From Terriglobia bacterium (GTDB lineage: Bacteria > Acidobacteriota > Terriglobia > Terriglobales > Acidobacteriaceae), in assembly GCA_032252755.1 (NCBI GenBank), contig JAVUPY010000052.1, positions 1-64,000 of the forward strand: 64,000 nt of DNA, in the 5' to 3' direction. A program made the position numbers and the translations under genes. Below the pieces are notes generated by a model. The model did no database searches. It saw nothing but the letters and a program-made list of their open reading frames with translations, and was not told the origin of the DNA. Positions 1 to 64,000 of this stretch are shown here, piece after piece. The stretch's first letter is position 1; every line of letters begins with the position of its first letter.

Positions 1-367
1 CCCAGCCGGAGTAAAACGCGAGATGCGTGATCGTCTCTGAGATCTCGCTGGGTTTGACGCCGTTGTCGAGGGCGAGATTGAGGTAGTACGGCATCTGCAC
101 GGTCTGATTCCGCGCGATCAGCGCTGCCAGGGTCACGATGCTGCGGTCGCGTGGAGACAGATCTGGCCGCTTCCACAGGTCACCGAAAAGGCGGTCTTTT
201 GTGTATCGCTCAAGCGCCGGCGAAACTGCGTGAATGTCGTCGATCATGGATGTGGTCCGAGCTGTGTTTGACTGCTGCATGACTGCTTTATTCTCCGTTT
301 GACAGGAACCTGGAACAGTTATCAGCCAGAGCGCAATCGGAAATAAGAGCTTGATCGTCGGCTTCAT
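1..367 (-). CDS. carboxymuconolactone decarboxylase family protein, 3'-truncated by window edge
   Basis: Only the first 122 codons are present; the frame is open to the left edge. It opens with a hydrophobic stretch (MKPTIKLLFPIALWLI, ending near a Cys), so export is likely. It continues with GDLWKRPDLSPRDRSIVTL, the segment ALIARNQTVQMPYYLN, and then ETITHLAFYSGW. These are the core of the carboxymuconolactone decarboxylase/AhpD-like fold, and the downstream HLAFYSGW block is especially typical. The active-site Cys pair of AhpD is not visible, which fits the non-peroxidase branch. The ATG at 367 lies 23 bp past the stop of the next aldo/keto reductase gene on the same strand, so they are probably cotranscribed. 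The substrate is unknown. Confidence 0.8.
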   Translation of the reverse strand, partial: MKPTIKLLFPIALWLITVPGSCQTENKAVMQQSNTARTTSMIDDIHAVSPALERYTKDRLFGDLWKRPDLSPRDRSIVTLAALIARNQTVQMPYYLNLALDNGVKPSEISETITHLAFYSGW

Positions 368-390
368 TTCTTTTCTGCTCCATGCTCTTC

Positions 391-1934
<1,544 letters not shown>

Positions 1935-1960
1935 TTCCGGTTTCTCCTGGCGGCTGACCC

Positions 1961-3100
<1,140 letters not shown>

Positions 3101-3164
3101 TCAGAGCGACGTGACGACAAAACAGATAGAAAGACCGAAGGGTCGAGACAAAACGGTGATCGCA

Positions 3165-4463
3165 ATGCGCGAGGAACTCGCACACAAAATCGCGGCGCAC
3201 GCGCAATCACCGGGTGAAAATCCTACTGCTATTCCCGGCATGGCACTTTACCGTCGAACGAAGCCGACGGCGTGTTATCGAGCTTCCTATGAGCCGAGCC
3301 TTTCCGTTTTTGTCCAAGGGCGCAAGCGCGTCAATCTCGGAGGACATGTTTACCTCTGCGATGGATCCTCCTTTCTCCTGTCGTCGATCGATGTTCCCGC
3401 AGAGAGTCAAATCGTAGAGGCCACAGAACAGGTCCCGCTGTTGTCGATGTTTCTTCAACTCGACATGCCGACGGTACGCGAAGTCATTAGCCGCGAAGAA
3501 CTACCAGAACCCGAAACGTCTGATCATTCGCGCGGGATTGCTGTGGGCGAGACGACGGTCGGCCTTCTCGACGCTTGCACTCGGTTGATCGACCTACTTG
3601 AAACTCCCGAGGACATTCCGTTCCTCAGTCACCTGATCCAGCGAGAGATTGTCTACCGTGTCCTCCGCACGCCGCAGGGAGAACGCCTCCGCGCCATCGC
3701 AACGGCCGGCGATCTCAGCCATCGAACCGCAAGGGCAATAGCGTGGCTCAGAGCCAACTTTGCCAAGCCGCTGCACACGGAGGAACTCGCGGCGGTTGCG
3801 AGGATGGGAGTGTCGACGCTTCACCACCAGTTCCGTGCACTGACAGCGATGAGCCCGCTGCAATACCAAAAGCAACTTCGCTTGCAGACCGCAAGACAGC
3901 GGATGCTCATGGACGGGCTTGACGCGACGAGCGCAGCCTACGAGGTCGGTTACGAAAGCATCAGCCAGTTCAGTCGTGAGTACAGTCGTTTCTTTGGCCA
4001 GCCTCCAATTCGTGATGTCAAGGCCCCTTCGAGAGAGCAAGGTCGTGCCGATCAACGCTGCTTGACGATGAATCGCAAGGTCGCCAGACTGTCGATACCT
4101 CATTTGCTGCTAACAGGCCTTACCGCTCACTGGATGAAAGGTCAGCCTAGCAACCCGTCAGCCTTTGCGCTTTTGGAATATTGTCTCGCCGATTACACTC
4201 TGTCGGTTTCGAGCTACTCAAGATGCCTAATTCGGCGCAGAGCTACGGTGAGTCTCCCGCCAATCGCTCGGTGGTACACCTTCCCAGGTTCGGAAAGCGC
4301 GACCGAACGAGTTGGGGTCTTCAAAGCCAAGCAGGTATGCGGCCTCATTCAACTCCAATACAGAGTTGGAGAGGTAATACCGCGCCATCTGGTGTCGCGC
4401 TTCATCCAGAACCCGTTGGAAGCTGGAACCAGATTCCTGCAGTCGACGTTGCAGCGTACGTGA
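3165..4463 (+). CDS. AraC-family transcriptional regulator with aberrant C-terminal extension
   Basis: Residues 1-180 resemble the AraC_N (cupin-like) sensor domain: PGMALYRRTKPT, then YEPSLSVFVQGRKRVNLG, followed by LLSSIDVPAESQI. Residues about 190-285 form the double helix-turn-helix DNA-binding domain (LHTEELAAVARMGVSTLHHQF, split here as two motifs, and YESISQFSREYSRFFGQPP). Relatives end about ten residues after FFGQPP. Here the frame stays open for a further 147 residues of non-regulator-like sequence and overlaps 237 bp of the convergent gene. A one-base shift after position 4020 would give a stop at 4064-4066. So this is either a frameshift or a lost stop. The start is ATG 3165; GTG 3156 and further upstream are alternatives. 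It diverges from aldo/keto reductase 2 and probably regulates it. Confidence 0.75.
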   Translation: MREELAHKIAAHAQSPGENPTAIPGMALYRRTKPTACYRASYEPSLSVFVQGRKRVNLGGHVYLCDGSSFLLSSIDVPAESQIVEATEQVPLLSMFLQLDMPTVREVISREELPEPETSDHSRGIAVGETTVGLLDACTRLIDLLETPEDIPFLSHLIQREIVYRVLRTPQGERLRAIATAGDLSHRTARAIAWLRANFAKPLHTEELAAVARMGVSTLHHQFRALTAMSPLQYQKQLRLQTARQRMLMDGLDATSAAYEVGYESISQFSREYSRFFGQPPIRDVKAPSREQGRADQRCLTMNRKVARLSIPHLLLTGLTAHWMKGQPSNPSAFALLEYCLADYTLSVSSYSRCLIRRRATVSLPPIARWYTFPGSESATERVGVFKAKQVCGLIQLQYRVGEVIPRHLVSRFIQNPLEAGTRFLQSTLQRT

Positions 4464-5240
4464 GCTCATGTGCAGCGCCTCGGAGATCACCTCCATTGAG
4501 GGCCGTTGTCCGGTCAGTCGGTCTTGAATGGCACGCCGCACCAGTTCGATGAAACAGTCCTCTTCCTTTTCCGTGTACTGTCGCAGTTGCTCTTCAAACT
4601 GCGGCGCGAGCAATTCGAGCAGTTCGACGTTCCGGGTGACAAATGGCGTGGTGGCATCGGAGGCACGGAAGATGATTGCGTTGCGCGGAGCGCCGCACAC
4701 CGCCTTGCAGCCAAAGCTGCGCTCAAGTACGCGCAGATTCTGACGTTGTTGCACGTACTCCACTCGGAGTGGATTCAGCTGCGTTCCGGTTCCGTGTCGA
4801 GCGAGAGAAATCATCCACGAGAAGCAGTAGTCCGTGAGCACATGGGGCTCTGCATCGACTGCAAGCAGCCACCGAAACGCAACACTGAACTCCTCTTTGC
4901 CGAGCTTGTTGAGGATCTCTTCTGGCGCGGTCAGCTTTTTGTACCGAGCGAGGTGTTCGGTGGCGGTCACCAGATTCTGAGTTGAGAGTGCGGCGATAGC
5001 CATCGGGTGAAAGCGCTCTGTCTTAGTTTCGATGCCCAGTTTCACGCCCATGAGCGGATCGGAACTGACCACCTCTACCGCGTTCCAGAGTGCAAAAAGC
5101 TCTTCGGTGGAGACGAGAACGCGCGTCTGCTCAAACAAATCTCGGGGAAGTCCCGCCTTGCGCAGCACCGCGGCAACTGACACGCCGTGCTCCTTCAACT
5201 TGAGGGCAAGACGGCCCGGAACCCGAAAGCGCTTCAGCAT
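4227..5240 (-). CDS. AraC-family transcriptional regulator (arabinose-binding-like N-terminus)
   Basis: 337 residues. Residues about 20-205 match the 'arabinose-binding domain of AraC' type found in OruR/ArgR-like regulators (AAVLRKAGLPRDLFEQ, then DPLMGVKLGIETK, and HPMAIAALSTQNL). Residues about 235-330 are the AraC HTH domain (PSMEVISEALHMSSRTLQRRL, broken here by the turn, and LLGFEDPNSFGRAFRTW). The ATG at 5240 has GGAGG eight bases upstream. It diverges from the Tat-signal aldo/keto reductase gene at 5471, so that operon is its likely target. It is convergent with, and overlapped by, the extended frame of the other AraC gene. Confidence 0.92.
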   Translation of the reverse strand: MLKRFRVPGRLALKLKEHGVSVAAVLRKAGLPRDLFEQTRVLVSTEELFALWNAVEVVSSDPLMGVKLGIETKTERFHPMAIAALSTQNLVTATEHLARYKKLTAPEEILNKLGKEEFSVAFRWLLAVDAEPHVLTDYCFSWMISLARHGTGTQLNPLRVEYVQQRQNLRVLERSFGCKAVCGAPRNAIIFRASDATTPFVTRNVELLELLAPQFEEQLRQYTEKEEDCFIELVRRAIQDRLTGQRPSMEVISEALHMSSRTLQRRLQESGSSFQRVLDEARHQMARYYLSNSVLELNEAAYLLGFEDPNSFGRAFRTWEGVPPSDWRETHRSSAPN

Positions 5241-5470
5241 GACGGAATCCTCCAGCTAGTAGCGTACTGGATTTCCGATTTGTGCACCATTCAGACCGCG
5301 CCAGAATGCCAGCAGAAGGCGCCAAAAAAGATTGGCGTGATTCGAAGCCATATTGGCGCGTCTGGCAGAGCGCCGCGATCGCATCAAGGCTAGTGTGGGG
5401 AATATTGGTGCTGGGCGCAGGCAGCCAATCAGTCTCAAACACCCTTCCACGATGGACGAAAGGCTCAGAT

Positions 5471-6625
<1,155 letters not shown>

Positions 6626-6683
6626 AGCCTGAACGATGCGCAACCGAAGCCGGAACATCAACGACACATATCGAAGGAGAGCC

Positions 6684-7193
6684 ATGAAAGCCTTAACGCT
6701 GGGTCTGTTTCTATCGACACTGATTGCGCCGTCGTGCTACGCACAGCAAGCGCCACCGCAGCCACCGACGGAATCGATTAAGACTGCCGCAAATCCTACA
6801 CCAGAGCAACAAGAAGTCATCAATCTTTCAAACACGAAATGGGATTGGATGGCAGCGAAGAAGGTCGACTCCCTGGAAACACTATTTGATGACAAAGCCA
6901 TGTTCACTCACATGGGAGGAACCTGGGGGAAGACCCAGGAATTAGCGACCATCAAAAGTGGCGGCATCTGGTACAAAAAGGCCGTCGTTTACGCCGTTGA
7001 CGCTCGTATTTTTGCTAACACTGCCATCCTGCTGGAGGACATCGACCTGCAGGCAGCCGTCGGAGCGCACGAAGTTACTAATCCATTCATGGTGACGGAG
7101 GTTTATATCAGGGAAAGCGGCAAATGGAAGCTCGTCCAACTCACGTTCTCCCATCTGCTCAGGCCGGTCAGAATGAATAGCAATAAGAATTAG
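6684..7193 (+). CDS. exported SnoaL/NTF2-like (DUF4440-type) protein
   Basis: 169 residues with a signal peptide (MKALTLGLFLSTLIAPSCYA, cleavage near residue 20). The mature domain has EVINLSNTKWDWMAAKKVDSLETLF, here read as two helices, then DDKAMFTHMGGTWGKTQEL and a C-terminal TEVYIRESGKWKLVQLTFS. That is the cone-shaped NTF2-like fold of the DUF4440/SnoaL group, used by diverse enzymes and ligand-binding proteins. The ATG at 6684 has GAAGGAG upstream. It sits 58 bp after the Tat-exported reductase and 69 bp before paralogue 4, which suggests a periplasmic partner of that reductase. No catalytic residues can be assigned. Confidence 0.82.
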   Translation: MKALTLGLFLSTLIAPSCYAQQAPPQPPTESIKTAANPTPEQQEVINLSNTKWDWMAAKKVDSLETLFDDKAMFTHMGGTWGKTQELATIKSGGIWYKKAVVYAVDARIFANTAILLEDIDLQAAVGAHEVTNPFMVTEVYIRESGKWKLVQLTFSHLLRPVRMNSNKN

Positions 7194-7199
7194 GCGTAA

Positions 7200-8258
<1,059 letters not shown>

Positions 8259-8277
8259 TCCCCTCCTCACCACGTCC

Positions 8278-8313
8278 GTGCCCCACATCTGCTGCGGTCA
8301 GCAGATGTGGGCC
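8278..8313. repeat. palindromic repeat, family A copy 1
   Basis: CCCACATCTGCTG at 8282-8294 pairs perfectly with CAGCAGATGTGGG at 8299-8311, giving a 13-bp stem with a four-base loop. It begins 19 bp after the stop of aldo/keto reductase 4 and lies upstream of the DUF305 gene. The same core recurs at 11211, 18351, 19824, 21143, 21224, 23640, 24549 and 26971. Confidence 0.9.
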
Positions 8314-8400
8314 TTTCACTCGCTCCGGTTAACGCCGCCCTCTACACCGTTCCACTCTCTTTGTGATAGCGTAGACGCACTTGAATGTGGGGTAGGACAA

Positions 8401-9111
8401 TTGAAATCCAATAATTCGCGTCACTTGCGCGAAGCCTCGACCACTTTTGGATGCATCACGCCGCTGGTCATCTTCGTAACAGCGGTCTTGTTCTGTTCCG
8501 TTGCGCTGGCGCAGAAATCTTCCGCGCCCGTCATCGTCCAGCCCGGCGCTCCTGGCCAGCCCAGCAAGGTTCTTCCGGCCTCGACGCACGGTGTGCTCCC
8601 GCCGCTCTCGCAGGCCGAGATCGACTTCATGCAGGGAATGATCATGCACCACCAGCAGGCCGTGGAGATGACCGCGCTCATTCCCTCGCACACCACCAAT
8701 CCCGACATCCGCCTTCTTGGCGCGCGCATCGGCCGCTCGCAGGCGGACGAAATCCATTTCATGCAGCACTGGCTCGAAGTGCGCGGCCAGCCGACCTCCA
8801 TGGAGATGCCCGGAATGCCCGGCATGGACATGTCCGGCCACGCCATGCCGCTCATGCCCGGCATGCTGACGCCCGAGCAGATGGAAGCGCTCCGCAACGC
8901 ACACGGCGCCGAGTTCGATCATCTCTTCCTCACCGGAATGATCCAGCATCACGGCGGCGCGCTCACCATGGTCCACGATGTCTATAAGAAAGCAGGCGCC
9001 GGGCAGGACGCCGACTTCTTCGATTTCACTACCGATGTCGACACGGGGCAGCGTGCCGAAATCAGAATCATGCAGGGACTTCTGAAGAAAGAACCAAAGG
9101 AGAAACAATGA
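8401..9111 (+). CDS. exported DUF305 family protein, Met/His-rich
   Basis: 236 residues from a TTG at 8401, chosen because it starts just before a signal peptide (about residues 1-38, ending VALAQ). The upstream open frame (to 8278) runs through a repeat and has no family similarity. The domain shows DUF305 hallmarks: MQGMIMHHQQAVEM with HH at 83-84, DEIHFMQHWL, and MIQHHGGALTMV with HH at 183-184. A Met-rich loop (MEMPGMPGMDMSGHAMPLMPGM) lies between them. Such His/Met arrays suggest binding of copper or another soft metal in the periplasm, as proposed for this family. It overlaps the next gene by four bases (ATGA), so the two are translated together. Confidence 0.87.
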   Translation: MKSNNSRHLREASTTFGCITPLVIFVTAVLFCSVALAQKSSAPVIVQPGAPGQPSKVLPASTHGVLPPLSQAEIDFMQGMIMHHQQAVEMTALIPSHTTNPDIRLLGARIGRSQADEIHFMQHWLEVRGQPTSMEMPGMPGMDMSGHAMPLMPGMLTPEQMEALRNAHGAEFDHLFLTGMIQHHGGALTMVHDVYKKAGAGQDADFFDFTTDVDTGQRAEIRIMQGLLKKEPKEKQ

Positions 9112-11153
9112 ACCGACCGCGCCCTCGTGCGCTTTACCTGGCCGCCATCGCTGCCATCCTTCTCTCGTTCGGCGTGATCGCGCAGGCACAGAACCAGCAG
9201 CAGCCGGCCCAGCCTCCTGCCGCCAACGCCCAGCAAAACGCGCAAACGGAAAATAAACCTGCCGCGCCGCAGGCGGAGAAGAATCCGTTCGCGCCCGTGC
9301 CCGCGCCGCCGCTGCCTCCCGGCATGACCGGATCCAACGTCAACGATCCGCGCTATAGCCTGAAGCCCGGCCTCTACGACGCTGGCGAGACCTCCATGGG
9401 TCTCAAGCACCTCGACTTCCTCAAGAAGCCCGACGCATTCCAACTTGGCACCGACGATCCCAACGCCGGCAAGGTCAATACCATGCTCGGCCAGCTTGGC
9501 ATCGGCAACCCATCCAAGATGCCCGGCGGAATGAAACTCGTTCTCGCGCAGCTCGCCTTCGCCAACTCCGACGTCGCCTTCCAGGGGCACTACCTCTTCC
9601 AGGGCAACTTCTACGGCATCGACATCTACGACATCTCCAATCCCGCCAAGACGAAGCTTGTCACCACGCTCGTCTGCCCCGGCGGACAGGGCGACGTTTC
9701 CGTCTACAAAAACCTGCTCTTCATGTCTGACGAAATGCCAAACGGTCGCGTGGATTGCGGCACACAGGGCTTCCCGCCCGATCCGCCGCCTCCGGCTCCC
9801 GGCGCAGGTCAGCCGCCGCAACGCCACATCCCGTCCGCCCAGGCGGAACGCTTCCGCGGCGTGCGCATCTTCGACATCTCCGACATCCTCCATCCCAGGC
9901 AGGTCGCAGCCGTCCAAACCTGCCGCGGCTCGCACACGCACACCCTCGTCGTCGATCCCAATGACAAGGACAACGTCTACATCTACGTCTCCGGAACGTC
10001 CTTCGTGCGTCCGTCCGAGGAACTCACCGGTTGCGAAGGCGGCGAGCCCGACAAGAATCCCGAAACCGCGCTCTTCCGCATCGACGTCATCAAGGTTCCG
10101 CTCGCGGCTCCGCAGAACGCCGCCGTCGTCTCGCATCCGCGCGTATTCATGAACTCGCGCACCGGAGAGATCGCCGGCCTCACCAACGGCGGCAGCCACG
10201 GCCAAGAGAAGCCGAAGCCGACGGATCAGTGCCACGACATAACCGTCTACTCCGCCTTGGGACTTGCCGCGGGCGCTTGCGAGGGCAACGGAATCCTGCT
10301 CAACATCAAGGATCCCGTGAATCCCAAGCGCGTCGATGCCGTCAACGATCCCAACTACTCCTACTGGCACTCCGCGACCTTCAACAACGACGGCACCAAG
10401 GTCCTCTACACCGACGAATGGGGCGGAGGCCTCGGCGCGCGCTGCCGTCCTAACGATCCCAACGTCTGGGGCGCCGACGCCGTCTTCAGCCTCCACGACG
10501 ACAAGCTCACCTTCGACAGCTATTACAAGCTGCCCGCCGCGCAGCAGGACACCGAGAACTGCGTCGCCCACAACGGCTCGCTCATTCCCGTTCCCGGCCG
10601 CGACATCGAGGTCCAGGCCTGGTACCAGGGCGGCGTCTCCATCATGGACTTCACCGACTCCAAGCATCCGCACGAGATCGCCTACTTCGACCGCGGTCCC
10701 ATCGATCCCAAGGTCCTCGTCCTCGGCGGCTTCTGGTCCGCTTACTGGTACAACGGCTACATCTACGGCTCGGAAATCGCGCGCGGCCTCGACGTCTTCC
10801 AACTGACGCCGACCAAGGACCTCACGCAGAACGAAATCGATGCCGCGAAAACCGTTCAGGTCGCGGAAGAGAACGTCCAGAACCAGCAGAAGATCGTCTG
10901 GCCGCCGAAGTTGATCGTCGCCAAGGCCTACCTCGATCAGCTTGAGCGCTCGCAGGCTCTGCCCGCGAAGGAAATCGCTTCGCTCCGCAAGCAGATCGAC
11001 AAGACCGAGAAATCGCGCTTGAACAAGAAAGAAGTGGCGAAGCTCAACAAGATGATTCCGTCGCTGGAACAGAGCGCCGGCTCGGCGAAATCTTCCGCCG
11101 ACACCGAACGCCTCCACAACCTCGCCGAAATCCTCAAACACCCCGAAGCCTAA
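9108..11153 (+). CDS. exported LVIVD-repeat protein (beta-propeller)
   Basis: 681 residues with a signal peptide (cleavage near AQAQ, residue 28) and a Pro/Gln/Ala-rich linker to about residue 65. The body carries LVIVD-type repeats: FYGIDIYDISNPAKTKLV, then RGVRIFDISDILHPRQVAAV, NIKDPVNPKRV, and GGVSIMDFTDSKHPHEIAYF. These predict a seven- or eight-bladed propeller at the cell surface or in the periplasm. Residues about 570-675 are charged and helical, probably a coiled coil. It is coupled to the DUF305 gene by an ATGA overlap. The pairing suggests the propeller and the metal-binding-like DUF305 protein act together. Enzymatic activity is not evident. Confidence 0.88.
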   Translation: MNRPRPRALYLAAIAAILLSFGVIAQAQNQQQPAQPPAANAQQNAQTENKPAAPQAEKNPFAPVPAPPLPPGMTGSNVNDPRYSLKPGLYDAGETSMGLKHLDFLKKPDAFQLGTDDPNAGKVNTMLGQLGIGNPSKMPGGMKLVLAQLAFANSDVAFQGHYLFQGNFYGIDIYDISNPAKTKLVTTLVCPGGQGDVSVYKNLLFMSDEMPNGRVDCGTQGFPPDPPPPAPGAGQPPQRHIPSAQAERFRGVRIFDISDILHPRQVAAVQTCRGSHTHTLVVDPNDKDNVYIYVSGTSFVRPSEELTGCEGGEPDKNPETALFRIDVIKVPLAAPQNAAVVSHPRVFMNSRTGEIAGLTNGGSHGQEKPKPTDQCHDITVYSALGLAAGACEGNGILLNIKDPVNPKRVDAVNDPNYSYWHSATFNNDGTKVLYTDEWGGGLGARCRPNDPNVWGADAVFSLHDDKLTFDSYYKLPAAQQDTENCVAHNGSLIPVPGRDIEVQAWYQGGVSIMDFTDSKHPHEIAYFDRGPIDPKVLVLGGFWSAYWYNGYIYGSEIARGLDVFQLTPTKDLTQNEIDAAKTVQVAEENVQNQQKIVWPPKLIVAKAYLDQLERSQALPAKEIASLRKQIDKTEKSRLNKKEVAKLNKMIPSLEQSAGSAKSSADTERLHNLAEILKHPEA

Positions 11154-11210
11154 GCGTCGGCTTTGGCTGTTGGATTTCGGGTAGTTTTTCCAGTGGTGTA
11201 TCACCCGCCG

Positions 11211-11252
11211 TGCCCCACGTCTGTCGCAGTTAACAGACGTGGGCACGATGCA
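11211..11252. repeat. palindromic repeat, family A copy 2
   Basis: CCCACGTCTGT at 11214-11224 pairs with ACAGACGTGGG at 11233-11243. It is followed by CACGATGCA, the mirror of the AGTGCATCGTG flank seen at other copies. It lies 58 bp after the LVIVD gene. A partial copy (ACAGATGTGGG) follows at about 11301-11311. Confidence 0.88.
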
Positions 11253-11333
11253 CCGTGGTTCTGAGGTCTTTCCGACACTACGAACACTCTCCGATGCATC
11301 ACAGATGTGGGTCTTTTTCTTCCGCAAGAACAC

Positions 11334-11388
11334 CAGCGCCGTAGGCGCAACTGCTTCCAGCCCGGCCTTTCAAGGCCGGGTCCGCTGG
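11334..11388. repeat. dispersed repeat, family C copy 1
   Basis: Begins CAGCGCCGTAGGCGCAACT and continues with a hairpin, CCCGGCC-TTTCAA-GGCCGGG, at 11361-11380. It ends six bases before the stop of the lipoprotein gene on the minus strand, where it could act as a 3' hairpin. A second copy in the same orientation is at 12095. Confidence 0.75.
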
Positions 11389-11393
11389 AGCTA

Positions 11394-11861
11394 CTAGGGA
11401 TTGATTTCATCCACCTGGACCCAAACGTACCAGAAACCGGTAGGTAAGGCGGCATCTGCTTTGGTAGTTGCGAACTTCTTTGGGTCGGCTTTGATTTGAT
11501 CGACTGTTGTGACCCATTCCGGGGCTCCGCCCGTGGTGTACGTGGTCGTGTTTGGATCGAAGTAGAATCCCGCCTCCGAACCGGACGAGGGGACAACTAC
11601 GCCGCCGATAATCATCGAGCCGGGAGTGTTGTTCATATAACTCATCATCCCAGTCCACGTACTCGTTGCATTGAAACCGATAGGAAATTTCTCGACGTTG
11701 TTGTCCTTGTCTTGCGCCACAAGTTCGGAGACAGAAACGTTGCCAGCTGCGCCCTTCCAGTTGTAGCTGGGGTTCGTCTTCCCAGAATCTCCGCAAGCAC
11801 TAACCAGCAGCATTGTTCCGAAAAACAGAATGAATACCTGAATCCGTTGGAAGCCTTTCAT
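11394..11861 (-). CDS. small lipoprotein of unknown function
   Basis: 155 residues. MKGFQRIQVFILFFGTMLL is followed by VSACGDS, a lipobox with the Cys at about residue 22, so the protein is anchored as a lipoprotein. The mature part is rich in Thr, Gly and aromatic residues (FNATSTWTGMMSYMNNTPGS, GFYFDPNTTTYTTGG) and ends with WYVWVQVDEINP. I do not recognise the family. I chose the ATG at 11861 because the upstream 31 codons of open frame lack a signal. Repeats of family C lie on both sides in the same orientation. Confidence 0.72.
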   Translation of the reverse strand: MKGFQRIQVFILFFGTMLLVSACGDSGKTNPSYNWKGAAGNVSVSELVAQDKDNNVEKFPIGFNATSTWTGMMSYMNNTPGSMIIGGVVVPSSGSEAGFYFDPNTTTYTTGGAPEWVTTVDQIKADPKKFATTKADAALPTGFWYVWVQVDEINP

Positions 11862-12215
11862 TGGTTCGACCTTAAGAATTCTGTATTCTCCGAATGTACC
11901 CGCAGTTGCGCGTGCTTTCGACAAAAAAGCCTTTGCGTTCCGGAACCGGAACAAAAACGATAATTCATCGCACTTTGGTCACCCGTTCCCCAGAAGTGAA
12001 CCGGGTGCCCCGTCCAAGCTCCGCGTGGGCGGGGTAGTTCTTTCGGAGAAAACTCCGGTCGGAAGAAACCCGAAAATTGCGATTTACCGGCGCACAGCGC
12101 CGTAGGCGCGACTCCGTCCAGCCAGGCCTTTCAACGCCGGATTCGCGATCCGGCCTATGGCATATCGACAGGACGAGTTCGGTACTTACGGTACTTGGCG
12201 GATATACTTTGGGCC
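11862..12215. other. 354-bp gene-free stretch with repeat family C copy 2
   Basis: No credible gene. Positions about 12014-12059 contain short imperfect inverted repeats. Positions 12095-12150 carry family C copy 2 (CAGCGCCGTAGGCGCGACT, then CCAGGCCTTTCAACGCCGG), about 760 bp from copy 1. The rest must hold divergent promoters for the lipoprotein gene and the TPR-like gene at 12216, but no hexamers stand out. Confidence 0.65.
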
Positions 12216-13049
12216 ATGCTGATCACGCGATTGCTCCGCGCAACGGTACTGATATCCGCTCTCTTGCTCATCCAGACGAACCTCGCCGCGCAGGGGCCGA
12301 TAACTCGTTGCGAACAGGCTCCCGGCTCGTTAGGACAGTTGAATCGAAACCAGAAAAAACTATTCCTGAAGTCGCAGGACATGCTCGCGGCAGGTCGCTA
12401 TGCCGACGCGTTTCGAGAGTTGCGTGGTCTGCTGGCGCAGTTGCCGCAGCATACTCCCATACAGAGCGTGATGGCGGAAATGACAGCCGAGGCCGCGCTC
12501 TTCGCGGGAGACCGCGCCTACGCGATAACCCTCTTGAAGCCTCTCCAAGAACACGACGGCAGCGACTGTCTGGCGAGAACGCTCTTAGCTCGGGCCTACG
12601 CAGAAAATGGGCAACCGGCGGAGCGAGAAGCTGAGATCAGTGCGCTCACTGAACTTCACAACCAGGCTCCCGATTCGCCTATTGGAAAACTCGACTTCTT
12701 TCTGCTGGAGCACCAGAGCCTGAAGAGCGGCGGCACTGTGGGGATCTGGTATGCTCTGCGGCCTTGGGGGGTCATGAAAACCCATTTGTACGCGCAGGTT
12801 CTTGACCCTTCGGGAAAGGCAACTCTCACAATCCAGCTCAACAGCGACGATGGCCTTCAGGTTTACTTCAAGGAAAAGCATCCCGACCTGGCAGCCAAAG
12901 GTGAGCGACAGTTTTCTCTTGATGTGGCTCAGCCTGACGGCACGGGTGGCGCAATTCAGTTCTTCGATGGTGCGCCGACATACGATGCTGTGCGGGAACG
13001 CATCCTCGCAATTGCCGAACGCACCGAAAACCCGGGTGCGAGACGATGA
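12216..13049 (+). CDS. exported TPR-like protein of unknown function
   Basis: 277 residues from ATG 12216 (TTG 12195 is an in-frame alternative adding seven residues). Residues about 1-26 are a signal peptide (LISALLLIQTNLAAQ). Residues 45-150 are helical and read like two to three TPR units: KSQDMLAAGRYADAFRELRG, then AEAALFAGDRAYAITLL, then ARTLLARAYAENGQPAE. The C-terminal half (HLYAQVLDPSGKATLTIQL, FSLDVAQPDGTGGAIQFFDG) looks like beta structure and is not recognised. It stands alone between unrelated small genes. No function can be assigned. Confidence 0.72.
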   Translation: MLITRLLRATVLISALLLIQTNLAAQGPITRCEQAPGSLGQLNRNQKKLFLKSQDMLAAGRYADAFRELRGLLAQLPQHTPIQSVMAEMTAEAALFAGDRAYAITLLKPLQEHDGSDCLARTLLARAYAENGQPAEREAEISALTELHNQAPDSPIGKLDFFLLEHQSLKSGGTVGIWYALRPWGVMKTHLYAQVLDPSGKATLTIQLNSDDGLQVYFKEKHPDLAAKGERQFSLDVAQPDGTGGAIQFFDGAPTYDAVRERILAIAERTENPGARR

Positions 13050-13089
13050 TTCGCATTTGCGCCGTGTGGATTGTTTAGGAGATGCCGAT

Positions 13090-13422
13090 TTATCGCAAAC
13101 TATCTATCGGTGGAAAGCCCAAACCGCCGTCGTCGTCGCCTTCCCATCGGAGTTCGTATCCGCAATCTCGCTTGATTATGAACAGTTCTAAGCTGATCAA
13201 TTTCATTGAAAGTTGTATTGCTTGGAACGCGTCCACACCAGCGGCATACGTCACACGCTCACTGCCGACGCCGACGATCTGGACCGGACAGAAGGAGTCA
13301 TCGCCATTAGCATCTGGTAAAGGTCTGGGCTTTCCCATGCGAACAATGGCTGTGAGTGAGGGATTGCCTACTACTGAGAGTTTCCGCTCTGCTATCACTT
13401 CGCCAACGTTGTCGAGTTTCAA
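13090..13422 (-). CDS. DUF6968-like small protein
   Basis: 110 residues from a TTG at 13422, which has CAGGAG seven bases upstream. The pattern MGKPRPLPDANGDDSFCPVQ, followed by IVGVG and YAAGVDAFQAIQLSMKLI, matches from memory a small family now called DUF6968, whose members share GKPRPFP...CPxQIxGLG...GVDAxQALQLAL. The C-terminus has DDDGGLGFP, also typical. Function unknown; similar genes are often found as isolated accessory genes. It is convergent with the TPR-like gene, with stops 40 bp apart. Confidence 0.7.
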   Translation of the reverse strand: MKLDNVGEVIAERKLSVVGNPSLTAIVRMGKPRPLPDANGDDSFCPVQIVGVGSERVTYAAGVDAFQAIQLSMKLISLELFIIKRDCGYELRWEGDDDGGLGFPPIDSLR

Positions 13423-13537
13423 CGGGAACTCCTGAATCAGGATTGATTATGGGATGACGATTTCCCACCATCTATCCGCAGACCGAGCCGCTTGATATGC
13501 TCGAGAAATCAGCCGCGTCGCGGCGAACCATGATAGC

Positions 13538-13560
13538 ACCCGGCGGCGTAAGCGCCGGGT
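13538..13560. repeat. short perfect hairpin
   Basis: ACCCGGCG at 13538-13545 pairs with CGCCGGGT at 13553-13560 around GCGTAAG. It lies in the 207-bp spacer between two minus-strand genes. There is no T-run, so a terminator role for the gene at 13630-14151 is uncertain. Confidence 0.6.
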
Positions 13561-13629
13561 AGACAAGCGCCCGACGCTAATTCCTTGAAGCGGTGTCAGC
13601 CAAGGAGACAGAATGCGATTTCACGTCAC

Positions 13630-14151
13630 TTATGAATTCTGCGGACGCCTTGGCCCCTTCGCGAAGCCTTCGATTGTCGCCACTCCAGTACTACTGCCAT
13701 TCTTCTTGCCCCAGAGGTTTAGGACACTACCGTCTTGGAGCTTAACCTCACCATTGAAGCCAATGATCGGTTTCCACCCATCACTCCCACTAGGACCGAA
13801 GATTTCCCAATACGGAATCGCATTGACAGTCTTCTCCGAAACTGCGATCTCATCGCCCATTTTCAAGCCGTCTGCTGTTCTGAAACTCCTGTCTTTGGTG
13901 TAGATATACGTCACACGCTTCGACTGTGCGTCGTATGCAACTGTGTATAGCACCCCATCAAAGGCGTGTTCAAAACACGGATCAAGTTGCGCGGGATGGG
14001 TCATGCATAGACGGCGCTGGTCGTTGCTTATCTTCAGGAGCGGCTTAGGCACCAGTGCGCCAAGGTCGGGCAGTGGCTCGGCACCGAACGCAAGAAGGGA
14101 GCAGACCAGAAGGAGCAAACACAAGTTTAAGCCAGAGGGTATGCGACTCAT
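13630..14151 (-). CDS. exported protein of unknown function
   Basis: 173 residues. The ATG at 14151 starts a signal peptide (LNLCLLLLVCSLLAFGAEP, cleavage near residue 25); ten more codons are open upstream. The mature part contains RRLCMTHPAQLDPCFEHAFDG with two Cys that could form a disulfide, then VTYIYTKDRSFRTADGLKMGD, then WEIFGPSGSDGWKPIIGF. It ends in a Gly/Ser/Lys-rich tail. The alternation of short strands suggests a beta-rich periplasmic protein. I do not recognise a family and the neighbours give no hint. Confidence 0.68.
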   Translation of the reverse strand: MSRIPSGLNLCLLLLVCSLLAFGAEPLPDLGALVPKPLLKISNDQRRLCMTHPAQLDPCFEHAFDGVLYTVAYDAQSKRVTYIYTKDRSFRTADGLKMGDEIAVSEKTVNAIPYWEIFGPSGSDGWKPIIGFNGEVKLQDGSVLNLWGKKNGSSTGVATIEGFAKGPRRPQNS

Positions 14152-14324
14152 GCCGACCACTCTACGCCCGAAAACAGCCAAGTTCCACGATTGCGAGTGA
14201 TATCAGGGCATACCGCAATCTATTCCGGCAACTCCGGATACGAGAAGACGATCTCTCAAGCAGCTATCGCGAACCGGCTGTTCCCATTTTGGAACTCCCC
14301 GAAAATTTTCCTCATCCCCAACCA

Positions 14325-14353
14325 CCGACACCCTTGACCCCACGTTGTACAAT
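14325..14353 (+). promoter_or_regulatory. candidate promoter of the Cys-rich protein gene
   Basis: TACAAT at 14348-14353 is a good -10 hexamer. CCGACA at 14325-14330, 17 bp upstream, matches four of six bases of the -35 consensus. Transcription from here would give a leader of about 320 nt before the ATG at 14678. Confidence 0.45.
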
Positions 14354-14375
14354 TGTTCTGGACACAGTCCATCGA

Positions 14376-14398
14376 GCGGCGCCCCCAGCGGGCGCCGC
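14376..14398 (+). other. leader hairpin 1
   Basis: GCGGCGCCC at 14376-14384 pairs perfectly with GGGCGCCGC at 14390-14398 around a five-base loop. It would be about 15-20 nt from the predicted transcript start, in the long leader of the gene at 14678. Confidence 0.65.
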
Positions 14399-14424
14399 AA
14401 GCTTTTGTGCCCTACCCCGATGGC

Positions 14425-14464
14425 GCCCTACCCTTCTCGCCCGTAGTTGGCGAGAGGGTGGGGC
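14425..14464 (+). terminator. terminator-like hairpin inside the leader (possible attenuator)
   Basis: GCCCTACCCTTCTCGCC at 14425-14441 pairs with GGCGAGAGGGTGGGGC at 14449-14464 (about 16 pairs, one bulge), immediately followed by TTTTCG. It has the form of an intrinsic terminator but lies upstream of the coding region at 14678 on the same strand. The remaining leader to 14677 holds short tandem motifs (TTCGACTTT, GCGACCTG and CCTCGCAC units at about 14575-14665). Confidence 0.55.
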
Positions 14465-14677
14465 TTTTCGTTGGGGCATCCGCTCTTTCTCATCCCGACC
14501 TCGTCGCTGCGGTACACGGCCGCGGCCGACGCCCACCCAAGACCCACGTATTGGGCTCGCCCTCTCTCGTCTTCACGTTTCGACTTTATCTTTCGACTTT
14601 CGACTGTTTTGCGACCTGCGAGCTGCGACCTGTGACGCCTTACCTCGTACCTCGCACCTCGCACCAAGGAGATCTCC

Positions 14678-15619
14678 ATGCCCCAACTTCGCCTATGCAG
14701 CCACATCAAAACCAACGGCCTAAAATGCGGCTCCCCGGCACTTCGCCACCACACTCTCTGCTACTTCCACTACCAGTGGCAGCGCCGGGACCAGCGCCGT
14801 GTCCGCCTCGGCGGCCCCATCGGCATGAACAAAAACAGCGGCATCGAACTCCCACTCCTCGACGGCCCCGAAGCCATCCTGCTCTCCATCATGGAAATCC
14901 AGCGCGGACTCCTCGACCAGCGCATCGAAGTCAAAATGGGCAAGGCGTTGCTCTATTCGCTCCAACTAGCCCTCCAGGCCAAGATTCCTCGTGTCGGTCT
15001 CTGCCCCAGCGAAGCCGTCCGCGAATGTCCCGAACTCGACCTCGAACTCGAAATGGAACGCGCCCGAGCCATGCGCCCCGCCAAAGAGAAGTGTTCCGCC
15101 TGCCCCAAACAAGACGACTGCCTCTCCCCTCGCAACTGCCGCAAACTCCCCAAAGTCCCCGGCTACCACCGCGTCGGCGACCGTCTCGTCCGCGACAACC
15201 CTGAAGTAGCTGGAACTGTTCCTGACGTAACGACTGACTCGTCATCCCGAGCGGAGTCGCGCAGCGACGTAGTCGAGGGACCTGCATTTTCCCCGACCGA
15301 AGCCACCGCCCTCGACACCACCCCAATCCCCGAGACCGCCCCGACCTCGCTCCGAGAAAGTAGCCCCGCAGGTAACTGCGGGGAACGCAACGGAAAATTT
15401 CCCCCGAGTCGCGCCGAAGCGCGACGACAGATCGTGCCCTCCGAAGAGAAACAAAAGGTCCTTCGGCTCCGCGACTCACGTCGTTGCGTTCAGGATGACA
15501 CCTCAAAAACCGACACTAACTCTTACGCGCACTGTATTTTGGGATTTAACCCAAAGGCCTACATAGATCTTCCGGGAAAATTTCCGCAACTCACTGAAAC
15601 GAAACCACCGCAAAACTAG
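14678..15619 (+). CDS. Cys-rich zinc-knuckle-like protein with repeat-derived C-terminal half
   Basis: 313 residues from ATG 14678, with AAGGAG nine bases upstream. The N-terminus carries C7-x9-C17-x10-C28-x2-H31 (CSHIKTNGLKC ... CYFH), a probable zinc-binding knuckle. I recall this pattern in many acidobacterial hypothetical proteins. Residues 60-105 are helical (GPEAILLSIMEIQRGLLDQR). A second Cys cluster (CSACPKQDDCLSPRNC) spans about residues 137-152. From about residue 180 the sequence is low-complexity. Its DNA contains two copies of an intergenic repeat (family B, at 15241 and 15453) in opposite orientation, so this tail may be recent. Function unknown. Confidence 0.72.
   Translation: MPQLRLCSHIKTNGLKCGSPALRHHTLCYFHYQWQRRDQRRVRLGGPIGMNKNSGIELPLLDGPEAILLSIMEIQRGLLDQRIEVKMGKALLYSLQLALQAKIPRVGLCPSEAVRECPELDLELEMERARAMRPAKEKCSACPKQDDCLSPRNCRKLPKVPGYHRVGDRLVRDNPEVAGTVPDVTTDSSSRAESRSDVVEGPAFSPTEATALDTTPIPETAPTSLRESSPAGNCGERNGKFPPSRAEARRQIVPSEEKQKVLRLRDSRRCVQDDTSKTDTNSYAHCILGFNPKAYIDLPGKFPQLTETKPPQN
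15241..15285 (+). repeat. dispersed repeat, family B copy 1 (inside a CDS)
   Basis: GTCATCCCGAGCGGAGTCGC ... AGTCGAGGGACCTGC. It encodes residues about 188-203 of the Cys-rich protein. The reverse complement of 27067-27119 has the same ends (GTCATTCCGAGCG ... GTCGAGGGACCTGC). Confidence 0.75.
15453..15499 (-). repeat. dispersed repeat, family B copy 2 (inside a CDS, inverted)
   Basis: On the minus strand it reads GTCATCCTGAACGCAACGAC ... GGAGCCGAAGGACCTTTT, a diverged copy of family B. It encodes residues about 259-274 of the Cys-rich protein and is inverted relative to copy 1, 168 bp away. Confidence 0.68.
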
Positions 15620-15667
15620 GGGGTGGGTCTCGATGGCACGATGGCACGATTGCCCGTTGGCACGATT

Positions 15668-16573
15668 TCAGTCTCCCGTTTCTTCCGCCAGTTCCTTCGC
15701 CGGCTGTATTACTGCTCCGAGCACCTCGCTCAGCAGCACTCCGCCGAGGATGAGGGCGGCGCCGAGGGTGGCGCGCAGGCCCAGGCGCTCGCCGATCACG
15801 ATGTAGGACGTGATGAGCGCGAAGACCGGTTCGAGGGAGAAGATGAGCGCGGTGTGCGTGGGCGGGGTGAACTGCTGTGCCCAGCCCTGCGCGCCGAATC
15901 CGAGCGCGGTTCCAAGCAGTCCGGTGATGAGGATGGCCCAGACGACCTGCGACGTGAACGCGATGTGCGGGTGCTCGACGAGCGGCGCGGAGACGGCCAT
16001 GAGCAGGGCGCAGGTCAGGGCCTCGATGGTAACAATGGGCGCGAACGGGTAGCGCTGGGTTGCGCGTCCGACAAAGATGATTTGGAACGTGAACGCGATC
16101 GCACAAAAGATCGTCAGCAGGTCGCCACGGTTGATGCTGCTGAAGCCCGCGCTGCCGCCGGGAATCGTGAGCAGGTAAAGGCCGAGGAATGCGACCGCGA
16201 CACCGAAGAGCGACCAGCGGTTGATGTGCCTGCGCCAGAAGATGGTCAGGAACAACGGCACGAGCACGACCGACATTCCGGTGAGGAACGCCGACTTGGA
16301 CGCGGTTGTGTATTGCAGGCCGGGCGTCTGGAACTCGTAGCCAAGCCAGAGGAAGACGCCGACGATGATGCCCGAGAGCACGCATCCGCGGGAGACGCCG
16401 CGGAGGTGTCGGCCGAAGATGGCGAGCAGCACCACGGCGGCGAGCGCCATGCGAACCGCGTTGAACGTGAGCGGCGAGGAATTGTTGAGCGCCTCCTTGA
16501 TGGAGACGAACGTCGCTCCCCAGACGAAGGTGACGAAGACGAGGAGCAGGTGCGCTTTGAGGGAACGAGACAT
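15668..16573 (-). CDS. EamA/DMT-superfamily transporter
   Basis: 301 residues with about ten hydrophobic segments in two EamA halves. The first half opens AHLLLVFVTFVWGATFVSIK, with the family's WG-x-x-F/Y motif. The second begins DLLTIFCAIAFTFQIIFVG and ends ITSYIVIGERLGLRATLGAALILGG, cut here at IGE and GA motifs typical of the family's C-terminal repeat. It is an inner-membrane permease of the drug/metabolite superfamily with unknown substrate. The ATG at 16573 is preferred over the open frame to 16654, whose extra residues do not match the family. It stands between the convergent Cys-rich gene and the amidohydrolase on the same strand. Confidence 0.88.
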   Translation of the reverse strand: MSRSLKAHLLLVFVTFVWGATFVSIKEALNNSSPLTFNAVRMALAAVVLLAIFGRHLRGVSRGCVLSGIIVGVFLWLGYEFQTPGLQYTTASKSAFLTGMSVVLVPLFLTIFWRRHINRWSLFGVAVAFLGLYLLTIPGGSAGFSSINRGDLLTIFCAIAFTFQIIFVGRATQRYPFAPIVTIEALTCALLMAVSAPLVEHPHIAFTSQVVWAILITGLLGTALGFGAQGWAQQFTPPTHTALIFSLEPVFALITSYIVIGERLGLRATLGAALILGGVLLSEVLGAVIQPAKELAEETGD

Positions 16574-16678
16574 TAGAAGAAATTGACGAGTGACGATTTT
16601 CTCATTGACGAATGAAAAGCAAATGGCGAAATGACAAAGAGAAGCAATCAGCAATCGTTGTTAAGTGCAGTTCAATCG

Positions 16679-18433
16679 TCAATGGTGTTCGTAAACTGTC
16701 TTTCCTCCTACCACTGTCCTCAACACCTTGGTTCCGAGGATTTCGTGTGGCGGGATTTTGGTCAGGTCGCGGTCGAGGACTACGAAGTCGGCGAGCATTC
16801 CGGGTTTGAGTTGGCCCTTGTCGCGCTCGGCGAATTCGGCGTAGGCAGAACCTGATGTGTAGGCTTCGAGGGCCTCGTCGATGGTCAGCTTCTGCTCGGG
16901 AAAATACTCGCGCGTTCCTGCCTCGTTCTTACGCGTGACCGCCGCGTAGATGCCGCGGAACGGCGTAAGCGGCTCGACCGGATAATCGGTCCCGAAGGCG
17001 AGGACGATGCCGTCCTGGAGGAAGCTGCGCCACGGATAGGACGTCTTCGCGCGCGCGGCGCCGATGTACTTCTCCGCCCAATTCATGTCGGTGAGCAGAT
17101 GGTTCGGCTGAACCGAGGCAATCACGCCGAGCGCCTTGTATTTCGCGAACTGGTCGGGCTCGATGACCTGGTCGTGCTCGATGCGGTAGCGCTGGTTGCG
17201 AGCAACGTCGGCGCGATCATGCTCGCGCAGGTAACGATCGGCGGAAGCAAACGCTTCGAGCGCCATGTCGGCAGCGCGATCTCCGATGGCATGAAAGCCG
17301 AGTTGGAAGCCCGCTGCGGCGCGCTCCTCGGCCATCCGGTTGAGCTTGGACTGGTCCCACTCGGCGAGTCCCTTGTTGGAGGGTTCGTCGGAGTAGGGTT
17401 CGCGCAGGGCCGCGGTATGCGAGCCGAGCGAGCCGTCCATGTAAGCCTTGAGCATGCCGGTGTGCAGCATGGGGTCGGTGGCGGAGTGGTGCGCGCGCCA
17501 CTGCTGGATGGTCGCGAGTGGGAGATCGAACGGAAGCCACATGGTGACGCGCGCGGTGAGATGGCCCTCGCGCTCGAGGTCCTCGCAGACGAGGAAATCG
17601 GCCCATTCGCGGTTGTCGAGGAGTTGGCTCTGGACGCTGGTGAGACCCCACTGCGCGGCGTCGGCGAGGGCGAGTTCCATGGCCTTGCGGACTTGCGCGG
17701 GAGTCGGCGGAGGAATCCTGGCGCTGACGAGGTTCCCGGCGCTCTCGCGGAGGATTCCCGTGGGCTCGCCAGAGGCGTCGCGGTCGATCTTGCCGCCAGT
17801 CGGGTCCTTAGTATTGCGATCGATTCCGGCGAGTTTGAGCGCAGCGGAGTTTGCGACAGCGCTGTGGCCGTCGACGCGGCCGAAGATCGCAGGATGATCG
17901 CCGGTGACGGCGTCGAGGTCGTGGCGCGTGGGCAAGACCTGCTCGGTCCACTTGGTCTCATCCCAGCCGCGGCCGAGAATCCACTGGCCTGCGGGAGTCG
18001 CCTTAGCGCGGGCGGCGATGCGCTGCTTCATCTCGGCGAGCGACTTGGTGCCGGTGAGATCGACGTTGAGTTTCTCGAACCCTCCGCCGCTGAGGTGAAG
18101 GTGAGCATCGTTGAAGCCGGGCATGACGAAGCGACCGCCGAGATCGATGACCCTGGTGTCCTTGTCTTTGTGCTTGCGGACTTCGTCGTTGGTGCCGACG
18201 GCGAGGATGCGATCACCCTTCACGGCGAGAGCCTGTGCGGTGGAGATCGCGTTGCCTTGATGTACACCTGTCCAGATGTTGCCGTTGAGGAAGATTGTGT
18301 CGGCGGGTTCGTTGACTTTGGTTTCCGGCATCTTGTCTTGAGAGTGCATCGTGCCCACGTCTGCTGACTGCGGCAGACGTGGGGCACCGAAAGGTCCTGC
18401 AAATATCAGGAGAAGCGCGAGCAGTGGCTTCAT
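16679..18433 (-). CDS. exported YtcJ-like amidohydrolase (metal-dependent hydrolase)
   Basis: 584 residues. It starts with MKPLLALLLIFAGPFG, a short signal peptide. DTIFLNGNIWTG begins the amidohydrolase_3 fold and H111-L-H113 (NDAHLHLSGGG) is the metal-binding HxH. GFHAIGDRAAD supplies a further His, FGTDYPVEP supplies the catalytic Asp, and the C-terminal DFVVLDRDL is typical. Residues 16-28 (GAPRLPQSADVGT) are encoded by a palindromic family A repeat lying between signal and mature domain. Its ATG overlaps the stop of the M20 peptidase by four bases, so the two form an operon. Probably hydrolyses an amide or carbamate; substrate unknown. Confidence 0.87.
   Translation of the reverse strand: MKPLLALLLIFAGPFGAPRLPQSADVGTMHSQDKMPETKVNEPADTIFLNGNIWTGVHQGNAISTAQALAVKGDRILAVGTNDEVRKHKDKDTRVIDLGGRFVMPGFNDAHLHLSGGGFEKLNVDLTGTKSLAEMKQRIAARAKATPAGQWILGRGWDETKWTEQVLPTRHDLDAVTGDHPAIFGRVDGHSAVANSAALKLAGIDRNTKDPTGGKIDRDASGEPTGILRESAGNLVSARIPPPTPAQVRKAMELALADAAQWGLTSVQSQLLDNREWADFLVCEDLEREGHLTARVTMWLPFDLPLATIQQWRAHHSATDPMLHTGMLKAYMDGSLGSHTAALREPYSDEPSNKGLAEWDQSKLNRMAEERAAAGFQLGFHAIGDRAADMALEAFASADRYLREHDRADVARNQRYRIEHDQVIEPDQFAKYKALGVIASVQPNHLLTDMNWAEKYIGAARAKTSYPWRSFLQDGIVLAFGTDYPVEPLTPFRGIYAAVTRKNEAGTREYFPEQKLTIDEALEAYTSGSAYAEFAERDKGQLKPGMLADFVVLDRDLTKIPPHEILGTKVLRTVVGGKTVYEHH
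18351..18387. repeat. palindromic repeat, family A copy 3 (inside amidohydrolase CDS)
   Basis: GTGCCCACGTCTGCTGACTG runs into CGGCAGACGTGGGGCAC, with AGTGCATC in front at 18343-18350 as at other copies. The minus-strand reading is in frame and adds about 13 residues after the signal peptide. Confidence 0.9.
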
Positions 18434-19686
18434 TCGGGGACTCCGGTGAGTGCGAGCGTGGTGAGCAGGATTCGCTTGAGGGCGAGGTCGCGGGCTGCGG
18501 GTTCGAACCATTCGTGAAGGGTGTGGGCGCCGCCGCCGGAGCCTCCGCCGCCAATGGCGAGCGCCTCGATGCCGAGCGAGAGCGGAATGTTTGCGTCAGT
18601 GGAGGCGCGGTTGACCTTGGCGCGAATGCCGAGATGGGCATCGACGGCGCGAACCGTCTGCATGAGCGGCGAGTTGGCGGGGAGATCGGCGGAAGGACGG
18701 TTGCCGACCATGCGAATCTCGTAGCGCAGAGGGGCGCGGCCGCGAACCGTCGCGCGAGTTTCTTCTACGGCGTCTTCAATGGCGGCGCGAAGGGCGGACT
18801 CGAGGCGGTCGATCTCTTCGGCGGCGGAGGAGCGGAGATCGACGCGCATGAAGGCGGATTGCGGAATGGAGTTGACCGAGGTTCCGCCGGAGATGACGCC
18901 AATGTTGAATGTCGTTTTGGGCGAGTCGGGTAGCGGCGTGCGGCTGAAGTGCTCGATGGCGCGGCCGAGCGCGACGATGGGATTGGGAACGCCGAAGTCG
19001 CTCCAGGAGTGGCCTCCGGGACCTTCGACGGTGACCTCGAAGCGGCGCGAGCCGAGGCCTTCGGCGATGATGCTGTCGATGCCGGCGCCGTCGAGGACGA
19101 GCACGCGCTCGATGCTCTCGCGCCAGCGCTGCTGCGAGAAGATGTGGCGCATGCCGCGCAGGTCGCCTTCGCCCTCTTCGCCGACGTTGCCGATGAAGAC
19201 GATGGGGTGGCGATGCTGGATGCCGGTTTCGTGCAGCGCGGCCGCGAGCGCCAGGAGGGCGACGAGTCCGGCGCCGTTGTCGCAGATGCCCGGACCGCGG
19301 AGACGCTCGCCTTCGCGACGGACGTCGAGCGGGGTGCCGGCGGGAAAAACGGTGTCCATGTGGGCGGAGATGGCGAGGAACTTCGTTTCGGGGTCGGTGC
19401 CGGGGCGCGTGCCGAAGACGTTGCCGAGTTCGTCGCGATGGACTTCGAGGAGGCCGATCTCTTCGAAGCGGTCGCGCATCCAGCGGCTGCGTTGCTCTTC
19501 GCCAAAGGGAGCTGCGGGAATTGCCGTAACGGCGAGTTGCCACTCGGCGATGCGGTGCTCGTTGCGTCGGAACCAGGCCATGGTCTCATGCACGAGACGG
19601 AGCTCGGCGAGACGCGCGATCTGCTGATCGGGAGCGGAACGATCGTCGCGCGGGGGTTCCGGGTTGGAGCGAGTGAAGATCGGCAT
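18430..19686 (-). CDS. M20-family metallopeptidase (peptidase T/ArgE-like)
   Basis: 418 residues from ATG 19686. The di-metal site is visible: H109 and D111 in ISAHMDTVFP, D136 in GICDNGAG, the catalytic E170 and following E171 in GEEGEGDL, and a C-terminal HTLHEW supplying the last His. GPGGHSWSDFGVPNP and the segment SIPQSAFMRVDLRS belong to the dimerisation (lid) domain. No signal peptide is seen, so it is cytoplasmic. Such enzymes cleave small peptides or N-acyl amino acids. It is cotranscribed with the amidohydrolase (ATGA overlap), which suggests stepwise breakdown of an amide-linked substrate. The 154 bp upstream include repeat family A. Confidence 0.88.
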   Translation of the reverse strand: MPIFTRSNPEPPRDDRSAPDQQIARLAELRLVHETMAWFRRNEHRIAEWQLAVTAIPAAPFGEEQRSRWMRDRFEEIGLLEVHRDELGNVFGTRPGTDPETKFLAISAHMDTVFPAGTPLDVRREGERLRGPGICDNGAGLVALLALAAALHETGIQHRHPIVFIGNVGEEGEGDLRGMRHIFSQQRWRESIERVLVLDGAGIDSIIAEGLGSRRFEVTVEGPGGHSWSDFGVPNPIVALGRAIEHFSRTPLPDSPKTTFNIGVISGGTSVNSIPQSAFMRVDLRSSAAEEIDRLESALRAAIEDAVEETRATVRGRAPLRYEIRMVGNRPSADLPANSPLMQTVRAVDAHLGIRAKVNRASTDANIPLSLGIEALAIGGGGSGGGAHTLHEWFEPAARDLALKRILLTTLALTGVPE

Positions 19687-19815
19687 TCGAGTAGAGAGTA
19701 TGGTACGGCGATCAGTCAGCATTCAGCAAACAGCATTCAGAGATCAGGTAGTGAAATCGAGAGAAACAAAGGGTCCTTCTTGGAATGGTGCGCACCTGGG
19801 ATCTGCTTGTTTCAG

Positions 19816-19862
19816 AGTGCATCGTGCCCACGTCTGTTAACTACGACAGGCGTGGGGCACGG
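19816..19862. repeat. palindromic repeat, family A copy 4 (overlaps a gene's 3' end)
   Basis: AGTGCATC then GTGCCCACGTCTGTTAACTA and CGACAGGCGTGGGGCAC (core 19824-19860). The TAG stop of the LeuA-like gene on the minus strand is at 19841-19843, inside the loop. Its last residues (VRAPRLS) are read from the repeat. Confidence 0.9.
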
Positions 19863-21112
19863 ACCATGTTTGTCACTCTCGCCCAGATGTCCATGATTTC
19901 GGCTTCGGTTAGGGTGCGGTCGCTCTGCTTGGCGCGGGTGAAGATGGCTTCGACGAGTTCGTCGGTTGGCGCGATGCCGCGTTTTTCCAGCCAGTAGGTG
20001 ACGTTGGATTTGCCGCTCATGGGGCCGATTTCGATGATCTGCTCGAGGCCGAACAGTTGTGAGGGGACGCCGGAGTAGACGGTGTTGGCAAGTTCGACGT
20101 CATCTTTCTTGAAGGCCTTGATGATGGCCGCCGCGTGGACGCCGGTGGCGGTGCGGAAGGCGTCGGCGCCGAAGACGGGATAGTTCTTCGGGATGGGAAG
20201 GTCGACGGCCTTAGCGACTTTTTCGCAGTAGGTTTTCAGCGGCGTGAGGTCCTGGTTCGCCCAGGGTTCGATGCCCATGAGTTTGAGGTTCACGAGCATC
20301 TGGTCCATCTGCACGTTGCCGACACGTTCGCCGATGCCGACGGCGGTGGCGTGAACGCATTCGGCGCCGCCGACGAGTGCGGCCATGGCGTTCGAGATAC
20401 CGAAGCCGCGGTCGCAGTGACCGTGCCAGTCGATACGGATGTCGGCGCCGCTCGGTTTCACGACTTCATCAACGACGTAACGAACGAGTGCAAGGGCTCC
20501 CATGGGAGTTGCGTGACCGGTGGTGTCGGTTACGACGATGGCGGTTGCGCCGTTGCTGATCGCGGCCGAGTAGAGGTTCTTCACCATCTGCGGATCGCAG
20601 CGCGTGGTGTCCTCGGTGACGTACATGACTTCGATGTTGTTGGTGCGCGCGAAGCGCACGGCTTTTTCTGTCGTGGTCAGAAGAAAGTTTTCATCCCAGC
20701 CCTCTGTGTAGCGGCGAATGGGGCTGGAGCCGATGAACATGGCGGCAGCTACGGGGATTCCGGCGCGCTGCTGGATTTCGGCGAGAGGGCGGAGATCATT
20801 TTCATGCGTGCGGGCGGCGCAGTTGGGACGGATCTTCAACTTGGCGCGGGCGATTTCCTGGACGATGGCGAGCGAGTGCTCGAAGGCGCGCGGGCCGGCG
20901 CCAGGGAGACCGACATCGAGCATGTTGATGCCGAGCGACTCCATGAGATGAAGGATCTCGAGTTTTTCGGGGATCGTGGGATCGCGAACCGATGGCGATT
21001 GCAGGCCGTCGCGGAGAGATTCGTCGTCGAGCAGAACGGGCTTTTTCGGCAGGACCGCGCGAGCGAAGACTTTGTTCCAGTCGTAGATGAGGTCGGAAGT
21101 GTTAACGGACAC
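19841..21112 (-). CDS. DRE-TIM metallolyase, 2-isopropylmalate/homocitrate synthase-like
   Basis: 423 residues from GTG 21112, preceded by GAGGGTGG. It has the DRE-TIM barrel: LLDDESLRDGLQSPSV carries the D-x-S-L-R-D-G metal/acid motif, TDTTGHATP lies mid-barrel, HGHCDRGFGISNAMAAL gives the HxH metal ligands, and GIGERVGN is the family loop. The GERxGN loop resembles LeuA/homocitrate/citramalate synthases. The DGLQ reading is more like HMG-CoA lyase, so the exact reaction (acyl-CoA aldol condensation or cleavage) is open. It lacks a LeuA-type regulatory domain (about 500 residues when present). The final residues and stop come from a family A repeat. Confidence 0.82.
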   Translation of the reverse strand: MSVNTSDLIYDWNKVFARAVLPKKPVLLDDESLRDGLQSPSVRDPTIPEKLEILHLMESLGINMLDVGLPGAGPRAFEHSLAIVQEIARAKLKIRPNCAARTHENDLRPLAEIQQRAGIPVAAAMFIGSSPIRRYTEGWDENFLLTTTEKAVRFARTNNIEVMYVTEDTTRCDPQMVKNLYSAAISNGATAIVVTDTTGHATPMGALALVRYVVDEVVKPSGADIRIDWHGHCDRGFGISNAMAALVGGAECVHATAVGIGERVGNVQMDQMLVNLKLMGIEPWANQDLTPLKTYCEKVAKAVDLPIPKNYPVFGADAFRTATGVHAAAIIKAFKKDDVELANTVYSGVPSQLFGLEQIIEIGPMSGKSNVTYWLEKRGIAPTDELVEAIFTRAKQSDRTLTEAEIMDIWARVTNMVRAPRLS

Positions 21113-21142
21113 GCGCCACCCTCGGAAAACTTAGATGCGCTA

Positions 21143-21260
21143 TACCCACATCTGCTAACTGCGGCAGATGTGGGGCACCAACAAGTGCCTAAAGGCCGGA
21201 AATCCTCTTCCCCACAGTGCATCGTGCCCACGTCTGCTAACCGCGGCAGACGTGGGGCAC
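21143..21260. repeat. tandem pair of palindromic repeats, family A copies 5 and 6
   Basis: Copy 5 (21143-21178) has TACCCACATCTGCTAACTGC and GGCAGATGTGGGGCAC. Copy 6 (21224-21260) has GTGCCCACGTCTGCTAACCG and CGGCAGACGTGGGGCAC, preceded by AGTGCATC. They fill most of the 184-bp spacer between the LeuA-like gene's start and the zinc-ribbon gene's stop, 45 bp apart and in the same orientation. Confidence 0.9.
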
Positions 21261-21296
21261 GGAGACGTCTAAGTGATGCGCCCCACGCGCATGTAA

Positions 21297-21698
21297 CTAC
21301 TTCTTTTCTTCCTTGGGCGGGACGGTGAGTCCGAAGACGGACGTCATGCCCACCCCAGCTACGTTCTTGCGATTCTCTTCCGCGTTCGGCAGATACAAGG
21401 TCTTGCAGTATTCACAACGATAGACTTCGCGGTCCGGGCCCCAGGCCTTTACGACGTCGCCACATTCCTGCTCAACGCGGTCGCTGGCGTAAAACCAGCG
21501 TTTCAGGTGTCCACCGCACATCTTGTTCTTCTCGTCCTTCAGGTTGCAGGAGCGCTGATGAAGTTTCTTGACGCGAACTTTGTGGTTCGGCAACTGCTCG
21601 GATGCAAGCTGGGGATCGGTGTTCGGTTCGGAAGCTGGAGGTACGTCAGGGGTCATAGACGGCGTTGTGGACACGGGGAATCCTTGTGCAACGAGCAT
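21297..21698 (-). CDS. zinc-ribbon-like protein of unknown function
   Basis: 133 residues from ATG 21698. The first 40 are Pro/Ser/Thr-rich and probably disordered. The core has C51, C61 and H64 (RSCNLKDEKNKMCGGHLK), C79 (QECGDVV) and a C95-x2-C98 knuckle (YRCEYCKTLY), enough for one or two zinc sites. The tail is Lys/Glu-rich. No catalytic motif is visible; a small zinc-binding or nucleic-acid-associated protein is one guess. The 249 bp upstream contain three AGTAGCG units at about 21713-21735 and nothing else recognised. The longer open frame to 21896 runs through those units and was not used. Confidence 0.75.
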   Translation of the reverse strand: MLVAQGFPVSTTPSMTPDVPPASEPNTDPQLASEQLPNHKVRVKKLHQRSCNLKDEKNKMCGGHLKRWFYASDRVEQECGDVVKAWGPDREVYRCEYCKTLYLPNAEENRKNVAGVGMTSVFGLTVPPKEEKK

Positions 21699-21947
21699 AT
21701 TGTAACGAAAGAAGTAGCGAGTAGCGAGTAGCGAGTAATGAAGAGTCGAAGCCCACAGACTGTAATGCAAAACGACCCTCCGGACTATCAATGCCAGGGC
21801 TCGAAGGTGGTCGCCAAGTGGGAACAGGCGTTTCCGCGGACGGCGGCAAGACCTGGGGAACCAATTTGGAAGGATGAATTTATTCACGACGACCACTGCA
21901 AGCCCGCAGTCTTGAAGCGGTCTGCCGAATAAAAAATGGGCAGCGGT

Positions 21948-23516
21948 CTAGAGTTTCCTTCTCCACAAAGACGCAGAGGATTTGATAGCGGCGTTAATAC
22001 GGTGTGCCGAAGTTTTGCTGAAGAGCAGGTCCGCGAAAGCACTCATCTGGCGGGTGAAGGCTGCACCGTAGGGGTACCACCAGACCTTCTTCATTCCGGG
22101 GATGGAGTCGGTGGCGATGTACTTGGGGTTGAGCATTTCGCGCATGCCGAGCAGGCCGTGGGTGCGGCCGATGCCGCTGACGCGAGTGCCGCCGTGAGGG
22201 GCCTCGGGGATGGCGAAGGACACGACTACGTCGTTGACCAGGACGGCGCCGGCGTGGAGTTGACGGGCGATAGTTTCGGCGCGCGTGTTGTTCTTGCTGA
22301 AGACGCTTGCGGATAGGCCAAACTCGGAGGCATTGGCGAGCCGCACGGCTTCGGTATCGGTCGAGAACGGAATGATTGGTAATACGGGGCCGAAGGTTTC
22401 GTCTTGCATGATGCGCATTTCGCTCGTCACGCCGGTGATGAGCGTGGGGGCGTAGAAGTTGGGGCCTAGTTCGGTAAGGCGCTTGCCGCCAGCGAGGATT
22501 TTGGCGCCGCGAGAGCGCGCGTCTTCAATCTGCGACTCCACAATCTGCAATTGTTTTTCCGAGATCAAGGGACCGACATCGGTTGCGGGATCGGCGCCGT
22601 TGCCGACTTTGAGGCGAAGAATCTTTTCGGCACAGGCAGCGACGAACAAATCGAAAATTTTCCGGTGGACGTAGCAGCGCTCGACAGAGAGGCAGGTCTG
22701 GCCGGCGTTCATCATGGCCCCCCAGACGGCGGCGCTGGAGGCTACTTCGACGTCGGCATCGTCGAGGACGAGCATGGGATCTTTGCCACCAAGTTCGAGT
22801 ACGACCGGAAGCAGGCGGCGACCGGCGGCTTCGGCGACACGCTTACCGGTGGCGACGCTTCCGGTGAAGATCAACTTGTCGATGGGAGATTCGATGAGGG
22901 CGGCGCCAGTAGAGCCATCGCCCAGGACAACGGCGAAAGCGTCACGGGGGACGCCGGATTCATGCAACAACCGCTGCAGTTCGAGTGCGGACGTGGGCGT
23001 GAGTTCGGAAGGCTTGAGGACAACGGTGTTGCCGGTGACGAGCGCGGCAAGGGTTTCGGTTGTGGGAGTCGAGAAGGGGTAGTTCCAGGGCGAGATGATG
23101 CCGAGGACACCGACGGGTTCGTAAATCAATCGTGCGCGTTTTCGGAGAACGGGATTGCCATGGTTGACGGCTTCGACGCGCAGGGCGCGATGGACGTTCT
23201 CGGCGCAGAAACGAGCGGCGTCGAGGGCGACGATGACCTCGGAGAGGAGAGATTCGACGAGAGGCTTTCCGGCTTCGGCGGTGATCTTTCGCGCGAGAGA
23301 TTCGCGGTCGCGCAGCAGCAGTTTCTGAAATTTGCGGAGGACAGCGATGCGGCGGTTGATGCCGAGGGCGTTCCATGCGGGCTGTGCGGCGCGGGCGCGG
23401 AGGACGGAGGCACGGACTTCGTCGGCAGGGGCGATGGGATGCTCGGAGAGTAGTTCTCCGGTGGCGGGATTGCGGTTGAGGAGCTTGGCTCTGATGTCGA
23501 TGGTGCTGGTGGTCAT
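21948..23516 (-). CDS. NAD(P)-dependent aldehyde dehydrogenase (succinate-semialdehyde type)
   Basis: 522 residues from ATG 23516. All core residues of the superfamily are visible: N145 in ISPWNYPF, K168 in VVLKPSEL, the base E241 in LELGGKDP, and the nucleophile C275 in NAGQTCLS. GSVATGKRVAEAAG is the cofactor-binding turn. The start (NPATGELLSEHP) resembles succinate-semialdehyde and related dehydrogenases. The C-terminus (about residues 480-522) is longer and more basic than usual, with YGAAFTRQMSAFADLLF, possibly a membrane-associating helix. It oxidises an aldehyde to the acid; the specific substrate is inferred only. It is transcribed alone or after truA. Confidence 0.9.
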   Translation of the reverse strand: MTTSTIDIRAKLLNRNPATGELLSEHPIAPADEVRASVLRARAAQPAWNALGINRRIAVLRKFQKLLLRDRESLARKITAEAGKPLVESLLSEVIVALDAARFCAENVHRALRVEAVNHGNPVLRKRARLIYEPVGVLGIISPWNYPFSTPTTETLAALVTGNTVVLKPSELTPTSALELQRLLHESGVPRDAFAVVLGDGSTGAALIESPIDKLIFTGSVATGKRVAEAAGRRLLPVVLELGGKDPMLVLDDADVEVASSAAVWGAMMNAGQTCLSVERCYVHRKIFDLFVAACAEKILRLKVGNGADPATDVGPLISEKQLQIVESQIEDARSRGAKILAGGKRLTELGPNFYAPTLITGVTSEMRIMQDETFGPVLPIIPFSTDTEAVRLANASEFGLSASVFSKNNTRAETIARQLHAGAVLVNDVVVSFAIPEAPHGGTRVSGIGRTHGLLGMREMLNPKYIATDSIPGMKKVWWYPYGAAFTRQMSAFADLLFSKTSAHRINAAIKSSASLWRRKL

Positions 23517-23530
23517 ATAGGTTTTTAAAA

Positions 23531-23574
23531 GCAGATTCCTCGGGGACTGAAGCCCCCTCGGAATGACAAGAAAC
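23531..23574. repeat. short repeat related to family B
   Basis: GCAGATTCCTCGGGGACTGA followed by AGCCCCCTCGGAATGAC. The ends resemble family B (GCAGGTCC ... CGGAATGAC) around a GGGG-ACTGAAG-CCCC hairpin. A separate small hairpin, GCACGGCTAAAGCCGTGC, follows at about 23592-23609. Confidence 0.55.
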
Positions 23575-23639
23575 ATTAGAAGCCTTATTCGGCACGGCTA
23601 AAGCCGTGCCCCATCAAAGCGTGTAACCCATAGTGCATC

Positions 23640-23676
23640 GTGCCCACGTCTGTTAGCTGCGATAGACGTGGGGCAC
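23640..23676. repeat. palindromic repeat, family A copy 7
   Basis: GTGCCCACGTCTGTTAGCTG and CGATAGACGTGGGGCAC, preceded by AGTGCATC. It lies 28 bp beyond the stop of truA on the minus strand. Confidence 0.9.
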
Positions 23677-23703
23677 GGAAGGGTGTTCTTCAAAACAAAA
23701 AAC

Positions 23704-24510
23704 CTAATACTCCACTCCCATGAGCCAGAGGCCGTTCGCGGGGGCGGTGGGGCCGGCGGCGGAGCGGTCTCGGGCGGCGAGGATTCGTTTCATGTCCTTG
23801 GGCTGCCAGGTTCCTTTACCAATAATTAAGAACGTTCCGACGAGGTTGCGTACCATGTGGTGCAGGAAGCCGTTGCCGCGCACGGTATAGATGATTTCGT
23901 CGCCTTCGTGGCGCCAGGAACTTTCGAAGATGGTGCGGATGTTTGTTGCGTGCTTCGGAGCGATGCGCGTGCCGGCGTCGAGCGCGAATTGGTCGTCGTC
24001 CTCTTCGGAACGCGTACCGCGATCGGGATCGACGGCGGCGAAGGATGTGAAGTCGTGTTCGCCGAGGATGAATGGCGCAGTGCCGAAGACGGCGTCGCGA
24101 TCGAGTGGCCAGGGGTGATGAGTTACATATCGCGCCAGCCACGGCGGGACGATTTCGCCACAATAAACTCGATATTCGTACGTCTTGGATACAGCGGAGT
24201 GTCGTGCGTGGAAATCGGGCGGCATTTCTTCGACCGACAACACCCGGATCGCGTCGGGAAGGCGGTCGTTGAGGACTTTACGAAAATTAACGAGCGGGAT
24301 GGTGCTCTCGGTCGTAAAACTGGTTACTTGGGCGCGCGCATGGACGCCGGTATCGGTGCGTCCGGAGCCCTGTGGAAGGACCTTTTCGCCGGTAGTGCGT
24401 CCAATGACTTCGGAGAGAATTCCCTGCACCGTTGGAAGGCCGGGCTGAATCTGCCATCCATGGAATTCTGAGCCGTCGTAGGCGATCGTCAATTTGAGAT
24501 TGCGGGCCAT
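23704..24510 (-). CDS. truA: tRNA pseudouridine synthase A
   Basis: 268 residues, the normal length for TruA, which converts U38-40 in the tRNA anticodon stem to pseudouridine. KLTIAYDGSEFHGWQIQPGL opens the fold and GSGRTDTGVHARAQV contains the catalytic Asp (residue 53). DFHARHSAVSKTYEYRV and NGFLHHMVRNLVGTFLIIGKG, cut here at FLHHMVR, are strongly conserved. There is a short Ser/Asp/Glu insert (DRGTRSEEDDDQ) in the middle. The ATG at 24510 matches the family start. It is flanked on both sides by family A repeats (copies 7 and 8). Confidence 0.97.
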   Translation of the reverse strand: MARNLKLTIAYDGSEFHGWQIQPGLPTVQGILSEVIGRTTGEKVLPQGSGRTDTGVHARAQVTSFTTESTIPLVNFRKVLNDRLPDAIRVLSVEEMPPDFHARHSAVSKTYEYRVYCGEIVPPWLARYVTHHPWPLDRDAVFGTAPFILGEHDFTSFAAVDPDRGTRSEEDDDQFALDAGTRIAPKHATNIRTIFESSWRHEGDEIIYTVRGNGFLHHMVRNLVGTFLIIGKGTWQPKDMKRILAARDRSAAGPTAPANGLWLMGVEY

Positions 24511-24548
24511 GTCGAATTTGCCGGGTCTCGAACGTCATTGTATCGAGG

Positions 24549-24585
24549 TAACCCACGTCTGCCGACTGTGGCAGGGGTGGGGCAC
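24549..24585. repeat. palindromic repeat, family A copy 8
   Basis: TAACCCACGTCTGCCGACTG and TGGCAGGGGTGGGGCAC. One arm has diverged (AGGGGTGG for AGACGTGG). It lies in the 297-bp divergent spacer between truA and the TolC-like gene, where no clear promoter hexamers were found. Confidence 0.82.
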
Positions 24586-24807
24586 CAGCAGCGAAGGAAT
24601 GCATTGGGGGTTGCGGTCGTATAGTATGTCATTTTCCACTGACTTTGCGCGAACGGGTGGTCGAGCCGTTTGCTGATTTGGAACTTACGGACGGTCGTCT
24701 TCGTATCTAGAGCAGCGGAAAGTCCCACCGCCAATTCTGTAAGCAATCGGGCAGCCGGGGAAGTCGTTCGTTTTTCAGTACAGCCATCATTATCTGGAGA
24801 GCTATTC

Positions 24808-26964
24808 ATGCGAGTTTCGCGATTCGTTTCGTTGGGTGTGTTCGCATTGGCAAGTTTGGCCGCGGTGCCGCTGGTTGCGCAACAGAGCCAGCAGGGCCAA
24901 GCGCAATTGCCGGAAGGACCTAAGCCACAGGCACAATCGGAAGCGGCAAAGGAGATAGACCAGTTGCCGACAAAGACACTGGATCTGCATACCAGCGGCA
25001 CGGACTACTCCAAAGGCGCCAGCATCTTGAGCGTTATCGGTCCGTACAAGCCGAGATTGGTACCGCCGCCGGTCCTGAAGAACTCGCCGCGAATCGATCA
25101 GTTGATGCAGGACGGAAAGCTGATGCTCTCGTTGAGCGACGCGATCGCGCTGGCGCTGGAGAACAACCTGGACCTGGCGATTTCGCGGTACAACAACGAC
25201 ATTGCGGATACGGACCTGTTGCGCGTGAAGTCGGGCGCGGCACCACGAGGCGTCAATACGGGACTGGTGGCGAATACGCCGGGCGGAACGGGAGCGACGA
25301 ACGTGGGTGGCGGCGCAGGCGGAACCTCGACGGGCGCGGGCGGGGCGGGCGCTGGTGCGGGCGGCATCGTGTCCTCGACGCTAGGCGCGGGGCCGGCAAT
25401 CGATTCGTTTGATCCGATCGTGACGAGCAATTTCCAGATGGAGCGCGCGAATACGCCGAACGCGTTCACGCTGCTCACCGGCCAACCGGTTTCGAACCAG
25501 AATACGACGACCGCGAACTTTGCTTATTCGCAGGGATTCGAGACCGGCACGCTGATGAATTTCACGTTCGACAATTCTCGAACTACGTCGAACAGCCGCG
25601 TAAACGACTTTAACCCTCAGTTAAACAGTAATTTCCGCCTGCAATTGCGACAGCACCTGCTGTCCGGATGCTGCCTGTTCGTGAACCGGCGTAACATCAT
25701 GGCCGCCGGAAATAACAAGCAAATTGCCGACCTCGCGTTTGAGAACCAGGTGATGTACACGGTTACGCAGATCGAGGATATCTACTGGGACATGGTCAAT
25801 GCTTATCAGAATCTGCTGGTGAACCAGCGGTCGCTGGCTTTGGCCGAGAAGACGCTCTCTGACAACCAGAAGCAGGTACAGATCGGAACGCTGGCGCCGA
25901 TCGAAGTGGTGCGGGCGCAGTCGGCTGTGGCGTCGGCGCAACAGAACCTGATTGTGGCGCAGACCAACCTTCAACTCGAACAACTGTTGATGAAGAACGC
26001 CATCACGCGCAACCTGTCGGACCCCACGCTGGCGACAGCCCCAGTAATTCCGACGGACACGATGGTAGTGACGGAGGAAACGCTGCTGCCGGTAGATGAA
26101 TTGGTAAACGAAGCGTTGAGGCTGCGGCCGGATATCAATTCGCAGCGTATCAATTTGAAGAACCGAGATATCTCGCGCAAGGCGACCAAGAATGCGCTAC
26201 TGCCAACACTGGATCTCTACGGATTCTATGGTGGCTCGGCAATTTCTGGTGTTCCGAACCCGCTGAAGCCCACAGCATGCGTTCTGCCAGATGGTTCTCC
26301 GTGTCCGATTACGGGGATCGGCTCTGCCCTTTCGGATACCTTCAGTGGCAGCTATCCGGATAAGGGAGTTGCGTTGCAATTGCTCATCCCTATCCGAAAT
26401 CGCACGGCGCAGGCGGACCAGGTTCGGTCGCAATTGGAATATCGGCAGGCCGAATTGCTCCAGCACCAACTTGAGAGCCAGATCAACATCCAGGTTCGGA
26501 ACGCAGCATACGCGGTTCAGCAGAATAAAGCGGCGGTCGATGCAGCGAAAGCGAACCGCGAGCTGGCAATCCAGTCGCTCGATGCGGAACAGAAGAAGTA
26601 CGCGCTGGGCGCTTCCACCAACACGCTGGTTCTGCAGGCGCAGACGACGCTGACCCAGGCGGAAGTGAACTACGTGACGGCGCTGACGAATTACGAGAAG
26701 GCGCGCGTGACGCTGGACCAGGTGACGGGAACTACCCTGCAGAAGCTCGGGATCGTGCTGAGCGACGCGGCGATCGGGAAAATATCGAGCGTACCGATGA
26801 TTCCTGGCGTTGTGAACGTGAACTCGCCGGAAGGCCAGCAGCAGCGGATGCCGGAGCAGGAACAGCAGCAGATGCAACAGCAGACTCCGCCGCAGCAGAC
26901 GGTTCCACCGACGACGGAGCAGCCGCAGGCGACTCCGCCTCAGAATCCGCCAAATCCACAGTAA
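24808..26964 (+). CDS. TolC-family outer-membrane efflux protein
   Basis: 718 residues from ATG 24808 (CTGGAGAG upstream), with a signal peptide to about residue 24 (AAVPLVAQQ). It has two outer-membrane efflux protein repeats: LSLSDAIALALENNLDLAI near residue 110 and the second half with NEALRLRPDINSQRINLKN. The helical pairs end in LEYRQAELLQHQLESQI and [20 protein letters not shown] Gly/Ala/Thr-rich loop lies at roughly residues 160-200, and the last 50 residues are Gln/Pro-rich. Both are unusual but common in acidobacterial homologues as I recall. No periplasmic adaptor or pump gene is adjacent, so the transport partner is unknown. A terminator follows at 27022. Confidence 0.9.
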   Translation: MRVSRFVSLGVFALASLAAVPLVAQQSQQGQAQLPEGPKPQAQSEAAKEIDQLPTKTLDLHTSGTDYSKGASILSVIGPYKPRLVPPPVLKNSPRIDQLMQDGKLMLSLSDAIALALENNLDLAISRYNNDIADTDLLRVKSGAAPRGVNTGLVANTPGGTGATNVGGGAGGTSTGAGGAGAGAGGIVSSTLGAGPAIDSFDPIVTSNFQMERANTPNAFTLLTGQPVSNQNTTTANFAYSQGFETGTLMNFTFDNSRTTSNSRVNDFNPQLNSNFRLQLRQHLLSGCCLFVNRRNIMAAGNNKQIADLAFENQVMYTVTQIEDIYWDMVNAYQNLLVNQRSLALAEKTLSDNQKQVQIGTLAPIEVVRAQSAVASAQQNLIVAQTNLQLEQLLMKNAITRNLSDPTLATAPVIPTDTMVVTEETLLPVDELVNEALRLRPDINSQRINLKNRDISRKATKNALLPTLDLYGFYGGSAISGVPNPLKPTACVLPDGSPCPITGIGSALSDTFSGSYPDKGVALQLLIPIRNRTAQADQVRSQLEYRQAELLQHQLESQINIQVRNAAYAVQQNKAAVDAAKANRELAIQSLDAEQKKYALGASTNTLVLQAQTTLTQAEVNYVTALTNYEKARVTLDQVTGTTLQKLGIVLSDAAIGKISSVPMIPGVVNVNSPEGQQQRMPEQEQQQMQQQTPPQQTVPPTTEQPQATPPQNPPNPQ

Positions 26965-26970
26965 GGTTGG

Positions 26971-27006
26971 TACCCACATCTGCCGACTACGGCAGACGTG
27001 GGCAAC
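26971..27006. repeat. palindromic repeat, family A copy 9
   Basis: TACCCACATCTGCCGACTAC and GGCAGACGTGGGCAAC, seven bases after the TAA of the TolC-like gene and just upstream of its intrinsic terminator. Confidence 0.88.
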
Positions 27007-27021
27007 GGAAAGACTCAAACA

Positions 27022-27047
27022 GGCCCGGTGGAAAAACCGGGCCTTTT
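27022..27047 (+). terminator. intrinsic terminator of the TolC-like gene
   Basis: GGCCCGGT at 27022-27029 pairs with ACCGGGCC at 27036-27043 around GGAAAA, followed directly by TTTT. Confidence 0.88.
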
Positions 27048-27066
27048 CTCCGCCATGGAAAGAAAT

Positions 27067-27119
27067 GCAGGTCCCTCGACTTCGCCGCGCAAAGACTGCG
27101 CGGCTGCGCTCGGAATGAC
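27067..27119 (-). repeat. dispersed repeat, family B copy 3 (intergenic)
   Basis: GCAGGTCCCTCGACTTCGCC ... GCGCTCGGAATGAC, with internal complementary arms (CCGCGCA / TGCGCGG). It matches, inverted, the copy at 15241 within the Cys-rich gene. It lies just downstream of the stop of the gene at 27141 on the minus strand. Confidence 0.78.
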
Positions 27120-27140
27120 GATGAGCATCTGGTAATCAGG

Positions 27141-27869
27141 CTAATTGCTGCCAGCGGAGGTTTCTTTGGCTTTTTGCTGCTGGGTTTCGTGGAGGCGGGC
27201 GTAAATTCGTTCGACTTCTTCGGCGGTGGTTCCGCGCTTATTACGCCACTCTTTGTATTCCTTCCAGACGCGACAGAAGTCGGGGGCGAGATCGGCATCG
27301 CAGACTTCGCACATGGGCTGCTGCGGGCGTTCGGTAAGGGTGCGGTCAACGAGTTCCGCGGGAGTGATGTTGCCGAGAAAGCGGTTCTGCAGGCAGGGGT
27401 GCTGATCGAGACCGCTGGCTTCGCGGTTGGCGAAGGTGACGCAACTTCCATCCTGGTAGCGGGTAACGAGGTCCATGAAGACGCCAACGACGGGGTGGTT
27501 GTAGATGCAGGCGAGGAGGCACTCGCGGTCATGGATGAGGAATTGGACGTCCACACCGATTTCGACGACCCGATAGTTGCCGGCGTGCCGGAATCCGTGC
27601 CCTTCGAGAGCGTTGTAGGCCTGGCGCCACTTGTCCTCATCTTTCCAGAGGATCATGGTGGCGGGCTGGAGATGGACTTCGTTAGGGACGCGGTCTCCGG
27701 CGCGGCGTGCGACGTCGCGGAAAACTTTCTCGCGCGCGACCGGGTCCGGATGCTTGGGATCCATGGCACGGCGGAGAGTTCGCACCTTCAGCGCCAGCCG
27801 AATTCCGAAAAACAGAAAGACGGTGAGGGCTGTGAGAGCAATGATCAGAAGGGCGAACACGAGGGACAT
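27141..27869 (-). CDS. membrane-anchored protein of unknown function
   Basis: 242 residues from ATG 27869 (a GTG at 27872 is one codon further). Residues about 3-28 form one transmembrane helix (LVFALLIIALTALTVFLFFG), followed by a basic stretch, so the body is probably cytoplasmic. It contains GFRHAGNYRVVEIGVDVQFL, then LLACIYNHPVVGVFMDLVTRY, and DGSCVTFANREASGLDQHP. A late Cys pair is seen in MCEVCDADLAPDFC. This looks like a conserved single-domain protein, but I cannot name the family. It is convergent with TolC and divergent from the mutase gene. Confidence 0.75.
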   Translation of the reverse strand: MSLVFALLIIALTALTVFLFFGIRLALKVRTLRRAMDPKHPDPVAREKVFRDVARRAGDRVPNEVHLQPATMILWKDEDKWRQAYNALEGHGFRHAGNYRVVEIGVDVQFLIHDRECLLACIYNHPVVGVFMDLVTRYQDGSCVTFANREASGLDQHPCLQNRFLGNITPAELVDRTLTERPQQPMCEVCDADLAPDFCRVWKEYKEWRNKRGTTAEEVERIYARLHETQQQKAKETSAGSN

Positions 27870-28035
27870 CACCTTTGGATTCTATGTGCCGGGCCAGAGA
27901 GCGCGCAACCAGAACAGCACCTTAGTTCAGATGATGCCAACGACGCTGCTTTACTCGGCTAAGGGACATCTCTTATGCTGAGGGGTTCGCCTGCGGCGTG
28001 GGGTGCGCATCCGAAGCATAGTCGGCGGTGAAAAT

Positions 28036-29829
<1,794 letters not shown>

Positions 29830-29862
29830 AAGAGACCAACGCCGAGGGTGTTAAGGCGGGAA

Positions 29863-29942
29863 AAAAGAGATAACCACGGAAGCGCAGACACGCGAAGAAG
29901 ACTCAACTTCGTGAACCTTGGCGGCCTTCGTGGTTATCTTTT
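29863..29942. repeat. imperfect inverted repeat around the spacer
   Basis: AAAGAGATAACCACGGAAG (29863-29881) is nearly complementary to CCTTCGTGGTTATCTTTT (29925-29942). It fills the gap between the mutase gene and the small membrane protein gene, and could fold into a long-stem hairpin within an operon transcript. Confidence 0.65.
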
Positions 29943-29947
29943 CGAGT

Positions 29948-30358
29948 ATGCGATTCGCAAAAATTGTTTTTGCCGCTGCCGGCATCTGGGGATTCATCGT
30001 TCTTACCCCGCTCTTCTTTCTCGAAGACAAAATCGGTCTCACGAATCCGCCTGCCATTACTCACCCCGAATATTTCTACGGGTTCATTTGTGTCGCACTG
30101 GCGTGGCAAGTTGCGTTCCTGATCATCGCGAAGGATCCGGTGCGGTTTCGGACGCTGATGATTGCCTGCATGGTGGAGAAGTTCCCGTTCCCGATTGCGT
30201 GCACGTTGCTTTACATGCATGGGCGCATTGCGCCGCCGGTTTTAGCGTCAAGCATGGTGGATTTGCTGTTGGGGGTTCTGTTCGTGGCGGCATACATCAG
30301 GACCCGCCGCGAAGCGGCGATCCACGATGGACGCCGAGGAGCACGGAGTGTGGCTTGA
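29948..30358 (+). CDS. small integral membrane protein
   Basis: 136 residues from ATG 29948, with about four hydrophobic segments: IVFAAAGIWGFIVLTPLFF, then YFYGFICVALAWQVAFLII, FPFPIACTLLYMHG and VDLLLGVLFVAAYI. No charged or catalytic residues stand out within the helices. The last 15 residues (REAAIHDGRRGARSVA) are basic and cytoplasmic by the positive-inside rule. It lies between the two mutase subunit genes but nothing connects it to B12 chemistry. I recall similar four-helix proteins as conserved hypotheticals only. Confidence 0.78.
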   Translation: MRFAKIVFAAAGIWGFIVLTPLFFLEDKIGLTNPPAITHPEYFYGFICVALAWQVAFLIIAKDPVRFRTLMIACMVEKFPFPIACTLLYMHGRIAPPVLASSMVDLLLGVLFVAAYIRTRREAAIHDGRRGARSVA

Positions 30359-30451
30359 GGTTCAGGGCACAGGTGCAGGTTTTCCTGTACGTTGCGCCTT
30401 GGACCTTATACCAGCAGCCACCACGGCTTTTTCGCCATCTAACTGTGCAGC

Positions 30452-31684
30452 ATGTTCCCCTTCACAAAGGTCTCAAACCGGGTGGCACAGAGACTCGCAG
30501 CGGTCTTCTTCTTCACGACGGTGGTGCTGGGACTGGCGTTGTTCGGCTTCTGGCGGTACGTGCATGAACTCACATTGACACTCCCGGTGGCGCCCGCGCC
30601 GAAGCCCGTGGCCAATGGAGCGCCGCCGATGCATCGCGTCTCGCCGCTGCTGATGGACTATCGGCTGGACACGCCGGGAAGAGGCGAATTGTTTCCGGCG
30701 CTGATGACGGCGTCAGCTTCCGACTACTGGCCCGCTGCGATATTGACGATTACCAATACGGGAAAATCGCCGGCGGTACAGGTGATCACGGCGGAGATTC
30801 CGGGATACAGCCGCAAGCTGCGGCAGACGGAAGTCGTGGCCGGAAGGGGCACCGCGACGCTGCGCATCACGCCGGAGTTGCTGCCGCGTGCGTACGAATT
30901 GCAAGAGATCGCGCACGCCAGGTTGCATGTCCAGGTGCTCGATGACGGCGGGACGATCATGTTCGCGCAGTCGCGGCCTGTGTTGATTCACAGCGGCAAC
31001 GACCTTTACTGGGGTAAGCAGTTTGCAAACGCGCAGGTAGTAGCGCGGTGGGTAACGCCGCACGATCCGGCGGTGCTGAAGCTGGTGGCGAGCGCTCACC
31101 AGTTCATCTATCACGGGCGCATGCCGGGCTACAACATCAGCACGAAATATGAAAACCGGCTGCCGCCGCAGGTGAAGCGGCAGGCAGAGGCGGTTTTCAA
31201 GGCGCTGAAGCGCTCAGGGTTCAGCTACGTTTCGAGTATCTATACGTTCGGCGGCTTCGCCGGAGAGTCGCAGAGGATTCGGTTGCCGCGCGAGACATTG
31301 CAGCTCAACACCGCGAACTGCATGGATATCTCGGTGGCGTTCGCGTCGGCGATCGAGAACCTCGACATGGATCCGGTGCTGGTGATCATTCCCGGACACG
31401 CCTTCACGGGAGTGCGTCTGGGGCCGCAGTCGCCGGACATCCTGTATCTCGACCTGACGGTGCTGCCGAAAGGTACGTTCGCACAGGCAGAGGCGCGAGC
31501 GCAAAATTGGCTCAAGAAGACAAACCCCAACCAAGTGCTGACGATCGATGTGGCGTCGGCGCGGAAGATGGGAATTTATCCCCTGCCGACGGATGGAGCT
31601 GCAACGGAGCCGTCGGTGGCGACCGAGACGCTGGGCGGACCGGGGAATTCGCTTAAACCACCGGGAATACCCGAGAAGAGATAA
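30452..31684 (+). CDS. membrane-anchored transglutaminase-like protein
   Basis: 410 residues. Residues about 14-36 form one transmembrane helix (LAAVFFFTTVVLGLALFGFW), so the rest is periplasmic. Residues 60-200 look like a beta-rich domain (DYWPAAILTITNTGKSPAVQ). The C-terminal part has a plausible papain-like triad in transglutaminase order: C290 in NTANCMDISVAFASA, H316 in IIPGHAFTGVRL and D334 in ILYLDLT. That Cys-His-Asp layout with a predicted active-site helix is typical of bacterial transglutaminase-like proteases or peptidases. It sits between the mutase subunit genes; a functional link is not evident. Family assignment is by motif only. Confidence 0.72.
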   Translation: MFPFTKVSNRVAQRLAAVFFFTTVVLGLALFGFWRYVHELTLTLPVAPAPKPVANGAPPMHRVSPLLMDYRLDTPGRGELFPALMTASASDYWPAAILTITNTGKSPAVQVITAEIPGYSRKLRQTEVVAGRGTATLRITPELLPRAYELQEIAHARLHVQVLDDGGTIMFAQSRPVLIHSGNDLYWGKQFANAQVVARWVTPHDPAVLKLVASAHQFIYHGRMPGYNISTKYENRLPPQVKRQAEAVFKALKRSGFSYVSSIYTFGGFAGESQRIRLPRETLQLNTANCMDISVAFASAIENLDMDPVLVIIPGHAFTGVRLGPQSPDILYLDLTVLPKGTFAQAEARAQNWLKKTNPNQVLTIDVASARKMGIYPLPTDGAATEPSVATETLGGPGNSLKPPGIPEKR

Positions 31685-31700
31685 AAGTTAGAAAACCATC

Positions 31701-31737
31701 GTGCCCACGTCTGCTAACTGCGGCGACGTGCGGAACG
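31701..31737. repeat. palindromic repeat, family A copy 10 (diverged)
   Basis: GTGCCCACGTCTGCTAACTG then CGGCGACGTGCGGAAC. The right arm has lost bases relative to CGGCAGACGTGGGGCAC. It lies 16 bp after the stop of the transglutaminase-like gene. Confidence 0.78.
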
Positions 31738-31820
31738 GAAACGGCCTGCCGCCCGTTTTTGTGCATTGTTCCAGTACGCGATATCATTGGCAGAACACAG
31801 GAGTGATGCGAATAACCCTT

Positions 31821-32237
31821 ATGGCTGCTGAACGCAAGATACGTGTGCTGGTGGCGAAACCGGGACTTGACGGGCACGACCGCGGGGCGAAGGTGATTGC
31901 GCGGGCGCTGCGCGACGCCGGGATGGAAGTGATCTATACCGGGCTGCGGCAAACGCCGGAAATGATTATGACGTCGTCGCTGCAGGAAGACGTGGACGTC
32001 ATCGGGTTATCGATTCTCTCGGGCGCGCACAATGCGATCGTTCCGCGGGTGATGGACCTGCTGAAGCAGAACAAGATGGACGACGTGCTGGTGCTTGTCG
32101 GCGGAATCATTCCCGACCAGGATATCGAGAGGCTTAAGAAGGCTGGCGTGGCGGGAATCTTCCAGCCGGGAACGCCGATGGACGATATCGTGAAGTTCAT
32201 TCGGGAGAACGTGAAGCCCAGAGGGGTCGTCGCTTAA
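31821..32237 (+). CDS. methylmalonyl-CoA mutase, B12-binding (small) subunit
   Basis: 138 residues from ATG 31821; an ATG at 31806 directly after AGGAGTG is an alternative. It is the Rossmann-like cobalamin domain: [18 protein letters not shown] has D17-x-H19-x-x-G22, the His ligand to cobalt. [16 protein letters not shown] and [15 protein letters not shown] carry the SxL and GG loops that hold the nucleotide tail. The end ([16 protein letters not shown]) is standard for this subunit. It completes the split mutase with the gene at 28036. No LAO/MeaB chaperone gene or epimerase gene is nearby. Confidence 0.94.
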
Positions 32238-32290
32238 AGGATCGGCTCACCACAGAGACACAGAGACACAAAGGCAAAGAATTCATAAGG

Positions 32291-32323
32291 ACGCCCTGCT
32301 ACATGCGGGGCGTTTCTTTTTTT
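32291..32323 (+). terminator. intrinsic terminator after the B12 subunit gene
   Basis: ACGCCCTGC at 32291-32299 pairs with GCGGGGCGT at 32305-32313 around TACAT, followed by TTTCTTTTTTT. The preceding 50 bp hold a CACAGAGA tandem tract. Confidence 0.9.
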
Positions 32324-32371
32324 CGCTAACAACGAAGGACTCTAAGAGTCACTAGGGTATTCTGGTTCGCG

Positions 32372-33097
32372 ATGGCAAGCGATGAAAAGTTGAAAGAAGT
32401 GATTGCGTCAACGGTGGGGCCGGCGCCGTGGTATTGGGAGACATTTCCGAGGCCGACGGGGGCGAGCGGCAAGGGGTACGAGTGGCAGTTCCACAACCCG
32501 GAGTCACAGCTGGCATACCTGATCACGCTGCACCTTCCGGGCGAGGCGGACCAACCGCGGCTGGCACTGAATACATACTGCCGCCCCTTCAAGATAAATT
32601 CCGATACGTTTGGGGTGTGGTGTCCGGAGGGGAGAAACCTGCGGTTTGTGGCGTTCGATCCGGATTCGCTGAAGGTGTTCGATTTCCAGGAGATCGCCGG
32701 ATGGTTCAAGAATTCAAGCGAACGGATGTACGCGGCGACAGCACCAATCGCGGAATTCTCGCTTCCTACGACCATGGGAGCGGGGACCCATGAGTTCAAG
32801 TTTCCGGAAGAGTTCCACAGCGTGACGGAGTTGCTGACCATCACCGCGCTGCCTTCAACGGCGGCGGACGAGGCGAGTGCGGCGGTTTTCGTGCTTTACC
32901 CGCATGCCGGGCTGGTCGAAGTGCTGCCGCAGAAATGGTTTACGCCGAGGAAATTCGATCTTGGATATCAATGGGTGACGCGGGTGGCGCGCGATCCGGA
33001 ATCGCACCGGATCATTGGGGATGGGATTCGGATGGGAAGCTTCGAATTGGACGATGACGGGATGGAACTAAAGCGGTGGATCGAAATAGAAGGTTAG
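32372..33097 (+). CDS. conserved protein of unknown function
   Basis: 241 residues, no signal peptide or membrane segment. The start (MASDEKLKEVIASTVGPAPW) has no strong ribosome site. Motifs include YEWQFHNPESQLAYLITLHL, then DTFGVWCPEGRNLRFVAFDP and FVLYPHAGLVEVLPQKWFTP, and the C-terminus reads IGDGIRMGSFELDDDGMELK. Secondary structure looks mainly beta with one central helix. I do not recognise a family. It follows a terminator and is followed by a convergent small gene, so it is probably monocistronic. Confidence 0.68.
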   Translation: MASDEKLKEVIASTVGPAPWYWETFPRPTGASGKGYEWQFHNPESQLAYLITLHLPGEADQPRLALNTYCRPFKINSDTFGVWCPEGRNLRFVAFDPDSLKVFDFQEIAGWFKNSSERMYAATAPIAEFSLPTTMGAGTHEFKFPEEFHSVTELLTITALPSTAADEASAAVFVLYPHAGLVEVLPQKWFTPRKFDLGYQWVTRVARDPESHRIIGDGIRMGSFELDDDGMELKRWIEIEG

Positions 33098-33160
33098 GAA
33101 ACGAGCCATCGGCGAACGTGCCATCATGCCACCGTCGGCAGCCAAAAAGCGCATCGCGGC

Positions 33161-33412
33161 TTACTTTTTCTTTTCATCGTCCAGGAGGCCGAGGCGGATT
33201 TCGCCCTCGTCCTCGGGCTTGACCTCGTGGTGCGCGTTCCACCAGCGGATGATTCCAGCCATGATGAGGCCGACGATGAGGCTGATCGCGAGGAACCAGC
33301 GGATTACGGGGACCCAAATGAGCAACCCGATTACGACGATTGCCCCGAGTATGAGACCCAGTTTGCCTTTGGTCCAGAGACTGCCTGTGACTCGTGGTGT
33401 GTATTGTCGCAT
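33161..33412 (-). CDS. small two-helix membrane protein
   Basis: 83 residues with two hydrophobic segments, GLILGAIVVIGLLIWVPVI and FLAISLIVGLIMAGIIRWW, joined by a very short turn. A charged cytoplasmic tail follows (HHEVKPEDEGEIRLGLLDDEKKK, read as EDEGE and DDEKKK clusters). The regular amphipathic charge pattern and clean ends argue that it is a real gene. No family name can be given. It is convergent with the gene at 32372. Confidence 0.7.
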   Translation of the reverse strand: MRQYTPRVTGSLWTKGKLGLILGAIVVIGLLIWVPVIRWFLAISLIVGLIMAGIIRWWNAHHEVKPEDEGEIRLGLLDDEKKK

Positions 33413-33696
33413 AGGGAGATTCTAAGGCGCGCCGATGCGATTTTGCTGCGATTTCTAGCGGTGCAAGGCGGCGTCCCGCTTGCGGCGCGACCAAGGTAAT
33501 TGTACCGATTCCCGTCCACCTGATTACCAGCTACCACGATTCGTACTCTGGCCCTAGGGAATCTCAGGTGCCCACCTAAGTTCTAAGGCTCATTTAGTTC
33601 TGTTGGGCCAGCGACTACTCTCGGATCGTCCGCGCAGACCTTGGACTCTCTGACCTCTGCCTGTGCGTAACTCCACCGCCCCCCGAGGAGGTCGTT

Positions 33697-34722
33697 TTGG
33701 CATCCCCCGATTCTGCCCGAAACACCAGTCGCAAGCAGGTCTTACTCATAGTTGCACTTCTCTCAGCGATAGCTGTGTCACTCGCCACCCCTTCGATCGC
33801 ACAGACAGTCACAATCAGCCAACCGGCCAACAATTCCACGGTGTCGAGTTCGGTGCAAGTGGTTGCGAAAGCCTCGGACAGCAATGGAATCAAATACACA
33901 CAGATCTATGTGGACGGATCTGCTAAGTACACCGTTAATTCAAGCTACGTCAATACGACACTGAGTCTGAGCAGCGGGACGCACCGGATCGCCGTGCAGG
34001 CGACCGACACGCTGGGAAACCATGGGAAGTCGGTGGTGTATGTCACGGTGTCGAGCACAACGAATCTGACGACCTTCACCCGTATCGAAGAACAATCGGA
34101 CTGGCAGACGTGCGGGAATTGCGGAAATACCGGCGCGACCGGAGCAACCGCAACGTACTCCATGACGCGCGGTATCAGCAGCCCGTCTCTGGATGGTAGT
34201 TCCAGCTCGTTCTCTATTGGGGGATCGTATACGTACAAGAACGCTTATTGGTACATCGGCGACTCTCCCGGCCCAACCAAGCCGGTGCAGTATTTGCGGT
34301 ATGAGTTCTACCTGTATGTGCCCGGGAAGTATGTGAATGCTCCGCAGGCGATCGAGTTCGAATGCCAGCAAAAGGCAAACGGATACGTTTACAACTTCGC
34401 CTGGCAGGCGAATTATGCCGGCAATCAATGGCGCATCTTTGACTATGTGCTTCGCCGGTGGGATTCGACCGGAATTTCGCTAACTCGCTTCTCCGGGGAC
34501 AAGTGGCACCACATCATTGCCGAGTACCACACGGACGGAACCTCTGTCGTGCATGACGCGTTGACGATCGATGGAGTGCGCCACGTTGTCGGGATCAAGC
34601 ATCCGGGGAAGTACGTTGGCGGAACGAGCCACTATCTCACGAACGCATTTCAACTCGACCTGAACGGCTCGGCGACACCCTACAAGGTGTACGTGGATGG
34701 AATGAAGGTGAGCTACAAGTAA
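33697..34722 (+). CDS. secreted protein with Ig-like domain and lectin-like C-terminal domain
   Basis: 341 residues from TTG 33697, which has GAGGAGGT five bases upstream. A signal peptide runs to about residue 36 (LLSAIAVSLATPSIAQ). Residues about 37-120 are a bacterial Ig-like domain: VTISQPANNSTVSSSVQV, then DSNGIKYTQIYVDG and SSGTHRIAVQATDTLGNHG. Residues about 125-341 are a beta-sandwich reminiscent of concanavalin-like lectins (YSMTRGISSPSLDG, FSGDKWHHIIAEYHTDG, NAFQLDLNGSATPYKVYVDG), with a CGNCG pair. It is probably secreted and may bind carbohydrate. A strong terminator follows. Confidence 0.82.
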   Translation: MASPDSARNTSRKQVLLIVALLSAIAVSLATPSIAQTVTISQPANNSTVSSSVQVVAKASDSNGIKYTQIYVDGSAKYTVNSSYVNTTLSLSSGTHRIAVQATDTLGNHGKSVVYVTVSSTTNLTTFTRIEEQSDWQTCGNCGNTGATGATATYSMTRGISSPSLDGSSSSFSIGGSYTYKNAYWYIGDSPGPTKPVQYLRYEFYLYVPGKYVNAPQAIEFECQQKANGYVYNFAWQANYAGNQWRIFDYVLRRWDSTGISLTRFSGDKWHHIIAEYHTDGTSVVHDALTIDGVRHVVGIKHPGKYVGGTSHYLTNAFQLDLNGSATPYKVYVDGMKVSYK

Positions 34723-34745
34723 GGCAACGGTTAATTGTGGATTGT

Positions 34746-34790
34746 GAATCGTGGGCGCCCTGCCCACGATTCATTGCTTTGCGATTTTTT
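34746..34790 (+). terminator. intrinsic terminator of the Ig-like protein gene
   Basis: GAATCGTGGGC at 34746-34756 is complementary to GCCCACGATTC at 34762-34772 around GCCCT, followed by TTGCTTTGCGATTTTTT to 34790. It isolates the isc operon from upstream transcription. Confidence 0.85.
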
Positions 34791-34793
34791 CTC

Positions 34794-34808
34794 CGACCTT
34801 TTTGGTCG
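34794..34808. promoter_or_regulatory. operator-like palindrome 1 upstream of iscR
   Basis: CGACCTTTTTGGTCG: five-base arms CGACC/GGTCG, five-base T centre. The same arms recur 110 bp downstream around the predicted iscR start site, suggesting two binding sites for one regulator, most simply IscR itself. Confidence 0.55.
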
Positions 34809-34866
34809 TAAATCCATAACGTATTCAATAACTTAGCCTTAGGCGTAAAAGAACAGGCTAAAGACC

Positions 34867-34896
34867 TTGCATTTTTCCTGCCTGCGCATCTATTCT
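34867..34896 (+). promoter_or_regulatory. candidate iscR promoter
   Basis: TTGCAT at 34867-34872 and TATTCT at 34891-34896, separated by 18 bp. The second palindrome begins eight bases after the -10 box, so a bound repressor would cover the transcript start. Confidence 0.5.
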
Positions 34897-34903
34897 AAAT
34901 ATG

Positions 34904-34918
34904 CGACCAAATTGGTCG
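34904..34918. promoter_or_regulatory. operator-like palindrome 2 (iscR)
   Basis: CGACCAAATTGGTCG, a perfect palindrome with one central base, extended by G on the left and TAG on the right. The position over the predicted +1 fits autorepression by an Rrf2-type regulator. Confidence 0.65.
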
Positions 34919-34966
34919 TAGATTTTTGGAGCCTGAGCCACGGGTTCCGCATCATGAGAGCAGACG

Positions 34967-35407
34967 ATGCTGAAGCTCACTAAGAAAGCTGACTACGGCC
35001 TGATTGCCATGCGGCACCTGGCCGAGCACGGCGACTTGGGAGCATGCAGCGCCAAGGACCTGGCGGAGTTGTATGGCATCCCGCAGGAGGCACTGGCGAA
35101 GATCCTCCAGAAACTGGTCAAAGCCCAGTTGCTGGTTTCGCAGCAGGGCACGAACGGCGGGTACACGCTGGCGCGGAATCCGGGTGCGATCAGCGCACTG
35201 GAGGTTATTCGGGCCATTGAAGGACCGCTCTTTATCACGTCCTGCTCGACCGGTTCGGAGTGTGAGCAGGAGCAACGCTGCAATATTCGTGGGCCACTGC
35301 GGAAGGTAAGCAAGACGATTGAAGAAGTTCTGAGCAAACTGACACTGGTGGAGATGACGGAGTCTCACGAGAACGATACACGGGTGGAGTTGATTACGCT
35401 GCGTTGA
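34967..35407 (+). CDS. iscR: Rrf2-family Fe-S regulator IscR
   Basis: 146 residues. The N-terminal winged helix (MLKLTKKADYGLIAMRHLAE; DLAELYGIPQEALAKILQKL) is followed by QQGTNGGYTLARNP, the Rrf2 wing. C93, C99 and C105 (ITSCSTGSECEQEQRCN) match the three [2Fe-2S] cysteine positions of E. coli IscR (92, 98 and 104). It is the first gene of the isc operon and by analogy senses Fe-S sufficiency, with cluster-bound IscR repressing the operon. The CGACC...GGTCG palindromes upstream are its likely sites. The gap to iscS holds a diverged family A repeat. Confidence 0.93.
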   Translation: MLKLTKKADYGLIAMRHLAEHGDLGACSAKDLAELYGIPQEALAKILQKLVKAQLLVSQQGTNGGYTLARNPGAISALEVIRAIEGPLFITSCSTGSECEQEQRCNIRGPLRKVSKTIEEVLSKLTLVEMTESHENDTRVELITLR

Positions 35408-35414
35408 AGGTCGG

Positions 35415-35456
35415 GGTGTCCCAATGTCTTCTCAAAAGAAGGGACGTGGGCACGGA
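35415..35456. repeat. diverged family A repeat between iscR and iscS
   Basis: GGTGTCCCAATGTCTTCTCA and AGAAGGGACGTGGGCACGG. Only the outer right arm (GACGTGGGCACGG) is close to the family, so this is a remnant or chance resemblance. Confidence 0.4.
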
Positions 35457-35500
35457 AGGTTAAAAGATTTATAAGCACGGCTTAGGAGATCGAAGCGGTT

Positions 35501-36745
35501 ATGGCAAATGAAGGTGTGAAGCTGCCGATTTATCTGGATAACCATGCGACCACTCGCGTGGATCCGCGTGTGCTGGAAGCAATGCTCCCGTACTTTTCGG
35601 AAACGTTCGGCAATGCCGCCAGTCGGAATCATGAGTTTGGGTGGGTCGCAGAGCAGGCGGTGGAGAAGGGCCGAGAACAGATCGCGAAGCTGATTGGCGC
35701 CACGTCGAAGGAGATCATCTTCACTTCCGGCGCGACCGAGAGCGACAACCTCGCGATTAAGGGTATCGCGGAGATGTATCGCGAGAAGGGCGACCACATC
35801 ATTACGCAGGCGACCGAGCACAAGGCGGTGCTCGATACGTGCAAGCGCCTGGAGAAACATGGGTTCCGAGTGACGTATCTGCCGGTTCAGAAGGACGGCC
35901 GCATCGATCTCGATGACTTAAAGCGCGCGATGGATGAGAAGACGATTCTCGTGACCATCATGGCCGCGAACAACGAAATTGGCGTGCTGCAGCCGATTCG
36001 CGAAATCGGAGCGCTGTGTCACGAGAAGGGCGTCTTCTTCCATACCGACGCGGTGCAGGCGGTGGGCAAGGTTCCGTTCAACGTGATCACCGATAACGTG
36101 GACCTGGCGTCGATCAGCGGACACAAGATTTATGGGCCGAAGGGCGTTGGTGCTCTCTATGTTCGTCGCAAGAATCCTCGCGTTCAACTTGTCGCCCAGA
36201 TCGATGGCGGAGGACACGAGCGCGGGATGCGTTCGGGGACTCTGAACGTTCCGGGGATCGTCGGAATCGGCAAGGCTTGCGAAATCGCAATGAACGAGAT
36301 GGAGCAGGAGACGAAGTACCTTAGCGGGTTGCGCGATTCGTTGAAGGACCAGATATTCAGCGAGTTGGACGAGGTATACGTCAACGGTTCGATGGAGCAT
36401 CGTTTGCCCGGCAACATCAACATTAGTTTTGCGTACGTGGAAGGCGAGTCGCTGCTGATGGGCATCAACGATATTGCTGTGTCGAGCGGTTCGGCCTGCA
36501 CTTCGGCGACGCTGGAACCTTCGTACGTACTGAAGGCACTGGGTGCGGGCGATGACCTGGCGCATAGCTCGATCCGTTTCGGGATTGGCCGCTTCAATAC
36601 GCAAGCAGAAGTGAACTACGTGGCGCGGCGCGTCATCGAAACCGTGAAACGGCTTCGCGAACTCTCTCCGTTGTACGAGTTGGCGAAGGAGGGTGTGGAT
36701 TTGACCAAGGTGCAGTGGGCCGCCACCGCTGAAGGCGGACACTGA
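35501..36745 (+). CDS. iscS: cysteine desulfurase IscS
   Basis: 414 residues, the usual IscS length (about 404). PLP enzyme that takes sulfur from cysteine and passes it as persulfide to Isc[15 protein letters not shown] opens the fold (aminotransferase class V), [11 protein letters not shown] holds the PLP-stacking His, [12 protein letters not shown] contains the PLP lysine K209, and [14 protein letters not shown] the catalytic C333 in its long mobile loop. The ATG at 35501 gives the family start. Second gene of the isc operon, 48 bp before iscU. Confidence 0.97.
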
Positions 36746-36793
36746 TCAGGTTCTAACGATTAAGTTTACAGATTTCTGAAATGGAGAAGTGGG

Positions 36794-37192
36794 ATGGCAT
36801 ACAGCGATAAGGTACTGGATCACTACACGAATCCGCGGAACGTTGGCTCGATGGACAAGGCAAACACCGACGTTGGCACCGGGCTGGTGGGAGCTCCGGA
36901 ATGCGGTGACGTGATGAAGTTGCAGATCAAGGTCAATCCGGAAACCAACGTGATTGAGGACGCAAAATTCAAGACGTTCGGCTGCGGGTCGGCCATCGCG
37001 TCGTCTTCGCTCGCCACGGAGTGGGTGAAGGGCAAGACCGTGGATGAGGCTCTGCAGATCAAGAACACGGATATCGTGAAGGAGCTGTCGCTTCCTCCGG
37101 TGAAGATCCACTGCTCGGTGCTGGCGGAAGACGCCATCCGGGCGGCGATCAGCGACTGGAAGAAGAAGAACGGGAACGGCGACAGCAAGTAA
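36794..37192 (+). CDS. iscU: Fe-S cluster scaffold protein IscU
   Basis: 132 residues. Ligand residues of the scaffold are present: C37 and D39 (PECGDVMKL), C64 (TFGCGSAIAS), and H106-C107 (IHCSVLAEDAI). The LPPVK motif (residues 100-104) is the HscA recognition site, matching the presence of hscA and hscB downstream. It receives sulfur from IscS and builds [2Fe-2S] clusters. The ATG follows a GGAGAAGTGGG site. It is followed by iscA after nine bases. Confidence 0.97.
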   Translation: MAYSDKVLDHYTNPRNVGSMDKANTDVGTGLVGAPECGDVMKLQIKVNPETNVIEDAKFKTFGCGSAIASSSLATEWVKGKTVDEALQIKNTDIVKELSLPPVKIHCSVLAEDAIRAAISDWKKKNGNGDSK

Positions 37193-37201
37193 AGGGAACT
37201 C

Positions 37202-37579
37202 ATGGCTGAACTTGTACAACCCGGAAAGCCGGTGGAGACGCCGCCGGCTAAGGGCATCCAGGTCACCGATGCCGCCGTAGAGCGCATCCGCTCAGCGATG
37301 GCGAAGGAAGGAATTTCGCCGGAGCAGGGTGGATTGCGTCTGGGCGTGCAGGGTGGCGGCTGTTCGGGGCTGAGCTACAACATCCGCTTCGACACGCAGC
37401 CGCGCGAACGAGATCGTATTTTCGAGTTCGGCGGCGTGCGCGTTTTTGTCGATCCGAAATCATTCATTTATCTGCACGGAATGACCCTGGATTGGGAGAA
37501 CACGCTGATACACCAGGGCTTCGTTTTCGTTAATCCGAACGCGCAGAAGTCGTGCGGATGTGGCAGCTCATTCTCTTAA
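37202..37579 (+). CDS. iscA: A-type Fe-S carrier IscA
   Basis: 125 residues. The three conserved cysteines of A-type carriers are C54 (GGGCSGLSY) and C118/C120 (SCGCGSSF). An 18-residue N-terminal extension precedes the usual start (IQVTDAAVERIRSAM). It carries clusters or iron from IscU to target apoproteins. It lies in the isc operon between iscU and hscB. SufA or ErpA cannot be separated by sequence alone, but the operon context favours IscA. Confidence 0.94.
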   Translation: MAELVQPGKPVETPPAKGIQVTDAAVERIRSAMAKEGISPEQGGLRLGVQGGGCSGLSYNIRFDTQPRERDRIFEFGGVRVFVDPKSFIYLHGMTLDWENTLIHQGFVFVNPNAQKSCGCGSSFS

Positions 37580-37677
37580 AAAAGAAGTGGCGGGACCAAG
37601 GGGCGAGCAGCGTGTCGTTCGTTGCCCGGAGTTCGTTTGCACTCGTTACCCGGTACTCGTTACTCGGTACTACCTAA
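37580..37677 (+). other. isc operon spacer with short tandem units
   Basis: The 98-bp gap between iscA and hscB contains near-tandem TTACCCGGTACTCG and TTACTCGGTACTAC units at about 37645-37675, directly before the hscB ATG. No ribosome site was recognised. Confidence 0.55.
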
Positions 37678-38445
37678 ATGGCTACGAAAGATTCGGAATC
37701 CGCTCCACTGCAACTCGAGGCAAACGGCAGTTCCCTGCTGGCGAAGTGCTGGTCGTGCGGCGATATGCGGGCGGCGCACTTCTGCCAGGCTTGCGGGCAT
37801 CTGCAGCCTCCGGCGCCGACGGACTACTTTTCGTTCTTCGGGCTCCCGCGAAAGCTGAACGTGGATACGGCGAAACTGGAGTCAGGGTTCTATGGGCTAA
37901 GCCGGAAGCTGCATCCCGACCGGTATTCGCTGGCGCAGACGAACGAGAAGGAATGGAGCCTCGAAAAGACTTCACAACTGAATGACGCCTACCGCACGCT
38001 GCGCGATCCGGTTTCGCGAACCGTGTATCTGCTGAAGTTGGAAGGCGTGCGTTTCGAGGAGCAGTCAAAAGCGGCGACGGAGGCGGCGCGAACTTCCGGC
38101 GAGACGAAGAAGCAGGCGATTCCGCCGAACCTGCTCGAAGAAGTCTTCGAGCTGAATATGCAGTTGGAAGAGGCTCGCATGAATAGGAAGATGGGCGAGT
38201 CGGACGAGATCCTGGCTCGCGATCTGCGCGAGACGAAGGCGAAGCTCGAGGCCAAGTACAACGGCATGATGGAAGAGTTGAAACAGTATTGGAACGAGTG
38301 GGACGCAGTGATCGATCGCGCGGCGGCAGGCGAAGATGTCAGCGCGGAAGGCAAGCGTGCGCTCGATCATATGTTGGACCTGCTGAACCGGCGCACCTAT
38401 GTGAGAAATCTGGTGCGCGATGTAAACGAAGTTTTGGAAGATTGA
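37678..38445 (+). CDS. hscB: Fe-S assembly co-chaperone HscB with N-terminal zinc finger
   Basis: 255 residues. Residues 24-39 form a C-x2-C...C-x2-C finger (CWSCG, FCQACG), as in the human HscB/HSC20 type rather than the E. coli protein, which lacks it. The J domain spans about residues 49-120 with HPD at 79-81 (LSRKLHPDRYS). The C-terminal half (EEVFELNMQLEEARMN) is the IscU-binding helical domain. It delivers IscU to HscA and stimulates its ATPase. At 255 residues it is longer than the usual 170-175, because of the finger, a linker (SGETKKQAIPP) and a tail. Confidence 0.92.
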   Translation: MATKDSESAPLQLEANGSSLLAKCWSCGDMRAAHFCQACGHLQPPAPTDYFSFFGLPRKLNVDTAKLESGFYGLSRKLHPDRYSLAQTNEKEWSLEKTSQLNDAYRTLRDPVSRTVYLLKLEGVRFEEQSKAATEAARTSGETKKQAIPPNLLEEVFELNMQLEEARMNRKMGESDEILARDLRETKAKLEAKYNGMMEELKQYWNEWDAVIDRAAAGEDVSAEGKRALDHMLDLLNRRTYVRNLVRDVNEVLED

Positions 38446-38452
38446 AGAATGG

Positions 38453-38530
38453 GTAATTTGGCAATTTGTAATTGGTAATTTGAGACGAGAATTGCCAACC
38501 GCAAATTACCAATTACAAATCACCAATTAC
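38453..38530. repeat. AT-rich inverted repeat covering the hscA start region
   Basis: GTAATTTGGCAATTTGTAAT (from 38453) is nearly complementary to ATTACAAATCACCAATTAC (to 38530). The arms are about 30 bases with about 24 matches. The repeat ends two bases before the hscA ATG. Confidence 0.75.
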
Positions 38531-38532
38531 AA

Positions 38533-40431
38533 ATGCCTGAACGCGTCGTAGGAATCGATCTCGGTACCACCAACTCCCTGGTTGGGTTTATGCAAGGCGA
38601 CCACCCGGTCATCATTCCGGGTGAGGATGGCTCCAATCTTCTGCCGTCCGTGGTTGCGCTGGCGCCCGACGGACAGATCGTCGTCGGCAATTCCGCTCGC
38701 ACGCACCTGATTGAGACGCCGGAACGAGCGGTGTACTCGGTAAAGCGCCTGATGGGGCGCGGCGTGGAAGACGTGCAAGGGGAATTGAAGTTCTTCCCTT
38801 TCCGACTCGCCGAGGACCTTTCGCCGGGCGAAGTGCTGCGCATGAAGCTGGGCGACGAGACGTTTACGCCTCCGGAAATCTCTGCCTACATTCTTCGCCA
38901 GTTGAAGCGCAATGCGGAACGTTATTTCAGTGCGCCGGTGAAGCAGGCGGTGATCACGGTTCCCGCCTATTTCAACGACGCACAACGCCAGGCGACGAAA
39001 GATGCTGGGCGAATCGCTGGGCTCGACGTCCTGCGGCTCGTGAATGAACCGACGGCGGCGGCCCTTGCATATGGGCTCGACAAGAAGAAGTCAGGCACGG
39101 TTGCTGTTTACGATCTGGGTGGCGGAACCTTTGACATCTCCATTCTCAAGTTGCAGGACGGCATCTTCGAGGTGATCGCCACGAATGGCGATACGCACCT
39201 TGGTGGCGATGACATTGACAACCTGCTGATCGCGATCGCGCTGGATGATATCCAGGGCGATCTTGTGGTCGATGTCCGTCGCAGCGGCGAGGCTGTGCAG
39301 CGGATTCGCAAGGCCGTGATCGAGGCGAAGATTGCACTTTCCGCGAATGATTCCGCGAAACTCGATGTCGAATTACCCGACGGCAAGCGTTACCAGCGCG
39401 AGATTCCTCGCACAATGTTCGAGCAGATGATCAAGCCGGTCATCGATCGAACGGTCGGACCGACCAAGCAGGCATTGAAGGACGCAGGGCTGTCGGCGAG
39501 CGATGTTGACGAAGTGGTGCTTGTCGGCGGATCCACGCGCATACCGCTGGTTCGGCAACTGGTGAAAGATCTTTTCAAGCGCGAGCCGCATGTCGAGTTA
39601 AACCCGGACGAAGTAGTTGCGCTCGGGGCGGCGGTGCAGGCGAACATTCTTGCGGGCGGCTCTGCCGCTACGGAGAACATGCTGCTGCTGGATGTGACAC
39701 CGCTGTCACTCGGGATCGAAGCGCTGGGCGGAGTGGTCGCAAAGATCATTCATCGCAACTCGACGATTCCAGCCTCAGCAACCGAGCATTTTACAACCGG
39801 CGTAGAGGGACAGACCTCGGTTGCGATTCACGTTGTGCAGGGAGAACGCGAACTGGCAAAGGACTGCCGTTCGCTGGCGAGGTTCGACCTCAAGGGCATT
39901 CCGCCAATGCCAGCCGGACTGCCGCGGATTGAAGTCAAGTTCCTGATCGACGCGAACGGTATCCTGCACGTTTCCGCGCGCGAGCAGCGCAGCGGCAAGG
40001 AAGCTGAGATACAGGTGCAGCCGAGCTATGGGCTTACGGATGAACAGGTCGAGAACATGATCATCGACTCGTTCGACTACGCGGAGCAGGATTTCGCGGA
40101 GCGGCAGGTTATCGAGGCGAGCAACGAAGCGAGCACGATCCTGACGGCGCTCGAAAAGGGGCGGAATAGTCCGGCATGGCAGCAACTCAGCACAGAAGAA
40201 AGAAACGAGATCGACAAGCATGAGACGGAGTTGCGCGAGGTTGCACAGGGGAACGACTATCGTGCAATTCGCAACGGGATCGATGCTCTGAATAAAGCGA
40301 CAATGCACCTGGCCGAACTGATGATGGACACTGCGGTCGCCAGCGCGCTTAAGGGTAAGACCATGCAAGAGACGAACGTCGAGGAAGGTCCGGTGGCGCC
40401 ACACCCGATCGGCAAGGCGGAGTTCCATTAA
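38533..40431 (+). CDS. hscA: Hsp70-type chaperone HscA
   Basis: 632 residues, the size of an Hsp70. [12 protein letters not shown] begins the nucleotide-binding domain, [14 protein letters not shown] is its phosphate loop, and [14 protein letters not shown] is the third ATP motif. The substrate-binding domain begins about residue 380 ([13 protein letters not shown]). The assignment as HscA rather than DnaK rests on the neighbours hscB, iscU and fdx. It uses ATP, with HscB, to help release clusters from IscU. The ATG lacks a ribosome site and is preceded by a long inverted repeat. Confidence 0.94.
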
Positions 40432-40437
40432 CAGTGG

Positions 40438-40475
40438 ACCGACATCTGCTTACGACGGCGGATGCCGGGCGGTTC
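40438..40475. repeat. very diverged family A repeat before fdx
   Basis: GACCGACATCTGCTTACGAC and GGCGGATGCCGGGCGG retain the layout of family A, and GTGTGGGGCACGG follows at 40500-40512. Listed as a probable remnant only. Confidence 0.35.
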
Positions 40476-40533
40476 AAAGTGTGGGGGAACGGTCGTGGCG
40501 TGTGGGGCACGGTCGCGATACGAGACAGAAAAT

Positions 40534-40950
40534 ATGGCAGACGAGAAGACTCAGAATAATGGCAGCAGCGTTGCGGTGGAGGGCGCCCAGGAGAACCTTG
40601 TGCGCATCACTTTCCTTCCGGAGAACAAGACGGTCGAGTTCGAGCACGGTAAATTGGAGTACCAGGACCATGGCAAGCCGGAATCCATTCTCGACGTCGC
40701 ACTAAATTTCGGAATTCCGCTAGACCATGCTTGCGGCGGCAACTGCGCGTGCACAACGTGTCACGTTGTCGTAAAGAAAGGCAAAGAGTTGCTAAGTGAG
40801 ATGGACGATGACGAGGCCGACCGACTCGACATGGCGGCCGATCTCCAGTTAAACTCGCGTCTCGGCTGCCAGGTACAGATTGAGAAGCCCGGCGAGATCG
40901 TTGTGGAAATCCCCTCGTGGAACAGAAACTACGTTTCGGAAGGACACTGA
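40534..40950 (+). CDS. fdx: ISC-type [2Fe-2S] ferredoxin
   Basis: 138 residues from ATG 40534. The cluster ligands are C67, C73, C76 (HACGGNCACTTC) and C112 (LGCQVQI), the C-x5-C-x2-C...C pattern of vertebrate-type/adrenodoxin-like ferredoxins found in isc operons. Residues 1-22 are a polar extension (TQNNGSSVAVEG) absent from E. coli Fdx (111 residues). It supplies electrons for cluster assembly on IscU. The open frame to 40462 was not used because it runs through the repeat region. It is followed by iscX after three bases. Confidence 0.94.
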   Translation: MADEKTQNNGSSVAVEGAQENLVRITFLPENKTVEFEHGKLEYQDHGKPESILDVALNFGIPLDHACGGNCACTTCHVVVKKGKELLSEMDDDEADRLDMAADLQLNSRLGCQVQIEKPGEIVVEIPSWNRNYVSEGH

Positions 40951-40953
40951 AAT

Positions 40954-41172
40954 ATGGCGCTCCAACTGACATGGGATGACACCGAAGACATCGGCATCGA
41001 ACTCGCCGAAAAATTCCCAAAGCAGAACCCGCTCGAAGTACGGTTCACGGATCTGCACCGGATGGTCGTCGAACTGCCAGGTTTCGATGACGACCCGAAA
41101 GGTTCTAACGAGAGCAAACTCGAAGCCATCCAAATGGCATGGTACGAGGAGTGGCAGGATCGCAACGGATAG
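40954..41172 (+). CDS. iscX: Fe-S assembly protein IscX
   Basis: 72 residues, the usual length (66-74). LTWDDTEDIGIELAEKFP begins like YfhJ, and the acidic surface (FDDDPKGSNESKLEAIQMAW) is the part that binds IscS and iron in the E. coli protein. The end, YEEWQDRNG, is typical. It is the last gene of the isc operon and closes the full set iscR-S-U-A-hscB-hscA-fdx-iscX. The 94 bp after it contain no clear terminator. Confidence 0.96.
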   Translation: MALQLTWDDTEDIGIELAEKFPKQNPLEVRFTDLHRMVVELPGFDDDPKGSNESKLEAIQMAWYEEWQDRNG

Positions 41173-41266
41173 CTTAGCTCTAAATCAGTAACTTACAACT
41201 GACAGAGTCACAGTGATCCGTTTTCCGTACTGTTCAAAAGCAAATAGTTCTGTTGCCTACCCAGCG

Positions 41267-44098
41267 TCAGTGCTTGTTGGCCGCCTGCCTCGTCTCCGTG
41301 CCGGCGAGTGCCGGATTTCGCGCGAGGCTGACGGCATTTGCGAAGAGGCGGAAGGCTCCTGGAACACCTTCCGGAAGCTGACGATAGAGAGCGTACGCGG
41401 CATAGATGTACACGCCCTTGCCGTAGTGCGCATAGAGGAGCCCGCCCTTCTGCGGATCCTGGTCGGGATCGTGGACCTCGGTCAGAGCGACGTAGTGGGG
41501 ATCCCAGCTTTTCATGAAGCTGTGGCCGCGCTCTTCGACCCAGCCGTCGAAGTCCGCCGAGGTGATTCGATTGGGCCACGCCATCAGCGGATTGCCGGGA
41601 TCAAGGATTTTGACCTTCGCGGCCTCGTCGACGACTTTTTCCGGATCGTTGGTGAGCGAGTAGGGGTAGGGTCCGTAATTGTGGTCATACTGCCCGGAGT
41701 TGTACTGCACAAACAGGACGCCGCCGTTGGCGACGTACTTCAGCAGTCGTCCGTTGTAAGTGACGAGGTCCGGACGCGCGGCGTAGGCACGCACGCCGAG
41801 AACGATGCAGTCGTACCTGGAGAGATCCGCAGTGGCGATGTCTTGCGGGCTGAGGAATTTTGCATGAATGCCTATGTCCTGCAGTGACTGTGCGACCTCG
41901 TCGCCGGTGCCTTCCACGTAGCCGACATTGAGATTGGGAGCAACCTTGAGGTCAACGCCCTGGGTGCGGTAAGTCGCAGGCTCATAGAGCGGATACGGAC
42001 GCAGTCCCTCGTAGCCGGTCATATCGAATCCCTGCTTGTAGCTGTGGCCGTTGTAGGTGGCAACAGCCGTGATGTGGTATGGCTTCTGTTCGAGTTGACT
42101 CGGAGTGACCGAGAATGCCACCTCTTGCTGCTCGCCATTCTTGGCGAGATCGAACTCGGCTTCGGCGGGAGAGGCGGTCCAGCCGGACGGAAGTTCCAGC
42201 TTAACGGTGCCCTTGGCATCACCCTTCACACTAGATTGCAAACTCACATCCAGGTTGAACTTCGTTCCCCCGAGCGGCACCACGCCGGCCTTCGGCGTCA
42301 TGGTGACGGAGATCGCCGGCCCGACTACAAGCGGCTGGTAAACGATGCCGGGGCCAGTGACCCTCTGAACGGTTTGCACCACTTGCCGGAGCGTGATCGG
42401 CTCGCCGTCGTAGGTGAGTTGCAGTTCCGCGGAAAGGGGATAAGGAGTCGTGGGCAGGGACAGGTCCGTTTCGTTGTGGATGTCGTAGTAAGGCTGCTCG
42501 GTGTTGGGCCGGCTGAAATAAGGCGCCGTAAAGGCAGCGTTCTGTGGGACGGTGACCTTGAATTTCTGCGAATCATTCTTGTTGTTCGCCAGCTCGGAGA
42601 CGAATTGGGTCACCGGTTCCACCGTCCATTGCTCACCGGCGGGTGTATGGAGAGCGAGACTGGAAACCTGCACCGGAACGGAACCCTGGTTCGTAGCGCT
42701 TACCTTGACATAAAACGTCTGACCGGGGATCGCAACCTGGAAAGTTTCGGGCGTACCGAAGAACATGGCGAAGCGGCCCGTCGGATCCTTCTCAGGTGCG
42801 ACAGTAGCCAGCATGGTCAGGCCGAGCGATTCGACGAGGGCATCATTGAACTGAACTTCCTTCACGCGCAATTCGTGGTTAACGTTGTACTTGGATTCCG
42901 CCGATAGGTTGCTTGTATCTACGGCGGCAATGAGTGCGCGCGTTGCCTTGAGCCCACGGGCCAGTTCCGGCGCGATCGTCTGCGGATGCTGGAAGTCGAA
43001 TTTTGCAACCGCTTCCTGGACAGCGGAGTTAACCTCCTCGAGTCCTTTCTTCAGGAACGCGGGGTCGCCACCCTTGGCAAGATCGGCGATTCCCATCAGC
43101 GAAACGTCAATACCATCGAAGAAGCTGCTTTCCTTCTCGGGAACCTGCACATCCGACGCCCAGCGGTGGTATCCGACCGGGGAACCGCCGGCCGGTGCGG
43201 GTCCGGTGCCGCCGTTTTGCGACTTTTGAAATCCAAGCCCGGTGCGTGCAATCTGCACGTAGTTCTGGCCGAGAATCGGGTCGTAGTCGGAAGAAGGCAC
43301 TTCGAGCTGAACGGACAGCGGACCATCGTTCCACTTTTTGTGAACGTAATCGTAAAAGCGGACGGGAACATACTTGCCAGTGGCGTAATCGTAGAGGCCC
43401 TTGGGATCGTTCATTGCGAACCAGGGGCTGCGCGAGTAGACCTTGAGTGGCTTCCAAGGCAGCAGTCCAGCCTTGATCTGGTCTGGGAAGACATTCGGAT
43501 CTGCCGCAGCGGTGAACGCCTCCTGCGCCATAACTCCAGCAATCTGGTGATTGCCATGGCCGTCCGTGGGACCGCCGACAAAGACCGAGGTGACGACGAG
43601 CGGACGCGTCATGCGGATCACGCGGACAACGTCGTAGAGCACACGATCGTGTCCCCATTTTTCGAGAGCTTCTTCTTTCGTCTTGGAAAAGCCATAATCG
43701 GCGACGCGGGTAAAGTACTCGCTCACACCGTAGTAACGATCAGCCTGCAACAGTTCCTGGGTACGGACTTCCCCGAGAGCGTCATAATAGTCATGGCTCA
43801 TGATGTTTTGGCCACCCTCACCGCGGTTCAGGGTGAGGAGGACGGCACGGGCGCCTTTGCCGCGCGACTCGTAAGTCAGCATCCCACCATCTTCGTCGTC
43901 AGGATGAGCGGTGATCATGATCAGGCTTGCGCGGGTTTGCAATTTTCGCAAGCTCTGTGCGAGCGCGATAGAGCCACGGTCGAGAGGCAAATTGTTCGCA
44001 TCCGTGGCAGGACGCGTCGAAACGGTAATCGGGGTTTGCGCCCAGCCCGTAAGACTTACCGACATGATGGCAATAACTGCAACCAGGAAGTTCCGCAT
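41267..44098 (-). CDS. large exported PIG-L-family deacetylase
   Basis: 943 residues with a signal peptide (LVAVIAIMSVSLTGWAQT). The N-terminal catalytic domain has AHPDDE at 64-69 with the zinc and catalytic residues H65, D67, D68 and E69, and a later GPTDGHGNHQIAG holding another zinc His. The middle (about residues 430-720) is beta-sandwich, with GQTFYVKVSATNQGSVPVQV typical of NEW3/NPCBM-associated domains. The C-terminal 200 residues (YDCIVLGVRAYAARPDLV, VQYNSGQYDHNYG) look like a glutamine-amidotransferase-like (ThuA-like) fold. The zinc enzyme removes N-acetyl from sugars or related amides in the periplasm. It is nine bases after the permease gene in the ROK-TonB-lyase-permease locus. 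Confidence 0.88.
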   Translation of the reverse strand: MRNFLVAVIAIMSVSLTGWAQTPITVSTRPATDANNLPLDRGSIALAQSLRKLQTRASLIMITAHPDDEDGGMLTYESRGKGARAVLLTLNRGEGGQNIMSHDYYDALGEVRTQELLQADRYYGVSEYFTRVADYGFSKTKEEALEKWGHDRVLYDVVRVIRMTRPLVVTSVFVGGPTDGHGNHQIAGVMAQEAFTAAADPNVFPDQIKAGLLPWKPLKVYSRSPWFAMNDPKGLYDYATGKYVPVRFYDYVHKKWNDGPLSVQLEVPSSDYDPILGQNYVQIARTGLGFQKSQNGGTGPAPAGGSPVGYHRWASDVQVPEKESSFFDGIDVSLMGIADLAKGGDPAFLKKGLEEVNSAVQEAVAKFDFQHPQTIAPELARGLKATRALIAAVDTSNLSAESKYNVNHELRVKEVQFNDALVESLGLTMLATVAPEKDPTGRFAMFFGTPETFQVAIPGQTFYVKVSATNQGSVPVQVSSLALHTPAGEQWTVEPVTQFVSELANNKNDSQKFKVTVPQNAAFTAPYFSRPNTEQPYYDIHNETDLSLPTTPYPLSAELQLTYDGEPITLRQVVQTVQRVTGPGIVYQPLVVGPAISVTMTPKAGVVPLGGTKFNLDVSLQSSVKGDAKGTVKLELPSGWTASPAEAEFDLAKNGEQQEVAFSVTPSQLEQKPYHITAVATYNGHSYKQGFDMTGYEGLRPYPLYEPATYRTQGVDLKVAPNLNVGYVEGTGDEVAQSLQDIGIHAKFLSPQDIATADLSRYDCIVLGVRAYAARPDLVTYNGRLLKYVANGGVLFVQYNSGQYDHNYGPYPYSLTNDPEKVVDEAAKVKILDPGNPLMAWPNRITSADFDGWVEERGHSFMKSWDPHYVALTEVHDPDQDPQKGGLLYAHYGKGVYIYAAYALYRQLPEGVPGAFRLFANAVSLARNPALAGTETRQAANKH

Positions 44099-44107
44099 GA
44101 CGTCTCC

Positions 44108-45607
44108 TCAGACTCTCTCGATATCTGTCTGAACTGCCACTTCAGCCGCCGCCTGCAACTCCAAGGCGTTTCCGAATGGCCATTCCTTGCGAACCACGGC
44201 GCGGACGAGGTAAATCGCCGTGCCAATTACCAGCAGTACGAGCGCGTACTTGATTTCCTTACCGAAGTTGGGCCGGGAAAACAGGATGTAAATGAACCCC
44301 ACCGCCGCAATCAGAGACGGCAGAGGATAAAACCACATTCGGAACGGGCGGCGAAGATCGGGGCGCCGAATCCTGAGGATGATGGCTCCTACTGCCTGCA
44401 ACAGGAACTGCAGCAGGATGCGAATCACGACGAGCGCGGCGATAACGTCAGCCAGCGAGAGGAAACAGAACGCCAGCGCAACGATCCCCAGTACCAGCAA
44501 TGACACGTATGGGAACTTGTGCTTCTTGTGAAGCCTGGCGAACACCCTGAAGTAGTTGCCGTCAAGGGCGGCCGCGTAGGGTACGCGCGAGTATCCCAGC
44601 AGCAGCGAGAACACGGACGCAAACGCTGTCCACACTATCAACGCGGTTATGGCGTATCCCGCCCAGGAGCCGTAGATGCGCTGCATGAGCACCGACATCA
44701 CATAGAAGCGGGTGTCGGATCTCCCGGTAGCCACCAGTTCCTGCCACGGAATGACTCCGATCACGCTGATGTTCATCGTGATGTAGAGAATTGCAATCAC
44801 CACGATTGAAATAAGGACAGCGCGCGGAATGTTCTTTTCTGCGTCTTTGATCTCCTCGCCGAGATAGCAGACGTTGTAGTAGCCCCAGTAGTCGTAAGTC
44901 GCCACCAGCATGGCAGCACCGAGTCCGGTGAAGAATTGGGGGGTGAGATGAAAAGCGTCCTTCGGAAAGGAGAACGCGAGCTTCGCGTTGAAGTGGGTTA
45001 TGCCGGCGAAGATGATCCAACCGAGAGCGAGAAATACTCCGCCAGAAAGGACATGCGACAACCGGGCGATCGCGGTTGTGCGCCGATAGAGCAAGATCAC
45101 CGCAAGAACAACGACCCCGAGCGCGAGGAAGGTTCCTATGCCGACCGTGGCACGCGCTTCCAATCTTCCGAGAAACGGCAAAGTCGCACTGAGATCGTGC
45201 GCGGCGATTTCGGTCTTCAACCGCGGAAAGAAATAGCTGCTGTAGTGCGCCAGCCCGATCGCCCCGGAAGCGATGGACAGCGGCGCTGAAAACGTAAGCT
45301 GCCAGATGAACAGGAAGCTGATGAGGCGTCCGAGTTTGGTTGGACCGTAAATCTCCTTCAGGTAGTAGTACGATCCGCCGGCGTTCGGCATGCTGGCGGC
45401 GAGCTCCGAGATGACCAGACCGTCGCACATGGCGAAGAATGCGCCGAAGATCCAGCCCAGCATCGCCTGCGGACCACCCATCGCACCGATGATCAGCGGC
45501 AGGGTTATGAATGGCCCTACACCCACCATGTCCAGCATGTTGAGCAAGACAGCGGTCCGCAAGCCCATCCCGCGAATCAGCCGGTTTTCCGATTGGGTTT
45601 GGGACAT
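44108..45607 (-). CDS. APC-superfamily amino acid permease
   Basis: 499 residues with about 12 transmembrane segments. The start, GMGLRTAVLLNMLDMVGVG, and the following PFITLPLIIGAMGGPQAML fit the unwound TM1 of APC carriers; ASMPNAGGSYYYLKEIYG is the conserved TM3 approach. WIFGAFFAMCDGLVISELA and YSRVPYAAALDGNYFRVFA are also typical. It is a proton-coupled importer of an amino acid or amine, substrate unknown. It starts four bases after the lyase-like gene's stop, so the two are cotranscribed. The product would pass an amine across the inner membrane to or from that enzyme. Confidence 0.92.
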   Translation of the reverse strand: MSQTQSENRLIRGMGLRTAVLLNMLDMVGVGPFITLPLIIGAMGGPQAMLGWIFGAFFAMCDGLVISELAASMPNAGGSYYYLKEIYGPTKLGRLISFLFIWQLTFSAPLSIASGAIGLAHYSSYFFPRLKTEIAAHDLSATLPFLGRLEARATVGIGTFLALGVVVLAVILLYRRTTAIARLSHVLSGGVFLALGWIIFAGITHFNAKLAFSFPKDAFHLTPQFFTGLGAAMLVATYDYWGYYNVCYLGEEIKDAEKNIPRAVLISIVVIAILYITMNISVIGVIPWQELVATGRSDTRFYVMSVLMQRIYGSWAGYAITALIVWTAFASVFSLLLGYSRVPYAAALDGNYFRVFARLHKKHKFPYVSLLVLGIVALAFCFLSLADVIAALVVIRILLQFLLQAVGAIILRIRRPDLRRPFRMWFYPLPSLIAAVGFIYILFSRPNFGKEIKYALVLLVIGTAIYLVRAVVRKEWPFGNALELQAAAEVAVQTDIERV

Positions 45608-45611
45608 AGGC

Positions 45612-47132
45612 TCAGTCGGTAAAATTCAAGAGCTCCCGTTTCGCTTTTTCGATTTTTTTGGGAAACGCGCGTTCCTGCTCTCTTTTTTCGTTTACCCATT
45701 TTGCGGCCGCGTTCATCTCCGTGCGCGCCACGTCGATTGCTGCCTGGACCGCCTTTGGCGCGGGGCCACCGGGAATCTCCCGAATCGCAACAAAGTGCCG
45801 TGCGTCAAGCGACTCCAGCAGGACCGTGCGGGAAACAGTTAGAGAACGCCCGATCACCTCTGGAGCAAGACGAATGACTTCCCCTACCATGCGGTCGCGA
45901 TCGTATTTGCCACAAGCGACAACCGCCGTGTGCACGAGGCGGTGCGCCATGCGGAAACTCAGCCCTTCGCGACGCACCAGCGTATCGGCGAGTTCGGTGA
46001 CCGAGAGGAAGTCTCCCTGCGCTCGATCAGCCATATGCTCGCGGTCGACTTCGCAGTGCCGCATGACACCGGCAAACAGTTTGAGAGCTCGAGACGCATC
46101 CCGAAACATGGAAAAGACCAGCGGCTGGAGATCGTCTTCGCTGTCGACGATATCGCCGAAGGGTGTGTTATGCGCGCACGTCATAACTGCCTGTGCCTGC
46201 GAAAAAGCCTTCGAGGCCAGGATACGCGTGTGCTCCAGGGACACGGGATTGCGCTTCTGCGGCATGATGCTGCTGGTCTGCACGTAGGCGTCGGTCAATC
46301 GGAGGAAACCAAATTCCTTCATGCACCACTGGAGCAGATCCTGCACATGCTTGCCCAGGCTCACCATGCAAACGGCGATTGCCCCCGCCGATTCGGTGAC
46401 ATAATCGATGGCGGCGATGGCGCCATAAGAATTTAGTTGCAAGCCTTCAAAACCGAGGAGTTCCGCGGTGTAGTCACGGTCGATTGGAAACGCGGTGGTA
46501 GTAATCGCACAGGCTCCGAGAGGGTTGCGATTAATGGTGCTCCAGCAAGCTCGCAGGCGTTCGAAATCGCGCCCGAAGAATTCCACGGCGGCCATGAGGT
46601 AATGCGCAAAGGTCGAAGGTTGTGCCGGTTGGGTGTGCGTATAAGCCGGCATGATGGTGTCGATGTTGGCTGCGGCGAGTTCCAGCAGCGCGGCGCGCGC
46701 GTCGAGTACGTGCTCGGCCACCTTCAAGACCTCGGCCCGAACGGTCATGCGGTAGAGCGTCAGGTCGATGTCGTTCCGGCTCCTGGCCGTGTGCATTCGG
46801 CCCGCCAGGTCCACCCCGACTGCGTCGGCCAGTTTCTCCTCGACAAAGAAGAAGAGGTCCTCGCAGGAACCGTCGTAGGCAGCGGATTTGATTTCATCGA
46901 GTTGCAGCGAATCAAGGGCCTTGAGGCAGGCACGGGCGTCATCCGGCGAGATAATCTTCTGCTTCGCCAGCATAAGCGTATGTGCATAGTGCATTTGCAC
47001 GAGCGCGGACAAAAAGAAACGCTTGCCATCTTCGAAATTCGGTGTGAGAACCGTTTCGGCGTATACGGGAGCCGGAAAGTTTTCAGCGGCGGGACCCGCT
47101 GCGATACCGTTTTTTTTCGAATCAGAGTTCAA
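45612..47132 (-). CDS. argininosuccinate lyase-like enzyme (fumarase/ASL superfamily)
   Basis: 506 residues from TTG 47132 (GGAG six bases upstream). The superfamily signature SSIMPQKRNPVSLEH is at about residue 300, MHTARSRNDIDLTL supplies the substrate-binding loop, and THTQPAQPSTFAHYL the general-acid segment. Canonical ArgH reads RSRNDQ and MPQKxNPDxLE. The changes to RSRNDI and NPVSLEH suggest a paralogue with a different substrate. It would eliminate an amine to release fumarate or another unsaturated acid. An A8 run in the early coding strand could slip. The gene lies between the TonB receptor and the permease; true ArgH is not excluded. Confidence 0.82.
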   Translation of the reverse strand: MNSDSKKNGIAAGPAAENFPAPVYAETVLTPNFEDGKRFFLSALVQMHYAHTLMLAKQKIISPDDARACLKALDSLQLDEIKSAAYDGSCEDLFFFVEEKLADAVGVDLAGRMHTARSRNDIDLTLYRMTVRAEVLKVAEHVLDARAALLELAAANIDTIMPAYTHTQPAQPSTFAHYLMAAVEFFGRDFERLRACWSTINRNPLGACAITTTAFPIDRDYTAELLGFEGLQLNSYGAIAAIDYVTESAGAIAVCMVSLGKHVQDLLQWCMKEFGFLRLTDAYVQTSSIMPQKRNPVSLEHTRILASKAFSQAQAVMTCAHNTPFGDIVDSEDDLQPLVFSMFRDASRALKLFAGVMRHCEVDREHMADRAQGDFLSVTELADTLVRREGLSFRMAHRLVHTAVVACGKYDRDRMVGEVIRLAPEVIGRSLTVSRTVLLESLDARHFVAIREIPGGPAPKAVQAAIDVARTEMNAAAKWVNEKREQERAFPKKIEKAKRELLNFTD

Positions 47133-47161
47133 CGGTTTCTCCTACCTGGCCTGGATAACCC

Positions 47162-47189
47162 GGGCCCGCCGAATGGGGACGGCGGGCCC
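47162..47189 (-). other. intercistronic hairpin between TonB receptor and lyase genes
   Basis: GGGCCCGCC at 47162-47170 pairs perfectly with GGCGGGCCC at 47181-47189. No T-run follows, so it may be a stabilising or partial-termination structure rather than a full terminator. Confidence 0.65.
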
Positions 47190-47194
47190 TTCGA

Positions 47195-50125
47195 CTAGAA
47201 GCGTACTCCAAGTCCAACCTGAACAATTCGACCTTCCAGTACAGTTCCGGTCGGAGCCAACGTTGGAGCTGAAGTGATATTGCCGAGTGAATCAACACCG
47301 GCAACCGTATTCAAGCTAGTGACGTTGGGGTGATTGAACACATTGTTAGCCTCGAACACGAACTGCGGCTTTACTCGCTCCCACAGGTTCGCGAGTTCGC
47401 GCGTGTACCGCAGGTCGACCTGGTAAATGCTCGGGCCGCGGACTGAGTTGCGGCCGACAAATGCCGGGCGCGTCACCGAGGCCGAAATGGGATCGCCGTT
47501 CAGCGCCTTGTTCACGACGATGTTCTGCTGATCGCCAGAAGAGAGGTTTGCCAGAATGGCGAATGTGTTGCCATTCACGATGTGCCGAAGCACAGAATTG
47601 CCGGTGTTCGTTGTGGGCTGCAGGACCGTACTGATCGTGAGGGCCTGCGGGCGATTCGACAGGGTATTTCCGCGATCACGACTGATGTTCGTCGCATCTT
47701 CGATCGGCAGGTTTTGCTCGAAGCTGTTGGCATCCGGTGCATTGCTGATGGAATGCGACCAGGTGTACGAAGCGCTCAACTCCACACCTTGGGACAACCG
47801 GTGCGTGTAGTTCATAACGAGCGCGTCGTAGTTCGAATTTGCCCCGCTTGTCTGCAGCGTAATGCTGTTGAACTCGGGGAACAAACGGGTGCTCGCATTG
47901 ACGGCCGAGTCAAACACGGGACGGCCGTCAGCCAGCGTGCCGATAGGATTGATTAGATTCATATTCCGCAGGTATTCCAGATTGCGGCCGGCGGTATGCA
48001 CATATCCCAACGTCAAGCCGTCACTCTTGGAAAGCTGCTGTTGCACCTGCAGGCTGAAGTTCAGTGTGTAGGCATTCTTGAAGTTCGGAGCAGTCGAGGT
48101 GATGCTCGGCGGTGTACTCGCCGACGGCACCGACGACACGATGGTGGGAAATGCCGGCGCTCCCGGTGAAGTTGGCTGGAACGTGGCACTTGAAAGGGTA
48201 CCGTTATTCAGCAGGGGGTTGAACCACGTGTTCGTCGCCGGGTTATCGTAGAACACTCCTGCGGAGCCGCGCAGAACGGTTTTGCTGGTAAGCCCATAAG
48301 CAAATCCGAAGCGCGGACTGAAATTAGCGCTCGGCGAATTGAACTTGCGGGAATAGACGAACAGCGCGTTGGAATCGGCCGGCGGCGGAGTGTACTTGTC
48401 ATACCTCAAGCCGTAGATCAGCATCAATTTCGGCGTTATCTGCCAGCTGTCCTGGGCGTACATTCCGAAGAATACAGACTTGTAGGTCGGAACCGTTCCG
48501 CCATTGCTGACCGTCGCGGTACTGTAAGCGAACGGATTGGCACCGGACTCGGCAGCGAGATAGTTCTGGATCGCGGTGTTCCCGCCCGAGGCGCTGAAGG
48601 TGTACATCATGTAGGCGGTCGCACGTTGCAGGTCGATGTTCTCTTGCCAGTTTCCGCCGAACTTAAACGAATGGTTGCCGCGAATCCATGTCAGGTTCTC
48701 GTTGAAGCTGGGGATTTTTTCATCGAAGACGTCGCCCGCGCCCGTGGTTCCATTGAAGATCGCCGCGCCCGAGACATTGATCACCGGACCCGGCCCCGTC
48801 AGAGATCCCGGGAAGTGCATGTTCTTGCGGAACGCGTACGAGAAGCGGAACTCGTTCAACAGGCTATTGCTTAGGGTGGAGACCAACTGGAATCCAGCTA
48901 CGTGCGCACGATCCTTAAAATCGGAGAAAGCATCGAGCGCGCTCAATCCGCCGGACGTTGTGTTGAAGGGGAAGTTGTTGCGGAAGTAATTGTAGCGGAA
49001 GAACACCGAATTCTTTTTGCTGACGACCCAGTCGGTGCGGCCATCGACGAACTGGCCGTGCAGCAGGCCGGGGCCGGAGCCCAGGAGGTCCGGACTGATT
49101 CCAAGCGCCGCGGCATTGGCCGCCGTAATAGTAACCGGAGTCGGTTGTCCTCGGGTCAAGTGCTCGTAGGCCCCGAACCAGAACAGTTTGTCCTTGATGA
49201 TGGGACCGCCGACGTCCGCGGCGTAGTCATTCAATCTCAGTTCCGGTTTTGGAGCAGTCGGAGACAGAAGAATGGGTCGCGCGGTCGCATCCACCCACCG
49301 GTGCAGGTAGTTGAACTCGCCGTGAATGTTGTTGGTTCCCGAGTTGGTTATGACGTTGTAGATGTTGCCGGAGGTGCCTCCGAACTCAGGCGCGTAGCTG
49401 TTGGAAACCGTCTGCACCTCACGAACAAAAGTCTGCGAAATCGGAAACAGGCGCAGTCCATGGCGGTCGGTTTGCGTGTCGACCATGCCGTCCATCTGGT
49501 AGTTAATCCGGTCGAGTAGCCCGTTGGTGTTGACAGTACGCGGGATGCCAAGTTCCGGGTTCGGGTGTCCGCTGACGCCGGGCTGGAACAAGATGAAGTT
49601 ATACGGGTTGCGCGACGTCAACGGAAGATTGGCGATTTCGACCGACGAAATCGTTCGCCCTATATCGGCTTGCGTCGTCTGCACGACAGGAACGGCGTTC
49701 GTCACCTCGACCACGGTTTCCACAGTGGCCGGCTTCATAGGCGCGTCCACCACGGCTTCCCTGCCAGCCTCCAAGCGGACATTGGCAGCCTTGATAGTGG
49801 AAAACCCCTGCTTGGTGATTGTCACTTCATACGGTCCCAGTGGAAGATTCGGCAGGACGTAATAACCGTCGCTGTTGCTTTCAATGCTGCGGCTGAAACC
49901 CGTTGCGGTATTGCGCACGACAACCGTCGCGCCTGGCACAGCGGCGCCCGAGGCATCGGCGACCCGGCCACGAATGGAGCCGTTGATCGCCTGCGATTGC
50001 GACCACACACACACTGCGGCCAAAAGAATCAACACGACCAGCATGGCGGCTGAGCGAACAAATTGTTCGCACAGTCTCGCACCGGTAACGCGAACTGACT
50101 CATCATGCTGAATATTGTTTGACAT
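47195..50125 (-). CDS. TonB-dependent receptor (Oar-like, carboxypeptidase-regulatory N-terminus)
   Basis: 976 residues. A signal segment at about residues 25-45 (LVVLILLAAVCVWSQ) precedes a CarboxypepD_reg domain (SIRGRVADASGAAVPGATVV, then SDGYYVLPNLPLGPYEVTI). A plug-like region follows (VPVVQTTQADIGRTISS, IANLPLTSRNPYN) and then a beta-barrel, ending in VQVGLGVRF with the C-terminal Phe of outer-membrane proteins. It imports a large substrate across the outer membrane with TonB energy; the type is expanded in Acidobacteria and Bacteroidetes. A ROK regulator is 49 bp upstream. The ATG at 50125 follows AAAGGTGGGGTG. Confidence 0.92.
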   Translation of the reverse strand: MSNNIQHDESVRVTGARLCEQFVRSAAMLVVLILLAAVCVWSQSQAINGSIRGRVADASGAAVPGATVVVRNTATGFSRSIESNSDGYYVLPNLPLGPYEVTITKQGFSTIKAANVRLEAGREAVVDAPMKPATVETVVEVTNAVPVVQTTQADIGRTISSVEIANLPLTSRNPYNFILFQPGVSGHPNPELGIPRTVNTNGLLDRINYQMDGMVDTQTDRHGLRLFPISQTFVREVQTVSNSYAPEFGGTSGNIYNVITNSGTNNIHGEFNYLHRWVDATARPILLSPTAPKPELRLNDYAADVGGPIIKDKLFWFGAYEHLTRGQPTPVTITAANAAALGISPDLLGSGPGLLHGQFVDGRTDWVVSKKNSVFFRYNYFRNNFPFNTTSGGLSALDAFSDFKDRAHVAGFQLVSTLSNSLLNEFRFSYAFRKNMHFPGSLTGPGPVINVSGAAIFNGTTGAGDVFDEKIPSFNENLTWIRGNHSFKFGGNWQENIDLQRATAYMMYTFSASGGNTAIQNYLAAESGANPFAYSTATVSNGGTVPTYKSVFFGMYAQDSWQITPKLMLIYGLRYDKYTPPPADSNALFVYSRKFNSPSANFSPRFGFAYGLTSKTVLRGSAGVFYDNPATNTWFNPLLNNGTLSSATFQPTSPGAPAFPTIVSSVPSASTPPSITSTAPNFKNAYTLNFSLQVQQQLSKSDGLTLGYVHTAGRNLEYLRNMNLINPIGTLADGRPVFDSAVNASTRLFPEFNSITLQTSGANSNYDALVMNYTHRLSQGVELSASYTWSHSISNAPDANSFEQNLPIEDATNISRDRGNTLSNRPQALTISTVLQPTTNTGNSVLRHIVNGNTFAILANLSSGDQQNIVVNKALNGDPISASVTRPAFVGRNSVRGPSIYQVDLRYTRELANLWERVKPQFVFEANNVFNHPNVTSLNTVAGVDSLGNITSAPTLAPTGTVLEGRIVQVGLGVRF

Positions 50126-50174
50126 TGTTCACCCCACCTTTCCAAATTGGACTGATAGATAACCGGTTCCGAAA

Positions 50175-51422
50175 CTATTCTTCGCTTACCCCCGACCCAA
50201 ATCCGATGCCCGCGGCGTTCGCCTTCCCTCGGCGGCGTTGATAGCCATCGGCCTCAGCCGCCAGGAGCGCGAGCCGCAATGCTCCCATCAATTGAGCATC
50301 AGCACCGAGACTGCTGAGGACAAGCTTTGGACGCGCGAACTCATTGCGGGATAGGTATGAAGCCGTGGCCTTGCGCAAGGCTTCGTTAGCTACTCCCCCG
50401 CCAAGAACAACGAGCGAAACATCCAACACGAGGTTCATGTTGGTAATGGCAACCGCCAGATGCTCGGCGCTGCTTTCCAGCAGTTCCCGAGCTGCGCGGT
50501 CATCCTTCTCGCCCATCTGGAGAATTTCCGTGGCGCGCACGTTCCGGCTGCCATCTTTCAAAGGCGCGTTTTCTCTCCATGCGCGCTCGATGCTTCTGCC
50601 GCCAATCGCGCTCTCGAGGGCCCCCAACCGGTCAACCGCAAGGGCATAGTGCGGCAGGCCGGGAAGCATCATGTATCCAAGCTCACCCGCCGACCAGTTC
50701 GTGCCGTGATGGAGCTGGCCTCGCATCATGATCCCGGCGCCGACGCCAGTCCCGATAGCGAGAAAAACAAAATCGCTCACATTTCGTGCGATACCACACC
50801 AATGCTCACCGAGTGCGGCGAGATTCACATCGTTGTCAATCGTGGCCGGGATCCCGGTCTTTGCCCGCAACAGATCACGGAGGGGCACGTCGTGCCAGCC
50901 CGTCAGGTTGGGCGCGGAAACAACGCGGCCCGCTTTTACGTCTGTCATACCCGGAGCTCCCGCCGCCAGTTTAAGAATCTTCTTCGGTGGAATCCCGTTC
51001 CGTTGGCAAAGCTCACGAACTCCGGCGGCGATCAGGTCAATAACAACTTTGGGAGACCTCCTGACGCCGAGTTCGCACGACCAGCGGCCACGGACAGTTC
51101 CGCACAAGTCTCCCAGCGCGATTCGTACATTCGACCCGCCGATGTCGACTCCGACAACGAATGCATGCTCCCCGTTGAACTCGATTAAACGAGGCGGGCG
51201 TCCGCCGTTGGGCTTACCGTCGCCGATGAACTTCACGACACCCGAATGCTGGAGGGCGCCTATCAATGCGGAGACCGTAGGGGCCGTCAGACCGGAGAGT
51301 CGTACAAGATCCGCACGCGAACAGGGAGCGTGATGTCGCACAAGGCGAAGCAGTTCGCGCGTGTTTGCTTCACGCATCTTCTTGGGGTGGAGCGGGATAA
51401 ACCCTCCCTGGGCGTGCGGCAT
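50175..51422 (-). CDS. ROK-family transcriptional regulator (NagC/XylR type)
   Basis: 415 residues. Residues about 17-75 are a winged helix-turn-helix (TRELLRLVRHHAPCSRADLV; LSGLTAPTVSALIGALQHSG). The sugar-kinase-like ROK domain begins VVGVDIGGSNVRIALGD, with TIDNDVNLAALGEHW and LAIGTGVGAGIM. The usual ROK zinc motif (C-x-C-G-x2-G-C-x-E after GELGH) is absent: the segment reads GELGYMMLPGLPHYALAVD with no Cys. The protein probably represses the TonB-lyase-permease-deacetylase genes below and responds to a sugar-like ligand. MREANTRELLRLV at 51377 is an alternative start. The 183 bp upstream hold an AT-rich stretch but no clear promoter. Confidence 0.89.
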   Translation of the reverse strand: MPHAQGGFIPLHPKKMREANTRELLRLVRHHAPCSRADLVRLSGLTAPTVSALIGALQHSGVVKFIGDGKPNGGRPPRLIEFNGEHAFVVGVDIGGSNVRIALGDLCGTVRGRWSCELGVRRSPKVVIDLIAAGVRELCQRNGIPPKKILKLAAGAPGMTDVKAGRVVSAPNLTGWHDVPLRDLLRAKTGIPATIDNDVNLAALGEHWCGIARNVSDFVFLAIGTGVGAGIMMRGQLHHGTNWSAGELGYMMLPGLPHYALAVDRLGALESAIGGRSIERAWRENAPLKDGSRNVRATEILQMGEKDDRAARELLESSAEHLAVAITNMNLVLDVSLVVLGGGVANEALRKATASYLSRNEFARPKLVLSSLGADAQLMGALRLALLAAEADGYQRRRGKANAAGIGFGSGVSEE

Positions 51423-51605
51423 TTCTGGAGCTCACTTGATCGGGGGCTAATTTAAGACTATTAACTAAGTGCCGTCAAGCCCATTCTTTCGCCTGAGAGT
51501 CATCTTCGTGCCATTAACTTCCGGCGGGCGGTGGATGCAACCAACGGCGGCCGTAAAGCTCTCCCATTCATAAGAGTGTTTACACAATCAGGATAGGAGG
51601 TTGCG

Positions 51606-52166
51606 ATGCGACGAAGCATTAGCCTGTGCGTTCTGGTAGCAGGGCTCACGCTAGCAGCACTCGCCCTGGACCGAGCGGCGGAGCATTTCATGGCCATGGC
51701 GGTTCTGCCACCGAGCGCTGCCGGGAGCAGCACTGTACCGCTGAATATCGATATTCAAGCTTATACAAGTGACTCGACGCTGAACTCGTTAGGGGATATT
51801 CTCTCCGACGGCAACAACCAGACGGCACTGTTGCAGAAGTTTGAATCGATGCCGGGCATCGGTGATGTGTCGCGCGAGGGACGCGTGGGAGTGGAGGTGA
51901 AGGTCATCCGCGTGCAGCAGACGGCGCAGGGACTACGCGAAATCACGATGCTGACAGACCGGCCAATTCACTTCTGTGAACTCACCAATGCTTCTCCAAC
52001 GGCCGACTACCCGTATGGAATGATTCAATTCACGGTGGATCACAACGGCAATGGAACGGGCAAAGCCTATCCCGTCGCGAAAATCAAGAGCATCAGCGCG
52101 AACAATATCTCGATCGATGATTACGGTGTGATCCCGATCCAGTTGACCGTCCACCAGGTTCAATAG
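51606..52166 (+). CDS. exported protein of unknown function
   Basis: 186 residues from ATG 51606, with AGGAGG six bases upstream. Residues 1-22 are a signal peptide-like segment (SISLCVLVAGLTLAALAL). The mature part contains LNIDIQAYTSDSTLNSLGDI, then [20 protein letters not shown] and VGVEVKVIRVQQTAQGLREIT, and ends with DDYGVIPIQLTVHQVQ. It looks like one compact alpha/beta domain. I do not recognise the family. It diverges from the ROK gene and is convergent with galT, so it is its own unit. Confidence 0.75.
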   Translation: MRRSISLCVLVAGLTLAALALDRAAEHFMAMAVLPPSAAGSSTVPLNIDIQAYTSDSTLNSLGDILSDGNNQTALLQKFESMPGIGDVSREGRVGVEVKVIRVQQTAQGLREITMLTDRPIHFCELTNASPTADYPYGMIQFTVDHNGNGTGKAYPVAKIKSISANNISIDDYGVIPIQLTVHQVQ

Positions 52167-52215
52167 AAGTGAAAGGCCGCCAGTTGCTCCGGTGGCTTCG
52201 TGGACCAAACCGTTT

Positions 52216-53268
52216 CTATCGCGCTTCCACTTTTGCCGGCGGAGGCGGGGTGAATTCGCTGATGTCCGCCTCGCGCAGAAAGCGCGCGGCCTCTTCCGGT
52301 GGTGTGGGATTGATATAGAACCCGGTGCCCCATTCGAAACCCGCCGTCTTGGTCAGCTTCGGCATGAATTCGATGTGCCAATGATAGTGTTCGTTGAACG
52401 GCTCCTGTACCGGCGATGAGTGAATCACAAGATTGTAGGCGGGCCGATCGAGGACAACATCGGCTTTCATCAACAACAGTTTCAGGCTTTTTGCCAGGTT
52501 CTCGAAGATGTGCGAGGAAGAGTTTTCGAAGGCCGATTCGTGGCGCTTCGGCAGGATCCATGTCTCGAACGGGAATCGCGGGGCATAGGGCGCGAGCGTC
52601 ACGAAATCGTTATTCTCGGCGATGACGCGGACTGGATCTTCCAATTCCTGCCGAATGACGTCGCAGAATACGCAGCGCTCCTTGTAGGTGTAGTACTGCT
52701 TCGCGCCTTCGAGTTCTTCGCGCACGTGCTTGGGAAGGATCGGGAGGGCAATCAACTGTCCGTGCGGGTGTTCGAGCGATGCTCCAGCGGCCTCGCCGTG
52801 GTTTTTGAAAATCAGGATGTACTTGAACCGCTTGTCCTGCCGAAGGTCAACGACGCGATCGCGATAGGCCCAGAGCACGTCTTCGATGCGCTTCTCCGGC
52901 ATAGAGGCGAGGGTAATGTTATGGTCCGGCGACTCGATGATGACTTCGTGGGCGCCGATGCCGTTCATCTTGTCGAACATTCCCTCGGCCTGCCGGCTTA
53001 GATTGCCTTCAATGCCAAGAGCGGGAAACTTGTTCGGCACGACACGAACGCTCCACCCGGGGGTGTTGGGACGGCTGGAGTTGCCATTCTGCGATGGCCG
53101 GTAGGCGAGAATCTCCGGCGGCGTCTTATCCTCGTTGCCGTAACAGAACGGACAGAAGCCGCCTTTCATGGTCACGCGATCGCGAACAAAATCGGTCGGG
53201 CGCTTGGCACGATCAGTAGAAATGATCACCCAGCGGCCGACGATCGGGTCTTTCCTAAGCTCGGGCAC
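52216..53268 (-). CDS. galT: galactose-1-phosphate uridylyltransferase
   Basis: 350 residues, the normal length. MPELRKDPIVGRWVIISTDRA begins the family. The catalytic nucleotidyl-accepting His is in LEHPHGQLIALPILP (HPH), and FCPFCYGNEDKTPPE carries the zinc-binding Cys pair. The C-terminal domain has FNEHYHWHIEFMP. It transfers UMP from UDP-glucose to galactose-1-phosphate in the Leloir pathway. The start is GTG 53268 with GGGAG seven bases upstream. No galK or galE is adjacent. Confidence 0.94.
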   Translation of the reverse strand: MPELRKDPIVGRWVIISTDRAKRPTDFVRDRVTMKGGFCPFCYGNEDKTPPEILAYRPSQNGNSSRPNTPGWSVRVVPNKFPALGIEGNLSRQAEGMFDKMNGIGAHEVIIESPDHNITLASMPEKRIEDVLWAYRDRVVDLRQDKRFKYILIFKNHGEAAGASLEHPHGQLIALPILPKHVREELEGAKQYYTYKERCVFCDVIRQELEDPVRVIAENNDFVTLAPYAPRFPFETWILPKRHESAFENSSSHIFENLAKSLKLLLMKADVVLDRPAYNLVIHSSPVQEPFNEHYHWHIEFMPKLTKTAGFEWGTGFYINPTPPEEAARFLREADISEFTPPPPAKVEAR

Positions 53269-53344
53269 GGTATGACTCCCAATAAGATCGGTTCGTAAAA
53301 ATGGTACGCCAAAGGGAAGATTTTGGCACGGCGGGAAAAAGGAG

Positions 53345-53779
53345 CTACCGAGGCGTAAATGCGTCCTTGAGTAGCTCGATCTCCATCGACGGTCCGAGAT
53401 AGACGTTCACGATGTCAAAGCGATAGGGAGTTGCGGATGAGATCTTTTTTCGATAGAGCCACGCCATGCCGGCGAGTTCGTCGCGCTTCGCCATGTCGAC
53501 GGCGGCTTCCGCCGGGACGAGGCCGCGTTCGCCGCGCGTCTTCACTTCGATGAAGCACAGGGTTCCGCCGTCCCATCCGACCATGTCGAGTTCGCCGCGA
53601 CGGCCACTGCCACGCCAGTTGCGGGCGACGATGGTGTAACCCAGTTGACGGAGATAGAAGTACGCGGCTTCTTCCCCGCGCCGGCCGGTCTTGATGTGCT
53701 CGGGTACTTTGCGAACGCTGGGTAACCAGAAACTGAGCGCGTACAGAGTTTTCAGTGCGATCTTCGTCAGACCTCGCAT
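53345..53779 (-). CDS. YraN/UPF0102 family nuclease-like protein
   Basis: 144 residues. The restriction-endonuclease-like core is present: GRRGEEAAYFYLRQLGYTIV, then NWRGSGRRGELDMVGWDG and TLCFIEVKTRGERG, giving the D...ExK metal-binding set (GELDMV and FIEVK). YRFDIVNVYLG closes the fold. The first 30 residues are an extension over the common start (HIKTGRRGEE). Function is not established in the family; a DNA-processing role is assumed from the fold. It is 76 bp upstream of galT on the same strand. Confidence 0.9.
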   Translation of the reverse strand: MRGLTKIALKTLYALSFWLPSVRKVPEHIKTGRRGEEAAYFYLRQLGYTIVARNWRGSGRRGELDMVGWDGGTLCFIEVKTRGERGLVPAEAAVDMAKRDELAGMAWLYRKKISSATPYRFDIVNVYLGPSMEIELLKDAFTPR

Positions 53780-53843
53780 GATTCAAGCATGACAATCGCA
53801 AACTGCTTTTCGCCAGAAGAAATGGAGGCACGATTCCGTTTTG

Positions 53844-53873
53844 GGAAAAGAAACGCCGGTCCAAAGACCGGCG
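53844..53873 (-). terminator. intrinsic terminator of the aminopeptidase P gene
   Basis: On the minus strand, CGCCGGTC-TTTG-GACCGGCG (53854-53873) is followed by TTTCTTTTCCC, just after the stop of the gene at 53898. Confidence 0.82.
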
Positions 53874-53897
53874 GTGGGGCGGGATTGTCAAACTGCT

Positions 53898-55274
53898 CTA
53901 CTTCGCTTCGCTTCCGACCAGCCTTTCAATATCGGCCATTTCTTTCGGAATTCCGCTGGAGAGAATCTCCGAGCCGTGATCGGTGATCAGGACGGTGTCC
54001 TCGATGCGAATATGAATGTGCTTCTCGGGGAATTCGACGATCGGTTCAACGGTAACGACTTGCCCGGCTTTGATCGGACCGCCCAAACCGGGCCCGGTTC
54101 CTGGCGTGGCGACGTCGTGCGTTGCCTCGCCCACGAAGTGGCCGAAGCCGTTGTACCAACGGTCCCCGATGCCGTATTTCTCGTATACTTTCTTCCCTTC
54201 CGCGGCTGCCTGCTCGTAGGTGTTGCCAGGGCGGAGCATGTTGATGATCGCCTTCTGCGCCTCGAGATCGACGGCGTACCACTTCGCCTGCTCGGGCGTG
54301 AATTTGCCGCTGATGTTGAAGGTCCTCGTGATGTCCATCGTCAGGTGATCGAGATCGGCGGCGTAGTCGAAGACGACGAGATCGTTGGGCTCGATCTTGC
54401 GACGATTCTGGAAGTAGTGCCACGTATTGACGTTGGGTCCTGAGCCGACGATCGCGGGATAAGCGACGCCCTGCGCACCGTTCTTGTAGTACCAGTAATA
54501 GGCCTCGGCTTCGATCTCGTATTCGTACATACCGGGCTTGGCGCGCGCGATCGCGCGACGATTGCCTTCCGCGCTGATCTTGGCGTTACGCCGCATGATC
54601 TCGATCTCCTGCGGCGTCTTGATGTTTCGCATGCCGTCGACCAGAGGCGTCAGATCTTTCAATTGCGACTGCGGGAAGCGCTCGCGCAATTTCACGACAA
54701 TCTCGCGATCGCGCGGCATGCCTTCGCCAAACGGATGGTCGTAGTTCGCGGCGTAATTGGCGCCGACCTCCTGACGCGCGCCATCGACTTTGTCCGGGAA
54801 ACCGAGTCGGACCCAGAATTCCGGATCGGGCCGGCTTGCCATGCTCGCAAGCACTGAACTGAGATTGTTGAGCGGCAGCACCGCCGCGAATCCGAATTGG
54901 GTTTGCTGATCCTTGGGCAGAGCTAGAACATTGGGCCCGTACACTTGAGCAATCCGTGGCGGCTGTTGCGGTTCGAACAGGACTGAACGCCCGCTCGCGC
55001 CATCGATCAGCAACACGGCGCCTTCATCGGCGATGCCGGTATAGTAATAGAAGTCGTTGTCTTCGCGGTAATGAGTGCCTTCAGGATCGTTGATACGCGC
55101 AAAAAGCAGTGCCGTTCCAGATTTCATCTCTCTGGCGAGCTCGCCTCGTCGGCGTGCAAACTCCTTGCCACCGCCGAGGTCATCAAACGCCTGTTTGTCC
55201 GTGTATTGCGCGAACGCAGGAATTGAGATGATTGCGATGAGCCAAGCGATTGCTGCAGATCGAATTTGTTTCAT
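53898..55274 (-). CDS. exported Xaa-Pro aminopeptidase (M24B)
   Basis: 458 residues with a signal peptide (SAAIAWLIAIISIPAFAQ). The N-terminal creatinase-like domain (GTALLFARINDPEGTHY, EDNDFYYYTGIADEGAVLLI) leads to the pita-bread catalytic domain. There the dinuclear metal ligands are Asp in VVFDYAADLDHLTMDITRTF (DYAAD and MDIT), His in GFGHFVGEATHD, Glu in VVTVEPIVEFPE and Glu in RIEDTVLITDHG. It removes N-terminal residues before proline, here in the periplasm. This differs from cytoplasmic PepP. The ATG at 55274 matches the signal peptide. Confidence 0.92.
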   Translation of the reverse strand: MKQIRSAAIAWLIAIISIPAFAQYTDKQAFDDLGGGKEFARRRGELAREMKSGTALLFARINDPEGTHYREDNDFYYYTGIADEGAVLLIDGASGRSVLFEPQQPPRIAQVYGPNVLALPKDQQTQFGFAAVLPLNNLSSVLASMASRPDPEFWVRLGFPDKVDGARQEVGANYAANYDHPFGEGMPRDREIVVKLRERFPQSQLKDLTPLVDGMRNIKTPQEIEIMRRNAKISAEGNRRAIARAKPGMYEYEIEAEAYYWYYKNGAQGVAYPAIVGSGPNVNTWHYFQNRRKIEPNDLVVFDYAADLDHLTMDITRTFNISGKFTPEQAKWYAVDLEAQKAIINMLRPGNTYEQAAAEGKKVYEKYGIGDRWYNGFGHFVGEATHDVATPGTGPGLGGPIKAGQVVTVEPIVEFPEKHIHIRIEDTVLITDHGSEILSSGIPKEMADIERLVGSEAK

Positions 55275-55353
55275 CCCCTTCGCCTCCGGGACGGAAGTGT
55301 ACAGGAAAAGCCGTGGCTGGTCGCTGGGGAATGGTGGTTCGCGGAAATAACGA

Positions 55354-55381
55354 AGCCGGCTACCAGATAAGGTAACCGGCT
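55354..55381 (-). terminator. terminator-like hairpin of the aminotransferase gene
   Basis: AGCCGGCTACC and GGTAACCGGCT (one mismatch) form a stem; on the minus strand it is followed by TCGTTATTT. It lies 41 bp past the aminotransferase stop. The weak tail makes it less certain. Confidence 0.6.
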
Positions 55382-55421
55382 CGGGTTTTCGATAACAGGT
55401 AAAGCTACCGGCAACAGTTTT

Positions 55422-56807
55422 TTAGGCTCCCTTAGGCTGTCCCTGAGTTGGACGCTTGGTCTGCTCCTGTCCAACGGTCTTGATGCACTCTTCAAGGATG
55501 TCCATGGCGATGTCTGCCTGTTCTTCGTTAACGATGAGCGGCGGTGAAAGACGAACAGAGTTCGGACCGGCACCCAGGAACAGAACTCCCTTTTCGAAGG
55601 CCAACTCGACGATGCGATCACGTTCGTCGCCGCCCGGAGTCTTCTTAACCTTATCGGTGACGATTTCGACGGCCATCATCAGGCCGCGTCCGCGAACGTC
55701 TCCAACCAGCGGCAGTTTGGCCGGCCACTGCTCCATACGGCGGAGCATGTAGGCACCCACTTTGCGCGAATTCTCAACGCCTTCACGCTCAAGCACGTCG
55801 ATTGTCGCCAACGCCGCGGCGATGCAGACAGGGTTACCGCCGAAGGTTGAGGCATGAGAACCGGGAACCCAGTCCATGACCTCGGCGCGGGTGAGCAATG
55901 CACTCAGCGGCATGCCGCTGGCGATGCCTTTCGCGATGGTGATCATGTCCGGTTCCACACCGGTATGCTGGACGGCCCACCACTTGCCGGTGCGGCCCAT
56001 GCCGGACTGCACTTCGTCCACGACCAGCATGATGCCGTGACGGTCGCAGATGGCGCGCAGTTCCTGCATGAATTCTGGCGGAGCGGGGAGATAGCCGCCC
56101 TCGCCCTGGAAGGCTTCGACGACGATCGCTGCGCACTCCTCCGGCGGAACCTCGGTGCGGAAAACGTGCTCCTCGATGAAGCGGGCACAATTACGCGCGT
56201 AATCGGCGGCATCGGTGCCTTCAGGCCGGCGATACAGGTTCGGATAGGGGACGTGCACTACGCCGGGCACGAGCGGGGCGAAGCGGCGTCGCTGCTGCGC
56301 CTTGGAGCAGGTCAGCGACAATGCGCCCATTGTGCGACCGTGGAACGCGCCGTAAAAGGCGATGACCCACTGCCGCTTGGTGTGGTAGCGCGCCAGTTTA
56401 AGTGCCGCTTCGACGGCCTCGGCACCCGAGTTGCCGTAATAGACCTTGTGCGGACCCTTCATCGGCGCGATCTTCGACAGGCGCTCGCCGAGGGTGATCA
56501 TGTTCTCGTAGTAGAAGTCGGTGCCGGACATGTGGATCAGTTCACCCGCCTGTTTCTGGATGGCGGCGACGACTTCCGGATGGCAATGGCCGGTCGAGGT
56601 AACGGCGATTCCGGCGGAGAAATCGAGGAACTCGTTCCCGTCAACGTCTTCGACGATGGCGCCGTGACCGCGCTTCGCAACCATCGGGTACGAACGGGTG
56701 TAGGAGGGCGAAATGAATTTGTCGTCCCCGGCGAGGACGCGCTTTGCGTTGGGGCCCGGCAATGCCGTCTTGATGTTCGGTCCTGCAACTGCAATCTTCG
56801 TGGTCAT
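55422..56807 (-). CDS. class III aminotransferase (4-aminobutyrate/acetylornithine type)
   Basis: 461 residues. PLP-dependent transaminase with the class III signature. MLVVDEVQSGMGRTGKWWAV contains the Asp pairing with the PLP nitrogen, and DMITIAKGIASGMPLSALLT the PLP lysine (AKG). YYGNSGAEAVEAALKLARYH binds the phosphate and substrate; GAFHGRTMGALSLTCSK is also conserved. Similarity is to 4-aminobutyrate and 5-aminovalerate aminotransferases, but acetylornithine or other omega-amino substrates are possible. The start is ATG 56807 with GGGAGAA upstream. It is transcribed alone, diverging from cysS. Confidence 0.9.
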   Translation of the reverse strand: MTTKIAVAGPNIKTALPGPNAKRVLAGDDKFISPSYTRSYPMVAKRGHGAIVEDVDGNEFLDFSAGIAVTSTGHCHPEVVAAIQKQAGELIHMSGTDFYYENMITLGERLSKIAPMKGPHKVYYGNSGAEAVEAALKLARYHTKRQWVIAFYGAFHGRTMGALSLTCSKAQQRRRFAPLVPGVVHVPYPNLYRRPEGTDAADYARNCARFIEEHVFRTEVPPEECAAIVVEAFQGEGGYLPAPPEFMQELRAICDRHGIMLVVDEVQSGMGRTGKWWAVQHTGVEPDMITIAKGIASGMPLSALLTRAEVMDWVPGSHASTFGGNPVCIAAALATIDVLEREGVENSRKVGAYMLRRMEQWPAKLPLVGDVRGRGLMMAVEIVTDKVKKTPGGDERDRIVELAFEKGVLFLGAGPNSVRLSPPLIVNEEQADIAMDILEECIKTVGQEQTKRPTQGQPKGA

Positions 56808-57212
56808 GGCGATTCTCCCAATCGTGGTCGTGGCCCAACCCGGCGCTCATGGTTTTCGAGCACGTGCGGGGCAGTTCTTGATGATCTGCGGGAAAACGGA
56901 TGGGGACTGGTGCTAATCGCCGGCGAAGAGGTTGGGCCGGGACTGCGATGGCGCAAGATGCGCTTCGGCCCGGGAGGATACCGGGCGCGACCACGCGCGA
57001 CGCATTGTGCTCAGCGAACGCATCTTTGTGCTCTCATGTGATTATAGCTTTGTTCGTTTTCTGGCGTAACCCCCGGCAGACAGTTCCTTTTCATGCACTT
57101 AGAACGTGCGCGAAATTGTTGGGCTGGAATATTGGTTTTCGTCCCTCAATGCTCGATTCGATTCGACACTTCGGCATCCTCGCTGCCTCATTTAGTATCA
57201 TTTTCTTAGCCC
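56808..57212. other. 405-bp divergent intergenic region
   Basis: Lies between the aminotransferase gene (minus) and cysS (plus). No credible ORF, RNA or hairpin was found. It must hold both promoters. TTATAG at about 57042-57047 is a possible -10 for cysS but has no good -35. No T-box-like specifier or antiterminator was seen. Confidence 0.5.
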
Positions 57213-58694
57213 ATGCCACTTCGCCTACACAACACGCTCTCCCGGAAGATCGAGGAATTCCAGCCGCTCGAAGATAACCAGGTCCGAATGTATAACTGCG
57301 GGCCGACGGTTTACGACTTCGCGCATATCGGCAATTTCCGCACCTTCATTGCCATCGATATCCTGCGGCGCTGGCTGAAGCAGAGTGGGTACCAGCTCGA
57401 GCACGTCATGAACATCACCGATGTCGACGACCGTATCATTGCTAATTCGGCGAAGCTCGGCATCGGAGTTCGACAGTACACGGAGAAATACGAAAAGCTC
57501 TTCCTCGAAGATTCTGCGATCCTCAACATCGAGCGTCCGGAAAAGATCGTTCGCGCAACCGACCACATGAACGACATGGCCGAGTTTATTTACGAACTCG
57601 AACAGAAGGGGATCGCGTACCGAACCGAGGACGGTTCGTACTATTTCCGTATCGCCAAGTTTCCGGAATATGGCAAGCTCTCGAAGAAGGACCTGTTGCG
57701 AATCGAAGATGGTGCACGTGTCGATTCCGACCGGTTCGACAAGGAAGAGGCGCGCGATTTTGCGCTCTGGAAGGCTCCAAAGGCGGGCGAAGCGTTCTGG
57801 GAGACGAAGATCGGTCCCGGACGTCCGGGCTGGCACATCGAGTGCTCGACGATGTCGATGAAGTATCTCGGGCAGACGTTCGACATTCATGCCGGCGGAG
57901 AAGACCTCATCTTTCCGCATCACGAGAACGAGATCGCGCAATCCGAGGCACTGACCGGGAAGATGTTCGCGCACTTCTGGGTTCACGTGCGCTTCCTGCT
58001 GATCGAGAGCGACAAGATGTCGAAGTCGCTCGGCAACTTCCACACGCTGCGCGACCTGATTCTTCTGGGTCACAAACCATCGTCAATCCGTTTCCTGCTC
58101 AGTTCGGTTCCCTATCGCAAGCAGCTCAACTTCACGTTCAATGGGCTTACCCAGGCGGCGAACTCGATCGAACGGCTGCGGAACTTCAAGCTGCGGCTGG
58201 AAACATCACAATTCCTCGAAGGCCGCAATGACGAGGTGGCGAAGATCGCGGAGACTGCGATCGCCGATATCGACAGCGGCATGAACGACGACTTGAACAC
58301 CGCGCAAATGGTGGCTGCGGTCTTCGACATGATTCGCGATGCAAATGCTGCGGCTGATTCTGGTCAGCTTCGCAAGGATGATGTTCCGCTGCTGCTCGCG
58401 GCGCTGAAGCGGTTTGACGCGATCTTCGACGTGCTCACTGACAGCGACGGGGAAAAAATTAAGGCTGTCGTCGATTGGGCGAAAGCGGAGGGCAAGCAGA
58501 TCAGCGCGGAAACTGAAGAGCTTGCGAAGTCCGCGGGGTTGAGCGAGACGCTGATTGAAGAGCTTGTCGCCAAACACTCTGCTGCCCGCAAAGCGAAAGA
58601 TTTCAAAACGAGCGACGCGATTCGCAACCAGCTCGCCGAACAAGGCATCATGCTGGAGAACACGAAGGATGGGGTGAGGTGGAAACGGAAGTAA
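57213..58694 (+). CDS. cysS: cysteinyl-tRNA synthetase
   Basis: 493 residues, full length. The HIGH signature is FAHIGNFRTF, just after MYNCGPTVYD (zinc Cys), and KMSKS is in IESDKMSKSLGNFHTL. GWHIECSTMSMKYLG and FDIHAGGEDLIFPHHENEIAQ supply the remaining zinc and active-site residues. The C-terminal part (IADIDSGMNDDLNTAQMVAAV; SARKAKDFKTSDAIRNQL) is the anticodon-binding helical domain. It charges tRNA-Cys in the cytoplasm. The ATG at 57213 lacks a ribosome site but matches the family start. Confidence 0.98.
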   Translation: MPLRLHNTLSRKIEEFQPLEDNQVRMYNCGPTVYDFAHIGNFRTFIAIDILRRWLKQSGYQLEHVMNITDVDDRIIANSAKLGIGVRQYTEKYEKLFLEDSAILNIERPEKIVRATDHMNDMAEFIYELEQKGIAYRTEDGSYYFRIAKFPEYGKLSKKDLLRIEDGARVDSDRFDKEEARDFALWKAPKAGEAFWETKIGPGRPGWHIECSTMSMKYLGQTFDIHAGGEDLIFPHHENEIAQSEALTGKMFAHFWVHVRFLLIESDKMSKSLGNFHTLRDLILLGHKPSSIRFLLSSVPYRKQLNFTFNGLTQAANSIERLRNFKLRLETSQFLEGRNDEVAKIAETAIADIDSGMNDDLNTAQMVAAVFDMIRDANAAADSGQLRKDDVPLLLAALKRFDAIFDVLTDSDGEKIKAVVDWAKAEGKQISAETEELAKSAGLSETLIEELVAKHSAARKAKDFKTSDAIRNQLAEQGIMLENTKDGVRWKRK

Positions 58695-58794
58695 TTGGTA
58701 ATTGTTGATACCCAATTGACGATTGAAAAGCGTCGAGTCGCATCCGCGATATACAATCCGCAGCAGCTATCAGCGTACGTGCAAATCCTTTGAA

Positions 58795-59751
58795 TCAGTC
58801 ACCGGTGCTTTCGACGGCGGGCAATTCCACTCCGAGTTCACGCGGCCGCCTGGGGCGGGCTCCAGTGACGAGGATTACGCTGGCAATGATGATGGCGCTG
58901 CCGCCCAGCATCCACTTGTCAATGGTTTCGTTGCGGAAGAGCCAACCGAGAAAGACGGCAACGATTGGATTCACGTAGGCGTAGGTGGCAACCTTCGAGG
59001 TGGGAACGTTTTTCAGCAACCAGATGTAGGCGGTAAATCCTGCCCAGGAGCCGGCGATGACGAGATAGCTGATGGCGAGAACAGCGTCGCGATCCCAGTG
59101 GGTTCGCGGGAGTTCGCCGAGGGAGGCGCCGACGAGAAGGTTGACGATGCCAGCCATCAGCATCTCCCAGCCGCTGGCGCCATAGGCGTCGACGCCGACG
59201 TGCCATCGTTTCGAGAGGATGGAGCCGCTGGCCCAACTGAAGCTGGCTGTGAGAACCAGCGCCATTCCGAAGACTTCGCGATGCCCAAAGCTGGTGCCGA
59301 GCCGCAGTTTGGGCCACATAAGCACCGCGACACCGGCGACCCCGAAGACTATGCCGACGACGGCCCGCCCGGAGAAGTGCTCGCCCTTTCGGCTGAGGCG
59401 CTCAAGGAGCAAAAACCACAGCGGAGTAATGGCAATGAGGAGCGCGGCGAGGCCAGTGGGAATCATTTGCTCGGCCCATCCAAGAACGACGTTGCTGGTG
59501 ACGAGAAGCAACGTGCCGATGATGGTGAGGCGGAGGAGTTCGCGGGCGGAGACGGCTATGGAGCTGCCGGATAGTTTGCGCCAGAGAAGCATCAAGGCTC
59601 CGGCGGTGATGAAGCGCGCGGCGCCCATCATCGGCGGGGAGACGTGATCGACAGCGACGCCGATGGCCAGGTAGGTCGATCCCCAAAGGATGTAAACCAT
59701 GGCGAATGCGACGATGACCTTGAGCCGGAATTGTCGCTGAGCTTCAGACAT
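58795..59751 (-). CDS. EamA/DMT-superfamily transporter
   Basis: 318 residues from ATG 59751, about ten transmembrane helices. MVYILWGSTYLAIGVAVDHV has the family's WGSxY motif in TM1. The second half opens LVLTASFSWASGSILSKRWH and ends AYVNPIVAVFLGWLFRNETI, the PLxAxxLgxxxLgE-like end of an EamA domain. It is like E. coli YedA (RhaT/EamA type) and exports an unknown metabolite. An open frame to 59844 is not used. It is a different branch from the permease at 15668. Confidence 0.9.
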   Translation of the reverse strand: MSEAQRQFRLKVIVAFAMVYILWGSTYLAIGVAVDHVSPPMMGAARFITAGALMLLWRKLSGSSIAVSARELLRLTIIGTLLLVTSNVVLGWAEQMIPTGLAALLIAITPLWFLLLERLSRKGEHFSGRAVVGIVFGVAGVAVLMWPKLRLGTSFGHREVFGMALVLTASFSWASGSILSKRWHVGVDAYGASGWEMLMAGIVNLLVGASLGELPRTHWDRDAVLAISYLVIAGSWAGFTAYIWLLKNVPTSKVATYAYVNPIVAVFLGWLFRNETIDKWMLGGSAIIIASVILVTGARPRRPRELGVELPAVESTGD

Positions 59752-59860
59752 TAGCTGGAGAGTGCCCAGAATCACGATAGCAGACAGAAAAGGGTCGCCC
59801 CAGGAAAAGAAGCCAGGGCGGGGGCCGAAAACCGCGGATCCCACGCCGCGCTCGGGACTT

Positions 59861-59886
59861 CGTTAGCGGGAGTACGCCCGCTAACG
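59861..59886. repeat. perfect hairpin in the spacer before the PilZ gene
   Basis: CGTTAGCGGG at 59861-59870 pairs with CCCGCTAACG at 59877-59886 around AGTACG. No T-run. It could end transcription only weakly, or be a protein-binding palindrome. Confidence 0.6.
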
Positions 59887-59957
59887 CCGAAGGTTACTTT
59901 CGTTCCTTGGCCGGATTGCGGTTTCGTCGTAGGGTATCGGTACAGTGGGGAAGGCGT

Positions 59958-60338
59958 ATGACCGAAGGGACGATTCCGATATCTTCCGCAGAAGCTGAGC
60001 AGGCGCCGATGATTGAGAAGCGGCGTTATCCGCGTTACCGGATTGACGTTGCCGTCAAGGTGAAAGTCAAGACGAGCAGCGGAATCGCGAGCTATTGCTA
60101 TGGACGAGGCGGCGACATCAGCGAAGGTGGAATGGCAATAGAAGTAGCGCACGAGCTTTCGCGCGGGAACCTGATTCGACTTTCAGTGACCTTGCCGCAT
60201 TGCGAGCGTGCGATAGAGTGCGACGCCGTGGTGCGGCATCGCAATCAGTTTCACTATGGGCTGGAGTTTCGCGAACTCGCGGAAAAGGATCGGATGTTGT
60301 TGATGCGGGCGTGCCAGGCGATGGGAGTGGTGCAATAA
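59958..60338 (+). CDS. PilZ-domain protein
   Basis: 126 residues from ATG 59958, with GGGGAAGG upstream. The cyclic-di-GMP signature is complete: RRYPRYRIDV gives R-x3-R, and GGDISEGGMAIEV gives D-x-S-x2-G. VRHRNQFHYGLEFRELAEKD is the end of the barrel. There is no other domain, so it is a stand-alone c-di-GMP receptor, possibly controlling motility or matrix by binding a partner. The neighbours do not identify the partner. The 206 bp upstream hold the hairpin at 59861. Confidence 0.9.
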   Translation: MTEGTIPISSAEAEQAPMIEKRRYPRYRIDVAVKVKVKTSSGIASYCYGRGGDISEGGMAIEVAHELSRGNLIRLSVTLPHCERAIECDAVVRHRNQFHYGLEFRELAEKDRMLLMRACQAMGVVQ

Positions 60339-60484
60339 AAATACACCTGAAGAACTGAGAGTCAGTCGTAATTATCCTGCCCAAAAAGAGCTTAAGCGGC
60401 GGCACGCCAAGCTCGCCTTCCTGCTGACGAAATAAAACAGAGTTAGAAAGGAATAAGGCGTGCGGGTCACTCCCGCTTCTTGCT

Positions 60485-61054
60485 TTATGTCGGTCGTCCC
60501 TGGTTGATGCTGTGCAGCTTTTGGCCGGTGAGCAAGATGTAGTGCACGCCAGACAAAGTGGTCAGGGCGAAGGTCGCGTACAGAAAAGACTTGCGGAGCA
60601 GAAACACGGCGTTGGCATCGCTGATATTGGCGAGCAGGACGAAGAAAATCGCACCAACCTGGGCGACGGTGTTCAGTTTGCCGAAGATGCTTGGGCGGAA
60701 GTCGTGGATGTTGGTCGTCATATAGAGCACGGCGGCGATGGCGAGGATGCAGAGATCGCGGCTGAAGACCAGCACGGTGTAACGCCATGGAATCTGGCGG
60801 GTAAATGACAACACCATAAACAAAGAGCTGAGCAGGAGTTTGTCGGCAATGGGATCAAGGAACTGGCCTACGCGGGTTCGCTGCTCGAGGACGCGGGCGA
60901 GGAGGCCATCAAGGGCGTCGCTGAGGCCGGCGGCGATAAACAGGCCGAGCGCCCAGACGTAGTCATGATCGAGGACGTTCATGACGACGAAGGGAACGAA
61001 GATCAACCGCAACAGCGTCAACTGGTTCGGCGCTGTCCAGAAGCGGTCTTTCAT
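60485..61054 (-). CDS. pgsA: CDP-diacylglycerol-glycerol-3-phosphate 3-phosphatidyltransferase
   Basis: 189 residues, usual length. The CDP-alcohol phosphotransferase motif D-G-x2-A-R-x8-G-x3-D-x3-D is present as DALDGLLARVLEQRTRVGQF, then LDPIADKLLL. Five to six transmembrane helices follow, e.g. AVFLLRKSFLYATFALTTLS. It makes phosphatidylglycerophosphate, the committed step in phosphatidylglycerol and cardiolipin synthesis, in the inner membrane. The start overlaps the next gene's stop by four bases (ATGA), so the two are translated together. Confidence 0.95.
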   Translation of the reverse strand: MKDRFWTAPNQLTLLRLIFVPFVVMNVLDHDYVWALGLFIAAGLSDALDGLLARVLEQRTRVGQFLDPIADKLLLSSLFMVLSFTRQIPWRYTVLVFSRDLCILAIAAVLYMTTNIHDFRPSIFGKLNTVAQVGAIFFVLLANISDANAVFLLRKSFLYATFALTTLSGVHYILLTGQKLHSINQGRPT

Positions 61055-61389
61055 CCACCCACCTCGCGGTAGAAGACCTCGATGGCGTTGTGCCCGGACT
61101 TACCGAGGAAGCGCTCTGAGAGCGATGGGACATCGCCATAGCGGGCGTCGAGTTCGATGCGTTCGACGCGATGCATGGGGAAGAAGACGACGGCGGGATC
61201 GGCGTTTTCACCGGCCTTGATCTGGTGAGCGAAGTCGTCGAGGGATTCGAGCGAGATGCCGCGAACTGTGACTCCGGCGACTGTCATTGCCAGCACCGCT
61301 CCCCAGAACTTCTCGCGTGGAGAGTTCAGTGTGACCAGTACCATGGACCCGTGATCGAAGGGTGCCCCGGGCATCAGGGTGTCTGCCAT
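61051..61389 (-). CDS. conserved protein of unknown function coupled to pgsA
   Basis: 112 residues. FWGAVLAMTVAGVTVRGISL is followed by ESLDDFAHQIKAGENADPAV, and then VFFPMHRVERIELDARYGDV. It has an SH3/Sm-like small beta-barrel look and no membrane segment. The segment VFFPMHRVERIELD is a recurring pattern in conserved hypothetical proteins next to pgsA, as I recall. The ATG at 61389 has no strong ribosome site. Stop and pgsA start overlap, so it is the first gene of the pair. Confidence 0.8.
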   Translation of the reverse strand: MADTLMPGAPFDHGSMVLVTLNSPREKFWGAVLAMTVAGVTVRGISLESLDDFAHQIKAGENADPAVVFFPMHRVERIELDARYGDVPSLSERFLGKSGHNAIEVFYREVGG

Positions 61390-61521
61390 ATGAGAATTGT
61401 AATTCGAAGAAGGCTAACTGAGAATCGTGCCTTTAAGGATCGCTCCCATCGTGCCATTGGAAAGGCTCGCGGCAGGATCCCGATGGGATTCGTGCGCGCT
61501 TCGGGGTGCCTTAGATACGAA

Positions 61522-61551
61522 AGTAGAAAACCCGCGGCTTGAGCGCGGGTT
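61522..61551 (-). terminator. intrinsic terminator of hfq
   Basis: AACCCGCG at 61529-61536 and CGCGGGTT at 61544-61551 form the stem; read on the minus strand it is followed by TTTCTACTTT. It lies 30 bp after the hfq stop. Confidence 0.8.
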
Positions 61552-61580
61552 CGTTGACGGCTGAACTGTCCGACAGTGGA

Positions 61581-61979
61581 CTACTTGCGACCGGACATTT
61601 CGCCTTCCTTGTACATGTACTTGATCGACGGTTTATAAATCAGAAGATTTGCGGAATTATTGCGGGTTACCTTGATGCAGTTCTTGTCATACCACTCGAT
61701 AACGCCGTGAATCTCTTCGCCGTCCTGCAGGACGAAGACCATGGACGTCTTCGACTGCATCTGCTTCTGGTAGTAGAAATTCTCGGCGTGTGTCTGATCG
61801 GGTGGCGGAGTTTTCTTGCCGGTGCCGTTTGTGCGACGCTCGCGATCGCCGTTTTCGTTGGCGCGTGGGGCGTTTTCGCGAGGCTCACGGGAAAGGGTTG
61901 GGCGAATCAGCTTGCGGTTTCCGAAGGATTCCGGCTCGGGTGCCCGCCCAACTGCGGTTGAATCCATTCCATTCTTCAT
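61581..61979 (-). CDS. hfq: divergent RNA chaperone Hfq with N-terminal extension
   Basis: 132 residues. The Sm fold is at about residues 66-124: [20 protein letters not shown] (Sm1), [13 protein letters not shown], and [14 protein letters not shown] (Sm2). Canonical Hfq has YKHAIS in Sm2; here it is YKPSIK, so the His of the proximal RNA-binding rim is replaced. Residues 1-65 are a basic, Pro/Arg/Glu/Asn-rich, probably disordered extension ([13 protein letters not shown]) that standard Hfq lacks. It may pair small RNAs with mRNAs as other Hfq do. GGAGAG lies upstream of ATG 61979; ATG 61967 is an alternative. Confidence 0.82.
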
Positions 61980-62276
61980 GGTGACTGCTCTCCACCTGGA
62001 AATGAAACGCTCGCCCTGTCAACAACCAGGAAGAAAACCCAAGCACCACAACCAGCGCCGCTCTCCGGCGCACAGCTTTGGCTTTCCAGGAGTTTGAAGG
62101 CGTGAACTTTGGTTAAACCGTATCACAGGAGATGTGCGGTGACAATGAGGGAGAGTTACTAAAGACATGAGGAAATTGGACAATGGGAAAATTGGGCAAA
62201 AATGACGAAGGACCGATAACAAATCTTCATTCGGAAATGGCACTCGGAAAGACGCTTCTGGCGAGGGGTGCGCGAA

Positions 62277-63398
62277 TCAGCCCTCTAGTGAGAGGGTTAG
62301 GGAGTCCAGGGAGAGGGAGCGCAGCAAGTTGCGGCGCATTCCGGATTGAACATCGGAGATGCGGTCGGTGGCGGTGGTGATCCAGTCGAAACTGGCGGAT
62401 TGCGCCAACTTCCGCAGCTCCGGTTCGATGTCCACGTTACGGAGCATATCCGGCGTGTTCGAGCGAAGGAAAAGCAGGTCTTCCAGCAGGCCATAAAGAG
62501 CGGCTATCAGAGCATCGATCTTTTGTTTACCCTCGGCTCCGGCGCGATAGGCTTCGGTGGCCTTGAACAGCGCCGAGTGGTCGTTGGCGTCGATGGCGGT
62601 CTTGAGCATAGTGAGGGCATCGTTGCGTGCGGCGAGATAGACGTTCAGGTCGAAGCTGCGGGCGCGCCCTATGGCGCCGCCGCTGAGCCGGGCTACCAGT
62701 TGGCGCTGCTTCGCGTTCCAATCGGGGCGTTGTGAAAGGTCGTTTTCGATTTCGGCCAGAGGCAATGGCGCGAGATGCAGGGTCACGCAGCGCGAGCGGA
62801 TGGTAGGGAGCAGCGAGGAGGCATTTTCGGCGAGGAGGAAGATCGTCGCAAATTCCGGCGGCTCTTCCAAGACTTTCAATAAGGCGTTAGCCGCCTCTTT
62901 CATGAACGCCGAGTCGGTGAAGATGTAGACCTTGTGGCGTCCTTCGCTTGGCCGGAAATAGATGGAATGAATCAGGTGCCGGACCTGGTCGACCTTGATC
63001 ATCATCTGCGGCGGATCGGGCGGAATGATGAGCACGTCGGGGAAGGTCTGGACGAGGATTCTGGTTTCTTTCTTGTCAGTTTCTCGAAGGCTGTCGCGGA
63101 CCTCTACGGCTTCGGCGCAACGAGATTCGAGATCGTCGGCCTGAGCGATGCGAACGCAATTGGAGCACCTTCCGCAGAAATCAGGCAGGTCGTCGGCTGG
63201 AACCGCGGCGCTGAATAATCCGCCCGGTTCGGGGCGGTCGAGGCAGTTCATCGCCTTTGCAACCATTTGCGCGAGAGTGTATTTGCCCGAGCCTCGCGTG
63301 CCGGTGAGGATCACCGCATGCGGGAAGCGGTCGTGGGCGAGCATTTCGCGGAGGCGAAGGACGATGTCGGCGTTGCCGTGGAAATCGGAAAAGGGCAA
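62277..63398 (-). CDS. holB: DNA polymerase III delta' subunit
   Basis: 373 residues from TTG 63398 (GAGG about six bases upstream). It has an AAA+ clamp-loader fold: FPHAVILTGTRGSGKYTLAQ contains the Walker A loop, DFCGRCSNCVRI is the zinc-binding Cys cluster, and LLKVLEEPPEFATIFLLAEN is the Walker B/sensor region. LLPTIRSRCVTLHL carries the SRC motif. The N-terminus (PFSDFHGNADIVLRLREML) matches delta'/DnaX. Delta' stabilises the clamp loader at the replication fork. It lies downstream of tmk on the same strand, as in many bacteria. A DnaX assignment is less likely because of the length and the gene order. Confidence 0.92.
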   Translation of the reverse strand: MPFSDFHGNADIVLRLREMLAHDRFPHAVILTGTRGSGKYTLAQMVAKAMNCLDRPEPGGLFSAAVPADDLPDFCGRCSNCVRIAQADDLESRCAEAVEVRDSLRETDKKETRILVQTFPDVLIIPPDPPQMMIKVDQVRHLIHSIYFRPSEGRHKVYIFTDSAFMKEAANALLKVLEEPPEFATIFLLAENASSLLPTIRSRCVTLHLAPLPLAEIENDLSQRPDWNAKQRQLVARLSGGAIGRARSFDLNVYLAARNDALTMLKTAIDANDHSALFKATEAYRAGAEGKQKIDALIAALYGLLEDLLFLRSNTPDMLRNVDIEPELRKLAQSASFDWITTATDRISDVQSGMRRNLLRSLSLDSLTLSLEG

Positions 63399-63604
63399 AT
63401 GGACCTCAGGGGCTAAAGCCCCGTTTGCTTTTGGGTGATTCTCAATGCAGTCCTAGAGGCTTCTCCACCCGACCACATTCAAAGCGAAGCCTCAAGGCCG
63501 CTGAGGCAGAATCATTCAAAGTATAGAGCATCATGGTAAAGATCATCGGGGCTGGCGAGGCCCCGGCTCTCGAACCGCCGCCGTCGGGGGGGCCAATCCG
63601 AGGT

Positions 63605-64000
63605 CTAGTCAAGGACGGGTTCGAGGAGGCGTTGGCGGACGGCCTGGACGATGCGGGTGTGGGTGATGTCGGCAGCGGGTCGGGCGTCGATGATGGCGAC
63701 CCGGTTGGGTTCGCGAGCGGCGATCTCGAGGTACTTCTCGTGGACTCGGGTGAAGAATGCGCGACTCTCGGTCTCGAAGCGATTCTCGTCGCCCTGCGAG
63801 ACACTTCCCTTCTGCTGCTGGTTGCGGCGGCGCGCACGATTGACGCTGGCGGAGACGTCGGAATCCATAAGAATCGTCAGATCAGGTTGAAGATTGCCGC
63901 AGAGGACGCGGTGGAGAGTGAGCACGGATTCGCTGCCGAGACCGCGTCCGGCGCCCTGGTAGGCTTCCGAGGAATCGGTAAAGCGGTCGCAGAGGACCCA
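63605..64000 (-). CDS. tmk: thymidylate kinase, 5'-truncated by window edge
   Basis: 132 codons of the C-terminal two thirds; the frame is open to the right edge. It begins CDRFTDSSEAYQGAGRGLG, the DR[YF]-x2-S-x2-AYQG motif that binds dTMP, followed by QPDLTILMDSDVSAS, which is the core beta-strand. RFETESRAFFTRVHEKYLE and NRVAIIDARPAADITH complete the family. The lid arginines are within ARRRNQQQKGS. It phosphorylates dTMP to dTDP. The 206-bp gap before holB has no gene. Confidence 0.95.
   Translation of the reverse strand, partial: WVLCDRFTDSSEAYQGAGRGLGSESVLTLHRVLCGNLQPDLTILMDSDVSASVNRARRRNQQQKGSVSQGDENRFETESRAFFTRVHEKYLEIAAREPNRVAIIDARPAADITHTRIVQAVRQRLLEPVLD

What the first reader, a model, noticed from the sequence alone, without database searches (positions are those of the whole stretch)
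41267..51422. ROK regulator, TonB receptor, ASL-like lyase, APC permease and giant PIG-L deacetylase in one unit
Five minus-strand genes with gaps of 49, 62, 4 and 9 bp combine a sugar-type repressor, outer-membrane import, a periplasmic N-deacetylase with extra domains, an amine permease and a C-N lyase. This reads like a pathway that takes up an N-acylated sugar-amino-acid or aminosugar conjugate, deacetylates it and cleaves it by beta-elimination to fumarate or a related acid. No known operon of this makeup comes to mind. A candidate novel catabolic system.
Basis: inference. Interest (0 to 1): 0.72.

Follow-up and report, generated by a model that had tools for sequence, protein, structure and literature searches.

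The report
Likely bacillithiol-breakdown operon with fumarate-releasing lyase
Five neighbouring genes in an acidobacterium most likely import and dismantle bacillithiol, a common bacterial antioxidant, using a sugar amidase and a relative of argininosuccinate lyase, a breakdown route for which I found no published description.

Summary
The five-gene unit is real. The lyase (ASL2) is not the genome's ArgH: a separate canonical argH exists, and ASL2 forms its own clade. That clade keeps the fumarate-binding and catalytic residues but has replaced the conserved ArgH residues around the leaving group. The module recurs across phyla: ASL2 sits with the same large PIG-L/NEW3 protein, a ROK regulator and a sugar-type transporter in Acidobacteria, Bacillota and Alphaproteobacteria, often with a sugar kinase or GlcN-6-P deaminase-like gene. 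True argH loci tested have none of these neighbours. The substrate clue is bacillithiol (Cys-GlcN-malate). BshC lies beside the module in about three family-level lineages, and one contig carries bshB-bshA-PIGL-ASL2 plus convergent bshC. All 42 ASL2-bearing genomes sampled in the phylum have bshC. PIG-L is exported in every bacillithiol-making lineage checked, but looks cytoplasmic in alphaproteobacteria, where the eight genomes tested lack bshC. Best model: PIG-L splits bacillithiol (or GlcNAc-malate), then ASL2 beta-eliminates GlcN-malate to glucosamine plus fumarate. No chemistry has been tested. Literature searches found no such pathway.

The parts
50175..51422 (-). ROK-family transcriptional regulator (HTH + ROK), first gene of the unit
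   Evidence: Pfam ROK 162 bits, weak HTH_IclR; ROK relatives in 52 of 101 ASL2 loci, 0 of 9 argH control loci
47195..50125 (-). Oar-like TonB-dependent outer-membrane receptor, proposed uptake of the substrate into the periplasm
   Evidence: OMP_b-brl_4 378 bits + CarboxypepD_reg; orthologue kept in the module in relatives
45612..47132 (-). ASL2, argininosuccinate-lyase-superfamily enzyme, proposed GlcN-malate lyase
   Evidence: Lyase_1 + ASL_C2; clade apart from ArgH; catalytic motifs kept, leaving-group residues changed; fold match ArgH/EDDS lyase Z about 42
44108..45607 (-). APC-family permease, proposed import of the amidase product (cysteine or GlcN-malate)
   Evidence: AA_permease_2 162 bits; orthologue kept in the module in relatives, replaced by SSF or ABC transporters elsewhere
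41267..44098 (-). Exported 943-aa PIG-L/LmbE amidase with NEW3 domains and C-terminal GATase1/ThuA-like domain
   Evidence: PIG-L + NPCBM_assoc; LmbE fold, MshB Z 22.7 and BshB Z 18.7, C-terminal domain Z 16; metal and base residues invariant
51447..51469 (-). Imperfect palindrome CTTAGTTAA-n5-TTAAATTAG, candidate ROK operator
   Evidence: Only site in G000 at up to 2 mismatches; similar sites upstream of ROK and of OMP in relatives. Motif derived by eye from ROK upstream regions

Best explanation
The unit is a locally regulated operon for using bacillithiol (L-Cys-D-GlcN-L-malate) or its relatives GlcNAc-malate and bacillithiol conjugates. Proposed steps, all inferred: (1) the TonB-dependent OMP admits the compound to the periplasm. 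(2) The exported PIG-L enzyme hydrolyses the amide on glucosamine, releasing cysteine (or acetate) and GlcN-malate. (3) The APC permease imports a product. (4) ASL2 abstracts a C3 proton of the malyl group and expels glucosamine from C2, giving fumarate plus glucosamine: the argininosuccinate lyase reaction with a glycosyl C-O bond in place of C-N. (5) Glucosamine enters central metabolism through a kinase and GlcN-6-P deaminase, which some relatives carry in the locus. ROK senses a sugar product and binds the upstream palindrome. In makers of bacillithiol the exported amidase would spare the cell's own pool, and imported GlcN-malate could also feed BshC. Shown here: gene set, conservation, linkage to bsh genes, catalytic motifs, folds. 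Not shown: any activity, substrate or transport.
For: Conserved module across phyla, absent from argH control loci. ASL2 is distinct from ArgH, which G000 also has, keeps the fumarate-forming residues and changes the leaving-group side. LmbE enzymes act on N-acyl-glucosamine substrates, including bacillithiol ones (PMC4101496). NagK-like kinase or NagB-II/GlmS-like SIS genes sit in the loci. BshC is beside the module in L083, L118, L038, f15 and f21 genomes, and bshB-bshA-PIGL-ASL2 are contiguous in L083. All 42 ASL2 genomes in the phylum sample have bshC. PIG-L is exported in the bacillithiol-making groups and not in alphaproteobacteria, where tested genomes lack bshC. G000 has bshA, bshB1 and bshC.
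Against: No assay. In G000 itself the bsh genes are on other contigs. BshC adjacency is seen in only about three lineages, and mutL lies between BshC and ROK in f21. Bsh co-occurrence is confounded by phylogeny. Several ASL2 loci (some Paenibacillus, Chloroflexi) have an amidohydrolase instead of PIG-L. About 45% of full-length ASL2 loci have no PIG-L nearby. ASL-fold cleavage of a glycosyl ether has not been shown; the nearest solved relatives cleave C-N bonds.
Confidence: 0.58

Rival explanations
1. Same logic, different substrate: another N-acyl-aminosugar conjugate carrying an aspartate or malate unit (a natural product, glycated aspartate or unknown cell-surface fragment), the bsh linkage being coincidental.
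For: Most carriers show no bsh gene near ASL2; ASL2 is diverse and occurs with different transporters; alpha, gamma and Chloroflexi carriers tested lack bshC.
Against: bsh linkage in separate lineages and full bsh co-occurrence in the phylum. I know of no other common metabolite that joins glucosamine to a C4 dicarboxylate.
Confidence: 0.25
2. The module serves bacillithiol S-conjugate detoxification or cofactor recycling rather than nutrient use: PIG-L acts as an external conjugate amidase and ASL2 removes surplus GlcN-malate.
For: Mca is the top NCBIfam relative of the window PIG-L; EamA exporters or a GNAT lie in some loci; a DinB/MST-like protein lies beside ASL2 in L217.
Against: Import systems and sugar kinases dominate the loci, and the regulator is a sugar-type ROK. 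Alphaproteobacterial carriers without bshC have no bacillithiol pool to recycle.
Confidence: 0.1
3. An EDDS-lyase-like C-N lyase that degrades an aminopolycarboxylate metallophore taken up by the TonB receptor.
For: EDDS lyase is the closest solved sequence and ties with ArgH in fold; a TonB receptor is present.
Against: Only about 30% identity; EDDS substrate-contact residues Q159, D290 and Y320 are replaced. A PIG-L amidase and aminosugar genes have no role there.
Confidence: 0.04
4. An ordinary second argininosuccinate lyase that happens to sit in a transport operon.
For: It scores above the TIGR00838 cut-off, and RefSeq labels homologues argH.
Against: Separate canonical argH, distinct clade, replaced leaving-group residues, conserved non-arginine neighbourhood.
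Confidence: 0.02

Closest known systems
Argininosuccinate lyase (ArgH, TIGR00838)
   Same: Same superfamily and fold (Z about 40-42); TH.Q and SS.MPQK.NP catalytic motifs; expected fumarate product
   Different: About 31% identity to the genome's own ArgH; FD..L segment lost; D297V, Y327D, Q332E, K321H and others; different gene neighbourhood
EDDS lyase of Chelativorans sp. BNC1 (PDB 6g3d-6g3i)
   Same: Closest solved relative by sequence; an ASL-fold lyase with a non-arginine leaving group
   Different: About 30% identity; contact residues Q159, D290, Y320 (PMC12363623) are H, V and D/I in ASL2; no shared neighbourhood tested
LmbE/PIG-L enzymes of thiol metabolism: BshB, Bca, MshB, Mca
   Same: Catalytic domain fold and AHPDDE...H..H residues; substrates of that superfamily are N-acyl-glucosamines (PMC4101496)
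   Different: 943 aa with NEW3 and GATase1-like domains and a signal peptide; scores far below all equivalog cut-offs
Aminosugar and fructoselysine catabolic operons (nag, frl; from memory)
   Same: Sugar-type regulator, transporter, kinase, SIS-domain deaminase; FrlA is a distant relative of the APC permease
   Different: They hold no fumarase-superfamily lyase and no large PIG-L (from memory)

Membership tests
Argininosuccinate lyase (ArgH) | Superfamily catalytic motifs (TH.Q, SS.MPQK.NP) | tested here: met
   Invariant in 93 ASL2 and 17 ArgH sequences
Argininosuccinate lyase (ArgH) | Residues conserved in ArgH around the amino-acid/guanidinium half (FD..L segment, D, Y, Q, K positions) | tested here: not met
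   Segment absent; D297V, Y327D, Q332E, K321H in nearly all ASL2. That these line the arginine side is from knowledge of ArgH and the EDDS D290/Y320 equivalents
Argininosuccinate lyase (ArgH) | Sole ArgH of the genome, or grouping with ArgH in a tree | tested here: not met
   Canonical argH at G000:C47; ASL2 clade separate, support 100
EDDS lyase | Substrate-contact residues Q159, D290, Y320 | tested here: not met
   Replaced in ASL2
LmbE/PIG-L metallohydrolases | PIG-L domain with H-x-D-D plus distal H metal/base residues | tested here: met
   Pfam PIG-L 65 bits; H65, D67, D68, H184 invariant; fold Z up to 22.7
BshB/Bca/Mca (thiol amidases and deacetylases) | Score above the NCBIfam equivalog cut-offs | tested here: not met
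   45, 33 and 27 bits against cut-offs of 182-277
Bacillithiol catabolic module (proposed) | Genetic linkage to bacillithiol genes | tested here: met
   In several relatives, not in G000 itself
Bacillithiol catabolic module (proposed) | Enzymes act on bacillithiol and GlcN-malate | not testable with these tools
   Needs purified enzymes

The most novel reading that the evidence does not exclude
A widespread pathway for the catabolism of bacillithiol, found in several bacterial phyla including organisms without bshC, with a new enzyme activity: a GlcN-malate lyase that breaks a glycosyl C-O bond by beta-elimination in the argininosuccinate lyase fold, and an amidase kept outside the cell in bacteria that make bacillithiol.
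Probability: 0.5. Interest if true: 0.85.

Novelty: new variant of a known kind. Interest (0 to 1): 0.74.

Why it matters
Bacillithiol and its derivatives are described as the most broadly distributed low-molecular-weight thiols in biology (PMC6282198), yet the searches here found nothing on their degradation beyond the conjugate amidase. The module gives a concrete, testable route, a new lyase activity, and a functional reassignment for many proteins now labelled argininosuccinate lyase or PIG-L deacetylase. It also suggests that bacteria lacking bshC feed on other bacteria's thiol.

Tried and rejected
Second ArgH: rejected. EDDS-lyase membership: nearest solved sequence, but contact residues differ. 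Amadori/fructoselysine catabolism: FrlA is only a weak APC hit, and the SIS proteins score as GlmS/NagB-II far above FrlB. PIG-L presence alone is uninformative: relatives occur in 148 of 150 genomes of the family. Sigma-70 and terminator scans did not exceed shuffles. A first BshA query was read on the wrong strand and redone. The operator motif was built by eye from ROK upstream regions, so only its OMP-upstream copies and its uniqueness in G000 count as evidence. Several Paenibacillus and Chloroflexi loci pair ASL2 with an amidohydrolase; their substrate was not pursued.
Full report
Observation. The five ORFs, strand, order and gaps are exactly as reported. Domain assignments hold: PIG-L + NEW3, APC permease, Lyase_1/ASL_C2, Oar-like TonB-dependent OMP, ROK with HTH. 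The flanks are unrelated: hscA and ferredoxin genes on the + strand, galT-like and M24 peptidase genes on the other side.

Genome context. The window lies in a 5.39-Mb, 99.98% complete genome, G000. The nearest named ASL2 relatives are Acidobacteria, including Acidobacteriaceae. G000 has a canonical argH elsewhere (530 bits) besides the window lyase (343 bits). It encodes bshA, bshB1 and bshC, all above curated cut-offs, so it is predicted to make bacillithiol.

Conservation of the unit. ASL2 orthologues (51-72% identity) occur in 12 of 149 other same-family genomes searched. In 8 of those 12 loci ROK, OMP, ASL2, APC and PIG-L are all together, with PIG-L either at the end of the operon or divergent from ROK. 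L035, L041, L082, L237 and L242 add a GlmS-isomerase/NagB-II-like SIS gene next to PIG-L or ASL2; in L035 it follows PIG-L by 55 bp.

Beyond the family. A genome-collection scan gave 80 ASL2 loci in Acidobacteria, Bacillota, Alpha-, Gamma- and Deltaproteobacteria, Chloroflexi and others. ASL2 forms a clade apart from ArgH. Alphaproteobacteria have SBP-permease-permease-ASL2-ATPase-PfkB kinase with divergent ROK-PIGL-EamA; RefSeq annotation of Thalassospira and Aminobacter plasmids shows the same. Paenibacillus has ROK-SBP-ATPase-permease-PIGL-ASL2-NagK-like kinase. Other acidobacterial families have ROK-OMP-SSF-PIGL-ASL2. A Deinococcus wulumuqiensis plasmid has ROK-ASL2-PIGL-ABC-second PIG-L-kinase. 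Of 101 ASL2 loci with at least 5.5 kb on both sides, 56 have the PIG-L and 52 a ROK relative; 0 of 9 true argH loci have either.

The lyase. Catalytic and fumarate-binding motifs are near-invariant in ASL2 and ArgH. Positions conserved in ArgH near the leaving group are absent or changed in nearly all ASL2: the FD..L segment is missing, and D297 is V, Y327 is D, Q332 is E, K321 is H in ArgH-to-ASL2 order at window positions. The AlphaFold model (pLDDT 93.7) matches ArgH and EDDS lyase equally (Z about 42). EDDS lyase residues Q159, D290 and Y320 lie close to its substrate (PMC12363623) and differ in ASL2. So the acid half of the substrate should be a fumarate-yielding C4 unit, and the other half is unlikely to be arginine or ethylenediamine-like (inference).

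The amidase. The PIG-L model (pLDDT 89.2) has an LmbE domain closest to MshB (Z 22.7), with BshB at Z 18.7, and a C-terminal GATase1/ThuA-like domain (Z 16). The metal and base residues are invariant in an alignment spanning the phyla. LmbE enzymes known at the time of the review act on N-acetyl- or N-acyl-glucosamine substrates, including bacillithiol precursors and conjugates (PMC4101496).

Bacillithiol link. The GlcN-malate hypothesis was written down before any bsh gene was seen at these loci. BshC then turned up next to ASL2 in L083 and L118 and 2.5 kb away in L038. In L083 bshB-bshA-PIGL-ASL2 run in a row with bshC convergent. In f15 genomes BshC adjoins ASL2 (L218, L221, L228, L229), in a shared syntenic block. 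In seven f21 genomes BshC-mutL lies directly upstream of ROK-OMP-SSF-PIGL-ASL2 on the same strand (mutL identified in L243). All 42 ASL2 genomes in a 297-genome phylum sample have bshC, against 204 of 297 overall (naive p about 3e-8). Relatedness inflates that figure. The adjacency amounts to about three lineages (rough p about 1e-5; one of the three, G135, came from the family sample).

Compartment. PIG-L has an export-signal-like N terminus in all 23 copies checked from Acidobacteria, Bacillota and Gammaproteobacteria and in none of 21 from the alpha/other group (hydrophobicity heuristic). bshC is present in all 10 acidobacterial and bacillota carriers tested and absent in the 8 alpha, 2 gamma and 2 Chloroflexi carriers tested. 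So makers were not seen to keep this amidase in the cytoplasm, as expected if it attacks bacillithiol. Gamma carriers, without bshC, also export it, so the rule runs one way only.

Regulation. An imperfect palindrome at 51447-51469 upstream of ROK is the only such site in G000 at two or fewer mismatches. Similar sites precede ROK and, separately, the OMP gene in relatives. This fits a dedicated ROK regulator.

Conclusion. Most likely a bacillithiol (or GlcN-malate) utilisation operon in which PIG-L frees GlcN-malate and ASL2 releases fumarate and glucosamine. Conserved module, folds, motifs and bsh linkage are shown; substrates, transport direction and regulation are inferred. Literature searches returned no such pathway, but the library lacks most subscription papers.

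Noticed in passing
G000:C17:72059-73987 and 148 of 150 same-family genomes: Large PIG-L/NEW3 proteins, including a more distant type at about 35-40% identity, are near-universal in this bacterial family; their function is unknown and not tied to ASL2.
   Followed up: no
L102, L106, L107, L113, L116, L127: In some Paenibacillus, Hungatella and Chloroflexi loci ASL2 is paired with an Amidohydro_2 protein and a sugar ABC transporter instead of PIG-L: a possible replacement enzyme or a different substrate.
   Followed up: partly
L097:9100-9954 and L101:9193-9975: A gene sits between PIG-L and ASL2 in two Paenibacillus operons; in L097 it is a creatininase-family amidohydrolase.
   Followed up: partly
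L253:15807-16637: A Deinococcus wulumuqiensis plasmid carries two PIG-L proteins in the ASL2 operon: one large, one of MshB/Mca/BshB type at 276 aa.
   Followed up: partly
L254: Haladaptatus (archaeal) plasmids encode an ASL2 relative (37% identity) beside mandelate-racemase-family and MFS genes, without PIG-L: the wider family may have other substrates.
   Followed up: no
L217:8774-9295: A DinB_2/mycothiol-S-transferase-like protein, of the superfamily that contains bacillithiol transferases, ends 10 bp before ASL2.
   Followed up: no
L083:1330-1998: The bshB gene in the bsh-PIGL-ASL2 cluster has an in-frame stop in the deposited sequence (sequencing error or decay).
   Followed up: no
window 51606-52166 (+): Divergent 186-aa ORF with only a sub-threshold GH92 N-terminal domain match; no similar gene was found near the module in the relatives examined.
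   Followed up: no
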